64,000 bases of DNA. Source: Burkholderia sp. BCC0506 (GTDB taxonomy: Bacteria; Pseudomonadota; Gammaproteobacteria; Burkholderiales; Burkholderiaceae). The translations under genes and the position numbers were made by a program. Under the pieces are notes generated by a model. That model searched no databases. It had not been told where the DNA came from and worked only from the letters and a program-made list of their open reading frames with translations. Shown here piece by piece: positions 1 through 64,000 of the stretch (positions within the stretch are counted from its first letter, which is position 1; every line of letters begins with the position of its first letter). The stretch is from the NCBI RefSeq assembly GCF_902833145.1, contig NZ_CADFEN010000005.1, forward strand, positions 248,001 to 312,000, in the 5' to 3' direction.

Positions 1-1088
1 ATATCGTCGTGTTCATCGTCGACGGCCGCAACGGGCTCGCGCCGCAGGACAAGTCGATCGCCGACTACCTGCGCAAGACCGGCCGGCCGATCTTCCTCGT
101 CGTCAACAAGGCCGAGGGGATGAAGTACACGTCGGTCGCGTCCGAGTTCTACGAGCTGGGGCTCGGCGATCCGCGCGCGATCTCGGCCGCGCACGGCGAC
201 GGCGTGACCGACATGATCAACGAGGCGCTCGCGGTGGCCTATGCGGACCGGCCGGAGGAAGAGGACGAGAACGACCCGTCGCGCGGCATCAAGATCGCGA
301 TCGTCGGCCGTCCCAACGTCGGCAAGTCGACGCTCGTCAACGCGCTGATCGGCGAAGACCGCGTGATCGCGTTCGACATGCCGGGCACGACGCGCGATTC
401 GATCTACGTCGACTTCGAGCGTAACGGCAAGAAATACACGCTGATCGATACGGCCGGCCTGCGCCGCCGCGGCAAGGTGTTCGAGGCGATCGAGAAGTTC
501 TCGGTCGTGAAGACGCTGCAGTCGATCTCCGACGCGAACGTCGTCATTCTTCTGCTGGATGCACAGCAGGACATTTCCGACCAGGACGCGCACATCGCCG
601 GCTTCGTCGTCGAGCAGGGCCGCGCGCTCGTGATCGGCGTCAACAAGTGGGACGGCCTCGACGACCACGCGCGCGATCGCGCGAAAGCGGATTTGACCCG
701 CAAGCTGAAATTCCTCGACTTCGCGAAATCGCACTTCATTTCGGCCGCGAAGAAGACGGGTATCGGCGCGCTGATGCGCTCGGTCGACGATGCCTACGCG
801 GCGGCGATGTCGAAGCTGCCGACGCCGAAGCTCACGCGCGCGCTGATCGAGGCCGTCGAATTCCAGCAGCCGCGCCGTCGCGGCCCGGTGCGTCCGAAAT
901 TGCGCTACGCGCACCAGGGTGGCCAGAATCCGCCGATCATCGTGATCCACGGCAACGCGCTCGACGCGGTGACGGAAACCTACAAGCGCTACCTGGAAAA
1001 CCGGTTCCGCGAAACTTTCTCGCTGACCGGGACTCCATTGCGCATAGAGTTCCGCTCGTCGAACAACCCGTACGCGGACAAGGGCTGA
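1..1088 (+). CDS. der: Ribosome-assembly GTPase Der (EngA), 5' end missing
   Basis: This is the C-terminal ~361 residues of the double-GTPase Der, which acts in maturation of the 50S ribosomal subunit. The reading frame is open to the left edge, so the gene starts outside the window. The tail of the first G domain is visible (NKAEG, the NKxD-like motif, then SAAHG). The complete second G domain follows, with P-loop GRPNVGKS near nt 305–328, DTAG switch II near 450 and NKWDG near 640. A KH-like RNA-binding domain ends the protein ([15 protein letters not shown]). Two tandem G domains plus the KH domain are diagnostic of Der. It is followed by a 141-bp gap and hfq. A small GNRA-type hairpin (1107–1122) lies in that gap but has no T-tract, so read-through into hfq is possible. 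Confidence 0.97.
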
Positions 1089-1229
1089 AGCACGTCCCGC
1101 AACGGCTAGGCCGCAAGGCCTATGCCCGGGCGGGGCAGGCAAAATCGGCTATAGTGTAGCGATTGGCGGCGGATCTCTTTTTCTTCGTCGCCAATCCAGA
1201 TCAACCTGCAAAAAAAGATGGAGTACGCC

Positions 1230-1469
1230 ATGAGCAACAAAGGGCAATTGTTACAAGACCCGTTTTTGAACGCACTGCGCAAAGAGCACGTTCCCGTTTC
1301 GATTTACCTCGTCAACGGCATCAAGCTTCAAGGGAACATTGAATCGTTCGACCAGTACGTCGTGTTGCTCCGTAATACGGTGACCCAGATGGTTTACAAG
1401 CACGCCATCTCGACGGTCGTGCCGGCGCGCCCGGTGAATTTCCACCCGGACGCGGAAGCTTCGTCCTAA
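1230..1469 (+). CDS. hfq: RNA chaperone Hfq
   Basis: This is a 79-residue Hfq, the hexameric Sm-fold protein that pairs small RNAs with mRNAs. The Sm1 region ([22 protein letters not shown]) and the Sm2 hallmark YKHAIS are intact, and a short acidic/Ser tail follows. An in-frame ATG at 1218 would add four residues, but the ATG at 1230 has a GGAG at 1220–1223 at ideal spacing and gives the conserved MSNKGQ start, so 1230 is preferred. A TATAGT at 1150–1155 could be the −10 of an hfq promoter, although no good −35 is seen. hflX follows after 57 bp, as in the hfq–hflX–hflKC operons of other proteobacteria. Confidence 0.97.
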
Positions 1470-1526
1470 CCCATCGCAGCGGCCGGCATCCGGTCGCCGC
1501 GAGCGACCGATGCCAGCCGCCTTATC

Positions 1527-2714
1527 TTGACACCCGATAATTTGATCAACGCAGCGCTCGTCGGCATCGATTTCGGCAAGACCGATTTCGAGGCCAGTCT
1601 CGAAGAACTCAGTCTTCTCGCCTCCAGCGCGGGGGCCCGTCCCGCCGTCACCCTCACGGGGCGTCGCGCCAGTCCCGATGCCAAGATGTTCATCGGCAGC
1701 GGCAAAGCCGATGAACTGCGGCTTGCCTGCGACGCGCACAACGTCGAAATCGTCATCTTCAACCACGCATTGGCGCCGGCCCAGCAACGCAATCTGGAGC
1801 AGGCGCTTAACAGGCGCGTGGTCGATCGCACGAGCCTCATTCTCGACATCTTCGCGCAGCGTGCCCGCAGCCATGAAGGCAAGCTGCAGGTCGAGCTCGC
1901 GCAGCTTCAATACCTGTCGACCCGGCTCATTCGCGCGTGGACCCACCTCGAGCGGCAAAAGGGCGGTATCGGCCTGCGCGGCCCCGGCGAAACCCAGCTC
2001 GAAACCGACCGCCGGCTGATCGGCGAGCGCATCAAGATGCTGAAATCGCGTCTCGACCGGCTGCGCCGCCAGCACAGCACGCAGCGCCGGCAGCGCGCGC
2101 GCAGCGGCACGATGTCGGTGTCGCTCGTCGGCTATACGAACGCGGGCAAGTCGACGCTGTTCAATGCGCTGACGAAAGCGCAGGCGTACGCGGCCGACCA
2201 GCTGTTCGCGACGCTCGATACGACGTCGCGGCGCGTGTACCTCGGCGACGAGGTCGGCCAGATCGTCGTGTCCGATACGGTCGGGTTCATCCGCGAGCTG
2301 CCCCACCAGCTCGTCGCGGCGTTTCGCGCGACGCTCGAGGAAACGATCCATGCGGATCTGCTGCTGCATGTGGTCGATGCGTCGAGCGCGGTCCGGCTCG
2401 AGCAGATCGAGCAGGTCAACGGCGTGCTGCACGAGATCGGCGCGGACACGATCCGGCAGGTGCTGGTGTTCAACAAGATCGACGCCGTGCCCGAGCTGGC
2501 GGCCCGCGGCGACGCGGTCGAGCGGGACGAGTATGGTAATATTTCGCGCGTCTTTTTGAGCGCGCGCACCGGTCAGGGTCTCGATACGTTGCGTGCCGCC
2601 ATCGCCGAAATCGCCTCCGCGGAACACCTTTCCAGCGCGACGTTGTCCGACGCGCTCGATGGCACGTCCGCTGAACCGCACGAAGACCACACGATTTCCG
2701 AACACGGGCGCTAA
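1527..2714 (+). CDS. hflX: GTPase HflX
   Basis: This is a 395-residue HflX, a ribosome-associated GTPase that in other bacteria splits stalled or heat-stressed 70S ribosomes. The N-terminal HflX domain carries the Gly-rich GSGKADEL segment. A long helical linker with GGIGLRGPGETQLETDRR follows, then the G domain with P-loop GYTNAGKST, DTVGFI switch II and NKID. The start is a TTG at 1527 giving MTPDNLINAALVG; another TTG at 1542 is possible and would shorten the protein by five residues. The gene lies between hfq and hflK, all on the same strand with short gaps, so co-transcription is likely. Confidence 0.96.
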   Translation: MTPDNLINAALVGIDFGKTDFEASLEELSLLASSAGARPAVTLTGRRASPDAKMFIGSGKADELRLACDAHNVEIVIFNHALAPAQQRNLEQALNRRVVDRTSLILDIFAQRARSHEGKLQVELAQLQYLSTRLIRAWTHLERQKGGIGLRGPGETQLETDRRLIGERIKMLKSRLDRLRRQHSTQRRQRARSGTMSVSLVGYTNAGKSTLFNALTKAQAYAADQLFATLDTTSRRVYLGDEVGQIVVSDTVGFIRELPHQLVAAFRATLEETIHADLLLHVVDASSAVRLEQIEQVNGVLHEIGADTIRQVLVFNKIDAVPELAARGDAVERDEYGNISRVFLSARTGQGLDTLRAAIAEIASAEHLSSATLSDALDGTSAEPHEDHTISEHGR

Positions 2715-2761
2715 CCGGTCCCGGCCGGTTCGCCGGCGTCCAATCTGGTGAACAAACTCTG

Positions 2762-4117
2762 GTGAACGAATACAACGAGCGGAGTACCTGGCGGCGGATG
2801 CGCGCCTTGCTGTCGATCAACGATCCCCGCTGGGGGCGTGGTGAGGGCAAGGGCAACGACGGATCCCGTCCGCGTGCGAACGAATCGAAGCGTCCGCCAG
2901 GCGGCGACGGCGACGGTCCGCCCGATCTCGACGAGATGTGGCGCAACTTCAACCGGCGCTTGAGCGGCCTGTTCGGCGGCAAGGGCGGTAACGGCTTCCG
3001 TCCGGACAATGGCCGGGCCGCGCGGGTCGGCGTCGGCATCGTGATCGGCGTGCTGGTCGCGGTTTATGCCGGTAGCGGGCTGTTCGTGGTGCAGGAAGGC
3101 CAGACGGGCGTCGTGCTGCAGCTCGGCAAGCTGTCGGGCACGGTCGGCCAGGGCGTGCACTGGCGTGCGCCGTATCCGTTCGCGTCGCACGAGATCGTCG
3201 ACACGTCGCAGGTCCGCTCGATCGAGATCGGCCGCAATAACGTCGTGCGCCTCGCCAACGTGAAGGAAGCCGCGATGCTGACGCGCGATGCCGACATCGT
3301 CGACGTCCGCTTCATCGTTCAGTACCGGATCCGTTCCGCCACCGATTACCTGTTCCGCAGCGTCGATCCCGAACGCAGCGTGTCCCAGGCCGCGCAGGCC
3401 GCGGTGCGCGCGATCGTCGGCACGCGCAGTGCGGCCGACATGCTGAACCAGGATCGCGATGCGCTGCGCGAGCAGCTGTCCGCCGCGATCCAGCGCGACC
3501 TCGATCGCTACCAGTCGGGGCTCGAGGTGACGGCCGTCACGATGCAGAGCGTCGCGGCACCCGACCAGACCCAGGCCGCGTACGCCGAAGTCGCGAAGGC
3601 GCGCGACGAACGCGAGGCCGCGAAGCGCGCCGCGCAGGCTTACGCGAGCGACCTGCTGCCGAAGGCGCAGGGCGACGCGGCGAAGCTCGTCGACGAAGCG
3701 AAGGCGTATGCCGACCGCGTGGTCACGCAAGCCGAAGGCGACGCGGACCGCTTCAAGCAGGTCTACGCGCAGTACGCGAAGGCACCTGCGGTCATCCGCG
3801 AGCGGATGTACCTCGAGACGATGCAGGAAATCTATTCGAACGCGACGAAGGTGTTCGTCGGCAACAAGGGCGGCAACAGCGTCGTGTACTTGCCGCTCGA
3901 CAAGCTCGTCGAGCAGGGGCGGCAAAACGCCGCTGCGTCGACCGGCGCGTCCGCCGCCGATGCGGCGTCGGCCCCGGCGGCAGCTGCAGCCACCGCGCCG
4001 TCGGCAGCCGCTGCCGCGCCGGCGAGCGCCGCGCCGGCCGCCGCCGCGTCGGGTGCGGACGTGCTGCGATCGCGCGAAGCGTTTCGCAGCCGCTCGCGTG
4101 AAGACGATACGAAGTAA
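2762..4117 (+). CDS. hflK: FtsH-regulating SPFH protein HflK
   Basis: HflK is one half of the membrane HflKC complex that forms a cage around the FtsH protease. The 451-residue protein has a Gly/Arg-rich N-terminal tail, one transmembrane segment around residues 82–105, and an SPFH/band-7 domain beginning at the EGQTGVVLQLGK segment. A long helical region follows (AEVAKARDEREAAKRAAQAY). The C-terminal tail after about residue 385 is low-complexity Ala/Ser/Pro, a common embellishment in Burkholderia. The start is a GTG at 2762. It is separated from hflC by 15 bp and is surely translated with it. Confidence 0.96.
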   Translation: MNEYNERSTWRRMRALLSINDPRWGRGEGKGNDGSRPRANESKRPPGGDGDGPPDLDEMWRNFNRRLSGLFGGKGGNGFRPDNGRAARVGVGIVIGVLVAVYAGSGLFVVQEGQTGVVLQLGKLSGTVGQGVHWRAPYPFASHEIVDTSQVRSIEIGRNNVVRLANVKEAAMLTRDADIVDVRFIVQYRIRSATDYLFRSVDPERSVSQAAQAAVRAIVGTRSAADMLNQDRDALREQLSAAIQRDLDRYQSGLEVTAVTMQSVAAPDQTQAAYAEVAKARDEREAAKRAAQAYASDLLPKAQGDAAKLVDEAKAYADRVVTQAEGDADRFKQVYAQYAKAPAVIRERMYLETMQEIYSNATKVFVGNKGGNSVVYLPLDKLVEQGRQNAAASTGASAADAASAPAAAAATAPSAAAAAPASAAPAAAASGADVLRSREAFRSRSREDDTK

Positions 4118-4132
4118 CGGGGAACGCAGAAC

Positions 4133-5032
4133 ATGAACCGAATCATTGCGCTCGTCGTCGCAATCGTGATCGTCGCCTTCGCGGCATCGTCGACGGTCCT
4201 CACCGTCGATCCGCGCCATGCGGCCGTGCTGTCGGGCCGCGACGGCACGCAGCCGGAGCTCGCGGGCCCCGGCGTCCATTTCAAGCTGCCGCCGCCGCTG
4301 CAGACGGCCACGCTGATCGATACGCGCCTGCAGTCGCTGGAGTCGGCCGACCCGCTGCAGCTGGCAACCGAAGACAAGCACGACCTGCTCGTCGCGTACG
4401 CGGTGAAGTACCGGATCAGCGATCCGATGAAATATTTCACGGCGACGGGCGGCGACCCGTCGGCAGCGGCCGAACGGCTGTCCGGCGAGCTGAAGGGTGC
4501 GCTCGGCGACGCGTTCGGCAAGCGCGCGCTCGACGACGCCCTCGGCGGCCAGCGCGTGATCGCCGATGCGGCGCGCGACGCGGCGAAGGCGCAGGCGTCC
4601 GGTTTCGGCGTCGACGTGGTCGACGTCCAGCTCACGCGTGTCGACCTGCCGGCCGCGCAGACGGACGCCGTCTATCAGCGGATGATCGGTGCGTTGCGCG
4701 ATCAGGCGGCCCAGGCGCGTGCGCAAGGCGCGGCCGATGTCGAGCAGATCAAGGCCGACGCGGAGCGCGAGCAGCAGGCGGTGCTCGCGAACGCGTACAA
4801 GTCGGCACAGACGATCAAGGGCGAGGGCGATGCGAAGGCCGCGACGATCGCCGCCGATGCGTTCGGCCGCGATCCGCAGTTCTATCAGTTCTACGCGAGC
4901 CTGCAGGCCTACCGGAATACGTTCAAGCGCAACGACATCATCGTCGTCGATCCCGACAGCGAGTTCTTCCGCTTCATGCGCAGCCCGACGGGCGGCGCCG
5001 CACCGGCGGCGCCTGCTCCCCGCAAACATTGA
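4133..5032 (+). CDS. hflC: FtsH-regulating SPFH protein HflC
   Basis: This is a 299-residue partner of HflK. A single N-terminal signal-anchor (MNRIIALVVAIVIVAFAASSTVLTV) is followed by an SPFH domain with the family landmarks VDPRHAAVL, VAYAVKYRISDP and a helical segment rich in Ala/Glu/Gln. The C-terminal QFYASLQAYRNTF segment is the usual HflC signature. It is placed directly behind hflK, as in E. coli. It ends at 5032, 36 bp before the small membrane protein gene. Confidence 0.96.
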   Translation: MNRIIALVVAIVIVAFAASSTVLTVDPRHAAVLSGRDGTQPELAGPGVHFKLPPPLQTATLIDTRLQSLESADPLQLATEDKHDLLVAYAVKYRISDPMKYFTATGGDPSAAAERLSGELKGALGDAFGKRALDDALGGQRVIADAARDAAKAQASGFGVDVVDVQLTRVDLPAAQTDAVYQRMIGALRDQAAQARAQGAADVEQIKADAEREQQAVLANAYKSAQTIKGEGDAKAATIAADAFGRDPQFYQFYASLQAYRNTFKRNDIIVVDPDSEFFRFMRSPTGGAAPAAPAPRKH

Positions 5033-5068
5033 CCTTGGGGCGCCGCGTCGAGCGGCGCCGTCGCTCGC

Positions 5069-5260
5069 ATGGACCTGGCTGGCTCGTTGTTGCTCGCAGT
5101 AGCGCTGATGCTGATCATCGAGGGGGCGTTCCCCTTCGTGTTTCCCGTCGCCTGGCGCGACACGTTTCGTAGAATAGCCGAGCGGCCGCCGCATCATATC
5201 CGGATCGGCGGGCTGATCGTGATGGTGCTCGGGCTCGTGCTGCTGCTGCTCGCGACCTGA
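5069..5260 (+). CDS. DUF2065/YjeT-like small membrane protein
   Basis: This 63-residue protein has two hydrophobic helices ([20 protein letters not shown] and [17 protein letters not shown]) joined by a short basic loop containing [12 protein letters not shown]. That layout and the W-R-x-x-F-R loop match the DUF2065 (YjeT) family, whose function is unknown. In E. coli yjeT sits between hflC and purA. Here it holds the same place, with hisZ added before purA, which supports the identification by synteny as well as by sequence. Confidence 0.88.
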
Positions 5261-5373
5261 TCGGCGCCCCGATCCGGACGGCGCATCCGCCGTTCGTTCC
5301 GCCCGATTTCGAAGTTCCGATTCAACTCGCGGCGCGCGTGTCGCGCGCCGTTTCCCGTCGTAGGACCGTACCG

Positions 5374-6522
5374 ATGTCGACCTGGTTACTTCCCGAGAAT
5401 ATCGCCGACGTGCTGCCGTCGGAAGCGCGCAAGATCGAGGAGCTGCGCCGCAGGCTGCTCGACCGCTTCCGTTCGTACGGCTACGAAATGGTGATGCCGC
5501 CGCTGCTCGAGTATCTCGAATCGCTGCTGACGAGCGGCGGCGCCGATCTGCGCCTGCGCACCTTCAAGCTGGTCGACCAGTTGTCGGGCCGCACGCTCGG
5601 CCTGCGCGCGGACATCACGCCGCAGGTCGCGCGGATCGACGCGCACCTGCTGAACCGTCAGGGCGTGACGCGCCTCTGCTATGCGGGGCACGTGATGCAT
5701 ACGCGCCCGCGCGGCTTGCACGCGACGCGCGAGCAGATCCAGATCGGCGCCGAAATCTACGGGCACGCCGGGCTGGAAGCCGATCTCGAGATCCAGCAGC
5801 TGATGCTCGACGCGCTCCATCTGGCGGGCCTGTCGCGCATCCGCCTCGACCTCGGGCACGCAGGCGTGCTCGCGGCGCTGCTGGCGCGCGACGCGCAGGC
5901 CGCCGAGCGCGGCGAGTCGCTGTACGACGCGCTGTCGGGCAAGGACGTGCCGCTGCTGAACGAGCTCACCGACGATCTCGGCGCCGATACGCGTGCCGCG
6001 CTGCGCGCGCTGCCGAACCTGTACGGCGACGCGAGCGTGCTCGCCGAGGCGCGCGCGCGCCTGCCGGTGCTGCCCGAAATCACGCAGGCGCTCGACGATC
6101 TCGCGCAGCTTGCATCGCAGGCGAAGGGCGCGGAAGTCGCGATCGACCTCGCCGACCTGCGCGGCTACGCGTACCACAGCGGCGCGATGTTCAGCGCCTA
6201 CATCGACGGCGTGCCGAACGCGATTGCGCGCGGCGGCCGTTACGACCACGTGGGGCAGGCCTATGGCCGGGCCCGTCCGGCAACCGGCTTCTCGCTCGAC
6301 CTGCGCGAACTCGCACGGATTTCGCCGGTCGAGGCGCGCGGCACGGCGATCCTCGCGCCGTGGGCGCAGGACGACGCACTGGGCGCGGCGGTCGCCGCGC
6401 TGCGCGATGCGGGCGAGGTCGTGATCCAGGCGCTGCCGGGCCACGACCACGTGCTCGACGAATTCGCGTGCGATCGCTCGCTCGTCGAGCGCAACGGCGC
6501 ATGGGTGGTCGAGCCCCGATAA
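5374..6522 (+). CDS. hisZ: ATP phosphoribosyltransferase regulatory subunit HisZ
   Basis: HisZ is a catalytically inactive histidyl-tRNA-synthetase paralogue that binds short-form HisG and makes the first step of histidine synthesis responsive to histidine. The 382-residue product begins [15 protein letters not shown]. It has the HisRS-like motif 2 region ([32 protein letters not shown], in shortened form) and GGRYDHVG, but ends without an anticodon-binding domain. An upstream in-frame start at 5338 is less likely, because the ATG at 5374 gives the conserved N-terminus. Its location between yjeT and purA, away from the main his operon, is typical of Burkholderia. Confidence 0.95.
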
Positions 6523-6626
6523 ACAGGCGTTCGCGGGCCGTGCTTCGGCGTGCATATCGTTGAAGCGAAACGGAAAAATTCGGAATCGCCCGCGAACATA
6601 GGTAGAATACGTTTTTAACCAGCTAA

Positions 6627-7982
<1,356 letters not shown>

Positions 7983-7989
7983 TTTCCAG

Positions 7990-8586
7990 ATGACGCAGCA
8001 AATCACGATGACGGCGGCAGACTTGATGACCGATCCGCGCAACGACGACAAGAACCTGTGGGTAGGCTGGGACGAGTATCACCGTCTGATCGAGCTGCTC
8101 GCGCTCCAGGTGCATGCCTCGGGCTGGAAGTTCGACCAGATCCTGTGCCTCGCGCGCGGCGGCCTGCGCGTCGGCGACCAGCTGTCGCGCATCTACGACG
8201 TGCCGCTCGCGATCCTCGCGACGAGTTCGTACCGGGAAGCAGCCGGCACGGAGCAGGGCGAGCTCGATATCGCGCAGTACATCACGATGACGCGCGGCAA
8301 CCTGGCGGGCAACGTGCTGCTGGTCGACGATCTGGTCGATTCGGGCGTCACGCTCGCGCGCGTGCAGGAGCACCTGAAGGAGCGCTATCCGTCGGTGACG
8401 GCCGTGCGTTCGGCCGTGCTCTGGTACAAGGGTTGCTCGAAGGTCAAGCCGGACTATCACACGCAGTTCCTGCCGACGAATCCGTGGATTCATCAGCCGT
8501 TCGAGGAGTGGGACACGGTTCGCCCGCACAACCTCGAGGCATGGATCAAGCGCGGTCGCGCGCAGCGCGACGGTTCGGGCGCGTAA
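7990..8586 (+). CDS. Purine phosphoribosyltransferase-family protein
   Basis: This is a 198-residue type I phosphoribosyltransferase fold protein. The PRPP-binding signature VLLVDDLVDSGVTL is present near residues 112–125, and a hood region with LARGGLRVGDQLS lies before it. Such proteins in Burkholderia are annotated as hypoxanthine/xanthine (Gpt-like) phosphoribosyltransferases, and the position 7 bp behind purA fits purine salvage. The exact base cannot be assigned from sequence alone. An internal ATG at 8017 is possible. Transcription should stop at the hairpin at 8616–8641. Confidence 0.85.
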   Translation: MTQQITMTAADLMTDPRNDDKNLWVGWDEYHRLIELLALQVHASGWKFDQILCLARGGLRVGDQLSRIYDVPLAILATSSYREAAGTEQGELDIAQYITMTRGNLAGNVLLVDDLVDSGVTLARVQEHLKERYPSVTAVRSAVLWYKGCSKVKPDYHTQFLPTNPWIHQPFEEWDTVRPHNLEAWIKRGRAQRDGSGA

Positions 8587-8615
8587 ACGGCCGGCCGATC
8601 GACGGAAAGCCTTGC

Positions 8616-8641
8616 ACGGCGCCGCTTGCGGCGCCGTTTTT
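8616..8641 (+). terminator. Rho-independent terminator after the purA operon
   Basis: A perfect 8-bp GC-rich stem (ACGGCGCC with GGCGCCGT) encloses a 6-nt loop and is followed by five T residues. It lies 30 bp after the phosphoribosyltransferase stop codon and closes the hfq-to-purA gene group. Confidence 0.9.
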
Positions 8642-8861
8642 CGTTGACGCGCCGGGTTGCGTCAGGCGGCGTGCCCTGCGGACCCGATAGGCAGGCAGCG
8701 CGGCCCCGGCTATGATGGCAGCCCTGCCACAGGTCGCGCCGGATTGCATGCGTAGCGTGGATCACGTGGCTCCGCGGCAACACGGCAGGGCGGCGTTTCA
8801 CGGGGGCGCGAGTAGAATAGCGCTCGTTTTGTCCGACCCGGACCCGATTATTACGCTTCAT

Positions 8862-10778
8862 ATGAACGACACGACTCACGCGACCGACGCCGCACACTCG
8901 CCGCATTCGACGCAACAACACTCGATGCGGGCGCTAGCGATAGCAGCCATCGGCGTCGTGTTCGGCGACATCGGCACCAGCCCGCTGTATTCGCTCAAGG
9001 AGGCGTTCAGCCCGGCGCACGGCATTCCGCTGACCGAGGGGTCGATTCTCGGGGTGATTTCGCTGCTGTTCTGGGCCATCGTGCTGGTGGTCGGCGTCAA
9101 ATACCTGCTGTTCGTGATGCGGGCGGACAACAATGGCGAAGGCGGCGTGCTGGCGCTGATGGCGCTGTCGCTGCGGCCGCTCGATTCCAAGACCCGTGTC
9201 GCGGGCGCGCTGATGGCGCTCGGGATATTCGGCGCATGCATGTTCTACGGGGACGCGGTGATCACGCCGGCGATCTCCGTGATGTCGGCCGTCGAAGGTC
9301 TCGAGATCGCGACACCGCATCTGTCCCATCTCGTGCTGCCGATCACGATCGTGATCCTGATCGCGCTGTTCTGGATCCAGCGGCACGGTACCGCGCTGGT
9401 CGGCAAGCTGTTCGGCCCGATCATGGTGCTGTGGTTCGTCGTGATCGCGGCGCTGGGCGTGTACCACATCGTTCGCGTGCCGGGCATCATCGCGGCGGTC
9501 AATCCGTATTACGCGGCGTCGTTCATGGCCGACCACCTGTTGCAGGCCTATGTCGTGCTCGGCTCGGTCGTGCTGGTGCTGACCGGCGCGGAAGCGCTCT
9601 ACGCGGACATGGGCCACTTCGGTGCAAAGCCGATCCGGTACGCGGCGTACGGGCTCGTGATGCCGTCCCTCGTGCTGAACTACTTCGGCCAGGGCGCGCT
9701 GCTGATCCAGAATCCGAAGGCGATCGAGAACCCGTTCTTTCTGCTGGCGCCCGAATGGGGGCTGCTGCCGCTCGTGGTGCTGTCGACGGTCGCGACCGTG
9801 ATCGCGTCGCAGGCCGTGATCTCGGGCGCGTACTCGCTGACGTCGCAGGCGATCCAGCTCGGCTACGTGCCGCGCATGAAGGTGCTGCATACGTCCGAGC
9901 TCGCGATCGGCCAGATCTACGTGCCGGTCGTGAACTGGCTGCTGCTGTTCGTGATCCTCTGTATCGTCGTCGGTTTCAAGAGCTCGGACAATCTCGCGGC
10001 TGCGTACGGTATCGCGGTGACGGCGACCATGGTGATCACGACCGTGCTCGCGTGCGTCGTGATGGTGAAAGTGTGGAACTGGAACCGGCTGCTGGTCGGC
10101 GCGATCATCACGGTGTTTCTCGCGATCGATCTCGGCTTTTTCGGCGCGAACCTGCTGAAGGTCGCGCAGGGCGGCTGGCTGCCGCTCGGCATCGGCGCGC
10201 TGCTGTTCTTCCTGCTGATGACCTGGTACAAGGGGCGGCATATCGTCAAGGAGCGCACGGCGGCCGACGGTATTCCGCTCGAGCCGTTCCTGCAGGGGCT
10301 CCTCGCGCATCCGCCGCACCGTGTGTCGGGCACCGCGATCTACCTGACCGGCAACGACAAGCTCGTGCCCGTCAGCCTGCTGCACAACCTGAAGCACAAC
10401 AAGGTGCTGCACGAGCGGACCATTTTCCTGACGTTCGTCACGCGCGACATTCCGTACGTGCGCGACGACAAGCGCCAGACCGCGCGCGATGCGGGCGGCG
10501 GGCTGTACATCGTCAAGGCCGAGTACGGCTTCAACGAGACGCCGGACGTGAAGGCCGTGCTCGAGGAATTCGGCCGGACCCACGACATGACGTTCGAGCT
10601 GATGGACACGTCGTTCTTCCTTGCACGCGAAACGGTCGTGCCGACGCATCTGCCGGGCATGTCGATCTGGCGCGAGCGCGTATTCGCGTGGATGCACCAG
10701 AACGCCGCGAAACCCACCGATTTCTTCGCGATTCCGGCGAACCGCGTCGTCGAGCTCGGGACCAAGATCGAGATCTGA
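8862..10778 (+). CDS. kup: Low-affinity potassium transporter Kup
   Basis: This is a K+/H+ symporter of the Kup/HAK/KT family in the inner membrane. The 638-residue product has the signature [19 protein letters not shown] near residues 25–45. About twelve hydrophobic segments follow up to residue ~440, including [32 protein letters not shown], and then a soluble C-terminal domain. An in-frame ATG at 8712 would give 50 extra residues without family resemblance, so the ATG at 8862 is chosen. A TAGAAT at 8813–8818 is a possible −10 element. The gene ends at the bidirectional terminator shared with tex. Confidence 0.95.
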
Positions 10779-10841
10779 CCGGCGCGGTGAGGCCGCGCAT
10801 GCGGCCCATGCCGAGCAAGCCGCCCGGTTTGCCGAAGCGAT

Positions 10842-10869
10842 AAAAAACCCGCCATCCGGCGGGTTTTTT
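10842..10869. terminator. Bidirectional terminator between kup and tex
   Basis: An inverted repeat AAAAAACCCGCC / GGCGGGTTTTTT surrounds a 4-nt loop. The A-tract on one side and the T-tract on the other make it a terminator on both strands. It sits between the converging kup and tex genes. Confidence 0.93.
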
Positions 10870-10892
10870 CGTGCATCGACGCTTTCGCGTAC

Positions 10893-13217
10893 TCAGCGCT
10901 TGAGCTTCGCGAATGCCGCGGCCATCGCGCCGGCCGGTTCCGGCTCGCGCGAACGCGGCGGGCGGGCCGCGCCGCGCCCCGCGTTGCCGCGGTCCTGGCC
11001 GCCGCGCGACGACAGGCCGGGCGCTGCCGCGTCGTCGTCGAGGCGCATCGTCAGCGAAATGCGCTGGCGCTTCACGTCGACGTCGAGCACCTTCACCTTG
11101 ACGACCTGGCCGGCCTTCACGACTTCGTGCGGGTCCTTGATGAACTTCGTCGACATCGCGGACACGTGGACGAGGCCGTCCTGGTGCACGCCGATATCCA
11201 CGAACGCGCCGAACGCGGCGACGTTCGTCACGACGCCTTCGAGCGTCATGCCCGGCACGAGATCCGAGACCTTCTCGACGCCTTCGCGGAACGTGGCCGT
11301 CTTGAATTCCGGACGCGGATCGCGGCCCGGCTTCTCCAGTTCGGCCAGGATGTCGCGCACGGTCGGCAGGCCGAAACGTTCGTCGACAAATTCGGCCGGC
11401 GACAGGCCCGCCAGCGCTTCGCGGTTGCCGAGCACGTCGTCGATGCGCTTGTTGATCTTCGCGAGTATCCGCTCGACGACCGGGTACGCTTCCGGGTGCA
11501 CCGACGAACGGTCGAGCGGGTTCTCGCCGCCGTTGATGCGCAGGAAGCCGGCGGCTTGCTCGAAGGTCTTGTCGCCCAGGCGCGGCACCTTGCGCAGGTG
11601 CTCGCGCGACGGGAACGGGCCGTTCGCATCGCGATAGTCGACGATGTTGCGCGCGAGCGTCGCGTTCAGGCCCGATACACGGGCGAGCAGCGGGGCCGAC
11701 GCGGTATTTGCATCGACGCCGACGGCGTTCACGCAATCCTCGACGACCGCGTCGAGCGAGCGGGCGAGTTCGCGCTGATTCACGTCGTGCTGGTACTGGC
11801 CGACGCCGATCGCCTTCGGTTCGATCTTCACGAGCTCGGCGAGCGGGTCCTGCAGGCGGCGGGCGATCGACACGGCGCCGCGCAGCGACACGTCGAGTTC
11901 CGGGAATTCCTTTGCGGCGAGCTCGGACGCCGAGTACACCGACGCGCCGGCTTCCGACACGACGATCTTCTGCAGGCGCAGCTCCGGATGCTTCGCGATC
12001 AGTTCGCTCGCGAGCTTGTCGGTTTCGCGCGACGCGGTGCCGTTGCCGATGCTGATCAGCTCGGCCTGCGTTTGCGCCGCGATGCGCGCGAGTTTCGCGA
12101 TCGAGCCGTCCCAGTCGCGGCGCGGCTCGTGCGGGTAGATCGTGTCGGTCGCCAGCACCTTGCCGGTGCGGTCGACGACCGCGACCTTCACGCCGGTGCG
12201 CAGGCCCGGGTCGAGGCCGATCACGGCCTTCGGGCCGGCCGGCGCGGCCAGCAGCAGGTCGTTCAGGTTACGCGCGAACACGCGGATCGCTTCGGTTTCG
12301 GCCGTTTCGCGCAGCTGCGTGAGCAGCTCGTTTTCGATATGCGGCTGCACCTTCACGCGCCAGCACCAGCGGCAGACGTCGGACAGCCATTTGTCGGCCG
12401 GGCGATTCTGGTTCGCGATGCCGAAATGGCGCGCGATCATCGCCTCGCCGGGATGCGGCACCTGCGCGTCGAGCTCTTCGCCGAGGCCGAGCTTGATCGT
12501 CAGCACGCCCGCGTTGCGGCCGCGGAACAGCGCGAGCGCGCGGTGCGACGGCACGGTCTTGATCGTTTCCGCGTAGTCGTAATAGTCGCGGAACTTCTCG
12601 CCTTCCTCGTTTTCCTTGCCTTCGACGACGGCCGACGACACGACGCCCTGGTTGTGCAGGTAGTCGCGCAGCTTGCCGAGCAGTTCCGCCGTCTCGCCGA
12701 ACTGTTCGGACAGGATGTCGCGCGCGCCGTCGAGCGCGGCCTTCACGTCGGCGACGCCCTTGTCGGCGTCGACATACGCGGCCGCCTCGGCCTGCGGGTC
12801 GAGCATCGGGTTCGCGAGCAGCGCCTGCGCGAGCGGCTCGAGGCCGGCCTCGCGGGCGATTTGCGCACGCGTGCGGCGCTTCGGCTTGTACGGCAGATAA
12901 AGGTCTTCGAGCACCTGCTTGCTGTCGGCCGCGTCGATCGCGGCACGCAGTTCGTCGGTCAGCTTGCCCTGTTCGTCGATGCTCGACAGGATCGCGGCGC
13001 GGCGATCCTCGAGCTCACGCAGGTACAGGAGGCGTTCCTCGAGCTGGCGCAACTGCGTGTCGTCCAGGTTGCCGGTCACTTCCTTGCGGTACCGGGCAAT
13101 GAACGGAACGGTCGAGCCTTCGTCGAGGAGTTGCACGGCCGCCGCGACCTGGCGCGGCTGGACGGACAGTTCGGTGGCGATGCGCTGTACGATCTTGAGT
13201 GCTACGGTTTCCGTCAT
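10893..13217 (-). CDS. tex: Transcription accessory protein Tex
   Basis: This is a 774-residue RNA-binding protein of the Tex/Spt6-like family, close to the E. coli length of 773. The N-terminal segment starts [17 protein letters not shown], the central YqgF-like fold has [19 protein letters not shown], and tandem HhH motifs follow ([35 protein letters not shown]). An S1 domain at the C-terminus ([34 protein letters not shown]) is followed by a short Arg/Gly-rich tail. Longer upstream starts exist, but the ATG at 13217 matches the family N-terminus. It converges on kup and diverges from the secreted coiled-coil protein gene at 13378. Confidence 0.96.
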
Positions 13218-13364
13218 GTCGTGGATGGTCTGCCTGCTGAAATCGCGGCGCGGGCCGGCAAGCCCGAAGCGGCGGGCTGCCTGGCGGGCCCGGCGGGCCA
13301 GAGGCCGCGGGTGAATGGAGCGGGGCATTTTGCCATAAATGGCGGAGCGTCCAGCCGGGGGTGA

Positions 13365-13370
13365 TAGAAT
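13365..13370 (+). promoter_or_regulatory. Candidate −10 element for a leaderless transcript
   Basis: TAGAAT ends only 7 bp before the ATG at 13378, and there is no Shine-Dalgarno sequence. If this is a true −10, transcription would start at or within a few bases of the start codon, giving a leaderless mRNA. No convincing −35 is seen. Confidence 0.4.
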
Positions 13371-13377
13371 TTGACAC

Positions 13378-14127
13378 ATGTCCCGCAGCTTTCCTACGAC
13401 GTTGCCAACTTCCCGCATTTCTCTCGTCGCGCTCGGCGCAGCGCTCGCCGCGGCTTTGTCTGCCGGGCCTTCCGGCGCCTTCGCGCAGGCCGCTGGCGCC
13501 AGCGCGCCGGACCCCGTCGCATCCGCGCCCGTTGCCGCCTCCGCCGCCCCGGATTTCGACGCCCGTCAAAAAGTGCTCAATCAACGCTCCGCGGAAAACG
13601 ATTATCGTTATGCGGTGGCGGAGCACGATTGCTACAGCACATTCTTCGTCAATCACTGTCTCGGCAAGGCGCGCGACCGGATGCGCGAGGAACGGGCGAG
13701 CATTCGCCAGGAGCAGCTTGCGCTCAACGACGAGCAGCGCGCGGTGCGGGCGCAGCAGCGCGACCAGCAGCAGGCGCTGAAGCAGGCCCAGAATGCGGCG
13801 GAAGCGCCGCAGCGGGCCGCGAACGAGGCGGCGAACGCGGCTGCATTCCGCGACAAGCAGGAGCAGAATGCACTGAAGCAGGCGCAGCGCGGCGCGGAAG
13901 GGCCGCAACGCGCGGCGAACAAGCAGGCGTACGACCAGAAGCAGGCGGATTTCCAGCGCAAGCTCGATCAGGCGCACCAGCAGGCAGCGCAGAAGGCGCA
14001 GGAACGGGCGGAGAACGCCGCGCGCTACGAGCAGAAGCAGAAGGAAGCCGCACAGCACAAGGCCGACGTCGAGCGGCGCCAGCAGGAAGCGGCCGAGAAG
14101 GCCAGGCAGCAACAGCAGGGGCAGTAA
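13378..14127 (+). CDS. Secreted Gln/Ala-rich coiled-coil protein of unknown function
   Basis: This is a 249-residue protein with a signal peptide (basic start, hydrophobic [15 protein letters not shown], cleavage near AFAQA). A Pro/Ala/Ser linker follows. A conserved-looking core ([26 protein letters not shown]) has two cysteines that could form a disulfide. The rest, from about residue 95 to the end, is highly charged and rich in Gln, Ala, Glu and Arg, typical of a long helix or coiled coil. A repeat of about 28 residues is visible ([21 protein letters not shown] and [21 protein letters not shown]). I do not recognise a named domain. It is probably periplasmic. Confidence 0.8.
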
Positions 14128-14203
14128 CGTGTTGAATTGATCGGGATCAGTCTCGGGCGCGTCGGCACGCCAGCTGCCGCGCTGCTTCGATGAGGAGGCA
14201 ACT

Positions 14204-14419
14204 ATGCAAAACCGTCACACGGAACAGCAGCAGGAATTGCACAACCGTTTGGCTGCATTGCAGGAGCAGCACCAGCAGCTCGCTCGGGAGATCGAGCTGA
14301 AGGAAGGACACTCCGACATCGACGACATCACGCTGCACCGGCTGAAGAAGGAAAAGCTGGCGGCCAAGGACAAAATCATTTTGCTGCAATCGCAGCTCGA
14401 ACCGGATAAGCGCGCCTGA
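14204..14419 (+). CDS. YdcH/DUF465-family small protein
   Basis: This is a 71-residue helical, charged protein. The C-terminal LKKEKLAAKDKIILLQSQ segment is the DUF465 (YdcH) hallmark, in which a conserved LKKEKLxLKDxI motif ends a helical hairpin. The family has no established function. A GAGGAGG-like ribosome-binding site lies 8 bp before the ATG. It precedes the helicase gene by 55 bp and may be co-transcribed with it. Confidence 0.85.
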   Translation: MQNRHTEQQQELHNRLAALQEQHQQLAREIELKEGHSDIDDITLHRLKKEKLAAKDKIILLQSQLEPDKRA

Positions 14420-14474
14420 GCGCGGCCTGGCAAGCGCCGGCGCCGCCCGGGCGCTGGACACAGGAACGCTTGCC

Positions 14475-16718
14475 TTGAATTCACCGCTTGAAGCCACCCC
14501 CGATGCCCGGCGCGACACGACGTCCGCCGGGCGCGCTCGTGCGCCCGAAGGCACCTTCGAGCTGAGCCGCAAGCGCGTCGACGAACTCGACACGATCTTC
14601 GGCGAAGGCGGGTTGCTGGCGCGCGCGCTCGACGGCTATCGTCCGCGTACGTCGCAGATCGAGATGGCGCGTGCGGTCGCGTCCGCGATGGAGGCGTCCG
14701 CGCGCCGGATGCCCGATCCCGAGATCTTCGAAACCCGCAAGCGCCCGGCGCGCCGCCTCGGCGACGGCGACACGGCGGCCGGGCCGGCAGCGGACGCCGC
14801 CGCGGCAGCCGAATCGGACGACGCAGGCGACAACACGCTGATCGTCGAAGCCGGAACCGGCACCGGCAAGACCTACGCGTATCTCGTGCCCGCGATGCTG
14901 TGGGGCGGCAAGGTGATCGTGTCGACCGGCACGAAGCACCTGCAGGACCAGTTGTTCCTGCGCGACATCCCGACCGTGCGCAACGCGCTCGCGGTGCCGG
15001 TGTCGGTCGCGATGCTCAAGGGCCGCGCCAACTACCTGTGCCACTACTACCTGCAACGCACGGCCGACAACGGCCGGCTGCCGTCGCGGCAGGACACCGC
15101 GTATCTGCAGGAAATCGTCCGCTTCGCGAAGATCACGAAGAGCGGCGACAAGGCTGAACTCGCGAGCGTGCCGGAAAACGCGCCCGTATGGTCGATGGTC
15201 ACGTCGACGCGCGACAACTGCCTCGGCCAGGAATGCCCGCACTACAAGGAATGCTTCGTGATGCAGGCGCGGCGTGAGGCCCAGCAGGCCGACGTCGTCG
15301 TCGTCAACCATCACCTGTTCTTCGCGGACATCATGTTGCGCGACACGGGGATGGCCGAGCTGCTGCCGAATGCGAACACGATCATCTTCGACGAAGCGCA
15401 CCAGTTGCCGGAGACGGCGACGCTGTTTTTCGGCGAGACGCTGTCGACGACGCAGATCCTCGAGCTCGCGCGCGACACGGTCGCCGAAGGCCTGAGCCAT
15501 GCGCGCGACGCGGTCGAATGGGTGAAGCTCGGCGGCGATCTCGAGCGCGCGGCGCGCGACCTGCGCCTCGCGTTCGCGGATGGCCAGATCGTGCGCATGT
15601 CGCTGGCGCAGCTCGGCGACGATCATCCGATGTTCGGTGCACTCGACGCGCTCGACGCGGCGCTCGATGCGCTCGCTTCGGCGCTCGCGAGCCAGGCTGA
15701 ACGCGCGGAATCGCTCGGCGCGTGCCTGCGGCGCGCCCGCGAGTTGCAGGACCTGCTGGCCGGCTGGGTCGCGCCCGGCGCGGCGGAAGCGGCCGCGCAG
15801 GCCGATGCGGCGGCCGGCGAGAACGCGGCAACCGATGGCGATCCGAACGAGAAGGTGCGCTGGGTCGAGGTGTTCGCGCATACCGTCCAGCTGCATGAAA
15901 CGCCGCTGTCGGTCGCGCCGATTTTCGCGAAGCAGCGTGCGGGTGTGCCGCGTGCGTGGGTGTTCACGTCGGCCACGTTGTCGGTGCGCGGCGATTTCAC
16001 GCACTACGCGGCGCAGATGGGCCTCAGCTCGCGCCGCTCGATGACGCTTGCCAGCCCGTTCGATTACCAGTCGCAAGGGCTGCTGTACGTGCCGCGCAAC
16101 CTGCCGCAACCGTCTTCGCCGGCGTTTACCGATGCCGTCTTCGATGCCGCGCTGCCGGCGATCGAGGCGTCCGGCGGTGGCGTGTTCATGCTGTGCACGA
16201 CGCTGCGCGCGGTCGACCGGATCGCCTCGAAGCTGCGCGACGTGATCGAATCGCGCGGCTGGAACATGCCGCTGCTCGTGCAGGGCGACGCAAGCCGCAC
16301 CGAACTGCTCGACCGCTTCCGCGCGTACGGCAATGCGATCCTGGTCGGCAGCCAGAGCTTCTGGGAAGGCGTCGACGTGCGCGGCGATGCGCTGTCGCTG
16401 GTCGTGATCGACAAGCTGCCGTTCGCGCCGCCGGACGATCCGGTGCTGGCCGCGCGGCTCGATGCGCTGACGAAGAAGGGGCTGAGCCCGTTCGCCGTGC
16501 ATCAACTGCCGCAGGCCGTGATCACGCTGAAGCAGGGCGCCGGCCGGCTGATTCGTGCGGAGACGGATCGCGGCGTGCTGATGATCTGCGACACGCGGCT
16601 GGTCGACAAACCGTACGGGCGCCGGATCTGGCAAAGCCTGCCGCCGTTCAAGCGCACGCGCGAGATCGCGGTCGTGCAGGATTTCTTCGACGAGCACCGC
16701 TCGGACAAGCGCACGTGA
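14475..16718 (+). CDS. DinG/YoaA-type ATP-dependent DNA helicase
   Basis: This is a 747-residue XPD-like superfamily 2 helicase. Walker A is EAGTGTGKT near residue 125. Four cysteines compatible with an Fe–S cluster follow (NYLCHYY near 188, then NCLGQECPHYKECF near 250). DEAH is present in IIFDEAHQLPE near 300, and the C-terminal motif VI region is QGAGRLIRAETDRG. An inserted Ala/Glu stretch separates the Q-motif region from Walker A. Such enzymes unwind DNA in repair. The start is a TTG at 14475, since no ATG lies upstream of the conserved region. Naming it dinG or yoaA is not justified from sequence alone. Confidence 0.92.
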   Translation: MNSPLEATPDARRDTTSAGRARAPEGTFELSRKRVDELDTIFGEGGLLARALDGYRPRTSQIEMARAVASAMEASARRMPDPEIFETRKRPARRLGDGDTAAGPAADAAAAAESDDAGDNTLIVEAGTGTGKTYAYLVPAMLWGGKVIVSTGTKHLQDQLFLRDIPTVRNALAVPVSVAMLKGRANYLCHYYLQRTADNGRLPSRQDTAYLQEIVRFAKITKSGDKAELASVPENAPVWSMVTSTRDNCLGQECPHYKECFVMQARREAQQADVVVVNHHLFFADIMLRDTGMAELLPNANTIIFDEAHQLPETATLFFGETLSTTQILELARDTVAEGLSHARDAVEWVKLGGDLERAARDLRLAFADGQIVRMSLAQLGDDHPMFGALDALDAALDALASALASQAERAESLGACLRRARELQDLLAGWVAPGAAEAAAQADAAAGENAATDGDPNEKVRWVEVFAHTVQLHETPLSVAPIFAKQRAGVPRAWVFTSATLSVRGDFTHYAAQMGLSSRRSMTLASPFDYQSQGLLYVPRNLPQPSSPAFTDAVFDAALPAIEASGGGVFMLCTTLRAVDRIASKLRDVIESRGWNMPLLVQGDASRTELLDRFRAYGNAILVGSQSFWEGVDVRGDALSLVVIDKLPFAPPDDPVLAARLDALTKKGLSPFAVHQLPQAVITLKQGAGRLIRAETDRGVLMICDTRLVDKPYGRRIWQSLPPFKRTREIAVVQDFFDEHRSDKRT

Positions 16719-16776
16719 CCGCACGGGCGGCGCTGGCCGCTTGAGCGCCCCGGCGCCGCCCGAATGCGGGGCCAAT

Positions 16777-16806
16777 AAAAAACCCGGCTCGATGGCCGGG
16801 TTTTTT
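16777..16806. terminator. Bidirectional terminator between the helicase gene and bamD
   Basis: AAAAAACCCGGC pairs with GCCGGGTTTTTT around a 6-nt loop, with an A-tract before and a T-tract after. It lies between two converging genes. Confidence 0.92.
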
Positions 16807-16841
16807 TGCGTGCGCAACGGGGCGTTACATCGCGCCGTGCT

Positions 16842-17666
16842 TCAGAACTGCCACCACGACTTCTTCGCGCCGGGGCGGGCATGGCCCGTCACGTACGGGC
16901 TGTCGGGGAACGTGCCCGCGAGCACGCGCTTGGTGTCCTCGGCGAGTTCAGGCTGGTTCAGCTTGCCGTACGACAGGATCATGATGTGCAGTGCATCCTC
17001 GATCGCCGGCGCGCCCTTGTAGTCCTTGATCGCGAGCTGCGCGCGGTTGATGGCCGCGACATAGGCGCCACGGCGGTAGTAGTAGTCGGCCGCGTGCACT
17101 TCGTGCGACGCGAGCGCGTTGACGATGTAGCGCATCCGCGCGGCCGCATCGGGCGCGTACTTGCTCTTCGGGAAGCGATCGACGACGACCTTGAACGCAT
17201 CGTACGATTCGCGCAGTGCCTGCGGGTCGCGCTCGCTCATGTCCTGGCCGGAGAAGCGCCCGAACAGGCCGAGATCGTCGTTGAAGTGGATCATCCCCTT
17301 CAGGTAGTACGCGTACGGGATATCCGGATGATCGGGGTGGAGCTGGATGAAGCGATCGACGGCCTGGTCGGCCGCTGCCGCTTCGTTGTCCTTCCAGTTG
17401 CAGTACGCAACGTTGATCTGCGCCTGCTGCGCGAAATGGCCGAACGGATCGCGGCCTTGCAGCGATTCGAAATATTTCGCGCACTTGCCCCAGTCGCCGC
17501 CGGACAGTGCGTCCTGGGCCTCTGAGTATAATTTGTTGTTCGACCAGGTAGCCGTCTCGTCCTGCTTCTGCGGCAAGCCGTGGCAGCCGGCGATGAGGGC
17601 CGCGGCCGCTACCGCCGCAGCCCGGGCGGCGACGGTTCTGGCCGTGCGTTTGGTCGAATTCATCAT
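16842..17666 (-). CDS. bamD: Outer-membrane assembly lipoprotein BamD
   Basis: This is the essential lipoprotein of the BAM complex that inserts beta-barrel proteins. The 274-residue product starts MMNSTKRT (either Met, 17666 or 17663) and has a lipobox LIAGC at residues ~19–23 that marks lipidation. Five TPR-like repeats follow, including LYSEAQDALSGGDWGKCAKYFESL, IPYAYYLKGMIHFN and YYRRGAYVAAINRAQLAIKDY. The family landmark after the first TPR, RDPFGHFAQQAQ, is present. A consensus TATAAT on the minus strand at 17760–17765 is a likely −10 element, about 95 bp upstream and overlapping the start of rluD. Confidence 0.95.
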   Translation of the reverse strand: MMNSTKRTARTVAARAAAVAAAALIAGCHGLPQKQDETATWSNNKLYSEAQDALSGGDWGKCAKYFESLQGRDPFGHFAQQAQINVAYCNWKDNEAAAADQAVDRFIQLHPDHPDIPYAYYLKGMIHFNDDLGLFGRFSGQDMSERDPQALRESYDAFKVVVDRFPKSKYAPDAAARMRYIVNALASHEVHAADYYYRRGAYVAAINRAQLAIKDYKGAPAIEDALHIMILSYGKLNQPELAEDTKRVLAGTFPDSPYVTGHARPGAKKSWWQF

Positions 17667-17707
17667 GCTCGCATGTCCTAGCTTCAAGTCTCGGTGACCC
17701 AGTCTAA

Positions 17708-18916
17708 ATGACCCGTTCAAGTTCGCAGAATGCCCAGCCGGGCACACCAAATCGCGAAGATTATAGCCCAAGCGATCGGCCCGCCGACGCTGCGTCGGGG
17801 GATTCCCTCGATGACGATCTGACCGGCGATGCCATGCCGCCGCCCGTCGTGCCGTCCGTGGCGGGCGACGACGCGCCGCGCATCGTCGAAGTGCCGCTGT
17901 CGCTCGCCGGCGAACGGCTCGACAAGGCGCTTGCCCAACTGTTCCCCGAATTCTCGCGCAGCCGCCTGCAGAGCTGGATCGAGGCGCAGCGCGTGCTCGT
18001 CGACGGCGCGCCGGCGAAGATCCGCCAGCCGGTGCCGCTCGGCGCGAAGATCGAGCTCGTGCCCGATCTGCTGCCCGAGCAGCTCGCGTTCACGCCGGAG
18101 CCCGTGCCGCTCGACGTGATCTACGAGGACGACGCGCTCGTCGTCATCAACAAGCCGGCCGGCCTCGTCGTGCATCCGGCCGCCGGCAACTGGAGCGGCA
18201 CGATCCTCAACGGTCTGCTGCATCGCTACGGCGACGCCGCGGCCGGCCTGCCGCGCGCGGGAATCGTCCACCGGCTCGACAAGGAAACCTCCGGCCTGAT
18301 GGTGGTCGCGCGCACGCTGGCCGCGCAGACGGACCTCGTGCGCCAGCTGCAGGCGCGCACGGTCAAGCGCCGCTATTTCGCGCTGGTGTGGGGCACGATG
18401 CCCGAGGAAGGCACGATCGACGCGCCGATCGGCCGCGACCCGCGCGAGCGCACGCGCATGGCCGTCGTCACGGGCGCGTCGGGCAAGCCCGCGCGCACGC
18501 ATTTCCGCACGGTTGACACATGCCTGTGGCAACGTCAGCCGGTGTCGGCGATTCAGTGCGATCTCGAAACCGGCCGCACGCACCAGATCCGCGTGCATTG
18601 CGCGCATGCCGGGCATCCGCTGCTCGGCGATCCGGTCTACGGGCGCGCGCGCGGCAAGCGCTCGGTCACGCCGCTGCCGGACGGGTTCGCGCGACAGGCG
18701 CTGCATGCGTGGCGGCTCGGCCTCGTGCATCCGGTCACGGGCAAGGCGATGCAGTGGCGCTGCCCGCTGCCGGACGACATGAACGCACTGGTCGCGGCGC
18801 TCGGTTTCGGGCAGGGCGACGAGGAATTCGACGACGACGACGGTGTCTACGACGATGACGATTTCGGCGGCGAGTATCACGACGACGAGCCGTACCTGGA
18901 CGATGAGGAGGAGTGA
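17708..18916 (+). CDS. rluD: 23S rRNA pseudouridine synthase RluD
   Basis: RluD makes the pseudouridines in helix 69 of 23S rRNA. The 402-residue product has an S4 RNA-binding domain ([23 protein letters not shown]), the catalytic motif [14 protein letters not shown] with the active Asp, and GRTHQIRVH. It is longer than E. coli RluD (326 aa). There are about 55 poorly conserved N-terminal residues, and an acidic tail after residue ~378 is almost only Asp, Glu, Gly and Tyr. No ribosome-binding site precedes the ATG at 17708. The ATG at 17834 may be the true start, because the bamD promoter overlaps the upstream part. Confidence 0.93.
17760..17765 (-). promoter_or_regulatory. Likely −10 element of the bamD promoter
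   Basis: Read on the minus strand this is a perfect TATAAT, about 95 bp upstream of the bamD start. The −35 region is weak. It lies inside the first codons of rluD if that gene starts at 17708. Confidence 0.5.
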
Positions 18917-19762
18917 GTGCCGATGACGAACCTGGCGCCGTTGACGTGGCAGGACTGCGTGCAGCCCGACTGGCAGGTGTCGCCGCGCGTGCGCGCGCTG
19001 GTCACGACGCGCAACGGCGGTGTGAGCGAAGGCCCGTACGGGCGCTGGGAGGGCGGCGCGGCGCTGCCGGGCGGGATGAATCTCGGCCTGCATACCGGGG
19101 ACGATCCCGACCATGTCGCCGTCAATCGCGCGCGCCTGCTGGCCCTTGCCGGCCAGTCGAGCGCCGCATGGCTCGAGCAGGTTCACGGCGCGCAGATCGT
19201 GCAGGCGGACGAAGTGATCGCCGCGGCGCCGGCTGCCACGGCACCGGTGCGGGCCGACGCGAGCGTCACGAACCGGGCCGGTGCCGTGTGCGTCGTGATG
19301 GTGGCCGATTGCCTGCCCGTGCTGCTGTGCGACGCGCAGGGCCGCGCGGTCGGCGCCGCGCATGCGGGCTGGCGCGGGCTCGCGGCCGGTATCGTCGAGC
19401 AGACGGCCGCGCGTGTCGCGGCGCTCGCGGGCGGCGCGACGGATACGCTGCATGCCTATCTCGGGCCGGCGATCGGCCCGCAGGCGTTCGAGGTGGGCGC
19501 CGACGTGCGCGATGCGTTTCTCGACACGGCTGCGCAGTCGGAGCATGATGAAACCCGTCATGCGTTCGTCGCGATCGATGGCGCGCCCGGCAAGTTTCTT
19601 GCCGATCTCTACGCGCTCGCGCGCCTGCGACTCGCGCGTGCGGGCGTGACGCACGTGAGCGGCGGCACGGCCTGCACGGTTGCCGAACGCGCGCGTTTCT
19701 ATTCGTTCCGGCGCGACCGCGTGACGGGTCGCATGGCCGCGGCAATCTGGCTGGCCGATTGA
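18917..19762 (+). CDS. Laccase-domain (YfiH/PgeF-like) protein
   Basis: This is a 281-residue protein of the multicopper polyphenol-oxidase-like (YfiH) family. Metal-site landmarks are WLEQVHGAQIV near residue 90, DCLPVLLCD near 132 and AHAGWRGLAAG near 152. The C-terminus has the RFYSFRRD motif. E. coli YfiH (PgeF) is a peptidoglycan editing factor that removes wrongly incorporated serine. That role is plausible here but not provable from sequence. It starts with GTG at 18917 directly after the rluD stop codon, or ATG at 18923, with AGGAGG at 18906–18911 inside the end of rluD. Translational coupling with rluD is likely. Confidence 0.88.
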   Translation: MPMTNLAPLTWQDCVQPDWQVSPRVRALVTTRNGGVSEGPYGRWEGGAALPGGMNLGLHTGDDPDHVAVNRARLLALAGQSSAAWLEQVHGAQIVQADEVIAAAPAATAPVRADASVTNRAGAVCVVMVADCLPVLLCDAQGRAVGAAHAGWRGLAAGIVEQTAARVAALAGGATDTLHAYLGPAIGPQAFEVGADVRDAFLDTAAQSEHDETRHAFVAIDGAPGKFLADLYALARLRLARAGVTHVSGGTACTVAERARFYSFRRDRVTGRMAAAIWLAD

Positions 19763-20122
19763 TCGCATGTGCATGCGCGCCGGTTTTGTTGCGTCGCGAA
19801 ATCGGGTTATCTCGATATTGACGCGGCAATGCGGCGTTGCATGCGCGACTGAATGGAAAATCCGGACGTCAAGTCGAACAAAATGTTTTATGTTTCGCCG
19901 GAACCCTTGTCCCGTCTGTTGTGCGCGGATTATCTCCGTGCAGAAATGTTCAGTGGTTTGACCGGGCGCTTCACATGGGGAAAACGATAATGATAAAAAT
20001 ACCGCACTGCGGCAGAATCTGGAGACGCCTCTCCAGAGCATGACGGCCCGGCTCGCAGCCGGCACGCCGCGCGCGAGCAGGATTTCACGATTGACGCTCA
20101 CGAATCACCGGTAAGGCAGGTA
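19763..20122 (+). promoter_or_regulatory. phaC upstream region
   Basis: This is a 360-bp gap between the laccase-domain gene and phaC that is clearly richer in A+T than its neighbours. TTGACC at 19958–19963 and GATAAT at 19986–19991 resemble promoter boxes, but their spacing (22 bp) is poor, so the promoter is uncertain. The last 105 bp contain the hairpin described separately. No ORF with convincing coding character was seen. Confidence 0.5.
20018..20037 (+). promoter_or_regulatory. Hairpin in the phaC leader
   Basis: A perfect inverted repeat TCTGGAGA / TCTCCAGA with a 4-nt spacer lies 86 bp upstream of the phaC start. It has no T-tract, so it is not a simple terminator. It could be a protein-binding palindrome (for example for PhaR) or an mRNA leader structure. 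Confidence 0.45.
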
Positions 20123-21988
20123 ATGACAGCATCGAAAAATTCGTCGACGTCCGCGCAAGCGGGCACTTCCGCGGGCAGCACCGGTTTCGATCCGGCCGCC
20201 CAGCCGATGCAGCAGATGTTCGAGTCGTGGTTGAATGCGTGGCGTGGTTTTGCGGATCCGGCGCGCGCCGCGACGGCATCGGCCACCGTCAATCCGTTCG
20301 CGACATTCCAGTTTCCGGCGTCGTTTCCGTTCCAGATGCCGTCGATGCCCGACCTCGGCGCGATGGCCTCGCCGTTCGCGGGGCTGAAGCTGCCCGTTGC
20401 GGCGATTCCGCCCGAACGGCTCCAGGCATTGCAGGCCGACTACACGCGCGACTGCATGACGCTGATGCAGCAGGCGGCCGCCGCGAAGCTCGAATCGCCG
20501 GAGCTGAAAGACCGCCGCTTCAGCGGCGACGCATGGAAGGCGTCGCCCGCGCACGCCTTCGCGGCCGCGTGGTATCTGCTCAACGCGCGCTATCTGCAGG
20601 AACTCGCCGACGCGCTTCAGACCGATCCGAAGACGCGCGAGCGCATCCGTTTCACGGTCCAGCAATGGACGGCCGCCGCCGCGCCGAGCAACTTCCTCGC
20701 GCTCAATCCCGATGCACAGAAATCGATCCTCGAGACGCAGGGCGAAAGCCTGCGGCAGGGGATGATGAACCTGCTCGGCGACCTGCAGCGCGGCAAGATT
20801 TCGCAGACCGACGAATCGCAGTTCGTGGTCGGCAAGAACCTCGGGTGTACCGAAGGCGCGGTCGTGTACGAGAACGACCTGATCCAGCTGATCCAGTACA
20901 CGCCGAAGACGGACAAGGTGTTCGAGCGGCCGCTCTTGATCGTCCCGCCGTGCATCAACAAGTTCTACATCCTCGACCTGCAACCCGAGAATTCGCTCGT
21001 CGCGCACGCGCTGTCGAACGGTCATCAGGTGTTCCTCGTGTCGTGGCGCAACGCGGATGCATCGGTCGCGCACAAGACGTGGGACGACTACATGAACGAA
21101 GGGCTGCTCGCGGCGATCGACGCGGTGCAGCAGATCAGCGGCCGCGAGCAGATCAACACGCTGGGCTTTTGCGTCGGCGGCACGATGCTCGCGACCGCGC
21201 TGGCGGTGCTCGCCGCGCGCGGCGAGCACCCGGCCGCGTCGATGACGCTGCTCACCGCGATGCTGGACTTCACCGACACGGGCATTCTCGACGTATTCGT
21301 CGACGAGGCGCACGTGCAGATGCGCGAGCAGACCATCGGCGGCAAGAACGGTGCGCAGCCGGGGCTGATGCGCGGCGTCGAGTTCGCGAACACGTTCTCG
21401 TTCCTGCGGCCGAACGATCTCGTGTGGAACTACGTCGTCGACAACTACCTGAAGGGCCGCACGCCGGCGCCGTTCGACCTGTTGTACTGGAACAGCGATT
21501 CGACGAGCCTGCCGGGCCCGATGTACGCGTGGTACCTGCGCCATACCTATCTCGAGAACAAGCTGCGCGAGCCGGGTGCGCTGACGGTATGCGGCGAATC
21601 GGTCGACCTGTCGCTGATCGACGTGCCGACCTTCATCTACGGTTCGCGCGAGGATCACATCGTGCCGTGGCAGACGGCCTATGCATCGACGTCGATCCTG
21701 TCGGGCCCGCTGAAGTTCGTGCTGGGTGCGTCGGGGCACATCGCGGGCGTGATCAATCCGCCGGCGAAGAAGAAGCGCAGTTACTGGGTCAACGACGGCG
21801 ACCTGCCCGAATCGGCGGACGACTGGTTTGCCGGAGCGACCGAGGAGCCGGGAAGCTGGTGGACGACGTGGGTCGAGTGGCTCGACGCGTACGGCGGCCG
21901 CAAGGTCGCGCCGCCGGCCCGGCCGGGTTCCGCGCAGTTCCCGGTGATCGAGCCGGCGCCGGGGCGTTACGTGTTGCAGCGCGATTGA
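20123..21988 (+). CDS. phaC: Class I polyhydroxyalkanoate synthase
   Basis: PhaC polymerises (R)-3-hydroxybutyryl-CoA into polyhydroxybutyrate at the granule surface. The 621-residue protein has an N-terminal Ala/Ser-rich region, the PhaC N domain from about residue 100, and an alpha/beta-hydrolase domain with the lipase-like box GFCVGG near residue 350 (catalytic Cys). The catalytic His lies in ASGHIAGVINPP near residue 535, and the Asp in the DVPTFIYGSREDHIVPW region. Length and motifs fit class I synthases that work without PhaE. It is the first gene of phaC-phaA-phaB. Confidence 0.97.
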   Translation: MTASKNSSTSAQAGTSAGSTGFDPAAQPMQQMFESWLNAWRGFADPARAATASATVNPFATFQFPASFPFQMPSMPDLGAMASPFAGLKLPVAAIPPERLQALQADYTRDCMTLMQQAAAAKLESPELKDRRFSGDAWKASPAHAFAAAWYLLNARYLQELADALQTDPKTRERIRFTVQQWTAAAAPSNFLALNPDAQKSILETQGESLRQGMMNLLGDLQRGKISQTDESQFVVGKNLGCTEGAVVYENDLIQLIQYTPKTDKVFERPLLIVPPCINKFYILDLQPENSLVAHALSNGHQVFLVSWRNADASVAHKTWDDYMNEGLLAAIDAVQQISGREQINTLGFCVGGTMLATALAVLAARGEHPAASMTLLTAMLDFTDTGILDVFVDEAHVQMREQTIGGKNGAQPGLMRGVEFANTFSFLRPNDLVWNYVVDNYLKGRTPAPFDLLYWNSDSTSLPGPMYAWYLRHTYLENKLREPGALTVCGESVDLSLIDVPTFIYGSREDHIVPWQTAYASTSILSGPLKFVLGASGHIAGVINPPAKKKRSYWVNDGDLPESADDWFAGATEEPGSWWTTWVEWLDAYGGRKVAPPARPGSAQFPVIEPAPGRYVLQRD

Positions 21989-21993
21989 CGAAA

Positions 21994-22036
21994 ACCGGAC
22001 AGCGGCGCACGCTGTCCGGTGCACCGCAGTTTTTTT
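21994..22036 (+). terminator. Hairpin with distal T-tract between phaC and phaA
   Basis: An 11-bp perfect stem (ACCGGACAGCG / CGCTGTCCGGT) with a 5-nt loop begins 6 bp after the phaC stop. A run of seven T residues at 22030–22036 follows, but about 10 nt away from the stem. This could be a partial terminator that lowers phaA-phaB expression relative to phaC, or an mRNA-stabilising 3' end. Confidence 0.5.
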
Positions 22037-22087
22037 AACAGGGCCGGTAACGATGCGCCGTGTCGTGCGGGCCTGGAGGAAAGGGAA

Positions 22088-23269
22088 ATGACGGATGTAG
22101 TGATCGTATCGGCCGCGCGCACCGCGGTCGGCAAATTCGGCGGCTCGCTGGCGAAGATTGCGGCGCCCGAACTGGGCGCGACGGTGATCCGCGCAGTGCT
22201 GGAGCGAGCGGGCGTGAAGCCCGAGCAGGTCAGCGAAGTGATCATGGGCCAGGTGCTGACGGCCGGCTCCGGGCAGAACCCGGCGCGGCAGTCGCTGATC
22301 AAGGCGGGGCTGCCGAACGCCGTGCCGGGCATGACGATCAACAAGGTGTGCGGCTCGGGCCTGAAGGCCGTGATGCTGGCGGCGAACGCGATCGTCGCGG
22401 GCGACGCGGAGATCGTGATCGCCGGCGGCCAGGAGAACATGAGCGCGGCGCCGCACGTGCTGCCGGGCTCGCGCGACGGCTTCCGGATGGGCGACGCGAA
22501 GCTGGTCGACACGATGATCGTCGACGGCCTGTGGGACGTGTACAACCAGTACCACATGGGCATCACGGCGGAGAACGTCGCGAAGGAATACGGGATCACG
22601 CGCGAAGAGCAGGACGCGTTCGCGGCGCTGTCGCAGAACAAGGCGGAAGCCGCGCAGAAGGCGGGCCGTTTCGACGACGAGATCGTGCCGGTGTCGATTC
22701 CGCAGCGCAAGGGCGAGCCGCTGCAGTTCGCGACCGACGAGTTCGTGCGCCACGGCGTGACGGCGGAATCGCTCGCGGGGCTGAAGCCGGCGTTCGCGAA
22801 GGACGGCTCGGTGACGGCGGCGAACGCGTCGGGGCTGAACGACGGCGCGGCGGCGGTGCTGGTGATGTCGGCGCAGAAGGCGGCGGCGCTGGGCCTGACG
22901 CCGCTGGCGCGGATCAAGGCGTACGCGAACGCGGGCGTGGATCCGAGCGTGATGGGCATGGGTCCGGTGCCGGCGTCGCGCCGCGCGCTGGAGCGTGCGG
23001 GCTGGACGCCGGGCGACCTGGACCTGATGGAGATCAACGAAGCGTTCGCGGCGCAGGCGCTGGCGGTGCACAAGCAGATGGGCTGGGACACGTCGAAGGT
23101 GAACGTGAACGGCGGGGCGATCGCGATCGGCCACCCGATCGGCGCGTCGGGCTGCCGGATCCTGGTGACGCTGCTGCACGAGATGGTCAAGCGCGATGCG
23201 AAGCGCGGGCTGGCGTCGCTGTGCATCGGCGGCGGGATGGGCGTCGCGCTCGCGGTCGAGCGTCCGTAA
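22088..23269 (+). CDS. phaA: Acetyl-CoA acetyltransferase (beta-ketothiolase)
   Basis: PhaA condenses two acetyl-CoA to acetoacetyl-CoA, the first step of PHB synthesis. The 393-residue thiolase has the active cysteine in [11 protein letters not shown] near residue 88, [11 protein letters not shown] near 320, [14 protein letters not shown] with the catalytic His near 348, and CIGGGMG with the second Cys near 378. The ATG at 22088 gives the canonical [19 protein letters not shown] start and is preceded by GAGGAAAGGGA. It lies between phaC and phaB on the same strand. Confidence 0.97.
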
Positions 23270-23384
23270 CCGGACGTTCATCGCCACAGCAATCCGTGCG
23301 CCGGCCGATTGCGGCTTCGGCCGGCGTCGCGTGAAGTCAGAGGGGGCTCCGGCAGCTCTCGAAACCAAAAATGGAGTGAGATTT

Positions 23385-24125
23385 ATGTCTCAGCGAATTG
23401 CGTACGTAACGGGCGGGATGGGCGGCATCGGCACCAGCATCTGCCAGCGTCTGTCGAAAGACGGCTTCAAGGTGGTCGCAGGCTGCGGCCCGAACTCGCC
23501 GCGCCGCGTGAAGTGGCTCGAGGAACAGAAGGCGCTCGGCTACGATTTCATCGCGTCGGAAGGCAACGTCGGCGACTGGGACTCGACCAAGGCAGCGTTC
23601 GACAAGGTCAAGGCGGAAGTCGGCGAGATCGACGTGCTGGTCAACAACGCGGGCATCACGCGCGACGTCGTGTTCCGCAAGATGACGCACGAAGACTGGA
23701 CCGCCGTGATCGATACCAACCTGACGAGCCTGTTCAACGTGACGAAGCAGGTGATCGACGGGATGGTCGAGCGCGGCTGGGGCCGCATCATCAACATTTC
23801 GTCGGTGAACGGCCAGAAAGGGCAATTCGGCCAGACGAACTACTCGACCGCGAAGGCGGGCATCCACGGCTTTACGATGGCGCTCGCGCAGGAAGTCGCA
23901 ACGAAGGGCGTGACGGTCAACACCGTGTCGCCCGGCTACATCGGCACCGACATGGTGAAGGCGATCCGTCCGGACGTGCTCGAGAAGATCGTCGCGACGA
24001 TTCCGGTGCGACGTCTCGGCGCGCCGGAGGAAATCGGCTCGATCGTCGCGTGGCTTGCGTCGAACGATTCCGGCTTCGCGACGGGCGCCGACTTCTCGCT
24101 GAACGGCGGCCTGCACATGGGCTGA
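23385..24125 (+). CDS. phaB: NADPH-dependent acetoacetyl-CoA reductase
   Basis: PhaB reduces acetoacetyl-CoA to (R)-3-hydroxybutyryl-CoA, the PhaC substrate. The 246-residue short-chain dehydrogenase starts MSQRIAYVTGGMGGIGTSIC (TGGxxGxG cofactor loop). It has NNAG, the catalytic Ser in INISSVNGQKGQFG, and YSTAKAG with the catalytic Tyr and Lys. The ATG at 23385 has GGAGTGAG 8–15 bp upstream. A terminator follows at once, so phaR is probably transcribed on its own. Confidence 0.97.
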   Translation: MSQRIAYVTGGMGGIGTSICQRLSKDGFKVVAGCGPNSPRRVKWLEEQKALGYDFIASEGNVGDWDSTKAAFDKVKAEVGEIDVLVNNAGITRDVVFRKMTHEDWTAVIDTNLTSLFNVTKQVIDGMVERGWGRIINISSVNGQKGQFGQTNYSTAKAGIHGFTMALAQEVATKGVTVNTVSPGYIGTDMVKAIRPDVLEKIVATIPVRRLGAPEEIGSIVAWLASNDSGFATGADFSLNGGLHMG

Positions 24126-24126
24126 G

Positions 24127-24170
24127 CGCCCGGGCTGCGCGGGCCGGCTGGCCGCGCAGCCGGGCGTTTT
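24127..24170 (+). terminator. Terminator after phaB
   Basis: A long GC-rich stem of about 15 bp (CGCCCGGGCTGCGCGG with CCGCGCAGCCGGGCG, one bulge) begins 2 bp after the phaB stop and is followed by TTTT. It separates phaCAB from phaR. Confidence 0.85.
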
Positions 24171-24244
24171 CCGAAGGCCCCCGCCTCCCGGATTCGGGCG
24201 GCGGGGATTCGTCACTTGCGCTACGCTGCACTCAAAGGCGTTAC

Positions 24245-24811
24245 ATGACTACTACAAAGAAGACGGCCGAACGGCTCATCAAGAAGTACCCGAACCGCCG
24301 GCTCTACGATACCGAGACAAGCACGTACATCACGCTTACCGACGTGAAGCAGCTCGTGCTGGAACAGGAGGATTTCAAGGTCGTCGACGCGAAATCCAAC
24401 GAAGACCTGACGCGCAGCATCCTCCTTCAGATCATCCTCGAAGAGGAAAGCGGTGGCGTGCCGATGTTCTCGTCGTCGATGCTGTCGCAGATCATCCGTT
24501 TCTACGGCCATGCGATGCAGGGCATGATGGGCACGTACCTGGAAAAGAACATCCAGGCGTTCATCGACATCCAGAACAAGCTCGCGGATCAGTCGAAGAA
24601 CCTGTACGACACGAACGCGATGAATCCGGAAGTCTGGTCGCAGTTCATGAACATGCAGGCGCCGATGATGCAAGGGATGATGACGAGCTACATCGAGCAG
24701 TCGAAGAACATGTTCGTGCAGATGCAGGAGCAGATGCAGAACCAGGCGAAGTCGATGTTCAGCACGTTCCCGTTCAAGCAGCCGGGCGCATCGGAGCCCG
24801 AAAAGAAGTAA
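24245..24811 (+). CDS. phaR: PHA synthesis repressor PhaR
   Basis: PhaR is a DNA-binding repressor of phasin and PHA genes that also binds PHB granules. Granule synthesis therefore titrates it from DNA. The 188-residue product has the conserved N-terminal DNA-binding domain (IKKYPNRRLYDTETSTYITLTDVKQLV) and the PHB-accumulation regulatory domain (DLTRSILLQIILEEE, QIIRFYGHAMQ). A Met/Gln-rich C-terminal half follows. The ATG at 24245 is clear. Its position after phaB is standard in Burkholderia and Ralstonia. Confidence 0.96.
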   Translation: MTTTKKTAERLIKKYPNRRLYDTETSTYITLTDVKQLVLEQEDFKVVDAKSNEDLTRSILLQIILEEESGGVPMFSSSMLSQIIRFYGHAMQGMMGTYLEKNIQAFIDIQNKLADQSKNLYDTNAMNPEVWSQFMNMQAPMMQGMMTSYIEQSKNMFVQMQEQMQNQAKSMFSTFPFKQPGASEPEKK

Positions 24812-25236
24812 CGCTTTCGCGGCAGGCCGGCCATGGCGGCGCGCGCTGCCGGGCGCCGGCGCCGCGAAGCGGGGCAGCCGGTCGCCGTCGTGCGGTCGGC
24901 CACGACGATGTGCGGCTGCCGCCTGCCGGAAGCGATCGCCGGCGGTCGTCCAGGATCGTCCGCGCCGAATGCCCGTGCCCCGTATGCGCGGGCGTCGCCG
25001 TTGCCCAGTCGACCGAGATCCAGTCCATACGAATGACAGCCGGGACGCGCCGCGCCGGATGATGCGCGTTCGCGCCCGCGCGGGTGCTTGGCCTGTCGTA
25101 CCATGAGCGGCGCTGCACGGCGATGCGTGGAAGCCGCTCATGGCGAAACGCGCCAGCGGTGCCCGCGCACGGAAGAGATGTGCGATGCCGCGTCGATGTG
25201 GGGCGGCCGAGAAAAACAAACCGACTGAGAGAAAGC
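24812..25236. other. Intergenic gap without a supported gene
   Basis: These 425 bp between phaR and the LprI-like gene are very GC-rich. Short open frames exist on both strands, but none has an ortholog-like motif or a ribosome-binding site. A purine-rich GAGAGAAAG at the right end serves the next gene. Nothing else is seen. Confidence 0.5.
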
Positions 25237-26079
25237 ATGCGAGGGATTCGAACGGCATCGACCGGCAGGCCGGCCGGTCTTGCTGCGATGTTCATGATGG
25301 GCGTCTGCCTGGCTTCGCCGGGCTTTGCGATGGATTGCGCGAAAGCCGTCCAGCCGATCGAGAAGCGCATTTGCGCGAACCCCGCGTTGCGCGCGGCCGA
25401 TACGCGGATGAATGCGGCCTATGCGGGCGCGCTGAAGGCCGCGCCGGACATCGCCATCCGCGACATGCTGGTGCGCAGCCAGCGCCGCTGGCTCGATGCG
25501 CGCAACAAACGGCTCGACACCGATTACGACGGCCATCGGCTGGCCGTCGACGAAGTGCGCAAGGCCCTCGATCGGCGCACCGCCGTGCTGGCCGACCGGT
25601 CGGGTGACGGGCTGATCGCACGCGCGCTGGCCGAGCGGCAATGGCTCGCGAAATTCAGCGGCGGGCCGCTTGCCGGCTTCGATGCAAACTGCGATTTCAT
25701 CCCCGACGATGCGCGCGGCGCGCATGTTTCCTATGCGTGTTTCGGTGCGATTCACGTGCAGCATCATGCGCGGGTGTGCAGCCAGAGCGAGGACTGGGCG
25801 ACCGGCGCGGTCTATCAGTACCGTCTGGTCAGTGCAGCCGACGGCGGCAAGGTGCGTCCGGTGGCGTTCTGCGAAGCGCAAGGCGCGCATGCATGCGACA
25901 GCGGCAGCGCGCAGGCCGGATGGGTGCGCGCCGCGGCGTCCGGCGGCGAGAACCGCCCGCCCGCGCCGGTGACGGGGCTGCCGCTACTCGACGCCGAGTT
26001 GTGGCCGCTCGGCGATGGCAGCGATGCGGCGTGGTTCGATCGGTGTCTGAAGGCGCCGGTGTTTCCGCAGGCGTATTGA
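25237..26079 (+). CDS. Secreted protein with LprI-like (DUF1311) N-terminal domain
   Basis: This is a 280-residue exported protein with a signal peptide (MRGIRTAST…, hydrophobic LAAMFMMGVCLA, cleavage near GFAMD). The mature N-terminus carries the LprI/DUF1311 pattern: DCAKAVQPIEKRICANPALRAADTRM is followed by a helix ending in SQRRWLDARN. In Mycobacterium LprI this domain inhibits lysozyme, but many DUF1311 proteins have no known role. The second half (residues ~130–280) has six further cysteines and no domain I recognise. The ATG at 25237 is preceded by GAGAGAAAG. It stands alone, followed by a terminator. Confidence 0.82.
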   Translation: MRGIRTASTGRPAGLAAMFMMGVCLASPGFAMDCAKAVQPIEKRICANPALRAADTRMNAAYAGALKAAPDIAIRDMLVRSQRRWLDARNKRLDTDYDGHRLAVDEVRKALDRRTAVLADRSGDGLIARALAERQWLAKFSGGPLAGFDANCDFIPDDARGAHVSYACFGAIHVQHHARVCSQSEDWATGAVYQYRLVSAADGGKVRPVAFCEAQGAHACDSGSAQAGWVRAAASGGENRPPAPVTGLPLLDAELWPLGDGSDAAWFDRCLKAPVFPQAY

Positions 26080-26102
26080 CGCGCCGCGTTCGCGGTTCGA
26101 GC

Positions 26103-26129
26103 AAGACCCGCCATCGCGAGCGGGTCTTT
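26103..26129 (+). terminator. Terminator after the LprI-like gene
   Basis: A 9-bp stem (AAGACCCGC / GCGGGTCTT) with an 8-nt loop is followed by a short T-run and lies 24 bp after the stop codon. Confidence 0.75.
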
Positions 26130-26190
26130 CATTGCGTCGGCAGGGATTGCGCACGCGGCCTGTCGCAATCGCGGCGCGTCGAGCCGCGAC

Positions 26191-26445
26191 TCAGTGCGTC
26201 GGGCCGAAGTCCTGATCGTCGTCCGACGGCGGCAGGTCGAGCACGAGCTTGACGGCGCTGTAGTTGGCCTTGAGCGAGAACACGCGGCCGATCACGAGAA
26301 ACGTCTGCCGGGAATTTTCGAGTTCGACGAAGTCGCCCGGTTGCGGCACGTGCGCGCCCTGGTCGTAGGAAAAGCTGGTGCTGGTCTGTTCGCCGATGGC
26401 TTCGGCGGCGTGTTCGGTGAATTCGATCGTGAGGTGGGTGGTCAT
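26191..26445 (-). CDS. Small conserved hypothetical protein
   Basis: This is an 84-residue acidic soluble protein starting MTTHLTIEFTEHAAEAIGEQTSTSF and ending in an Asp-rich tail. The middle segment (PQPGDFVELENSRQTFLVIGRVFSLK) looks like a small beta-barrel. I do not recognise a family. Third-codon GC bias and the short gap to neighbouring genes support real coding. A much longer frame continues upstream, but the extra part is not protein-like. It lies downstream of the M16 pair on the same strand, with a 256-bp gap. Confidence 0.65.
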   Translation of the reverse strand: MTTHLTIEFTEHAAEAIGEQTSTSFSYDQGAHVPQPGDFVELENSRQTFLVIGRVFSLKANYSAVKLVLDLPPSDDDQDFGPTH

Positions 26446-26701
26446 GCGAGCCCCGTCATGGGTGAAGTGAAGCGGTTGGAGCTCCCGATTCTCGCATAAT
26501 GGCGACTCGCGCCCGGCGCGATCGTCGTGTTCTGCTGGTTGCCGATCGTGCTGGCCCGCGGAGCGCCGGCTCACTCGAGTACGCACGCGTCGAGGGTTTC
26601 CCGCGAGCGCTGCCGCGAACCGCCTTCTGGAGATGCGCGGCAGTGCGACGGCAGCGGCCCGGCCGAAGCCGGGCGGGGCGCGGAACGAAGCGAGGCGGCG
26701 G

Positions 26702-28048
26702 TTATTTCTCCGCAAACGTGCCCGCTTCCACCAATGTCATCTTGGCGGGGTCCAGGTACGTGCGGATGGCGGTGTTGACCTGCCCGACGGTCAACGCGCG
26801 GACGCGCTCGGGATAGGTGTCCAGGTCACTCAGCGGGCGGTCCTGGAGCACCGTCTGGGCGATCATGGCGGCCATCTGCCCGGTGGTTTCCATGGCGATT
26901 TGATGGCGGCCGATCATGCCGTCCTTGCGTGCATCCAGTTCCGTTTGGGTAACGCCCTGTTTCCACCAGGCATCCAGAATCCGCCGCGTGCTGGCGACGC
27001 CCTTGTCGAGCAGGGGCGGGGCGAAGCTGCTGGTGATGACGAATCCGCCTTCCATCAGGGAGAGCCCGGACAGGCCGGCACGGATGCCGTAGGTCAGGCC
27101 TTCCTTGTCGCGGACCCCTGCCATCAACCGGCCGGTGAAGCCGTTGCCCAGGATGTTGACGGCCGCGCTGAGGGGCAGATAGTCGGCATCGTTGGCGCGC
27201 AGGTCGATGGCCTGACCCAGCATCACGCTGACGGATTCCTTGTCCCCCATGGCGATGCGCTGCGTGTCGGGCCGGCTTGCCTTGCGTGGCGGGCCCTGTC
27301 GCACAAGCGCCTGGCCCCCGCTCCAGCCCGCGAAGGCTTCGGTCACCATGGACTGCAGGTGGCGAGGGTCCGCGCCGCCGACCACGACCAGCGTCATGTG
27401 CGCGGGCCCGTAATAGGCGTGATGAAAGGCCTTGATGTCGTCCAGCGTGGCCGCGGCGATGGCCTCGAGCATCCGTTCGCGCGGCACCGGTGCGTTGAGG
27501 TGCGCAGCGGGGTAGATGGACCGATGTAGCGCCTCGGTGGCCCGGACCGACGGGTTTTCTCCGGCGTTACGGACCGCGGCCTCCAGCCGGCTCTTGGCCT
27601 TGGCCAGTTCCTCCGGCTTGAAGGCCGGCAGGCGCAACTGCTCGGCCATCAGGTCGATCAGCGTCGGCAAATCCTTGGTCAGGCTTTGGCCGTGTATGCC
27701 GACATAGCCGCCGTCGGTCTGGAACGACAACTGAGCGCCGAGGCTTTCCAGCAGCGCGGAGATCGCCATCTTGTCGCGACGGGTGCTGCCCTCCTGTAGC
27801 AACATGCCCGTCAGCAACGGCACCGCGGGGTTGGTCGCCTTGCTGACCGTGTCGGCATCGCCCAGGGGCATCACCCCGGCGACGGACACCATTTCCTGCG
27901 GCGACATCGAATAGGTCAATAGCGCGATGCTGCCGGCCTGGGAGCGCACGACGCGGTCGGCTATGCCTGCCTGAGCTGCAACGGGCAGGCATAGCACGGC
28001 GAACCACACGAACCACGTCCGCAGATGGTTGAAACGAACAGGCTTCAT
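26702..28048 (-). CDS. M16-family peptidase-like protein, non-catalytic subunit
   Basis: This is a 448-residue M16 (insulinase/pitrilysin) family protein with a signal peptide (hydrophobic WFVWFAVLCLPVAAQA). The zinc-binding HxxEH motif is absent; the equivalent region reads LLTGMLLQEGS. The C-terminal M16 domain is present, with the substrate-binding R/Y pair in the GFTGRLMAGVRDKEGLTYGI segment. Bacterial M16B proteases often pair one catalytic and one inactive chain, and the catalytic partner is the adjacent gene with a 4-bp overlap. The pair probably forms a periplasmic heterodimeric peptidase. Confidence 0.9.
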   Translation of the reverse strand: MKPVRFNHLRTWFVWFAVLCLPVAAQAGIADRVVRSQAGSIALLTYSMSPQEMVSVAGVMPLGDADTVSKATNPAVPLLTGMLLQEGSTRRDKMAISALLESLGAQLSFQTDGGYVGIHGQSLTKDLPTLIDLMAEQLRLPAFKPEELAKAKSRLEAAVRNAGENPSVRATEALHRSIYPAAHLNAPVPRERMLEAIAAATLDDIKAFHHAYYGPAHMTLVVVGGADPRHLQSMVTEAFAGWSGGQALVRQGPPRKASRPDTQRIAMGDKESVSVMLGQAIDLRANDADYLPLSAAVNILGNGFTGRLMAGVRDKEGLTYGIRAGLSGLSLMEGGFVITSSFAPPLLDKGVASTRRILDAWWKQGVTQTELDARKDGMIGRHQIAMETTGQMAAMIAQTVLQDRPLSDLDTYPERVRALTVGQVNTAIRTYLDPAKMTLVEAGTFAEK

Positions 28049-29409
28049 GAGGATTTCTCCGGGACGAACCAGCCGGTGGTGCTCTGGTTTTCAACGAGGT
28101 ACTTGCGGGCTACGCGCTGCACATCGGCGGGCGTCACCTTTTCCAGTTCTTCGAGCTCGGTGACGAACAGTGTCCAGTCGCCCAGCGCGACCGCGTTGCC
28201 CAATCGGGCGGACGTCAAGCGGACGCCGTCGCGCTGGTAGACCTGATCGGCTCGGTAAGGGCCCAGCACCCGCTGGATATCCTCGCGACTGACGCCCTCG
28301 GTCTTGATCCGTTCCAGTTCGGTCCAGGCGATTTTCTCGGCCTGCTCGTGTTTCGCGTCGGGTGGCAGGCTGACCGTCACCACGAACGGACCGGGATCGC
28401 GCAGCGCATGGAAGCTGGCGCCGGCTTGAGTGGCAACCGTGGTGTCGACCAGTGCGCGATACAGCCGGCTGCTCTTGCCCTGGCTCAATACCAGGCCCAG
28501 TACGGTCAGGGCAGCCGCATCGGGGTCAAGCGCGCGCGGCCCCTTGAAGGCGATGATCAGATTGCCCGTTGCGCCCGCGCGTTTGAGCACCAGCCTTCGC
28601 GGCCCCTGCTGCGGCGGCTCTTCGGTCGTGACAATTGGAATGGGCTTGGGTGCGCGCGGAATGCCGCCGTAATACTGCCTGATCCACCCCAACGCCTGGT
28701 CCGGCCTGAAATCGCCGACCAGGATGACGGTGGCGTTGTCCGGCCAGTAGAAGGTGTCGTAGAAACGGCGCAGCTTGTCCACGCTCGCATGCTCGATGTC
28801 GCTACGCCAGCCGATGGTGGGATGGTGATAGGGGTGTGCCTGGTAAGCCGTGGCCATGACTTGCCGGAACAAGGCGGAGAAAGGACTGTTCTCGCCTCGC
28901 TCGTACTCGTTGCGTACCACCGTCATCTCGCTGGCCAGGTCTTCCGGGCGCAGCAGGAGGTTGCGCATGCGGTCGGCCTCGATGGCGATGTAGCCTTCCA
29001 GCGCATCGCGACCGAGCGTGCCGAAGTAGTTGGTGCGATCCATCGAGGTGGTTGCGTTGAAGTTCGCGCCCACTCGCTCCATGTAGCTGTTCAGTGAATT
29101 GCCGAGCGCCTTGTTGTAGTACCGGCTGCCCTTGAACATCAGGTGCTCGAGCAGGTGAGTGTCACCGGTCGTGCCGGCGGCTTCGTTGCGTGAACCCACC
29201 TGGTACAACACCTGGAAACTGACCACCGTCGCGGCGGGATCGGGCACGGCAAGCACGGTGAGGCCGTTGGCATCCAGGCGGTATTCGTCGATACCGCCGA
29301 GGGAGCGCACGTGGGTAAAGCCCGGTACCTCGACGGGCTGGCCAATCGCCGTGCCCGCAATCAACGGGCACAGCGAGAGCCAGGTGCATATCAAACGTCG
29401 TACTGACAT
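28045..29409 (-). CDS. M16-family zinc peptidase, catalytic subunit
   Basis: This is a 454-residue secreted M16 peptidase. The N-terminus is a signal peptide (CTWLSLCPLIAGTAIG). The inverted zinc motif is intact: HLLEH (with FKGS after it) near residue 86 and the downstream glutamate in VVRNEYERGENSP near 160. The C-terminal half carries the second M16 fold. It overlaps the start of the non-catalytic partner by 4 bp. Its own start lies inside the end of the upstream secreted-protein gene, so all three are probably translated from one mRNA. The substrate is unknown. Confidence 0.92.
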   Translation of the reverse strand: MSVRRLICTWLSLCPLIAGTAIGQPVEVPGFTHVRSLGGIDEYRLDANGLTVLAVPDPAATVVSFQVLYQVGSRNEAAGTTGDTHLLEHLMFKGSRYYNKALGNSLNSYMERVGANFNATTSMDRTNYFGTLGRDALEGYIAIEADRMRNLLLRPEDLASEMTVVRNEYERGENSPFSALFRQVMATAYQAHPYHHPTIGWRSDIEHASVDKLRRFYDTFYWPDNATVILVGDFRPDQALGWIRQYYGGIPRAPKPIPIVTTEEPPQQGPRRLVLKRAGATGNLIIAFKGPRALDPDAAALTVLGLVLSQGKSSRLYRALVDTTVATQAGASFHALRDPGPFVVTVSLPPDAKHEQAEKIAWTELERIKTEGVSREDIQRVLGPYRADQVYQRDGVRLTSARLGNAVALGDWTLFVTELEELEKVTPADVQRVARKYLVENQSTTGWFVPEKSS

Positions 29410-29879
29410 GGAGCGTCCTTTTGTGCAGGTGGGATGAACGCGGAAGATCGGGCGCCGGCTCGGCGGTCAGTTGACTGCGATGCGTCGAGCGCGGCGAACG
29501 TGAAGTTTTTCATATTCTCCGATGCATGCTGACCGATGGCGCGTGGCGGAGACATCCCCGCCGTGATGCGCCCATCGACGGCCGTACGTTGCCTGACCGT
29601 CGACGCGTAGCGACAGACGGCGCGATCCCCTTTGAACGTGCAGGTCACCTGAAAGCGATTGTCGGGCTTGGACTTCTTCCGTGGTGCATCGTCCTTGGGT
29701 TTGCCGGCAAGCAACGTCGGCAGGAAACCGTTCGACGCTGACGCACCGGCGGAGAACCGGGACTCGCCGACCGTGCCTCCGCGGAGCGTGACGGCAGTGG
29801 AGTCGGCGTTCATCGAGCTCGGTATGGCGACCAACAGCGCAAGTCGGCGCGCGAGCGCGCACAAGGTGACGACCTTCAT
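29391..29879 (-). CDS. Hypothetical secreted protein upstream of the M16 pair
   Basis: This is a 162-residue frame with strong GC bias at third codon positions and an N-terminal hydrophobic segment (LCALARRLALLVAIPSS) that could be a signal peptide. The middle is basic and polar (GKPKDDAPRKKSKPDNRF) and is followed by a segment with three cysteines (TCTFKGDRAVCRYAS and a final PCQYDV). No domain is recognised. Its last 19 bp overlap the start of the catalytic M16 gene, which suggests coupling and possibly a substrate, pro-peptide or inhibitor role for the peptidase. That role is inference only. Confidence 0.55.
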   Translation of the reverse strand: MKVVTLCALARRLALLVAIPSSMNADSTAVTLRGGTVGESRFSAGASASNGFLPTLLAGKPKDDAPRKKSKPDNRFQVTCTFKGDRAVCRYASTVRQRTAVDGRITAGMSPPRAIGQHASENMKNFTFAALDASQSTDRRAGARSSAFIPPAQKDAPCQYDV

Positions 29880-30398
29880 TCGGCATCCCGTTTCAGGGTA
29901 AAGGGTGGTCGACGCGCGACCGCAATCGATATGCTTTGGACGGACCGACGTCGCGACATCGAAGACAATGCGGCCTCGTGGCGAGCTGATGGGCCAGATT
30001 CGACCGATGCGGCAATGCAGCTGGGGCAGGGAGGCTCATGCGCGATGTTACTTTGCGCCCCATTATCGTGAAATGAGACGAGTTCGAATGTTTGGGTAAA
30101 ACCGGCGCATTCGTCGGCTGGACTCGGCCATGAAGGATCGATCTGTAGCACGACAACGGCGCCGCGAGGCGCCGTTATTTTTTATTCGATCGTCGTGCTG
30201 GGAGGGGCGCGTAAGTGACTCTGACCCAGAATTAGTCCCCGAGTGATAGGGATGCATCAAACTCCACCTCGTTGTCGGCTTCCCAGCCGGCAGCGTACTC
30301 GAACTGCCGATCGCCGCTGCCGCCAGCCGCTCATTTTGGCTCGCCGTCCCTAAATCGCTGTAAACTCACGCTTTTGCTGCCACGCCCCCACACTCCAG
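29880..30398. other. Intergenic region before rimO
   Basis: This 519-bp region between divergent units must contain the promoters of the minus-strand M16 operon and of rimO. It also has an isolated plus-strand terminator at 30155–30184, although no plus-strand gene ends before it. No coding frame is convincing. A small RNA in 29890–30180 ending at that terminator is possible but unsupported beyond this. Confidence 0.45.
30155..30184 (+). terminator. Orphan rho-independent terminator
   Basis: A perfect 9-bp stem (AACGGCGCC / GGCGCCGTT) with a GCGA tetraloop is followed by ATTTTTTATT. It is oriented on the plus strand, but the nearest upstream plus-strand gene ends 4 kb away. Confidence 0.8.
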
Positions 30399-31760
30399 AT
30401 GTCCCAATCCCCCAAAGTAGGGTTCGTATCCCTCGGGTGCCCGAAAGCGCTCGTCGACTCCGAACAGATCATCACGCAGCTGCGCGCCGAAGGTTATGAA
30501 ATTTCCGGCACCTACGACGGCGCCGACCTCGTCGTCGTGAATACCTGCGGCTTCATCGACGAAGCCGTGCAGGAAAGCCTCGACGCGATCGGCGAAGCGC
30601 TGACCGAGAACGGCAAGGTGATCGTCACCGGCTGCCTCGGCGCGAAGTCGAGCGCGAGCGGCTCGAACCTGATCGAGGAAGTCCATCCGAAGGTGCTCGC
30701 CGTCACCGGCCCGCACGCGGTGGGCGAAGTGATGCAGGCCGTGCATTCGCACCTGCCGAAGCCGCACGACCCGTTCGTCGATCTCGTGCCCGCGGCCGGC
30801 ATCAAGCTCACGCCGCGTCACTACGCTTACCTGAAGATCTCCGAAGGCTGCAACCACCGCTGCACGTTCTGCATCATCCCGTCGATGCGCGGCGATCTGG
30901 TATCGCGTCCGGTCGCCGAAGTGATGCTGGAAGCCGAGAACCTGTTCAAGTCGGGCGTGAAGGAACTGCTCGTGATCTCGCAGGACACGAGCGCATACGG
31001 CGTCGACGTGAAGTACCGCACGGGCTTCTGGAACGGCAAGCCGATCAAGACGCGCATGACCGACCTGGTCGCCGCGCTCGGCGAACTCGCCGCGCAGTAC
31101 GGCGCGTGGGTGCGCCTGCACTACGTGTATCCGTATCCGAGCGTCGACGAAGTGATCCCGCTGATGGCCGACGGTCCGTTCAAGGGCCACGTGCTGCCGT
31201 ATCTCGACGTACCGTTCCAGCATGCGCACCCGGACGTGCTCAAGCGCATGAAGCGTCCGGCGAACGCCGAGAAGGTGCTCGAGCGCGTGCAGAAGTGGCG
31301 CGAGATCTGCCCGGACCTGACGATCCGCAGTACGTTCATCGCGGGCTTCCCGGGCGAGACGGAAGAGCAGTTCGAAACGCTGCTCGACTTCGTTCGCGAG
31401 GCGGAACTCGATCGCGTCGGCTGTTTCGCGTATTCGCCGGTCGAAGGCGCGAGCGCGAACGACCTGGACGGCGCGCTGCCGGACGAGGTTCGCGAGGAAC
31501 GCCGCGCGCGCTTCATGGAAGTGGCCGAGGAAGTGTCGGCGAACCGCATGCAGCGCAAGGTCGGCAAGACGCTCAAGGTGCTGATCGACGAAGTCGGCGA
31601 AGAAGGCGGCATCGGCCGTACGGCAGCCGACGCACCGGAGATCGACGGCGTCGTCTACGTCGAGCCGGCGACGAAGGCATCGAAGCGCTACAAGGTCGGC
31701 GATTTCGTCTCCGTGAAGATCACGGGCGCGGACGGCCACGATCTGTGGGGCGAGGTGTAA
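30399..31760 (+). CDS. rimO: Ribosomal protein S12 methylthiotransferase RimO
   Basis: RimO is a radical SAM enzyme that adds a methylthio group to Asp89 of ribosomal protein S12. The 453-residue protein has the N-terminal MTTase domain with its cysteines ([27 protein letters not shown]), the radical SAM site CNHRCTFC near residue 150, and a C-terminal TRAM domain ([23 protein letters not shown]). The Pro-Lys in SLGCPKA distinguishes RimO from MiaB. The kinase gene begins 3 bp after the stop. Confidence 0.96.
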
Positions 31761-31763
31761 GCG

Positions 31764-32690
31764 ATGGCCGGCGCGTTTCCGGAGATCCTCGCGCTCGGCG
31801 AGGCGATGATCGAATTCAACCAGTCGCAGCCGGGGCGTCCTGAATTCCTGCAGGGCTTCGGCGGCGACACGTCGAACTTCTGCATCGCGGCGGCGCGCCA
31901 GGGCGCGTCGACGGGCTTCGTGTCGGCGATCGGCGACGATCCGTTCGGCCGCCTGCTCGCCGCGATGTGGCAAGCGGAGCAGGTCGACACCACGTACGTG
32001 CGGATCGACCGCACGGCGCCGACCGGCGTGTATTTCGTCACGCACGGCGCCGACGGCCACCAGTTCGACTATCTGCGCGCGGGGTCGGCCGCGAGCCGCT
32101 ATGCGACGGGCGACCTCCCGCTCGACGCGCTTGCCGCCGCGAAGGCCGTGCACCTGTCGGGCATCAGCCTTGCGATCAGCACCGCCGCGTGCGATGCGGC
32201 ATTCGCGGCGATCGACCATGCGCGTCGCAACGGCGCGAAGGTCAGCTTCGACACGAACCTGCGCCTGAAGCTGTGGCCGCTGCCCCGTGCCCGTGCGGTG
32301 ATGCGCGAGGCGCTGCGCCAGACCGACATCTGCCTGCCGAGCTGGGACGACGTCACGGCGCTCACGGGCGCGAACGATCGCGACGCGATCGTCGACGCGA
32401 TGCTCGAGCACGGGCCGCAGGTCGTCGCGCTGAAGCTCGGCAAGGACGGCGCGTATGTCGCGACGCCGAACGAGCGGCGCGTCGTGCCGGGCTTCGCGGT
32501 CGAGGCGGTCGACGCGACCGGCGCGGGTGACTGCTTCGGCGGCGCGTTCGTCGCGCGGATCGTCGCGGGCGACGATCCGTTCGCGGCCGCGCGTTATGCG
32601 AACGCGGCGGCGGCGTTGTCGACGACCGGTTACGGCGCGGTCGCGCCGATTCCGCACCGCGATGCGGTGGAACGACTGATCCAGGGCTGA
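31764..32690 (+). CDS. PfkB-family sugar kinase, probably 2-keto-3-deoxygluconate kinase
   Basis: This is a 308-residue ribokinase-fold enzyme. The PfkB signatures are the N-terminal GGDTSNFCIAAARQGAST and the C-terminal DATGAGDCFGGAFVARI with the catalytic Asp. The sugar-contacting GSAASRY near residue 108 is typical of KDG kinases, which phosphorylate 2-keto-3-deoxygluconate for the Entner–Doudoroff route. The start is only 3 bp after rimO, so it is co-transcribed with it. Substrate assignment rests on similarity alone. Confidence 0.85.
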   Translation: MAGAFPEILALGEAMIEFNQSQPGRPEFLQGFGGDTSNFCIAAARQGASTGFVSAIGDDPFGRLLAAMWQAEQVDTTYVRIDRTAPTGVYFVTHGADGHQFDYLRAGSAASRYATGDLPLDALAAAKAVHLSGISLAISTAACDAAFAAIDHARRNGAKVSFDTNLRLKLWPLPRARAVMREALRQTDICLPSWDDVTALTGANDRDAIVDAMLEHGPQVVALKLGKDGAYVATPNERRVVPGFAVEAVDATGAGDCFGGAFVARIVAGDDPFAAARYANAAAALSTTGYGAVAPIPHRDAVERLIQG

Positions 32691-32809
32691 CGCGACACGC
32701 GCACGCCGACGCAGTCGCCGCGCAGGTTTGCGCGGCCACGCAGGAGCCGGGTCCCGACCCGGCACGGCCCGCGATTGTCGGGCGACACTGAAGCAAGGAG
32801 CGACACAAG

Positions 32810-33352
32810 GTGGGGCGATATTCGGAATGGCAACGGGCGCTCGTCGTCGCCGGTGCGCTGGTAGCGGGCATCGCGATGCCGACGGTGGTCGCGGCGCAGG
32901 CGGTCGCACCGGGCGTGCAGCAGGATGAGCCGGCGCCGGCGCGGCCGCTGAAGCCGAACCCCGAGTTCGCCCGCCTGCCGCGCTACGAAGGCACGCTCGG
33001 CGATCGGCCGATCGTCGTGCATCTCGGCCCGAAGACGGACGAGGAAGGCGTGCACGGCGAATACCAGTTCGCCGACACGGGCGAGGTCGTGCTGCTCGCG
33101 GGCGACCGCGACGGCGATACGCTCGAGATCGAGGAGTCGAACGACGGCACGAACATCACCGGCGTGTGGATCGGCCGCTTCGACGCGACGGGCGACCTGA
33201 AGGCCGACCGGATGAATTCGGACGAGTCGGATCCGCAGCCGGTCGTGCTGCATCTGGCGCCGGGCAAGCGCGCGGCGCTGCAGGTGCGCGACGGCCGCGT
33301 GCGCGAAATCGAGACGGTGGGCGGCGTCGTCAACCTGCGCACCAACGACTGA
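32810..33352 (+). CDS. Exported protein of unknown function
   Basis: This is a 180-residue protein with a signal peptide (ALVVAGALVAGIAMPTVVAAQA) and a Pro-rich linker. A beta-rich, acidic mature domain follows, containing YEGTLGDRPIVVHLGPK, HGEYQFADTGEVVLLAGD and ESNDGTNITGVWIG. It starts with GTG at 32810 behind AAGGAG at 32795–32800. No named family is recognised. The pattern of short beta strands suggests a small periplasmic beta-sandwich or barrel. Confidence 0.78.
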   Translation: MGRYSEWQRALVVAGALVAGIAMPTVVAAQAVAPGVQQDEPAPARPLKPNPEFARLPRYEGTLGDRPIVVHLGPKTDEEGVHGEYQFADTGEVVLLAGDRDGDTLEIEESNDGTNITGVWIGRFDATGDLKADRMNSDESDPQPVVLHLAPGKRAALQVRDGRVREIETVGGVVNLRTND

Positions 33353-33465
33353 GCGCGTGCTGGCTCGGCGTGCGCGGCGCGCATTGTACCGGGCCAACCG
33401 CGCCGATTTTGGCTACTCTAACGACATATTCCGCAACCGAACGGCCTCGTGCCCGGCTCCCCGTC

Positions 33466-34647
33466 ATGACTGCATCCACTTCCAAGCGCGCGCTGCAAAC
33501 CCGCATCGTTCAACCCGACGACGTCATTCCGGAAGGCTTCCGGTCGTTCGTGCCGCCGGTCGCGCGCGCGTCGACGGTCGTGTTCCCCGATCTCGCGACG
33601 ATGCGCGCGCTGGTCTGGCACGACGACAACCAGTGGCGCTACGGGCTGCACGCGACACCGACGTCGCTCGCGCTCGCGCAGCGGCTCGCCGAGATCGAGG
33701 GCGGCACGCACGCGCTGCTGCAGCCGTCGGGCCTCGCGGCGATCATGAACGTCTACTTCGGGATCGTGAAGGCGGGCGACGACGTGCTGATTCCGCACAA
33801 CGTGTACGGCCCGAACGCCGATTTCGGCAACTGGCTCGCGAAGGATTTCGGCATCACCGCGCGCTTCTACGATCCGCTGATCGGCGCCGGCATCGCCGAG
33901 CTGATCCAGCCCAACACGCGGCTGATCTGGATCGAGGCGCCCGGCTCGGTGACGATGGAAGTGCCCGACGTGCGGGCGATCGCGGCGGCCGCGAAGGCGC
34001 GCGGCGTCGTCACCGCGATCGACAACACCTTTTCGGCCGGGCTCGCGTTCAAGCCGTTCGAGCATGGCGTCGACATTTCCGTGCAGGCGCTGACCAAGTA
34101 CCAGTCGGGCGGCAGCGACGTGCTGATGGGCGCGACGATCACCGCGAACGCGGAACTGCACGCGAAGCTGAAGCTCGCGCGGATGCGCTGCGGGATTGGC
34201 GTGTCGGTCGACGATTGCTCGCTCGTGCTGCGCAGCCTGCCGAGCATGCAGGTGCGCTTCGACGCGCACGGCAAGAGTGCGCTCGCGCTCGCGCAATGGC
34301 TGAAGGCGCGGCCGGAGATTGCAGCGGTGCTGCACCCGCAGCTCGCCGACTGCCCGGGCCACGCGTCGTTCATGCGCGACTTCACGGGAGCGGGCGGGCT
34401 GTTCTCGGTGGTGTTCGACGCGCGCTACAGCGCGGAGCAGGTCGACCGGTTCGTCGAGTCGCTCGAGCTGTTCGCGATCGGCTGGAGCTGGGGCGGCGCG
34501 TGCAGCCTCGCGATGCCTTACGACGTCGCGTCGATGCGCCCGGACTGGCCGCATCGCGGCACGCTGGTGCGTTTCTACGTCGGCCTGGAAGACGAAGCCG
34601 ACCTGCGCGCGGACATCGAGCGCGCGATGCAGGCCGCACTCGGCTGA
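33466..34647 (+). CDS. metC: Cystathionine beta-lyase
   Basis: This is a PLP enzyme of the Cys/Met metabolism family that splits cystathionine to homocysteine in methionine synthesis. The 393-residue product has the PLP lysine in ALTKYQSGGSDVLMG near residue 212, the cofactor Asp in VVTAIDNTFSAG near 185, and YGPN in the ring-stacking position near 108. An upstream in-frame extension is not family-like, and the ATG at 33466 (MTASTSKRALQTRIVQP) is preferred. It converges on serB across a shared terminator. Confidence 0.9.
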   Translation: MTASTSKRALQTRIVQPDDVIPEGFRSFVPPVARASTVVFPDLATMRALVWHDDNQWRYGLHATPTSLALAQRLAEIEGGTHALLQPSGLAAIMNVYFGIVKAGDDVLIPHNVYGPNADFGNWLAKDFGITARFYDPLIGAGIAELIQPNTRLIWIEAPGSVTMEVPDVRAIAAAAKARGVVTAIDNTFSAGLAFKPFEHGVDISVQALTKYQSGGSDVLMGATITANAELHAKLKLARMRCGIGVSVDDCSLVLRSLPSMQVRFDAHGKSALALAQWLKARPEIAAVLHPQLADCPGHASFMRDFTGAGGLFSVVFDARYSAEQVDRFVESLELFAIGWSWGGACSLAMPYDVASMRPDWPHRGTLVRFYVGLEDEADLRADIERAMQAALG

Positions 34648-34678
34648 TCGCAGGCCGGCAACGTCCGGGACAAAAACG

Positions 34679-34712
34679 AAACGCCGGCGCGATTCGATGT
34701 CGCCGGCGTTTT
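34679..34712. terminator. Bidirectional terminator between metC and serB
   Basis: A 10-bp stem (AACGCCGGCG / CGCCGGCGTT) is flanked by AAA on the left and TTT on the right, with an 11-nt loop. It serves both converging genes. Confidence 0.88.
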
Positions 34713-34731
34713 CATTGGCGGTGCCGCGAGA

Positions 34732-35577
34732 TCAGAACAGCCGCAGCAGCCCGTCGAGGCCGACGTGGTCGAACGCGACGGTGGCCGCATCGCGCACGAC
34801 GGGCTTCGCATGGAACGCGACCGACAGCCCGGCTTCGGCCATCATCTTCAGGTCGTTCGACCCGTCGCCCATCGCGATCGCGCGGCGCGGCTCGAGGCCG
34901 AGCGATGCGCACGTTTCGCGCAACAGGCGCGCCTTCACGTCGGCGTTGACGATCTCGCCGAGCACCTTGCCGGTGAGCTTGCCGTCGACGATCTCGAGCG
35001 TGTTCGCATGCGCGTAGTCGAGGCCGAGGCGGGCTTTCAGCCGCTCGGTGAAGAACGTGAAGCCGCCCGACACGAGCAGCGTCTTCATGCCGGCGGCCTT
35101 CACGCCGGCGAGCATCGTCTCGGCGCCCGGCGACAGTTGCAGCCGTTCTTCGTACACGCGCTCCAGCGCGTGCGCATCCAGCCCGGCCAGCAGCGCAACG
35201 CGGCGCGTGAGGCTTTCGTTGAAATCGCGGATCTCGCCGCGCATCGACGCTTCGGTGATCTCGGCGACCTGCGTTTTCAGTCCGCAGAAATCGGCGATTT
35301 CGTCGATGCACTCGATCGTGATCAGCGTCGAATCCATGTCCATCACGGCGAGCCCGAAATCGCCGAGCGTGAGGCCGGCCTCGACGAAGCCGAAGTCGAG
35401 CGCATGCGTGCCGCAGTACGCATCGATGTCGAGGCGCTGCGCGGTGCTCACGTTTTCGATGCGCAGCGCGTGATCGTCGGTTTGCACGACGCGGGTGCCG
35501 CGCGACAGCGCGAGCAGCGGTTTGTGATGGGCGTCCGACAGCGGCGCAAGACTCTGGATGACGAGATTGTGGGTCAT
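34732..35577 (-). CDS. serB: Phosphoserine phosphatase
   Basis: SerB performs the last step of serine synthesis. The 281-residue HAD-superfamily protein has a degenerate ACT-like N-terminal part, motif I DMDSTLI with the nucleophilic Asp near residue 82, motif II VSGGFTFF near 170, and motif III GDGSNDLKMM near 244. The ATG at 35577 gives MTHNLVIQSLAPLS. A longer upstream frame is not supported. Confidence 0.95.
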   Translation of the reverse strand: MTHNLVIQSLAPLSDAHHKPLLALSRGTRVVQTDDHALRIENVSTAQRLDIDAYCGTHALDFGFVEAGLTLGDFGLAVMDMDSTLITIECIDEIADFCGLKTQVAEITEASMRGEIRDFNESLTRRVALLAGLDAHALERVYEERLQLSPGAETMLAGVKAAGMKTLLVSGGFTFFTERLKARLGLDYAHANTLEIVDGKLTGKVLGEIVNADVKARLLRETCASLGLEPRRAIAMGDGSNDLKMMAEAGLSVAFHAKPVVRDAATVAFDHVGLDGLLRLF

Positions 35578-35743
35578 GACGAGTGGTTGGGAGACGAATG
35601 AATGACGTGCGCGGCCCACGGGCGGCCGCTTGCGCGCGCGGGCCCCGTGCGGCCGCGGGCCGTTGCGTCGCGAACGCGCCATTGTAGCCGGTCGGCCGCG
35701 CCGGGCGGCCGGCGCCGGCGCGAAACCGTGCGCGCGGCGGCAC

Positions 35744-36694
35744 TCACCCGTTCGCGCGATCCCAGTACGGCGGATCGCCGAAATGATCGGCGAGGAACGC
35801 GATGAACGCGAGCGTTTTCAGCGGCACGTGCGCGCGGCTCGGATAGACGGCCCAGATCGCGACGTCGTCCGCGAACGGATAGTCGTCGAGCACGGTGACG
35901 AGCGCGCCGCTCGCGAGCAGCGGGCCGACGTCCCAGGTCGACTTGATCGCGATCCCGAAGCCGTCGACGAGCGCTTCGCGGATCGCCTCGCCGTTGCTCG
36001 CGACGAGCCGGCCGCCGACCCGTACCGTGAGCGAACCTTGCGGCGTCGCGAACGACCAGTCGCGCTGGTCGCCGAGGATCACGCACTCGTGCTGCGTCAA
36101 CTCGGCCGGATGGCGCGGCGTGCCGCGTTCGGCGAGATAGGCGGGCGAGCAGCACAGCACGCGGCGGTTGGTGGCGAGCTTGCGGGCGACGAGCGTCGAA
36201 TCCTTCAGCGCGCCGAGGCGGATCGCGACGTCGTAGCCGTCGTCGACGAGGTCGACGATTTCGTCGGACAGCCGCAGATCGAGCGACACGGACGGATAGC
36301 GGCGCAGGAATGCGGGAATCACCGGCGCGACGTGCTGGCGGCCGAACGACGACGACATCGACACCTTCAGCCGGCCGTACGGCTCGCTGCGGCCGCGGCC
36401 GACCGAGGCCCGCGCGGCGTCGGCGGCGGCCAGCAACGCGTCGGCGCGCGCCATGAAGATTTCGCCGTCCTGCGTGAGGCTGATGCGGCGCGTGGTGCGG
36501 TGCAGCAGCCGCGCGCCGAGCTGGCGTTCGAGCTGCGCGATGCGCGCGCTCGCGACCGCCGCCGACACGCCGAATTCGCGCCCGGCCGCGCTGACGTTCG
36601 CGAGCAGCGCCGCGCGCACGAACAGCGCGACGTCGAACAGGTCGAGCGGCTTGTCGGGCGCCGAAATGGGACCAGACCTGGGATCGGACGTCAT
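35744..36694 (-). CDS. LysR-family transcriptional regulator
   Basis: This is a 316-residue LysR-type regulator with an N-terminal winged HTH at residues ~20–80 (LFVRAALLANVSAAGREFGVSAAVASARIAQLERQLGARLL) and a C-terminal periplasmic-binding-protein-like effector domain. The operator-like perfect palindrome at 36705–36725 sits 10 bp upstream of its start, and the oxidoreductase gene diverges on the other side. This is the classical autoregulated LysR arrangement. The inducer is unknown. Confidence 0.93.
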   Translation of the reverse strand: MTSDPRSGPISAPDKPLDLFDVALFVRAALLANVSAAGREFGVSAAVASARIAQLERQLGARLLHRTTRRISLTQDGEIFMARADALLAAADAARASVGRGRSEPYGRLKVSMSSSFGRQHVAPVIPAFLRRYPSVSLDLRLSDEIVDLVDDGYDVAIRLGALKDSTLVARKLATNRRVLCCSPAYLAERGTPRHPAELTQHECVILGDQRDWSFATPQGSLTVRVGGRLVASNGEAIREALVDGFGIAIKSTWDVGPLLASGALVTVLDDYPFADDVAIWAVYPSRAHVPLKTLAFIAFLADHFGDPPYWDRANG

Positions 36695-36704
36695 TATTCT
36701 GAAA

Positions 36705-36725
36705 TTCCTGAAAATGTTTCAGGAA
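36705..36725. promoter_or_regulatory. Putative LysR operator
   Basis: A perfect 9-bp inverted repeat TTCCTGAAA / TTTCAGGAA with a 3-bp spacer lies in the intergenic region between the divergent LysR and oxidoreductase genes. Its AT-rich symmetric form and location fit the recognition site of the adjacent regulator. Confidence 0.75.
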
Positions 36726-36818
36726 ATATAGCGGTTTTCTCGAATGATCGGGTTGCCTACGATGGCACGCATGGAGGTTGCGCCGCAACCTGCCGGATTC
36801 CCTGAAAGGAGTATCGAG

Positions 36819-37835
36819 ATGAAAGCCGTTGGATTGACCCGTTATCTGCCGATCGACGACCCGCAAGCGTTGCTCGACGTCGAGTTGCCGCAGCCCGTGC
36901 CGGGCCCGCGCGATCTGCTCGTGAAGGTCGAGGCGATTTCCGTGAACCCAGTCGACACCAAGGTACGTGCGCCGAAACCGCAGGTCGAGGAAACGCCGCG
37001 CGTGCTCGGCTGGGATGCGGCCGGCACGGTCGTCGCGGTCGGCGCCGACGTCACGTTGTTCCGGCCCGGCGACGAAGTGTTCTACGCGGGCAGCATCACG
37101 CGGCCCGGCGCGAACAGCGAATTCCATGCGGTCGACGAGCGGATCGCCGCGCTCAAGCCGCGCACGCTCGACTTCGCGGCGGCGGCCGCGCTGCCGCTCA
37201 CCGCGCTGACCGCGTGGGAAGCGCTGTTCGACCGGCTGCGCGTGTCGCCGCAGGGCGCGGATGCCGGCAAGTCGGTGCTGATCATCGGCGGCGCGGGAGG
37301 CGTGGGCTCGATCGCGATCCAGCTCGCGAAGACGCTCGGCAAGCTGCACGTGATCGCGACCGCGTCGCGGCCGGCATCGGCCGAATGGGTGCGCGCGCTG
37401 GGCGCGGATGCGGTGGTCGACCACTTCGGCGACCTGCCGGCGCAGTTGCGCGAGGCCGGCCATCCGAATGTCGACTACGTGCTGATCTTCAACGATACCG
37501 ACCATCATTTCCCGGCCGCCGCGGAAGTCGTCCGGCCGCAGGGCGGCATCTGCACGATCGTCGAGAACGCGAAGCCGGTGCCGGTCGAATTGCTGAAGGC
37601 GAAGAGCGCCGCGTTTCACTGGGAATTCATGTTCACGCGCGCGATGTTCGAGACGCCGGACATGATCGAGCAGCACCGGATCCTCGGCGAGGTCGCGCGG
37701 CTGATCGACGCCGGCACGCTGCGCACGACGCTCGGCGAACAGCTCGGCACGATCAACGCGGCGAACGTGCGGCGCGCGCATCAGATGCTCGAGGGCGGCC
37801 GCGCGATCGGCAAGCTCGTGCTGAGCGGCTTCTGA
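36819..37835 (+). CDS. Zinc-independent alcohol dehydrogenase/quinone oxidoreductase-family enzyme
   Basis: This is a 338-residue MDR-superfamily protein. It has the N-terminal GroES-like fold (KVEAISVNPVDTKVR, GWDAAGTVVAVG) and a Rossmann NADPH loop GGAGGVGSIAIQLAK near residue 157. The catalytic zinc cysteines of true alcohol dehydrogenases are missing, so it groups with quinone oxidoreductase-like (ZADH) enzymes. AAGGAG at 36806–36811 selects the ATG at 36819. It is divergent from the LysR gene and probably controlled by it, perhaps in response to a toxic quinone or aldehyde; the trigger is inference. Confidence 0.88.
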   Translation: MKAVGLTRYLPIDDPQALLDVELPQPVPGPRDLLVKVEAISVNPVDTKVRAPKPQVEETPRVLGWDAAGTVVAVGADVTLFRPGDEVFYAGSITRPGANSEFHAVDERIAALKPRTLDFAAAAALPLTALTAWEALFDRLRVSPQGADAGKSVLIIGGAGGVGSIAIQLAKTLGKLHVIATASRPASAEWVRALGADAVVDHFGDLPAQLREAGHPNVDYVLIFNDTDHHFPAAAEVVRPQGGICTIVENAKPVPVELLKAKSAAFHWEFMFTRAMFETPDMIEQHRILGEVARLIDAGTLRTTLGEQLGTINAANVRRAHQMLEGGRAIGKLVLSGF

Positions 37836-38000
37836 CTTTTGAGCCGACCGCGTGCTTAAGATTGCGGCGCCGCGAACGCAAGCGGGGTAACACCCGATGC
37901 GTTTGCGGCGCATTGCATGCCGCTTGGCGGTAGACTGGCAACGCATCATGCATCTAAAACCGCGCGGCACGCGCGTGCCGCCGCATACAAGGAGGTCAGC

Positions 38001-38552
38001 ATGAGCCAACGCAGCTTGTCAGTCGCCGCATCGTGGTCGGTCGTGTTCGCGGCGGCGTGCGTCAGCGCGAGCGTATTCGCGGCGCCGCCGGTCAAGGGCA
38101 GCTTGAAGGGCGGCGGTACCGGACAGCTCGAATACACGGTCAAGGTCGACTCGAAGACCTTCGGCAATACGCAGGAGACCCGCAAGATCCGCTCGGGCGA
38201 GACGGACGATTTCAACTGGAAGTCGGTGCCGCCGAGCGGCGCGGTCGCGATGCCGGACGGCTGTCCGAACGCCGACAACCTGCCGCGCGACGCGAACGGC
38301 GCGATGGTGCGGCAGACCCAGGTGCGGCTTGCGCCGTCGGTCGACGCAAAGGGTGTCGCCAACGTGCAGTTGAGCTTCCAGGCGGCCGCGCCGAAGGGCA
38401 CGCGCAGCGTGACGGCCGGCGGCAAGTCGCTGCAGTGTCCGGACGTCGTGTCGGTGAGCCAGGTGAAGTGGGTGTCGATTCCGACCAACGGCGGGTCGAA
38501 GGCCGTGACGATGAGCGACGGTACCAAGGTCACGGTGTCGATCAAGCGTTGA
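38001..38552 (+). CDS. Exported protein of unknown function
   Basis: This is a 183-residue periplasmic protein. A signal peptide (VVFAAACVSASVFAAP) is followed by a Gly/Lys-rich beta domain with two widely spaced cysteines (MPDGCPN near 93 and SLQCPDVV near 150), probably disulfide-bonded. A consensus AAGGAGG lies 6 bp before the ATG. It resembles Burkholderia-restricted secreted hypotheticals. I cannot assign a function. Confidence 0.8.
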   Translation: MSQRSLSVAASWSVVFAAACVSASVFAAPPVKGSLKGGGTGQLEYTVKVDSKTFGNTQETRKIRSGETDDFNWKSVPPSGAVAMPDGCPNADNLPRDANGAMVRQTQVRLAPSVDAKGVANVQLSFQAAAPKGTRSVTAGGKSLQCPDVVSVSQVKWVSIPTNGGSKAVTMSDGTKVTVSIKR

Positions 38553-38775
38553 GCGGCGCGCGGGGGCCGGCGTCTCGTCCGGTGCGCGCGCAACCGGTTC
38601 GGTTGGCGCAGCGAGCCGGGCGGCGCGCGAGCAGGTCGTGCCGCCGTTGCAATGCGTTCGGCCTTTTGCTTCCTGATGCGGTGCCACGGCTCACCGTGCA
38701 ACCGTGCGGCGTGACGTCATGCGGGATGTCACGTTATGCTCGCCCGCATCCTTTCCTTCCGGTCATCCCGTCCCG

Positions 38776-39249
38776 ATGAAACGTCGAATGCACGCGCTGC
38801 TGTCTGCCCTTGCGTTCGTCGCCGCGTACGCTCACGCGGCCGACGACTGCAGTTTCGTGAAGAAGGTCGAGCTGCCGTCACGGCAGCAGGTGGCGGTGAT
38901 ATCGAGCGGCGCGCTCGAACCGTGCTCGACCGGCAGCTACGCGGTGCGCGTGTATTCGACCGCGCACGCCGCCCCGGGCTTCGATACCGACGATTACGTG
39001 ACGGGCGCGCTGCATGCGCGCGACGGCACGATCACCGATGCGTACACGGCCGACCTCGGCGCCCGCGCGCCGCAGGCGCTCGTCGTGACCACGCGCTCGG
39101 CCGGCAGCGGCGGGTACGTCGGCGCGCAGGCCTATGTGACGACGGCGCGCGCGGTGCGGCTGGTCGCATCGGTCGACGGGCTCGCGCCCGACGCGGACAT
39201 CGCGGCCGCGCTTCGACAGGCGATCGGCAAGCGGCACGGCGTGTACTGA
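38776..39249 (+). CDS. PliI-like periplasmic inhibitor of I-type lysozyme
   Basis: This is a 157-residue exported protein: signal peptide MKRRMHALLSALAFVAAYAHA, then a beta domain. The PliI landmarks are visible in order: the EPCSTGSYAVRVYS strand, DDYVTGALHARDGTI, and the lysozyme-contacting loop SAGSGGYVGAQAY near residue 118. Two cysteines (DDCSF and EPCST) could form the conserved disulfide. PliI proteins protect bacteria from invertebrate-type lysozyme in the periplasm. It stands alone, upstream of the converging FetB-like gene. Confidence 0.8.
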   Translation: MKRRMHALLSALAFVAAYAHAADDCSFVKKVELPSRQQVAVISSGALEPCSTGSYAVRVYSTAHAAPGFDTDDYVTGALHARDGTITDAYTADLGARAPQALVVTTRSAGSGGYVGAQAYVTTARAVRLVASVDGLAPDADIAAALRQAIGKRHGVY

Positions 39250-39279
39250 GCGCCACGGGTCGCCCGCCGCCGCCGCGCG

Positions 39280-40079
39280 TCAGTGCGTGCGCTCCTCGAG
39301 CCGCGACGCGAGAAAGCGGTGATCGGCCGAGAACAGCCGCCGATACGTCATCAGCACCGCGCCGACGGTGCCGAGCGCGGACGCCGCGGCGATGAGGAAC
39401 ATGATCACGATCTGGTAGCGCACGGCCTGCAGCGGCGACTGGCCGGCCAGCACCTGGCCCGTCATCATCCCCGGCAGGCTCACGACGCCGACCACCGCCA
39501 TCTGGTTCAGCGTCGGCAGCATGCCCGCGCGCACGGCCTGGCGCGCGGCGTCCTGCGCGGCTTCCCAGCGCGTCGCGCCCAGTGCGAGCGCGGTTTCGAC
39601 GCGATCGCGGCGCGCCGTGAGCTCTTCCATCATCCGCTCGACGCCGAGCGAGACGCCGGTCAGCGTATTGCCGAGAATCATCCCGAGGATCGGGATCGCG
39701 TATTGCGGCGCGAACCAGGGGTGGATGCGGATCACGACGAACAGGCCGACCGCCGCGACGAACCAGCTGCTGAACCAGATCGACGCGATGCTGTCGACGC
39801 GCTGGCCACGATACGTGCGCTTGCCGCGCCCCGCGCCGGCGAAACCGGCGATCAGCGTCATCAGCGCGGTGAGCGGCAGCACGACGTACCAGTGCGGATG
39901 GCCGAACACCCAGCCGAGCACGTAGCCGATCGCGAGCAACTGCACGACGGTGCGCACCGCGGCGAGCGCGAGCTTGCGCCCGAGGCCGAGCGACAGGGCC
40001 GCGGAGATCGCGCCGTTGACGGCGACGAGCGCGGCGGCGATGCCGACGTCGACGAGGCTCAGGTCCTGCAGTGCCGGGC

Positions 40080-40083
<4 letters not shown>
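39280..40083 (-). CDS. fetB: FetB/YbbM-like ABC exporter permease
   Basis: This is a 267-residue UPF0014-family membrane protein with about seven hydrophobic helices. The family landmarks are present: RTVVQLLAIGYVL, the GMILGNTLTGVSL segment near residue 135, LGATRWEAA near 165, and LPTLNQMAVVGVVSLPGMMTGQVLAG near 195. FetAB in E. coli exports iron or relieves iron and oxidative stress. It overlaps the ATP-binding partner by 4 bp. Symbol by similarity and pairing. Confidence 0.85.
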
Positions 40084-40781
<698 letters not shown>

Positions 40782-40933
40782 GTCACAAATGAAAAAAAGC
40801 GTTAATGGCGCCGAAAGGCCGCCGTGCCGTGCGTCATAATACCGATTGAAAAGCCGCAGTTGTCGTGCGCCGTTCGCCCACGCAAGCGGCCCGGCATGGT
40901 GCGGCAACGCTTCAGAACAACAACGGAACCGCC

Positions 40934-43216
40934 ATGACGCTAACCCGAGCCATCGGCAAATCGGCTGCATGGATCGTCGGTATCGTCGCGGTGCTCATCG
41001 CGGCGGCCGGCGTCTTTCTCTTCACGTTCGACTGGAACCGCGCGAAACCGTGGGTCAACGAACAGGTGAGTACCGCACTCGGCCGCCCGTTCGCGATCAA
41101 CGGCGATCTCAAGGTCGGCTGGCGTCGCCCGGACGGCGAGACCGGCTGGCGCGCGTGGGTGCCCTGGCCGAGCTTCTCGGCCACGCAGCTGGAGATCGGC
41201 AATCCGGACTGGGCGCAAGCGCCCAAGTTCGTCACGCTCGATGCCGCGCACTTCGATCTCGCGATCCTGCCGCTGCTTGCGCATGAAATCGTCATCCCGT
41301 CGATCGACGTCGTGAACCCTGCCGTCGATCTCGAACGGCGTGCGGACGGCACCAATACGTGGACCTTCCAGTTCAAGCAATCGGCGCAGCCTTCGCGGTG
41401 GAAGGTGCGGCTCGACAGCTTCGGGTTCGCGAAGGGCACCGTCACGTACCGCGACGCGATCACGAAGGCCGACCTGACCGTCGCGATCGATACGCTCGGC
41501 CAGCCGATTCCGCTCGGCGACGTGCTCAAGGAGCAGGAGCAGACCTCGCGTGCGGCGTCGGCGCAGCGCGTGGGCAAGCGTGGCGCCGCGCAACTCGGCG
41601 CGAAGGCCGATGCGCAGGCGGTGTCGAGCGCGGCTGCGGCGTCGGGCGCGTCGGCTGCGAGTGTCGCTGCTTCGGCGGCGTCCGGTTCGTCGGCTTCGTC
41701 GGCTCCGGCCGTGCCTGCCGCGTCGGCGGCGGCTGCCGCGTCCGGCGCGAGCGGGGCCGCGGCGCCCGCCAAGCCGTCCGGCCCGACCTATGCGTTCGGG
41801 CTGAAGGTCGACGGCCGCTACAAGAACGTGCCGATCAGCGGCACCGGCAAGGTCGGCGGCGTGCTCGCGATCCAGGATACGTCGCGGCCGTTCCCGCTGC
41901 AGGCCGACGTCAAGGCGGGCGACACGCGGCTCGCGATCGTCGGCACGCTGACCGACCCGATGCATCTCGCGGCGCTCGACCTGCGGCTGTGGCTGCAGGG
42001 CACGTCGATGTCGCACCTTTACCAGCTCACCGGCATCACGCTGCCCGATACGCCGCCGTACGCGACCGAAGGGCGCTTGATCGGCAACTTCAAGCCGCAT
42101 GCGAGCACGTTCCGCTACGAGAACTTCAACGGCCGCGTCGGCGGCAGCGATCTCGGCGGCACGCTCGTCTGGGCGCAGCGCGAGCCGCGCCCGAAGCTGT
42201 CGGGCGAGCTCGTATCGAACCTGCTGCAGTTCTCCGATCTCGCACCGGTGATCGGCGCGGATACGGCCGCGAGCAAGGCCAAGCGCGGCGACACGACGCG
42301 CCAGCCGCCCGACCGCGTGCTGCCGGTGGCGACGTTTCGCACCGAGCGCTGGAGCGCGATCGATGCCGACGTGAAGTTCACCGGCCGCAAGCTGATCAAG
42401 AGCGCGAACCTGCCGATCACCAACCTGTACACGCACATCCTGATGCAGGACGGCGTGCTGTCGCTCGAGCCGCTGCAGTTCGGCGTCGCGGGCGGCACGC
42501 TCGCGACGAACGCTCGTCTCGACGGCAGCCGCACGCCGCTCAGGGGCCGCTTCACGCTGGCCGCGCGGCATCTGAAGCTCAAGCAGCTGTTCCCGACGCA
42601 GAAGGTGATGCAGACCGCATTCGGCGAAATCAACGGCGACGCGTCGCTATCGGCAACGGGCAATTCGCCGGCCGCGCTCGCGGCGACGTCGACCGGCGAA
42701 GTGAAGGCACTCGTCACCAACGGCCGCATCAGCCGCTTGCTGATGGAGGCAGCGGGGCTGAACGTCGCGAACGTCGTCTACGAGAAGCTGTTCGGCAACC
42801 GCGACGTCAACATCAACTGCGCGGCGATCGATTTCGTGGCGACCGACGGCCTGCTCGACCCGAAGGTCTTCGCGCTCGATACCGACGATGCGCTCATCAA
42901 CGTCGACGGCCCGATCAACCTGCGCGACGAGTCGCTCGACCTGAAGATCCATCCGCATACGAAGGGTTTCCGGATCTTCTCGCTACGTTCGCCGCTGTAT
43001 GCGAAGGGCACGTTCAAGAACCCGAAGGTCGGCGTCGACGCGGGCGCGCTCGCGTTGCGCGCCGGCGCGATGGTCGGGCTCGGGCTGATCAACCCGTTCG
43101 CCGCGCTGATCCCGCTGATCGCGCCGAGCAACAACCGCGACGTGCCGTGCTCGGAACTGTTCGGGCAGATGAAGGCACAGGCGGCGCAGAAGGCGGCCAA
43201 GAAGGCCGGCAAGTGA
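40934..43216 (+). CDS. AsmA-family envelope protein
   Basis: This is a 760-residue protein with one N-terminal transmembrane helix (AAWIVGIVAVLIAAAGVFLF) followed by the AsmA N-terminal domain (NRAKPWVNEQVSTALGRPFAINGDLKVGW). A long periplasmic beta-rich part ends in the AsmA C-terminal domain (NPFAALIPLIAPSNNRDVPCSEL). Recent work links AsmA-like proteins to lipid transport between membranes; the role of this one is inferred. Residues ~205–285 are an Ala/Ser low-complexity insert. An upstream frame start is ignored because the ATG at 40934 precedes the membrane anchor. Confidence 0.88.
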   Translation: MTLTRAIGKSAAWIVGIVAVLIAAAGVFLFTFDWNRAKPWVNEQVSTALGRPFAINGDLKVGWRRPDGETGWRAWVPWPSFSATQLEIGNPDWAQAPKFVTLDAAHFDLAILPLLAHEIVIPSIDVVNPAVDLERRADGTNTWTFQFKQSAQPSRWKVRLDSFGFAKGTVTYRDAITKADLTVAIDTLGQPIPLGDVLKEQEQTSRAASAQRVGKRGAAQLGAKADAQAVSSAAAASGASAASVAASAASGSSASSAPAVPAASAAAAASGASGAAAPAKPSGPTYAFGLKVDGRYKNVPISGTGKVGGVLAIQDTSRPFPLQADVKAGDTRLAIVGTLTDPMHLAALDLRLWLQGTSMSHLYQLTGITLPDTPPYATEGRLIGNFKPHASTFRYENFNGRVGGSDLGGTLVWAQREPRPKLSGELVSNLLQFSDLAPVIGADTAASKAKRGDTTRQPPDRVLPVATFRTERWSAIDADVKFTGRKLIKSANLPITNLYTHILMQDGVLSLEPLQFGVAGGTLATNARLDGSRTPLRGRFTLAARHLKLKQLFPTQKVMQTAFGEINGDASLSATGNSPAALAATSTGEVKALVTNGRISRLLMEAAGLNVANVVYEKLFGNRDVNINCAAIDFVATDGLLDPKVFALDTDDALINVDGPINLRDESLDLKIHPHTKGFRIFSLRSPLYAKGTFKNPKVGVDAGALALRAGAMVGLGLINPFAALIPLIAPSNNRDVPCSELFGQMKAQAAQKAAKKAGK

Positions 43217-43312
43217 CGCACGCCGCCGCCGGGGCGGCTTGCATCACGGTGCGGGTCGAGGTCGTCGGAGCAACCGGCTGAGCGCCGGCCGTGCGTCACC
43301 GCCCGGGGGCGC

Positions 43313-43765
43313 TCAGCGGCGGGCGCGTGCCCAGACGAGGACCGGCTCGACCTCCCGGCCGCCGATCCGAATCGGTCCGGTGGTGCCGAGCTGCAGCCGG
43401 TCGCCATCCAGGCTCACCACACGCTGCTGGACGTTGCCGATCCAGTTCGGATACAGGCTGACGTCCATTTCGTGGGTTAGCGTGCCGTCGTCGCCGACGT
43501 GAAAGGGGCCCGAATACGCGATGTAGCCGTGCGCCGCGGCCGCGCGTTCCTCGACGCTGCCGCCCTGCAGGTCGCCGTCCGCGTAGGGCGGCCGGCTGGC
43601 CGCCATCAGCTGCGCGGACATGTAGCCGTCCGGCGTATAGAGGATCCAGCCGCGTGCGTCGCGGCCGAGCGGATAGGTGACCGCGCTGCCGTCGCGCGGG
43701 CGGATTTCGTAGGACACGAGGCGCCATGCGCCGACAAGTCGTTCGCGAAGCTGGCTGGCGAGCAT
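43313..43765 (-). CDS. Lipocalin-like domain protein
   Basis: This is a 150-residue protein of the lipocalin-like (Lipocalin_5) family. The N-terminal LRERLVGAWRLVSYEIRPRDGS, the YPLGRDARGWILYTPDGYMSAQLM core and the closing RIGGREVEPVLVWAR match that small beta-barrel pattern. The ATG at 43765 gives the family start, and a longer open frame upstream is not protein-like. The ligand is unknown. It lies between the converging AsmA-family gene and the divergent ABC-F gene. Confidence 0.82.
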   Translation of the reverse strand: MLASQLRERLVGAWRLVSYEIRPRDGSAVTYPLGRDARGWILYTPDGYMSAQLMAASRPPYADGDLQGGSVEERAAAAHGYIAYSGPFHVGDDGTLTHEMDVSLYPNWIGNVQQRVVSLDGDRLQLGTTGPIRIGGREVEPVLVWARARR

Positions 43766-43934
43766 GCGGAATTCCGGTAAGACGGCGGTGGGGCGCGTGC
43801 CGTCGTGTTGACGGGCCGCCGGGCAGCGGGCCGCAGGGCCGGAATGCGCTGCCGGGGCGGGGCGGTCGGCAGTTTCTCCGACACCTGCTAAAATACACGG
43901 TTTTCCGTCGATTTCTCTCTTAACGGGACCTGCC

Positions 43935-45527
43935 GTGCTTTCTACTGCCAACATCACGATGCAATTCGGGCCGAAGCCCTTGTTCGAGAATATCTCGGTC
44001 AAATTCGGCGAGGGCAACCGCTACGGTCTGATCGGCGCGAACGGCTGTGGCAAGTCGACCTTCATGAAGATCCTCGGCGGCGACCTCGAGCCGAGCGCCG
44101 GCAACGTCGCGCTGGAGCCGAACGTGCGCCTGGGCAAGTTGCGCCAGGACCAGTTCGCGTACGAAGACGTGCGCGTGCTCGACGTCGTGATGATGGGCCA
44201 CACCGAGATGTGGGCCGCGATGACCGAGCGTGACGCGATCTACGCGAACCCGGAAGCGACCGACGACGACTACATGCACGCGGCCGAGCTCGAAGGCAAG
44301 TTCGCCGAATACGGCGGCTACGACGCCGAGGCGCGCGCGGGCGCGCTGCTGCTGGGCATCGGCATCGAGGAGAAGTTCCACAACGGCACGATGGCCGACG
44401 TCGCGCCGGGCTGGAAGCTGCGCGTGCTGCTCGCGCAGGCGCTGTTCTCGAAGCCGGACGTGCTGCTGCTCGACGAACCGACCAACAACCTCGACATCAA
44501 CTCGATCCGTTGGCTCGAGCACACGCTCAACGAGTACAACTCGACGATGATCATCATCTCGCACGATCGTCACTTCCTGAACTCGGTGTGCACGCACATG
44601 GCCGACATGGACTTCGGCACGCTGAAGGTCTGGCCGGGCAACTACGACGACTACATGCTCGCATCGGCACAGGCGCGCGAGCGCCAGGCCGCGGCGAACG
44701 CGCGGGCGAAGGAGCGCGTGGCCGAACTGCAGGACTTCGTGCGCCGCTTCTCGGCGAACAAGTCGAAGGCGCGTCAGGCCACCAGCCGCGCGAAGCAGAT
44801 CGACAAGATCAAGATCGAGGAATTCAAGCCGTCGTCGCGCCAGAACCCGTTCATCCGCTTCGAATTCGAGAAGAAGCTGCACAACGTCGCGGTGGTCGCC
44901 GAAGAGATCACGAAGAAGTACGAGCGCACGATCTTCCAGAACTTCAACCTGTCGGTGCAGCCGGGCGAGCGCATCGCGATCATCGGCGAGAACGGCGCGG
45001 GCAAGACGACGCTGCTGCGCGCGCTGCTCGGCAACCTGCCGCTCGATCACGGCACGGTGAAGTGGGCCGAGAACGCGAATGTCGGCTACATGCCGCAGGA
45101 CACGTACGAGGAGTTCCCGGACGACATCACGCTGATGGACTGGATCGACCAGTACCGCAAGGACGGCGACGACGAAACGATGGTGCGCGGCACGCTGGGC
45201 CGCCTGCTGTTCTCGTCGGACGACATCAAGAAGTCGGTGAAGGTGCTGTCGGGCGGCGAGAAGGGCCGCATGATCTGGGGCAAGCTGATGCTCGGCCGCC
45301 ACAACGTGCTGCTGATGGACGAGCCGACCAACCACATGGACATGGAGTCGATCGAGTCGCTGCAGATCGCGCTCGAGCAGTTCGAAGGCACGCTGATTTT
45401 CGTGTCGCACGACCGTGAGTTCGTGAGCGGGCTCGCGAACCGGATCATCGAAGTGCGCACGGACGGCACGCTGTTCGACTTCGGCGGGAATTACGAGGAG
45501 TTCCTGGCGAGCCAGGGGCAGGAGTAA
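43935..45527 (+). CDS. ABC-F translation factor, YbiT type
   Basis: This is a 530-residue soluble ABC-F ATPase, a family that acts on ribosomes. Two ABC domains are present. The first has Walker [10 protein letters not shown] and a degenerate signature ([17 protein letters not shown]), as in YbiT. The second has [25 protein letters not shown] and [11 protein letters not shown]. The inter-domain linker is charged. It starts with GTG at 43935. The last 126 bp are repeated at 59109–59234, which shows that the 3' end of this gene is the integration target of the downstream island and that the gene was kept intact by insertion. Confidence 0.94.
45402..45527 (+). repeat. Left island boundary (attL-like), 3' end of the ABC-F gene
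   Basis: These 126 bp, including the stop codon, recur at 59109–59234 with mismatches only at 45471 and 45476. They form the left direct repeat of the island. Confidence 0.9.
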
Positions 45528-45546
45528 AAATCTCCCGTTTGTTCCA

Positions 45547-45562
45547 AGACCACCGTTCATGT
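45547..45562 (+). repeat. Inner inverted repeat, left copy
   Basis: AGACCACCGTTCATGT lies 20 bp inside the left repeat. Its reverse complement, with one base deleted, is found at 59093–59107 just inside the right repeat. The pair could be integrase arm sites or element ends. Confidence 0.45.
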
Positions 45563-45599
45563 GTCCCGGATTGTCCCACGGAATTGTCCCGTTGGGACA
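45562..45599. repeat. Cluster of TGTCCC repeats inside the left boundary
   Basis: TGTCCC occurs at 45562, 45572 and 45585, and inverted (GGGACA) at 45594–45599. TGTCCCA at 45572–45578 and TGGGACA at 45593–45599 form an inverted repeat. Regularly spaced short repeats next to an att site are typical of integrase or excisionase binding sites. Confidence 0.45.
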
Positions 45600-45671
45600 G
45601 TCGACTTCCCGGGGACGCTTTCTTAGCGAGCGCACAGCGGAGCATGTAAGGGGCGCTTTGTGAACCCCGAA

Positions 45672-45705
45672 GCCCATATTGGCAGATTGCCGGTATGGGC
45701 TTTTT
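45672..45705 (+). terminator. Terminator inside the left end of the island
   Basis: A 13-bp stem (GCCCATATTGGCA / TGCCGGTATGGGC, two G·U pairs) with a 3-nt loop is followed by TTTTT. It may now end transcripts of the ABC-F gene. The rest of 45528–45812 has no supported gene. Confidence 0.8.
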
Positions 45706-45812
45706 CGTTTTGGGCGAAGTACTCTCTCGTCGGACACCCGCAGTTGGCTTCACCGGGAGGGCATGCGTGTTGGGGTGATCCTGATCGAGCGCAGGATTGC
45801 TGCATAGGTAAA

Positions 45813-45934
45813 TGAGCGGCCCCCAGTAAACAGTGCCATGATGTAAGCGAGTTTTCGGCGGACTTTTTCAGTATGAAAGGAGCCGTACGATGAAACGCAA
45901 GCGCTTCAGTGTCGAGCAGATTGTGCCGGGTTGA
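45813..45934 (+). mobile_element. IS3-family left-end remnant with start of orfA
   Basis: A short frame at 45890–45934 (after AAAGGAG) reads MKRKRFSVEQIV and then runs into a stop after two unrelated residues. That is the usual N-terminus of OrfA in IS407/IS511-like IS3 elements. The preceding TGAGCGGCCCCCAG at 45813 is likely the element's terminal end. The rest of the IS is deleted, and the break at about 45928 joins directly to the regulator below. Confidence 0.75.
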
Positions 45935-46323
45935 ACCGCGCCTACGTGAGCGGCATCGAGCGTGGATCGATCAATATTCGGCTCGACAACATAGGGAAAC
46001 TGGCGTCCGCACTTGAAGTCCATGCAGCGCGGTTCTTGGGTGTTGTAGACGGCGATAAGGTGTCGCCGGTTACTTGCGTTGACCTTCGGTCGGAGGTGAC
46101 GCGTCACGTCCGGGAGTTTCGGAAGTTTGCGGGAATTTCTCAGGAGCGGCTGGCCGAGGTCGCCGGATTTCATCGAACGTATGTGGGCAACGTGGAGCGT
46201 GGCATCGCCAATTTATCGCTTGATGATCTTGAGGCGCTTGCATCTGTGCTGAAGGTAGACCCGGCGCAACTTCTTGATGACGAAAGTGCCGTACCTGATG
46301 CGGGCAACGGCATTGATCCATAA
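45928..46323 (+). pseudogene. Xre-type two-HTH regulator, 5' truncated by the IS remnant
   Basis: About 130 residues remain. The first segment (LNRAYVSGIERGSINIRLDNIGKLASALEV) is only the recognition helix and C-terminal half of a Cro/C1-type HTH. The second HTH is complete (VREFRKFAGISQERLAEVAGFHRTYVGNVERG). Normal tandem-HTH proteins of this type begin with a full first domain, which here is replaced by transposase codons. A TTG at 45931 could still start translation, so a residual DNA-binding protein with one HTH is possible. It lies 593 bp upstream of cdiA and may once have regulated the island. Confidence 0.7.
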
Positions 46324-46915
46324 CGCGACAGACGTTGCGTAGCCGCAACGGCGCGCAAAATTCTTTTATACAGCAGGCAGTGCTTCGGTTCGAACGCTCA
46401 AAAATACATATTTTCTCGGCCCGATTTATACATTTTCAACGGTCGAATTTCGACACCATTATGGTCTATCTCGAAATGAGCGTTGCACGCCAGACCACGG
46501 GCGTCCGACGACGATCGCCCGCTGTATTCGCAGTTGGCACCGTGTCTAAAGCCCCCTCCAGCCTATCTCGATAAAATAACATCTTGCCTAGAATTGACAT
46601 TTCGAAACATTTATAAAAATTTGAATTCTTGAATATTCTTGCGGATATCTCGCCGCTTGAGAGGCGAAAATCGGACTTCGTGCGTCGTCTTGATCATTTC
46701 TGACAGTGTGCGGTGGATAGTCTCTGCTACGATCGCGCGGTGGATGGGAGGGGGCCAATTGAACGCTTCGGTGCGCGCAATCGCGGCATGCATGAGAGGT
46801 ATGTCGTTCTGCCCGTCCTTTGCAAGCGCGTTCAGACCAGACGACGAATTGCGTTCGGTCCTATCGACGCTGAGTTCAAACAAGATTGCAGGGGCGCGGT
46901 CGCGTCAAACGAAGA
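46324..46915 (+). promoter_or_regulatory. AT-rich cdiA upstream region
   Basis: These 592 bp are among the most AT-rich in the window. A 7-bp hairpin (CGTTGCG / CGCAACG, 46333–46350) lies just after the regulator. A consensus −35 TTGACA at 46594–46599 is followed by TTATAAAAAT at 46611–46620, with sub-optimal spacing for a −10. Small frames on the minus strand (46611–46883) do not look coding. This region most probably holds the promoter of the cdiA-I-B operon. Confidence 0.5.
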
Positions 46916-49900
46916 ATGAACAAGAATTGCTACCGAGTTGTATTCAATCGCGCGCGCGGCGCGATGATGGTCGTTCAGGAAAACGGAAGTGCACAGCGTG
47001 CGGCTGGATGTGCGGAAGAGGCGACGGTATCGGTCGAATCACCGGGATTTCGTACTGTATGGCAACCGATCGCGATGGCTGCTGCATTGCTGTTCGGCGT
47101 GCCGCTGCTGAGCATGGCGCAGATCGTACCGACGCCGGGTACGTCAACGCACATCATCCAGACACAGAACGGCTTGCCGCAAGTGAATATTGCCGCCCCT
47201 TCGGGGGCTGGTGTGTCGGTGAATACGTACAACCAGTTCGATGTACAGAAAAACGGCGCAATTCTCAATAATTCACCGACGCTGGTGAACACACAGCAGG
47301 CTGGCTACATCAACGGCAACCCGAATTTCGGCCCGAACCAGTCTGCGCGAATTATCGTCAATCAGGTCAACAGCAATGCGCCGTCTCAACTCCGCGGTTA
47401 TGTTGAGGTCGGAGGAAATCGCGCCGAAGTAATCTTGTCGAACAGCGCCGGTATTCAGGTTGACGGCGGCGGATTTATTAATACGTCCAGAGCCACATTG
47501 ACAACTGGCACACCGTATTACGGCGCTGATGGATCACTTGCCGGATTCAATGTATCACGCGGTCTGATTTCGGTAAATGGCGCTGGCCTTAACGCATCGA
47601 ATGTCGATCAGGTTGATTTGATTTCTCGCGCAGTACAGGCCAATGCAGCGATTTATGCAAAGAATCTGAACGTCATCGCCGGGGCAAACCAGGTCAATCA
47701 CGACACACTTGCTGCAACGCCGATTGCCGGTGACGGTGCTGCGCCTGCCATTGCGATCGACGTGGCCCAATTAGGCGGTATGTACGCTAATCGCGTCTTT
47801 CTCGTGAGCAACGAGTTCGGGGTAGGTGTTTCGAACGCCGGAACGATCGCTGCGCAAGCGGGCGATCTGACGCTGCAATCGAACGGCCAACTCGTACTCA
47901 CAGGCAAGACTACGGCGGGCGGTAATCTTACCGCAACCGCGAACAGTATTCAAAATTCCGGCACGACGTATGCGCAACAGAGCGCAAACGTTTCAGCAGC
48001 CGGTACGTTGTCGAACAGCGGCACGCTCGCTGCGCAACAGAATACGACGATCAACGCGGGCACCGTCAATTCGACCGGAACGCTCGGCGCGGGCGCAAAT
48101 AACGATGGTTCTGTCGGAAAAAGCGGCGACCTGAATCTGTCGAGCACAGGCCAACTGACGGCGACTGGGCAAAACGTCGCGGGTGGGAGCGCGTCGATTT
48201 CGGGCAGCGGCGTCAATCTTGCTGGTAGCCAGACGGCTGCAAACGGCAACCTGTCGCTGAACACAAATGCAGGCGACCTGAACCTTTCGAACGCGACAAC
48301 GAGTGCGCAAGGTGCCGTCAATGCCAGTGCGACAGGTGCTCTGATCAATGATCATGGCACACTGTCGAGCCAAGGCAACACAACGTTGACCGCAGGCAGC
48401 ATTTCGAACCAAGGTGGCAAGGTATCGGCGCAAGGTCCGTTGAGTGTACAGTCGAACGGCGCAATCGCAAATCAGGGCGGCACGCTGGTATCGGAAAATT
48501 CGATGCAGGTGCACGGCGGTGTGATCGCGAACAACCAAGGCATGATGCAAAGTGCGGCTGGAATGACGATTACCGGCACGTCCGTGGACAACAGCGCCGG
48601 TCGCGTTACGTCGCTGAATTCGGACGGCCTGTCCATTACAACGACGGGCCAACTGACGAACGCAGCCGGGACGACCGCACTCGGCGCACAAGGCGGTGTC
48701 ATCGGCGGCAACGGCGACGTGGCGATTCAATCGGGCAGCGTCGTGAACCACGGCACGGTCAGTGCGCAAACGAATCTGAACGTCGGCACGCAAACACTCG
48801 ACAACAGCAGCGGTTCGTTGTCGGCTGCACAAAACGCAGTGATCAATGCGGGGGCGCAGTTGACGAACGGTTCGGGCAGCATTACGGCCGGACAATCCGC
48901 GACTGTGAATGCCGCGTCGTTGAGCAATGATGCGGGTTCGGTGCAGGCAGCACAGTTGTCGCTCGGGGCGACGAATTTGTCGAACCACGGCGGCTCGATT
49001 ACACAAACCGGGACCGGCGCAATGAATGTTGCCGTCTCGAATACGCTCGATAATTCGAGCAACGGCGTTATTCAGACCAACAGCACGGACCTGAACCTGA
49101 CGCCCGCGACGCTGATCAACGACCACGGAAAAATTACTCACGCAGGCAGCGGTACGTTGTCGATCGCAACCGGTGCGATGTCGAACCAAGGCGGCACGAT
49201 CGCGACCAATGGCGCGTTGAGCGTGAAGGCGGCTGCTGTTTCGAACAGTGCCGGTACGCTGGCCGCGCAGCGACAAGCGGCGCTCGATGTGCAATCGCTC
49301 GATAATCATGCGGGCGGCTACGTCGGTGCGGACAGTATTACGCTGAAGGCTCAAGGCGCTGTCGATAACCGTGTGGGCACGCTCGAAGCGAACAACGGCG
49401 TTTCCGTGACGGCCGACAGTCTCGCGAATGATGGAGGTTCGCTTAAAAACGTGGGCACGAACGCGCTGTCGGTCACGACGACGAATGCGTTGACCAACAC
49501 CGCGAACGGCACGATCGGCGGCAACGGTGATGTATCGGTGACGGCGGGCAGTGTCGATAATTCGAACGGGTCGCTGCTGGCGGCGCAATCGCTGTCTGTG
49601 CAGTCGAACGGTCAGATTGCTAATGCCGCTGGTCTTGTTCAGTCGAACGGCAATCTGTCGCTTCGCGCGCAAGGTGCCGTGGTCAATAGCGCGGGGCAAA
49701 TTGAAGCGAACGGCGCAACATCCACGCTCGCCGTCTCGGGTTCCAGCGTCGATAACAGCAACGGCCGTATCGCGAATATCGGCAGCGGTGCAACGACGAT
49801 CGACGGCGGCGCGTCGATCACGAACACGAACGCGTCCGGCAAAACGGGGGCGGGCACAATCGGCGGTAATGGCGATGTTACGCTGACCGCGCACACGCTC

Positions 49901-52900
49901 ACGAATGCTCAAGGTGGTCAGACGCTTGCAGGTCACGATCTGACGCTGAATGTCACAAACAGCGTAAATAATTCCAGCGGTGTGCTGTCAGCTGCGAACA
50001 ACCTCAAGTTGAGCGCGGCAAACGGAGCGCTGTCGAATCAGGCCGGGTCGATTCGTGCAAACGGCGCGCTGTCGCTGAACACCGCATCAATCGACAACAC
50101 GTCCGGCAAAATCGGTAACGACGCAGGTAGCGGCGGCAGTATTTCAATCCAGACCGGCACGCTTGCCAACCAGGATGGCGCCATCGGGAGCGATCAGGAC
50201 CTGTCGTTGAACGCAGCCGCGTTGACGGGCGACGGTTCGATCGTAGCAGGCCGAAACGGTGCTGTGACACTCGGTAGCGACTACACGCAGACTACGGCGA
50301 ACAAGTTGCACGCAAACGGCGACCTCACGTTTTCCACGTCAGGCAAGCTGACGAACCAAGGCGTGCTGGATGCCAATGGCGCGCTGACCGTGAATGCGGC
50401 GAACGTGGAGAACCAAGCAGGCGCTGATCTGAATTCGGCAAACACGACGGTCAATGCGAACGGTGGCACGATCGATAACGCAGGTCGCATCGAAGGTGAT
50501 GCAGTCACGACCAACAGTGCGACGCTGAACAATACGGGCACCGTGATCGGTGCCAACGTCACTGCGAATGCCAATACGATCACGAACACTGGAGCCGCCG
50601 CCGTATTCGCCGCTGCTAATCAGTTGAATCTGTACGCGACGAATCAGTTGTCGAACACGGACGGTGCGAATCTGTTCAGCGTTGGCGATATCAATATCGC
50701 AGCGAATAGTCAGCGCGACGTTAACGGCTTGCTCGCGAACCGTACACAAAACGTGCTGAACGATCAATCGACGATCGAAGCGCAGGGCAATGTCGAACTT
50801 GCGGCAGGCACATTCACCAATACGCGCCCCGCACCGACAGTCACAACCGAAACGACGAGCACGACGACGAAGCACGAAACAAAACGCGACAAATACATTG
50901 CATGTGCCACGACGAACGCTGACTCGCACTCGTCCTGTACGCAGGCCGTCTGGGACTACGGCTACAAAACGGCACGTAACGATAGCTTCAGTCGCGCGCA
51001 AATCGTATCGGAAACGACGGGTTCGAACGCTACCGATCGCGTGCTGGTGCTGAACGTCAACGGCCAGCAGAAGACGATCTATTACAACACGCTGACGGAC
51101 AACGGCAACGGTACGATCACGGTCAACTATTGGGATGCGTACGATCCGCACGTGAATTACGTGCCGGACTCGGAATATGCAACGCGCAGCGACGCCCATA
51201 AAGGCTATCAGCGTGTCGAGATCTGGCGCGATACGACTTCGACGATTCAGCAAGATAAGGTGACCAGTCAGGCGCCGCAAGCGCAACTCGTGGCCGGTGG
51301 CAGTATCACGATGGCGAACGTCGGAACGATCAACAACAACTACAGCGCGATCACGGCTGGCAAGTCGATTCAGATCGGCAGCACGCAGCAAAACGGCTCG
51401 GTCGGCAGCGGAAGTTATGGCGGTACGACGGTCAACAATACCGGCCAGACGTTGTATCAGTATCAGCGTGACGACATCGTGTCGATGTATGCGTGGAACG
51501 AGGACCCGACGCGCGATCGCGGCACGATTGTTGAACCGTCTATCGTCTATACGCCGGTCGCGATTGGTGGAACGGGCGGCACAATCATCGCGAACCAATC
51601 GGTGTCGATTAACGCGCAGAATGTCAATAACCAGAACGTCGCTGCGCAAAATTCCTCGACCGGTGCCACGGGCGGTACGCTCGGCAACAATGCGGCCAAT
51701 CAGGGGGTATCGGGCAGCAATCCGTCCAAGGTCGGTGCGGCGAGCGGAACGACGAATGTCCCTGCACTGCAATCGGTCGCGAGCGCAACCGGTGATTTGT
51801 CGATCACGTTGCCGACAAGCGGGATGTACTCGATTCATCCCGCGCCTGGCCAGCCGTATCTGATCGTCACAGATCCGCGCCTGACGAGCTATACGAACTT
51901 CATTTCGAGCGACTACATGCTCGGCCAGTTGAACCTGAACCCGGCGAGCATCGAAAAGCGCTTGGGTGACGGGATGTACGAACAGCAGATGGTGCGCAAC
52001 CAGATTACGCAGTTGACCGGTCGCACCTTCCTGCCGGGTTACGCGAGCGCCGAGGATGAATATCGTGCGCTGATGACGAACGGTGCGAACTACGCGAAAT
52101 CGTTCGGCTTGGTGCCCGGCATGGCGCTGACGGCTGCGCAAATGGACGCGCTGACGAGCGACATTGTATGGTTGGTTGATCAGACCGTGACTTTGCCCGA
52201 CGGCAGCTCGACGCATGTGCTGGCTCCTGTTGTCTATATGGCGCAGACACACGCGAACGACCTGCAACCGACCGGTGCATTGATCGCTGCGGACGACGTT
52301 GAAATTCATGCGACGGGTAGCGCGACGAATTCCGGTGTGATCAAGGGCGGCACGAAAACCGTGCTGACGGCGACGGATATTTTGAATCGTGGCGGTACGA
52401 TTTCGAGCAGCGGTAAGAACGGCACAACGGTCGTTTCGGCGAGCAACGATGTGGTCAACGCGTCCGGTCAAATTACCGGCAATCGGGTCGCCGTGCTGGC
52501 AGGTCGCGATATCGTCAACACGACGCTGTTTGATGCCGTGGGCGCAACTGGCGCATCCGGTGCAAGCAAGGTCAGCACGAGTCTGATCGGCCAGCAAGGC
52601 ACGATCGCGGCAACGGGTGACCTGTCCGTTCAGGCCGCGCGCGATCTGAGCATTCACGGCGCGAATTTGTCGGCGGGCGGCGACGCATTGGTGGCGGCAG
52701 GTCGGGATATCAACGTCGATACGGTCCAGTCCACGACGAACCAATCGATGTATCTGAACGATCAGCATCATTGGGAAGAGTCCACGACGAAGAACGTGAC
52801 GAGCGGCATCACCGCCGGCGGAAGCTTGGGGATGCAAAGCGGCAACGACATGACGCTGAAGGGCGCGACCGTATCGGCCGGAAAAGACCTGTCTGCGCTT

Positions 52901-55900
52901 GCAGGCGGGAATTTGACGGCAACGACAGTCACGGAAACCGCGAAGCTCGACAATGTGGCGGCGGACAGCAAGACGCGTAAGGAAGTTGATCACAACTACG
53001 ACGAGCACGCTGTTGGCACGCAATTCACGGCAGGCGGCAATGCGACGCTCGCGGCAGCAAGTACCGATGCGTCGAAGGGCAACGTCATGCTCACAGGTTC
53101 GTCGCTCACGGCAGGTATGACGAACGGCGTCGAAAACGGTACGGGAGCGGCAAACATTGGTGCGACGGGCAACGTCTCGATCAACGAGGCTCGCGAGGAA
53201 CACGACAAGTACCAGTCGGTGCAGGTCCAACGTGGCAGCTTCGTCAGCAGCACGAAAACCGATTCGATGCAGAACACGCAGGCGAATGTCGGCGTCGGCA
53301 GCACGGTATCTGGTAATACGGTCAACATTCAGTCGGGCCACGATTTGACTGTTCAGGGCAGCACGATCGTGGGCACGAACGATGTCAGTCTTGGGGCAGC
53401 AAACAACGTCAATATCACCACGTCCAAGGATACGGTCACGCAGGACGGCTACTATCACGAAACGCATTCGGGGATTGGTACCAGCGGCTTGAGCGTGAGT
53501 ATTGGCACGCAGAAAAAGACTGACACGGATCATGCTTCGTCCGTCACGAACAACGCGAGCACGATTGGTTCGCTTAACGGCAACCTGACCGTCAAGGCTG
53601 GCGATACGCTGCACGTGACGGGTAGCGACTTAATCGCCGGGAAGAATTTGACCGGCGTAGCGTCGAATGTTGTGATCGATTCGGCAACCGATACCAGCAA
53701 CAAGAGCCATAGCGAGACGACCAGTAGCAGTGGCGTCACGCTCGGCTTGTCGGGCAGCATCGGCGATGCGATCAACGGTGCGTATCAACAGGCGCAGGCG
53801 GCAAAGAGTGGTGCCGGTGACAGTCGTGCGACAGCCCTGCACGCGATTGCAGCGGCGGGTAATGCAGCGATGGGTGTAGCCGGTCTGACGGGCGGTGCGC
53901 TTGCGGGCGGCGGCACGCCGAGCATCGGCGTTCAAGTCAGCGTTGGATCGAGTCATAGCCGACTCGATACGTCGGAAAGCCAAACGACGCAACGCGGATC
54001 GAGCGTCAGCGCTGGCGGTACCACATCGCTGATTGCGACGGGTAACGGCACACCAGGTAGCGGTAATATCACGGTGGCCGGTTCGAACGTGTCTGGCAAC
54101 GATGTGCTGCTGGCTGCGAAGAACCAGATCGACCTGCAAAACACGACGAACACTGATTCGACGCGCAGCTCGAATTCGTCGTCGAGCGCCAGCGTCGGCG
54201 TGTCGATCGGCACGAACGGTATCGGAGTGTCTGCCGCCATGTCGCGCGCACACGGCGACGGCAACAGTGATGCCGCAATGCAGAACAATTCGCACGTGAC
54301 CGGCGCGAATAGCGTGAAGCTTGTTAGCGGTGGCGATACGAATGTGATCGGCTCGACTGTATCCGGTCGCACTGTTACGGCGGACGTGGGCGGCAATCTG
54401 AACATGCGCAGCGTGCAGGATACGACTGTCAGCAGCGCGCATCAAAGTAGTGCGGGCGGCGGCATCAGCGTCAGTACGATGGGTGGTAGCGCCAGCTTCA
54501 GTTCGTCGCACGGAAACGCGAACGGCAATTACGCGGGCGTGAGCGAACAGGCCGGGATTCAGGCGGGCGAAGGCGGGTTCAACGTGAACGTCAAGGGCAA
54601 TACCGACCTGACGGGCGCGGTGATTGCCAGCACAGCCGATCCGTCGAAAAACTCGCTGACGACCGGCACGCTGACCTATCGCGATATCGAGAACCATTCG
54701 ACGTACAGCGCGGATAGCAGCGGCTTTAGCGCGGGTGTTGGCGTCGGCGTAACCGGCAAGGCAATCGGGCCGGGATCGGTTAGCGGCTCGGGTGGCGTAA
54801 CACCGATGATTTCGCAATCGGATAGCGGTAGCGAGAACGCGACCACACGAAGCGGCGTGAGCGCAGGCACGATCAACATCACGAATCCAACCGGCCAGAC
54901 GCAGGACTTGGCGAACCTGAATCGCGATACGTCGAACCTGAACGGAACAGTATCGAAAACGCCGGACGTACAGAATCTGCTGGACAAGCAATCTGACCTG
55001 ATGAACGCAGGGCAGGCCGCTGGTCAGGTTGTTGCGCAAGGCATCGGCGCTTACGCGGATATGAAGCACGCGGAAGCCCAACATGCGGCCGATGCGGCCA
55101 AGCTGGCAGGCGACACTACGGCACAGGCTACATATCAGGCAGAGGCCGATTCGTGGGCGGAAGGTGGTACGAACCGAGTGCTGATGCATACCACCGGTGG
55201 CGCATTCCTTGCTGGATTGGGCGGTGGTAATGCCCTTGCCGGTGCAGCGGGTGCCGGATTGTCGTCGGCGCTGGCCGGTAAGCTGAATAGTCTTGCAGAC
55301 GCGGTTGGCGGCAGTACAGATTCGATGCTGGCAGGCAACGTGTTGTCGAACGTGTTGGCTGGTGCCGGTGGCGCGTTGATCGGTGGTACATCGGGTGCGT
55401 TCACAGCAACGAATGCCGACTTGTATAACCGTGATCAAACCAATGCAAACGGTACAGGAGGCACGGGGAGTGAATTTCTTGACAAGGGATGGAACTACGC
55501 CAAGCAGTTTGGCAATGCAGCATTGGATCTTGTCCCCGGTCACAAGATGGCAGACCAAGCGCAGACTGCATTTTCCAACGGCAATGTGGGCATGGGGGTA
55601 GCGCTTGCCGTTGGTTCGATTGGCGACGCGGCACTAGGTGTTTTGACCATTGGTGAAGGTAAGGCTATTGAAAACGCCACAAGCAAGGTAATTGAAAAAG
55701 TTGCTTCGAAGGCCCCGGCTTTCTCCGGTTCCGGTCCTGTATCCGGTGTGATTGCTATCACCGATGACACTTCAGTTGCCGCTCTTAAGAATTACTATCC
55801 GTCTAAGGGAAGTATCGAGTTTGTGTTTGACCCGACCACGAATACATTTGCTGTTGGAAAACCAGCATCAGGATTGTTTGACGGTTCTGCGCATCAGCAA

Positions 55901-56101
55901 TTGGCGCAGGCCATCGGTGCAAATGATGCAAATGTGGTTGGAGGGGGATTTAGTCGAGCCGCAGACGGATCGATTCTTACGACAGAAAACAGCGGACACT
56001 ACGGCCAGAATTGGACGCCTGAAATTTGGAATCAATTCCAGCAATGGCTGTCCAAACGAGTCGGGGTTCCGGTGAATCATACTCCTTGGGGAAGCAAATG
56101 A
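46916..56101 (+). CDS. cdiA: CDI exoprotein toxin (CdiA/BcpA, FhaB-like)
   Basis: This is a giant two-partner-secretion exoprotein of ~3061 residues. An extended signal peptide (ESPR, MNKNCYRVVFNRARGAMMVV) ends near SMA-68. The TPS secretion domain follows to about residue 300, with SNSAGIQVDGGGFINTSRATLTTG. Long haemagglutinin repeats come next (IGGNGDV recurs at ~48711, 49510 and 49855), then a pretoxin region. The delimiter NADLYN is at residues 2833–2838. The last ~223 residues are the variable toxin tip, whose end contains SAHQQLAQAI, GGGFSR and SGHYGQNW. This resembles a polymorphic-toxin domain (possibly Ntox43; uncertain). Toxin tips are delivered into neighbouring cells on contact. 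The ATG at 46916 gives the ESPR start. Confidence 0.95.
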   Translation: MNKNCYRVVFNRARGAMMVVQENGSAQRAAGCAEEATVSVESPGFRTVWQPIAMAAALLFGVPLLSMAQIVPTPGTSTHIIQTQNGLPQVNIAAPSGAGVSVNTYNQFDVQKNGAILNNSPTLVNTQQAGYINGNPNFGPNQSARIIVNQVNSNAPSQLRGYVEVGGNRAEVILSNSAGIQVDGGGFINTSRATLTTGTPYYGADGSLAGFNVSRGLISVNGAGLNASNVDQVDLISRAVQANAAIYAKNLNVIAGANQVNHDTLAATPIAGDGAAPAIAIDVAQLGGMYANRVFLVSNEFGVGVSNAGTIAAQAGDLTLQSNGQLVLTGKTTAGGNLTATANSIQNSGTTYAQQSANVSAAGTLSNSGTLAAQQNTTINAGTVNSTGTLGAGANNDGSVGKSGDLNLSSTGQLTATGQNVAGGSASISGSGVNLAGSQTAANGNLSLNTNAGDLNLSNATTSAQGAVNASATGALINDHGTLSSQGNTTLTAGSISNQGGKVSAQGPLSVQSNGAIANQGGTLVSENSMQVHGGVIANNQGMMQSAAGMTITGTSVDNSAGRVTSLNSDGLSITTTGQLTNAAGTTALGAQGGVIGGNGDVAIQSGSVVNHGTVSAQTNLNVGTQTLDNSSGSLSAAQNAVINAGAQLTNGSGSITAGQSATVNAASLSNDAGSVQAAQLSLGATNLSNHGGSITQTGTGAMNVAVSNTLDNSSNGVIQTNSTDLNLTPATLINDHGKITHAGSGTLSIATGAMSNQGGTIATNGALSVKAAAVSNSAGTLAAQRQAALDVQSLDNHAGGYVGADSITLKAQGAVDNRVGTLEANNGVSVTADSLANDGGSLKNVGTNALSVTTTNALTNTANGTIGGNGDVSVTAGSVDNSNGSLLAAQSLSVQSNGQIANAAGLVQSNGNLSLRAQGAVVNSAGQIEANGATSTLAVSGSSVDNSNGRIANIGSGATTIDGGASITNTNASGKTGAGTIGGNGDVTLTAHTLTNAQGGQTLAGHDLTLNVTNSVNNSSGVLSAANNLKLSAANGALSNQAGSIRANGALSLNTASIDNTSGKIGNDAGSGGSISIQTGTLANQDGAIGSDQDLSLNAAALTGDGSIVAGRNGAVTLGSDYTQTTANKLHANGDLTFSTSGKLTNQGVLDANGALTVNAANVENQAGADLNSANTTVNANGGTIDNAGRIEGDAVTTNSATLNNTGTVIGANVTANANTITNTGAAAVFAAANQLNLYATNQLSNTDGANLFSVGDINIAANSQRDVNGLLANRTQNVLNDQSTIEAQGNVELAAGTFTNTRPAPTVTTETTSTTTKHETKRDKYIACATTNADSHSSCTQAVWDYGYKTARNDSFSRAQIVSETTGSNATDRVLVLNVNGQQKTIYYNTLTDNGNGTITVNYWDAYDPHVNYVPDSEYATRSDAHKGYQRVEIWRDTTSTIQQDKVTSQAPQAQLVAGGSITMANVGTINNNYSAITAGKSIQIGSTQQNGSVGSGSYGGTTVNNTGQTLYQYQRDDIVSMYAWNEDPTRDRGTIVEPSIVYTPVAIGGTGGTIIANQSVSINAQNVNNQNVAAQNSSTGATGGTLGNNAANQGVSGSNPSKVGAASGTTNVPALQSVASATGDLSITLPTSGMYSIHPAPGQPYLIVTDPRLTSYTNFISSDYMLGQLNLNPASIEKRLGDGMYEQQMVRNQITQLTGRTFLPGYASAEDEYRALMTNGANYAKSFGLVPGMALTAAQMDALTSDIVWLVDQTVTLPDGSSTHVLAPVVYMAQTHANDLQPTGALIAADDVEIHATGSATNSGVIKGGTKTVLTATDILNRGGTISSSGKNGTTVVSASNDVVNASGQITGNRVAVLAGRDIVNTTLFDAVGATGASGASKVSTSLIGQQGTIAATGDLSVQAARDLSIHGANLSAGGDALVAAGRDINVDTVQSTTNQSMYLNDQHHWEESTTKNVTSGITAGGSLGMQSGNDMTLKGATVSAGKDLSALAGGNLTATTVTETAKLDNVAADSKTRKEVDHNYDEHAVGTQFTAGGNATLAAASTDASKGNVMLTGSSLTAGMTNGVENGTGAANIGATGNVSINEAREEHDKYQSVQVQRGSFVSSTKTDSMQNTQANVGVGSTVSGNTVNIQSGHDLTVQGSTIVGTNDVSLGAANNVNITTSKDTVTQDGYYHETHSGIGTSGLSVSIGTQKKTDTDHASSVTNNASTIGSLNGNLTVKAGDTLHVTGSDLIAGKNLTGVASNVVIDSATDTSNKSHSETTSSSGVTLGLSGSIGDAINGAYQQAQAAKSGAGDSRATALHAIAAAGNAAMGVAGLTGGALAGGGTPSIGVQVSVGSSHSRLDTSESQTTQRGSSVSAGGTTSLIATGNGTPGSGNITVAGSNVSGNDVLLAAKNQIDLQNTTNTDSTRSSNSSSSASVGVSIGTNGIGVSAAMSRAHGDGNSDAAMQNNSHVTGANSVKLVSGGDTNVIGSTVSGRTVTADVGGNLNMRSVQDTTVSSAHQSSAGGGISVSTMGGSASFSSSHGNANGNYAGVSEQAGIQAGEGGFNVNVKGNTDLTGAVIASTADPSKNSLTTGTLTYRDIENHSTYSADSSGFSAGVGVGVTGKAIGPGSVSGSGGVTPMISQSDSGSENATTRSGVSAGTINITNPTGQTQDLANLNRDTSNLNGTVSKTPDVQNLLDKQSDLMNAGQAAGQVVAQGIGAYADMKHAEAQHAADAAKLAGDTTAQATYQAEADSWAEGGTNRVLMHTTGGAFLAGLGGGNALAGAAGAGLSSALAGKLNSLADAVGGSTDSMLAGNVLSNVLAGAGGALIGGTSGAFTATNADLYNRDQTNANGTGGTGSEFLDKGWNYAKQFGNAALDLVPGHKMADQAQTAFSNGNVGMGVALAVGSIGDAALGVLTIGEGKAIENATSKVIEKVASKAPAFSGSGPVSGVIAITDDTSVAALKNYYPSKGSIEFVFDPTTNTFAVGKPASGLFDGSAHQQLAQAIGANDANVVGGGFSRAADGSILTTENSGHYGQNWTPEIWNQFQQWLSKRVGVPVNHTPWGSK

Positions 56102-56550
56102 AAGCCGAATTCGTGCCAAGTCCGATTGTCAAGGAAAACGCAATTTGGGTTGTTAGTGTAGGAAAGGTGTTCGTTGGTGTTGATTCGATTGGCACTTGGA
56201 GCATCGATTTAAATGGAAATGTGCGCGCGGTTAAATCGCCAGAGGATACGATGCCGTTGCTTCCAATTCTCGAATTGGATCGAGAGAATTTCTTTGATGG
56301 CCTTAAGCGCATTGCGCGAGAGTTTCCTGATTTCGAAAATCAAGTTGCCTCGTTTCCTGAAAATCTTTTGATAGAATTTGCACTTGATTCGTCAGTCTCG
56401 GAATATTGGCCATCCAAGGCATTGAACTGGATTGAAGGTGCGCCTGCATTGGTCTCGTTTTTTTCTCCACTGATGAAAAGCGTAATTGATAGAAGGTGGG
56501 CGACTCAGTCTATCAAGCAGAGAATTAAGCGACTTATAAAAGTCATTTGA
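56098..56550 (+). CDS. cdiI: CDI immunity protein (CdiI/BcpI), divergent
   Basis: This 150-residue protein starts at an ATG overlapping the cdiA stop by 4 bp (ATGA). In CDI loci that position is always the cognate immunity gene, which protects siblings by binding the toxin tip. No known domain is recognised. The sequence is beta-rich at the N-terminus (IWVVSVGKVFVGVDSIGTWSIDLNG) and has a hydrophobic, aromatic C-terminal half. The gene is clearly AT-richer than cdiB, consistent with exchange as a toxin–immunity cassette. The assignment rests on context. Confidence 0.85.
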   Translation: MKAEFVPSPIVKENAIWVVSVGKVFVGVDSIGTWSIDLNGNVRAVKSPEDTMPLLPILELDRENFFDGLKRIAREFPDFENQVASFPENLLIEFALDSSVSEYWPSKALNWIEGAPALVSFFSPLMKSVIDRRWATQSIKQRIKRLIKVI

Positions 56551-56574
56551 TTGCGGTTAAATTTAACAATAACG

Positions 56575-58335
56575 ATGAACATCTTTCATCGCCTGACGGT
56601 TTTGCCAATTGCAGCCCTCGTATCGTTCGGGGTTCATGCTGAACAGGCTCCGACGCTTGCCGACCAAGCCGCCGCCGCGCGTGCGAATGCAGAACAAGAT
56701 CGGCAGGCACAGCAGCAACGCGACGCGCAGCAGCGTGCCGCCGAAGTGCGTGCCCCTTCGGTGCGTTCGGAAGTGCCGCACGTCGAGGCGTATCCGGCAA
56801 TTCCGACCGAAACGCCGTGCTTCCGCATTGATCGTTTCATGGTCAACGTTCCCGACGCGTTGCCGGATGGCTTGAAAGCTCAGGGCGCATCTGCGTTGCC
56901 GATGGATCGCTTCGCTTTCGCGCGTGAATGGCTTGAACACTACACGGGGCAGTGTGTTGGCAAGCAAGGGCTTGATGTTCTCGTCAAAGCGTTGTCGCAA
57001 GACATTTTGTCGCGCGGCTACATCACGACGCGCGTGTTGCTGCCCGAACAGGATTTGTCGTCTGGTACGCTGAAGGTCTCATTGATTCCGGGCGTGATCC
57101 GCCACGTGCGTTTCGCCGATGAAAAACTGCGCGGCACATGGAAAACTGCGTTTCCGACACGCGACGGCGAACTGTTGAACCTGCGCGACCTTGAGCAGGG
57201 TCTGGAGCAGATGAAGCGCGTACAGAGCCAAGACGTGTCGATGCAGATCGTTCCGGCCGATGTGCCGGGCGAGAGCGATGTCGTGCTCAATGTGAAGCGT
57301 GGCAAGCCGTGGACAGTCGTTGCATCGATTGACAACTCGGGCACGCGCGCGACCGGGAAGCTACAGGGCAACCTGTCGATCGGTATCGATAACCCGCTCG
57401 GGCTAAACGACATCTTCAATGTCGGCGTGAGCCAAGACCTTGAACTTGGTGACAAGCGCCTTGGTTCGCACGGCTGGAACGGCTTCTACTCGATCCCGTG
57501 GGGTTACTGGACCGCGACGTTATCGGCCTACACGAACACGTACTACCAGCAAATCGCTGGCGTGAATCAAACATTCGTTGCAAGCGGCAATTCGAAGACG
57601 ATCGATTTCAAGCTTGCCCGAGTGCTTGCCCGTAGCCAGAACGACGTATTCGGCGGCTATGTCCGTTTGTCCCGTCGCTTCGGTCAGAGCTTCATCGAAG
57701 ATACGGAAATCTCGCAACAGCGGCGCAACAATACATTCGTTGAATTCGGCCTGACCGACCGTCACTACTTCGATGGGGCGCAGTTCGACGGCACGCTGGC
57801 GTACCGACAGGGCGTCGGGGGCTTGGGTGCGCAGGACGACATTCTTGCTGCCGGTGGTGGTCCGACTTACCGCTTCAAGATGGCGGTACTCGACGCAAAC
57901 CTGTCGGTGCCGTTTGCGATCGCGAAGCAGCCGTTCCGATACGTGACGAGCATCCACGGCCAATATACCGGGAACTCGCTGTACTACATCGATGACTTGA
58001 CGATCGGCAGTCGTTACACGGTACGGGGTTTTGACGGCGAAACGATGCTGGCGGCGGCGCGCGGCTTCTACTGGCGCAACGAACTGCAGATGCCGATCGG
58101 ACAGACCGGACAGGCGATTTATGCAGGATTGGATTACGGCCGTGTTTGGGGGCCGCAGCCGGTTGCGTTGGTCGGTACGCAGTTGGCCGGGGCGGTAATT
58201 GGCATCAAAGGCAGCGTAGCGACACCTTTCGGCGGCTACGGCTATGACCTGTTCGCCGGTACGCCGGTCTACAAGCCGTCCGGATTCCCGACTGCGCGTG
58301 TGACGGTCGGGTTTCAGGTAACCGCGCAGTTCTAA
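56575..58335 (+). CDS. cdiB: CDI outer-membrane transporter (CdiB/BcpB, TpsB family)
   Basis: This is a 586-residue Omp85-superfamily secretion pore for the CdiA partner. A signal peptide (MNIFHRLTVLPIAALVSFGVHA, 22 aa) is followed by a Gln/Ala-rich helix typical of the TpsB plug. A POTRA region follows (CFRIDRFMVNVP, DVLVKALSQDILSRGYITTRV), then a 16-strand barrel. The barrel contains the Omp85 VRGF motif at residues ~483–486 (TVRGFDGE) and a C-terminal aromatic (TAQF). The ATG at 56575 is preferred over a TTG at 56551. The order A-I-B without an intervening lipoprotein gene departs from the usual Burkholderia bcpAIOB order. Confidence 0.94.
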   Translation: MNIFHRLTVLPIAALVSFGVHAEQAPTLADQAAAARANAEQDRQAQQQRDAQQRAAEVRAPSVRSEVPHVEAYPAIPTETPCFRIDRFMVNVPDALPDGLKAQGASALPMDRFAFAREWLEHYTGQCVGKQGLDVLVKALSQDILSRGYITTRVLLPEQDLSSGTLKVSLIPGVIRHVRFADEKLRGTWKTAFPTRDGELLNLRDLEQGLEQMKRVQSQDVSMQIVPADVPGESDVVLNVKRGKPWTVVASIDNSGTRATGKLQGNLSIGIDNPLGLNDIFNVGVSQDLELGDKRLGSHGWNGFYSIPWGYWTATLSAYTNTYYQQIAGVNQTFVASGNSKTIDFKLARVLARSQNDVFGGYVRLSRRFGQSFIEDTEISQQRRNNTFVEFGLTDRHYFDGAQFDGTLAYRQGVGGLGAQDDILAAGGGPTYRFKMAVLDANLSVPFAIAKQPFRYVTSIHGQYTGNSLYYIDDLTIGSRYTVRGFDGETMLAAARGFYWRNELQMPIGQTGQAIYAGLDYGRVWGPQPVALVGTQLAGAVIGIKGSVATPFGGYGYDLFAGTPVYKPSGFPTARVTVGFQVTAQF

Positions 58336-58347
58336 GGAAATTCGAGG

Positions 58348-58611
58348 ATGCAGAGTCGGGCGCGTGCACGAATCAAAGATTCGAAATCGTCGGCTAGTCG
58401 GGAGGTCGATGAGACGGCGTTGCGTCAGAGCCGCCGTGCATTTGAACAGGCGCTACGCGACCACGTGCACGCCTTGCTGTCGCCGGACGCAGACCCTGTT
58501 CCGTCGTGCCCGCGCTGCAAAGGAACGGCAATCGACAAAAAGGGATATACACATCGGTACACGGGACGGCTCCGGCCATCAACCTTACGTCGCGAGGCAG
58601 CGGTAGCTTAG
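58348..58611 (+). pseudogene. Truncated zinc-ribbon (DUF746/transposase-like) ORF
   Basis: This is an 87-codon frame starting 12 bp after cdiB. It has a helical, basic N-terminus and a zinc-ribbon half-site SCPRCKGTAIDKKGYTHRYTG near residues 52–72. The partner cysteines that should follow are missing. From about codon 75 the residues no longer look native, because the DNA there is the antisense of the integrase fragment. Such zinc-ribbon N-termini occur in DUF746 proteins and some transposases. It is read as a remnant, and the exact family is uncertain. Confidence 0.55.
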
Positions 58612-59065
58612 GGCGGCGAAAGCCGCGAACAGGGTTGACCGTGATGCCCATGTTCCACTCGTCTATCGCGGTTCGGTAGGCGGCTGAAATTGCGTCAAGT
58701 TCACGACCTACGGAACTACCAAGAACTTCTGTTATGCGCCGGTCGCGCCATTCGGTGAGATGAGATTTGTTTAGCTCGGCAGCCGGGATGGAACAGAGTT
58801 TCCTTTCCCTTTTGAGCAGGCGTTGCAAAGTTCGCCGGTCCCATTCGCTCGACCGCTTGTCGGGCATTGGGTGCGCTATGTACTTCCGGAATAGGTCCCC
58901 GACAGTTGGACCAGTCTCGACAGATTTGATCGTATCGCCGTGCTCGTGCTCTTCAGCCCAACGCTTAGCGGCTTCCTCGCTGACGAAGGTTGCGGACAGG
59001 CTCGGCTGCCCCTTACGGCGGATTTTGACCTGCCATTTTGTCCCACGCAGGGTGATTGTTGCCAT
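58394..59065 (-). pseudogene. Tyrosine integrase, C-terminally truncated
   Basis: About 165 residues of a phage-type integrase are recognisable. The arm-binding N-terminus is MATITLRGTKWQVKIRRKGQPSLSATF, and a SAM-like core-binding domain follows (TVGDLFRKYIAHPMPDK, NKSHLTEWRDRRI, SAAYRTAIDEWNMGITVNPVRGFRRPK). The catalytic R…HxxR…Y domain is absent, because native sequence stops near 58575 and the rest of the frame is antisense to the zinc-ribbon fragment. The start codon is 44 bp from the right repeat, the normal place for an island integrase. The element can no longer excise by itself. Confidence 0.88.
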
Positions 59066-59092
59066 TCATGCTCTCCAAGTGGTTGATTAGGA

Positions 59093-59107
59093 ACATGAAC
59101 GGGGTCT
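59093..59107 (-). repeat. Inner inverted repeat, right copy
   Basis: The reverse complement (AGACCCCGTTCATGT) matches 45547–45562 except for one missing A. It abuts the right direct repeat. Confidence 0.45.
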
Positions 59108-59108
59108 G

Positions 59109-59234
59109 GTGTCGCACGACCGTGAGTTCGTGAGCGGGCTCGCGAACCGGATCATCGAAGTGCGCACGGACGGCACGTTGTTAGACTTCGGCGGGAATTA
59201 CGAGGAGTTCCTGGCGAGCCAGGGGCAGGAGTAA
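59109..59234 (+). repeat. Right island boundary (attR-like), duplicate of the ABC-F 3' end
   Basis: This is a copy of 45402–45527 with T at 59178 and A at 59183 instead of C and C, so two of its codons read T-L-L-D rather than T-L-F-D. It includes the stop codon and has no start. It is likely the displaced original end of the gene. Confidence 0.9.
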
Positions 59235-59310
59235 GTGTCCTGAGGATTTCTCCGGCTGTGGGTCCAGGTTAGGCATCACTGCACGAAGCGAACCGCCACG
59301 GGCGCTACAG

Positions 59311-59345
59311 GCCCGCATCGACAGCAATGTCGATGCGGGCTTTTT
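59311..59345 (+). terminator. Strong terminator, originally of the ABC-F gene
   Basis: A perfect 13-bp stem (GCCCGCATCGACA / TGTCGATGCGGGC) with a GCAA tetraloop is followed by TTTTT. Nothing upstream needs it except the duplicated gene end, so it most probably terminated the ABC-F gene before the island inserted. Confidence 0.93.
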
Positions 59346-59468
59346 CATATTCGTAGCGAAAAACCCGCCCGCGCCGCACGTCCCGGTCTCCTCTGCGTAA
59401 TCGACTTCAGGTAAATTACCCACCCAACACCCCCATCATTCCCTCATTTCACTCCGGAGTCGCCCTCG

Positions 59469-60218
59469 ATGCAGGACCATCCTCGCCCGCTCGACCTGTC
59501 CGGCCTTGCGCCCAGCCTGTACGCGCAGGGCACCGAGGAGGGCATCCTGTCGCGCCTGATGGAGCGGATCGTGCCCACCAACCGCTTCTGCGTCGATATC
59601 GGCGCGAGCGACGGCCTGCGCAACAGCAACACCGCGCGGCTACTGCGCGAACACGATTGGGCCGGCGTACTCGTGGAAGGCAGCGCATACCGGTTCGGCA
59701 AGCTTGCCGCGCACTACGCCGGTGTGGAGCGCGTCCGCCTGCATCACGATCGCGTGCAGCCCGACACGGTCGATCGATTGCTCGCCGACGCGAACGTACC
59801 GACCGACTTCGACCTGCTGTCGATCGACATCGACGGCAACGACTACTGGGTGTGGCGCGGCCTGCAAGCGTTTCAGCCGCGCATCGTCGTGATCGAATAC
59901 AACCCGTACTACACGCCGCCCGAGCGCTGGGTGATGTGCTTCAACCCGGACCACGAATGGGACGGCTCGACCTATTACGGCGCGAGTCTCGAATCGCTCG
60001 TGCATCTCGGCAGGCAGAAGGGCTATGAGCTCGTCTGCTGCGATGACATGGGCAACAACGCGTTCTTCGTGCGGCGCGACCTGTACCCGTTGCTCGGCAT
60101 CGCGAACAACGATCCGTCGGTGCTGTTCCGGCCGGCGATGTACAAGCTGCGCTACGTCGGTCACAACACGTTCCTGACCGGTCATCCGTATCGGCACGGG
60201 CCGGCCGAGCATATCTGA
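59469..60218 (+). CDS. FkbM-like SAM-dependent methyltransferase
   Basis: This is a 249-residue class I methyltransferase. The SAM-binding motif is FCVDIGASDGLRNSNTARLL near residue 42, with an acidic second motif region (VLVEGS) and DLLSIDIDGNDYWVWRGL near 118. That combination is typical of FkbM-like O-methyltransferases on sugars or polyketides. The C-terminus is unusually rich in His, Tyr and Pro. GGAG at 59456–59459 precedes the ATG. It is the first gene of a five-gene operon; the next gene starts at the base after its stop. The substrate is unknown. Confidence 0.8.
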   Translation: MQDHPRPLDLSGLAPSLYAQGTEEGILSRLMERIVPTNRFCVDIGASDGLRNSNTARLLREHDWAGVLVEGSAYRFGKLAAHYAGVERVRLHHDRVQPDTVDRLLADANVPTDFDLLSIDIDGNDYWVWRGLQAFQPRIVVIEYNPYYTPPERWVMCFNPDHEWDGSTYYGASLESLVHLGRQKGYELVCCDDMGNNAFFVRRDLYPLLGIANNDPSVLFRPAMYKLRYVGHNTFLTGHPYRHGPAEHI

Positions 60219-61217
60219 ATGGAATCGCTCGCCGTCACCTTCGACGAGATTCGCGATGCCTACGGCCTCGGTCGCGGCGGGCCGCCGACGCAGGTCAGCG
60301 AACGGGTGTGGCATCTGCCGACCGACAGCGGCGCGGGCGTGGCAGTCAAACTCTATGGGCGTGAACACCATGCGCGCGCAGTCAAGGAAACTGCCGTTCT
60401 CGCGCATCTGGAAACGCATGGCGATACCCGTTTCCATGTTCAGAGGCTCGAGCGCACGACGTCGGGCGCATCGCTTTGGTCAGGGCAAGATTCGCACGCG
60501 ATGCTGACGCGCTGGGAAGCCGGGCAGTTCAAAACCTACGATACGTTCTCGCGAGCCGAATGGGCCGCACTCGGCGCGAGTCTGGCCGCGTTGCACCTGA
60601 GCCTCGAACAATTGCATCTGCCGTCGCTCGATACGATCCGCGCACGGCTGACTTCGATCGACGCGGATGCGGTACGCCGCGGCCTGCGGGACGCCCTCGA
60701 TCGAGCGGATGCGAGTGCCGCCGATACCACGAACCTGCGCCGCTACGTCGATCTCGCGCTGCGCATGCTCGATCGCTACTATCCGGGCAGCATCGATGCG
60801 TTGCCGGCCGACGATCCGCAGCACCCGATCCACAACGACTATAACCAGTTCAACTATCTGTTCACGGGCACGCTGCCGCCGCTGATCGTCGACTGGGAAG
60901 CGTCGATCGGTGCGCCGCGCGAATACGAGCTCGTGCGTTGCCTGAATCATTTGCCGCTGGAGGCGCCACACCTCGCGCAAGCGTTCGTGCGTGCGTACCG
61001 GCAAGTGCGGCCCGTGAATCCGGCGCACCTCGCGTGGGCGGTCGATGCCGCCTGCCTGCAGCACGCGCTCAAGCTGTGGATCGTGCAAGGCTGGCTCGAC
61101 GATCCGTCGCGCTTCGCGTCGCACCTGAACGGCGCCGTGACGATGGCGTCCGCGATGGTGGGCGCGCGTGGCCATCTGGTCGATTTCTTTTCCCGTTGCG
61201 TGGAAGCAGGGAGCTGA
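60219..61217 (+). CDS. APH/choline-kinase-like phosphotransferase
   Basis: This is a 332-residue kinase of the aminoglycoside phosphotransferase fold. The N-lobe lysine is in GVAVKLYGREHHARAVKE near residue 42, and the catalytic loop reads HNDYNQFNYLF near residue 206. The usual HGDxxxxN is thus changed to HNDYNQFN. The metal Asp is in LIVDWEASIGAPREYEL near 225. Enzymes of this fold phosphorylate small molecules such as antibiotics, choline or sugars. Within an operon with a methyltransferase and a glycosyltransferase, a sugar or secondary-metabolite substrate is more likely than antibiotic resistance. Confidence 0.8.
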   Translation: MESLAVTFDEIRDAYGLGRGGPPTQVSERVWHLPTDSGAGVAVKLYGREHHARAVKETAVLAHLETHGDTRFHVQRLERTTSGASLWSGQDSHAMLTRWEAGQFKTYDTFSRAEWAALGASLAALHLSLEQLHLPSLDTIRARLTSIDADAVRRGLRDALDRADASAADTTNLRRYVDLALRMLDRYYPGSIDALPADDPQHPIHNDYNQFNYLFTGTLPPLIVDWEASIGAPREYELVRCLNHLPLEAPHLAQAFVRAYRQVRPVNPAHLAWAVDAACLQHALKLWIVQGWLDDPSRFASHLNGAVTMASAMVGARGHLVDFFSRCVEAGS

Positions 61218-61218
61218 T

Positions 61219-62097
61219 GTGAGTGCGAATCCGAACGAGAACCCGAATCCGCCGCGCGCCGGCGAGCGGCAGCACGTGTTTCCGCCGCCGCTGGATCGCG
61301 ATTACCGCGTCGAGGACGGGCGCGTCAGGACGCGTTCGCTGGAAGCGCATATCGTCGATCACTGCAACCTGACCTGCGCGGAATGCTGCTCGCTGTCGCC
61401 GCTGTTGCCCGAGTGGCATGCGAGCCCCGAATCGATCGAAGCCGATCTGCGCAAGGCCGCGAAGGTGTTGCGCCCGCGCATGTTCAAGCTGGTCGGCGGC
61501 GAACCGTTGCTGCATCCGGCGCTCGTTGAAATTATCGAGCGCGTACGCGCGACGGGCATCGCGCCCGTGATCTCGGTCACGACGAACGGCCTGAAACTCG
61601 GCGAGATGCCCGACGCATTCTGGCACGCGGTGGATGCGCTGACGATCTCGCGCTATCCGAAGCCGGCGCTTTCCGCCGAACGGGTCGCGTATGTCGAGCG
61701 CCAGGCCGCGCGCTTCGACGTGCGCCTGAACTGGAAGGTGCAGGACGTATTCACGACGATGAACCGCGCCGAGCCCGGCACGGACCGCGACGAAGCCCGA
61801 CGCCTGTATCGCGATTGCTGGATCCGCGAGCGCTGCCATATGATTCGCGACGGCATGTTCTATACGTGCACGCGGCCCGCGCATTTCCATACGCTGTACC
61901 GAGGCGCGAAGGATTTTCTGGCCGACGGCCTGCCGTTGCGCGACGACGCGGGCATGCTCGACGCGATGCTCGCCTATCTGCAACGCGAGACGCCGCTCGA
62001 AGCGTGCCTGCACTGCCAGGGCGGCAGCGCGCCGGTGGCGCCGCATCGCATCCTGAAACGCATTGAAGTGGACACCTTGAAGGCTCGTTATCCATGA
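61219..62097 (+). CDS. Radical SAM protein with C-terminal cysteine clusters
   Basis: This is a 292-residue radical SAM enzyme. The cluster-binding CNLTCAEC motif is near residue 50 in EAHIVDHCNLTCAECCSLSP, followed by KLVGGEPLLHP (the GGE SAM-binding motif) and TTNG. Further cysteines in CWIRERCHMI, GMFYTCTRP and ACLHCQGG suggest a second, SPASM/Twitch-like iron–sulfur cluster. It starts with GTG at 61219, one base after the kinase stop. The reaction is unknown. SPASM-type enzymes modify peptides or sugars. Confidence 0.83.
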   Translation: MSANPNENPNPPRAGERQHVFPPPLDRDYRVEDGRVRTRSLEAHIVDHCNLTCAECCSLSPLLPEWHASPESIEADLRKAAKVLRPRMFKLVGGEPLLHPALVEIIERVRATGIAPVISVTTNGLKLGEMPDAFWHAVDALTISRYPKPALSAERVAYVERQAARFDVRLNWKVQDVFTTMNRAEPGTDRDEARRLYRDCWIRERCHMIRDGMFYTCTRPAHFHTLYRGAKDFLADGLPLRDDAGMLDAMLAYLQRETPLEACLHCQGGSAPVAPHRILKRIEVDTLKARYP

Positions 62098-63161
62098 TCG
62101 TCGGCACGCGCGACCCGTTCGGTTTCGATCGTCTGCACTACCATCCGCGCAGCGGTGTGTCGGCGTCCGGCATCCGCGCCGTCTTGCGGGCGTCGGGGTA
62201 CCCGGCCGGTGCGCCGGATGCGGCCGCCATCGCGGGCTACCTGAGCGGCGAGCGCCTCGTCGGCCGGACCGTGCTGCGCGACGTGCTCGCGGTGCCGCCC
62301 GGTCATGTGCTGATCCGTTCGCCGCACGGGCTGACGGTGCAGCCGGCGCCCGGGCAGCCGCGGCCTGCGGATCTCGACACCGTGCTGCGCGCGTCGCTGC
62401 AACGCGCGCTCGACAGCGGCAAGCGGGTCGCGCTGGCGCTGAGCGGCGGGCTCGATTCGGCGCTGCTGCTCGCGTTGCTGCGCGAGCTCGGCGCATTGCG
62501 GCACGTGACGACCTACATCCTTGCGACCGACATGCCCGATTACTGCGAACTCGATGCGGCGCTCGAACTCGCCACGCAGATGCAGGCGAACGTGAAGATC
62601 GTGCGCGCGAACGAGGCCGACTTCGTCGCGGCGCTGCCGAGAACCACGCACGCGGTCGAGGAGCCGATGTTCAACCTGCATCCGGTCGCGAAGCTGCTGC
62701 TGGCCGAAGCGATGGCGGCGGACGGCGTCGACGTCGCGATTACCGGCGACGGCGCGGACCAGGTATTGCGCCGCGACCGCTCGGCCAACTATCTGCCGCT
62801 GTGCCACGCGTTGTTCGACGCCGCGTCGGTCGACCTGCATCCGCCGTTCGTCGATACCGCCGTCGTCGCGCATCTGACGAGCTTCTCGCCCGACCCGAAC
62901 AAGCAGTGCCTGCGCGATCTCGGTGCGCGCCTGAACCTGCCGGCGCGTCTCGTGCACGGCCCCAAGCGCGGGCGGCTCGCGCCGGCGATGGATCTCGCGA
63001 CGCTGCTCGATCGCGACCGCACGCAGGCACTGGCCGACACGCTCGGCCTGGCCGCGCCCGCTTTGCAGGCGGATACCGAACGCGTGCTGTGGACGACGCT
63101 GGCCCTGTTCCTCGATCATCTCGATCGCCTTCATCCCGATGCCGCGCATCGCCCCACCTGA
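62094..63161 (+). CDS. Asparagine-synthetase-like amide ligase without glutaminase site
   Basis: This is a 355-residue protein. The ATP-pyrophosphatase loop is LALSGGLDSALLLAL near residue 118, with further synthetase-domain landmarks EEPMFNLHPVAKLLLAEAM, VAITGDGADQVLRRDR and HGPKRGRLAPAM. The N-terminal ~100 residues match only the second half of a class II glutamine amidotransferase domain (GTRDPFGFDRLHY, AVPPGHVL) and lack the catalytic N-terminal cysteine. The enzyme therefore probably adenylates a carboxylate and joins it to an amine other than glutamine-derived ammonia, as beta-lactam and lasso-peptide synthetases do. It overlaps the radical SAM gene by 4 bp. Confidence 0.83.
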   Translation: MIVGTRDPFGFDRLHYHPRSGVSASGIRAVLRASGYPAGAPDAAAIAGYLSGERLVGRTVLRDVLAVPPGHVLIRSPHGLTVQPAPGQPRPADLDTVLRASLQRALDSGKRVALALSGGLDSALLLALLRELGALRHVTTYILATDMPDYCELDAALELATQMQANVKIVRANEADFVAALPRTTHAVEEPMFNLHPVAKLLLAEAMAADGVDVAITGDGADQVLRRDRSANYLPLCHALFDAASVDLHPPFVDTAVVAHLTSFSPDPNKQCLRDLGARLNLPARLVHGPKRGRLAPAMDLATLLDRDRTQALADTLGLAAPALQADTERVLWTTLALFLDHLDRLHPDAAHRPT

Positions 63162-63168
63162 GCCGCTC

Positions 63169-64000
63169 ATGAAACGCATCCTGTTCTGCGTGGTGCCCGA
63201 GAAGGGCCACGTCAATCCATGCATCGGCCCGGCCCAGCATCTGCGCGCCGCCGGCTGCGACGTCGTGTTCTATGCGCCGGCCGACATCAGCGCCCAACTC
63301 GACGGCGCCGGCGGCTTCGCGTTCGTCGGGCCGCGCGAGACGCCCGAGCGCCACGACCTGTCGCGCGGCGCGAGCTTCGCGGCGAACATTCGCGACGCCG
63401 ACTGGCTGCGGCACTGGATCCGCACGCTGCTGATCGACCTCGCGCCGGCGCAGGTGGACGGCATTCGTGCCGTGCTGCGCGAATGGCAACCGGACGTGGT
63501 CGTGATCGACCCGCTGCTCTATGCGGCGGCGATTGCCGCCGAGCTGGAAGGGCTGCCGTGGGTGTCGATGTCCAATTCGCTGAATCCGGTGCTGCCGGAC
63601 GATCTCGATTCGGAACTGCTGCGCACGGTGCGATGGCTCGAACCGGAGCGCACGCGCCTGTTCGCCCGCTACGGCCTCGACGCACGTTTTCGCGGTTGCG
63701 ACGTCCTGTCGCCGCACTTGACGCTCGCGTTCACGACCGACGCGCTGGTCGGCGCGCCGCCGCCCGGCGTCGAACTGGTCGGCCCCGCGATGCCGGCAGG
63801 CCCGCGCGGCGACGAGACGGCGTTCCCGTGGGCGCGCCTCGATGACGATCGCCCGCTCGTCTACATGTCGCTCGGCAGTCAGCTTTATTACCACCCTGAG
63901 GTGTTCGCGAAGGTGATCGACGCGACGCGCGCGACCTCGGCGCAACTGGTGCTGTCGGTGGGCGAACTGGTCGATTCGGATCTGCTGCCGGCCGGCGACG
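63169..64000 (+). CDS. GT1/MGT-like glycosyltransferase, 3' end outside window
   Basis: At least 277 residues are visible and the frame is open at the window edge. The N-terminus MKRILFCVVPEKGHVNP with the following AQHLRAAGCDVVFYAPAD is the acceptor-domain start of GT-B enzymes of the UGT/macrolide glycosyltransferase type. PLVYMSLGSQ near residue 230 is the start of the donor-binding domain. It begins 7 bp after the amide-ligase stop, so it is the fifth gene of the operon. The donor and acceptor cannot be told, because the C-terminal sugar-nucleotide motif lies beyond 64000. Confidence 0.85.
   Translation, partial: MKRILFCVVPEKGHVNPCIGPAQHLRAAGCDVVFYAPADISAQLDGAGGFAFVGPRETPERHDLSRGASFAANIRDADWLRHWIRTLLIDLAPAQVDGIRAVLREWQPDVVVIDPLLYAAAIAAELEGLPWVSMSNSLNPVLPDDLDSELLRTVRWLEPERTRLFARYGLDARFRGCDVLSPHLTLAFTTDALVGAPPPGVELVGPAMPAGPRGDETAFPWARLDDDRPLVYMSLGSQLYYHPEVFAKVIDATRATSAQLVLSVGELVDSDLLPAGD

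Follow-up and report, generated by a model that had tools for sequence, protein, structure and literature searches.

The 3' end of a YbiT-type ABC-F gene is very probably the attachment site (attB) of a subfamily of tyrosine integrases, with an element-borne copy of the gene end rebuilding the tail of the host gene, a crossover near the start of that copy, and further elements able to stack at the same place. The site was studied in the window, by which we mean the whole 64,000-nucleotide stretch of Burkholderia sp. BCC0506 DNA analysed here, and was compared with the corresponding sites in related genomes. In the window it holds an island with genes of a contact-dependent inhibition (CDI) type system.

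In the mechanism that we propose, the attP of the element would hold a copy of the ABC-F gene end that runs from the codons of the VSHDR motif (H-loop) through the stop codon. The crossover would most likely fall at or near the start of this copy, within the DNA of the H-loop motif. The host gene would take over its last ~41 codons in the form carried by the element, its frame staying open; the previous gene end, now headless, would come to lie next to the integrase gene on the opposite side of the insertion. Since a gene end rebuilt in this way would again be a complete target, a further element could insert in front of the resident one. We infer that insertion is the work of the integrase subfamily described below, and that its elements can excise and transfer.

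The ABC-F gene end and its island

The target gene (43935..45527, plus strand) encodes an ATPase with Pfam ABC_tran and ABC_tran_Xtn domains, and its frame is intact up to the stop codon. The protein has the two ABC domains and the ABC-F linker of the YbiT type. It scores 1000 bits against the model NF011646/PRK15064 (cut-off 762), which we take to be E. coli YbiT, and stays under the cut-offs for EttA and Uup.

As originally predicted, a 126-bp direct repeat borders the CDI island. The left copy (attL side; 45402..45527, plus strand) and the right copy (attR side; 59109..59234, plus strand) are 98% identical, with two mismatches. The left copy consists of the last 41 codons and the TAA of the ABC-F ORF, beginning with the codons for VSHDR; its base 1 is the first base of the V490 codon in this motif. 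The right copy is the same gene end in headless form. The repeat spacing of 13,707 defines a 13.7-kb island, and a search of the 7.29-Mb genome returned these two copies only (40 of 104 first-look candidates scored). With direct repeats at both borders, one of them inside the target gene, the segment has the layout of a genomic island. Its G+C content is about 0.51-0.60 in 1-kb steps, against mostly 0.62-0.73 in the flanks. No tRNA or tmRNA gene was found within the window.

Directly past the ABC-F stop codon lies an element end, or arm, with repeated TTGTCCC-like words (45528..45600, plus strand), and similar sequence is found 3' of the ABC-F stop at other occupied sites. A terminator-like hairpin is located 3' of the stop within the island (45669..45703, plus strand; fold z = -5.1). 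Beyond the right copy, the host flank (59235..59468, plus strand) contains a terminator-like hairpin of its own at 59309-59342.

Three genes for the predicted CDI system lie between the repeats. The first is a cdiA-type two-partner exoprotein gene (46916..56101, plus strand; ORF from 46886, ATG at 46916), in which Pfam detects ESPR, TPS, haemagglutinin repeats and an Ntox43-like C-terminus. The second (56098..56550, plus strand) is a probable cdiI immunity gene, as judged from its location and from the ATGA overlap with the cdiA stop codon; its ORF has no NCBIfam match and matches no PHROG below E 0.1. The third is a cdiB-type outer-membrane transporter gene (56575..58335, plus strand; ORF from 56551, start at 56575) with POTRA_2, POTRA_3 and ShlB domains. 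The domains of the CdiA and CdiB proteins are those expected of a CDI locus of the two-partner secretion type, which is how the locus is classified here from its sequence. Its gene order is A-I-B, with 24 bases between the end of the cdiI ORF (56550) and the ATG of cdiB (56575), and differs from the A-I-O-B order of Burkholderia bcpAIOB loci. We also considered a lost gene behind cdiB, common to the window and to the CDI island of the related site L044, and rejected it because no match was found.

The integrase gene of the window starts 44 bp to the inside of the right copy (ATG at 59065, minus strand), in agreement with the original prediction, which overlooked that the gene is truncated. The ORF of 223 residues (58394..59065, minus strand) holds the N-terminal part only: the integrase match covers residues 1-165 and stops at about 58571, and the remainder is unrelated. 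The ORF has no Pfam domain, and the catalytic domain is absent. Searches within the island for the missing part gave only chance-level matches (E 0.24 or worse), and the single match to the integrase at E <= 1e-40 in the window's genome, G000, is the truncated copy itself (5 of 24 candidates scored). The window's island therefore contains no complete tyrosine recombinase. Because its integrase has lost the catalytic half, the island is probably stranded, that is, fixed in place and no longer movable by its own integrase.

Empty and occupied sites across the genus

We scanned 65 genomes of the genus and found the ABC-F gene end in 64 of them; the fragmented genome G057 gave weak matches only. 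Up to 20 kb per site was covered for the 63 other genomes, with 2.0 to 10.8 kb downstream at L073, L081, L091 and L094, and in a few genomes the site is partly cut off by short contigs. A second, downstream copy of the genome's own gene end is present in 14 of the 64 genomes, three of these copies being weak (L041, 81% over 105 bp; L061, 81% over 79 bp; L080, 90% over 49 bp). As a control for chance, three other 126-bp segments of the ABC-F gene were searched for in the same way in the 64 genomes, and a second downstream copy was seen in 0 of 192 cases.

Apparently empty sites, defined as those in which the first 250 bp past the stop codon are common to at least 7 other genomes, were found in 33 of the 64 genomes. 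The remaining 17, left unclassified, comprise some sites with an element-like arm and no second copy, some with lineage-specific DNA and some on short contigs. In four empty genomes (L033, L034, L038 and L039) the right flank of the window abuts the stop codon, beginning at base 1 past it. The original prediction had proposed that island-free relatives would carry GTGTCCTGAGG directly past the stop; this is the arrangement in L034, L038 and L039, and L033 has a near match. It had also foreseen other cargo at the site, and other genomes do carry different genes between the same kind of repeats.

Two copies of a gene end could, by their mere presence, reflect a tandem duplication or an assembly artefact. 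The same layout, however, recurs around different inserts in other genomes and genera, an integrase stands at the border, the site is found empty elsewhere, and the control segments gave no second copy. Moreover, the repeat-bearing genomes that lack CDI genes hold other DNA between the copies (1.0 to 18.5 kb), and no simple tandem duplication was seen. We therefore consider a duplication or artefact extremely improbable, and retain the reading of the repeats as the borders of inserted elements.

The ABC-F reading frame is open over the last 256 codons in all 64 genomes, occupied sites included. A conserved, translation-related gene is thus usable as a landing site without loss of its frame. 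The site also provides a natural comparison, since the same position is found empty in some genomes, occupied in others and with stacked elements in yet another.

An integrase subfamily linked to the ABC-F gene end

Eleven islands of the genus are clear (the window, L035, L042, L043, L044, L049, L050, L052, L069, L071 and L072), ten of them at least 2.9 kb long. Only three of the eleven have a full-length integrase of the subfamily: in L035, L049 and L071 it adjoins the right repeat and matches PF00589. The integrase is truncated in L042 as it is in the window, and a remnant is left in L043 and L069; the islands of L044, L050, L052 and L072 yielded no integrase of this subfamily. In an alignment of seven relatives, the invariant columns include the candidate active-site residues R, K, HxxR, H and Y, which we take to be the active-site motif of tyrosine integrases.

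When 398 genomes of the family were searched with the L071 protein, nine places matched at 68-100% identity, and the next best match was at 46%. Within 1.5 kb on either side of the integrase, an ABC-F end was present in 9 of 9 close relatives, which belong to three genus groups, vs 0 of the 21 distant loci examined. A set of named loci (80 of 151) gave the same picture, with an ABC-F end at the six closest (66-81%) and at none of the other 74 (50% or less), some of which lie on short contigs. The six are from Paraburkholderia ginsengisoli, P. monticola, P. aspalathi, Burkholderia sp. WSM2230, Burkholderiaceae bacterium 16 and Cupriavidus basilensis OR16, and their contigs are also those of six of the nine places above. 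The whole ABC-F gene, the island and the second copy are all present in G160, G125, G181 and G376; in G300 and G384 the contig does not include the whole ABC-F gene. The integrase subfamily thus has a predictable target in three genus groups. The elements in the other genera are phage-like in appearance.

Probable position of the crossover

In 11 of 15 pairs of copies, the block of homology begins 125-128 bp upstream of the gene end. Among the other four, L043 has the full 126 bp by blastn, the block of L069 starts at 117 bp, and the right copies of L044 and L072 are without left parts. In the pairs compared, the block ends at the stop codon. A shared start together with an end at the stop is what one would expect of a block retained for rebuilding the end of the coding sequence, and it is this shape of the repeat that suggests a crossover near the start of the block.

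If the crossover lies there, the right copy should represent the former host end, as long as it has not decayed in the meantime. Alternatively, the crossover may lie at the stop-codon end, in which case the ABC-F gene would be unaltered and the right copy would be element DNA. At the positions where the two copies differ, we compared both with the eight nearest empty relatives. The left copy was more host-like in 5 of 10 informative pairs, as the stop-end crossover would have it (left to right, 16:0 in the window, 34:2 in L043, 31:7 in L044, 7:1 in L050 and 92:41 in L071). The other five pairs show no preference for the left copy and favour the right one slightly or clearly (55:56 in L042, 0:2 in L049, 13:16 in L052, 9:15 in L069 and 4:11 in L072), and decay of the headless right copy can account for several of the votes for the left. 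With a stop-end crossover, moreover, there would be little to preserve coding identity over 120 bp, a left border shared among pairs and a right border that falls precisely on the stop codon. We regard it as unlikely, and favour a crossover at or near the H-loop codons. The right copy of L071 has changes in common with the two nearest relatives of L071, and the left copy resembles other members of the genus.

We looked for a genus-wide footprint of repeated exchange for foreign tails, and none emerged. Among 126-bp windows of the gene, the tail varies most, whether the site is empty or occupied; occupied sites show no excess (p = 0.81), and the tail tracks the phylogeny about as well as other ABC-F windows do. 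These results do not support the idea that foreign versions frequently replace the ABC-F tail.

Stacked elements and the arrival of the CDI genes

In G064 the gene end is followed, in order, by a 12.1-kb element with a complete integrase, a second gene end, an arm of the window's type, CDI genes and the host backbone. In G064, the gene end that the older element rebuilt seems to have served the newer one as its target. Tandem arrays have been mentioned for integrase islands (PMC12424338). G010 has a different arrangement: an R-body island lies between its repeats, and its CDI genes follow the second copy and a terminator-like stretch, outside the repeats. In neither G064 nor G010 did we find a third repeat past the CDI genes.

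These arrangements bear on how the CDI genes came to the site. They may have arrived on an element of this kind. Another reading takes the repeats to be those of an older integrase island, which the CDI genes entered later by homologous recombination or through insertion sequences. Several observations are in line with a later entry: the integrase of the window is truncated and the CDI island of L044 has no relative of it, the CDI genes of G010 stand outside the repeats, and most cdiB matches in the genus are elsewhere. Against it, the order of arm and then cdiA is common to the window, G038 and G064, and 149 bp of the arm region (45572-45720) match the sequence before the G064 CDI genes at 91%. 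At least at these sites, the shared order suggests that the arm and the CDI genes move jointly. We consider a later entry possible but doubtful, and arrival on the element more likely.

Relation to known islands

Islands at the ends of tRNA and tmRNA genes have a repeat that reaches from inside the gene to its end, an integrase gene beside one repeat, and a rebuilt gene. The site described here differs from them in that the target is protein-coding and the repeat starts in the codons of a catalytic motif. The original prediction held protein-coding targets to be rarer than tRNA genes, which published figures contradict: in the TIGER/Islander set, which according to its authors includes some false positives, 43.4% of islands are in protein-coding genes vs 33.8% in tRNA or tmRNA genes (PMC12424338).

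The nearest known case is that of the dusA-associated integrase islands, for which the source likewise describes one integrase family, one protein-coding target and highly varied cargo, with the element providing the replaced coding end (PMC4482086). Their target is the 5' end of a gene for tRNA modification (PMC4482086), whereas the islands described here use a 3' end; the likeness drawn here is one of target type, cargo and gene restoration. Among titles and abstract openings, the TIGER target list aside, we found none that presents an ABC-F gene or ybiT as a target of integration, and in a word search ybiT was absent from PMC12884075 and PMC10111431. The ABC-F gene end adds a new case to a known class of insertion hot spots.

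CDI genes are also found on another Burkholderia mobile element, the bcpAIOB composite transposon of B. thailandensis E264. According to the main text of that report, this transposon is ~210 kb long and has IS2-like sequences at its borders; the word 'integrase' is absent from that text (PMC6350997). In another bacterial order, the title of a report on Proteus mirabilis BL95 places CDI genes on an integrative and conjugative element (PMC11278526).

Cargo at the site

Conflict-related genes were recognised among chosen ORFs in 7 of the 10 islands of at least 2.9 kb, at the ABC-F site only. Besides the window, L044 (genome G038) carries CDI genes; its CdiA has a Colicin-DNase/WHH end, vs Ntox43 in the window, and is accompanied by a SUKH immunity gene. 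L042 has a weak pre-toxin VENN fragment. In L050, VgrG and a Tli4-type immunity gene flank an ORF of 642 residues, which is likely to be a VgrG-associated effector. RebB R-body genes are present in L043, PtuA and PtuB of Septu in L069, and a Drt8-like reverse transcriptase with an AAA ATPase in L071. Among the ORFs scanned, no conflict genes were seen in the first element of L035, in L049 or in L052. For Burkholderia genomes, the site tells exactly where to look for competition and anti-phage genes.

More tentatively, we can picture a dedicated integrase subfamily that uses the ABC-F 3' end as a stacking dock in Burkholderia, Paraburkholderia and Cupriavidus. Its ancestral carriers might have been phage-satellite-like elements of ~10-13 kb, and in Burkholderia the same address might have come to collect conflict systems (CDI, T6SS effectors, R-bodies, Septu and DRT8-like), each arrival swapping the tail of a ribosome-associated ATPase.

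The original prediction saw the site as a hot spot that delivers competition systems. Repeated use and varied conflict cargo bear out the first part of this claim; delivery by the integrase is the likely route under our model, and CDI genes are mostly found elsewhere. A cdiB match at E <= 1e-100 occurs in 46 of the 65 genomes of the genus, and on the basis of this census we reject the idea that the site mainly carries CDI genes. CDI genes lie inside the ABC-F site or stacked on it only in G000, G038 and G064; they lie beside it in G010, and a cdiB relic is found in G022.

Gene content of elements at the ABC-F site

The elements at the 3′ end of the ABC-F gene in genomes G064, G125 and G181 look, from their predicted genes, like phage satellites or reduced prophages, since each combines a relative of the podovirus internal virion (core) protein (phrog_3883) with two adjoining tyrosine integrases within about 11-13 kb. 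The phrog_3883 relatives, encoded at L035:8048-10570 (G064), L131:13308-15638 (G125) and L132:13100-15223 (G181), are 708-841 residues long, and the G125 protein shares 43.8% identity with one from Burkholderia phage Paku. The G181 element also encodes a ParA-like protein (L132:5790-6668). In the element of G160 (P. ginsengisoli), a weak match to the phrog_10 major head protein lies at L129:8440-9480.

CDI genes, relics and fragments

The C-terminus of cdiB persists as a relic in G022, 340-525 bp 3′ of the ABC-F stop codon (locus L086; 61% over a 71-column alignment). A CDI island was likely once present at the same site in G022 and has since been lost. The window's own genome carries a second cdiB elsewhere (G000:C2:401324-402952; 78% identity).

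Within the window, a reading frame with a cysteine pair (58347-58600) lies 3′ of cdiB and extends up to the point where integrase homology stops; it is possibly the fragment that removed the end of the integrase on arrival. In the left part of the island (45868-46323), a short ORF start that resembles, on visual inspection, an insertion-sequence transposase leads into a helix-turn-helix regulator ORF. In G010 (L043/L128), the sequence immediately 3′ of the second gene end, roughly 18.5 kb beyond the ABC-F stop codon and ahead of the CDI genes, resembles the beginning of a group II intron.
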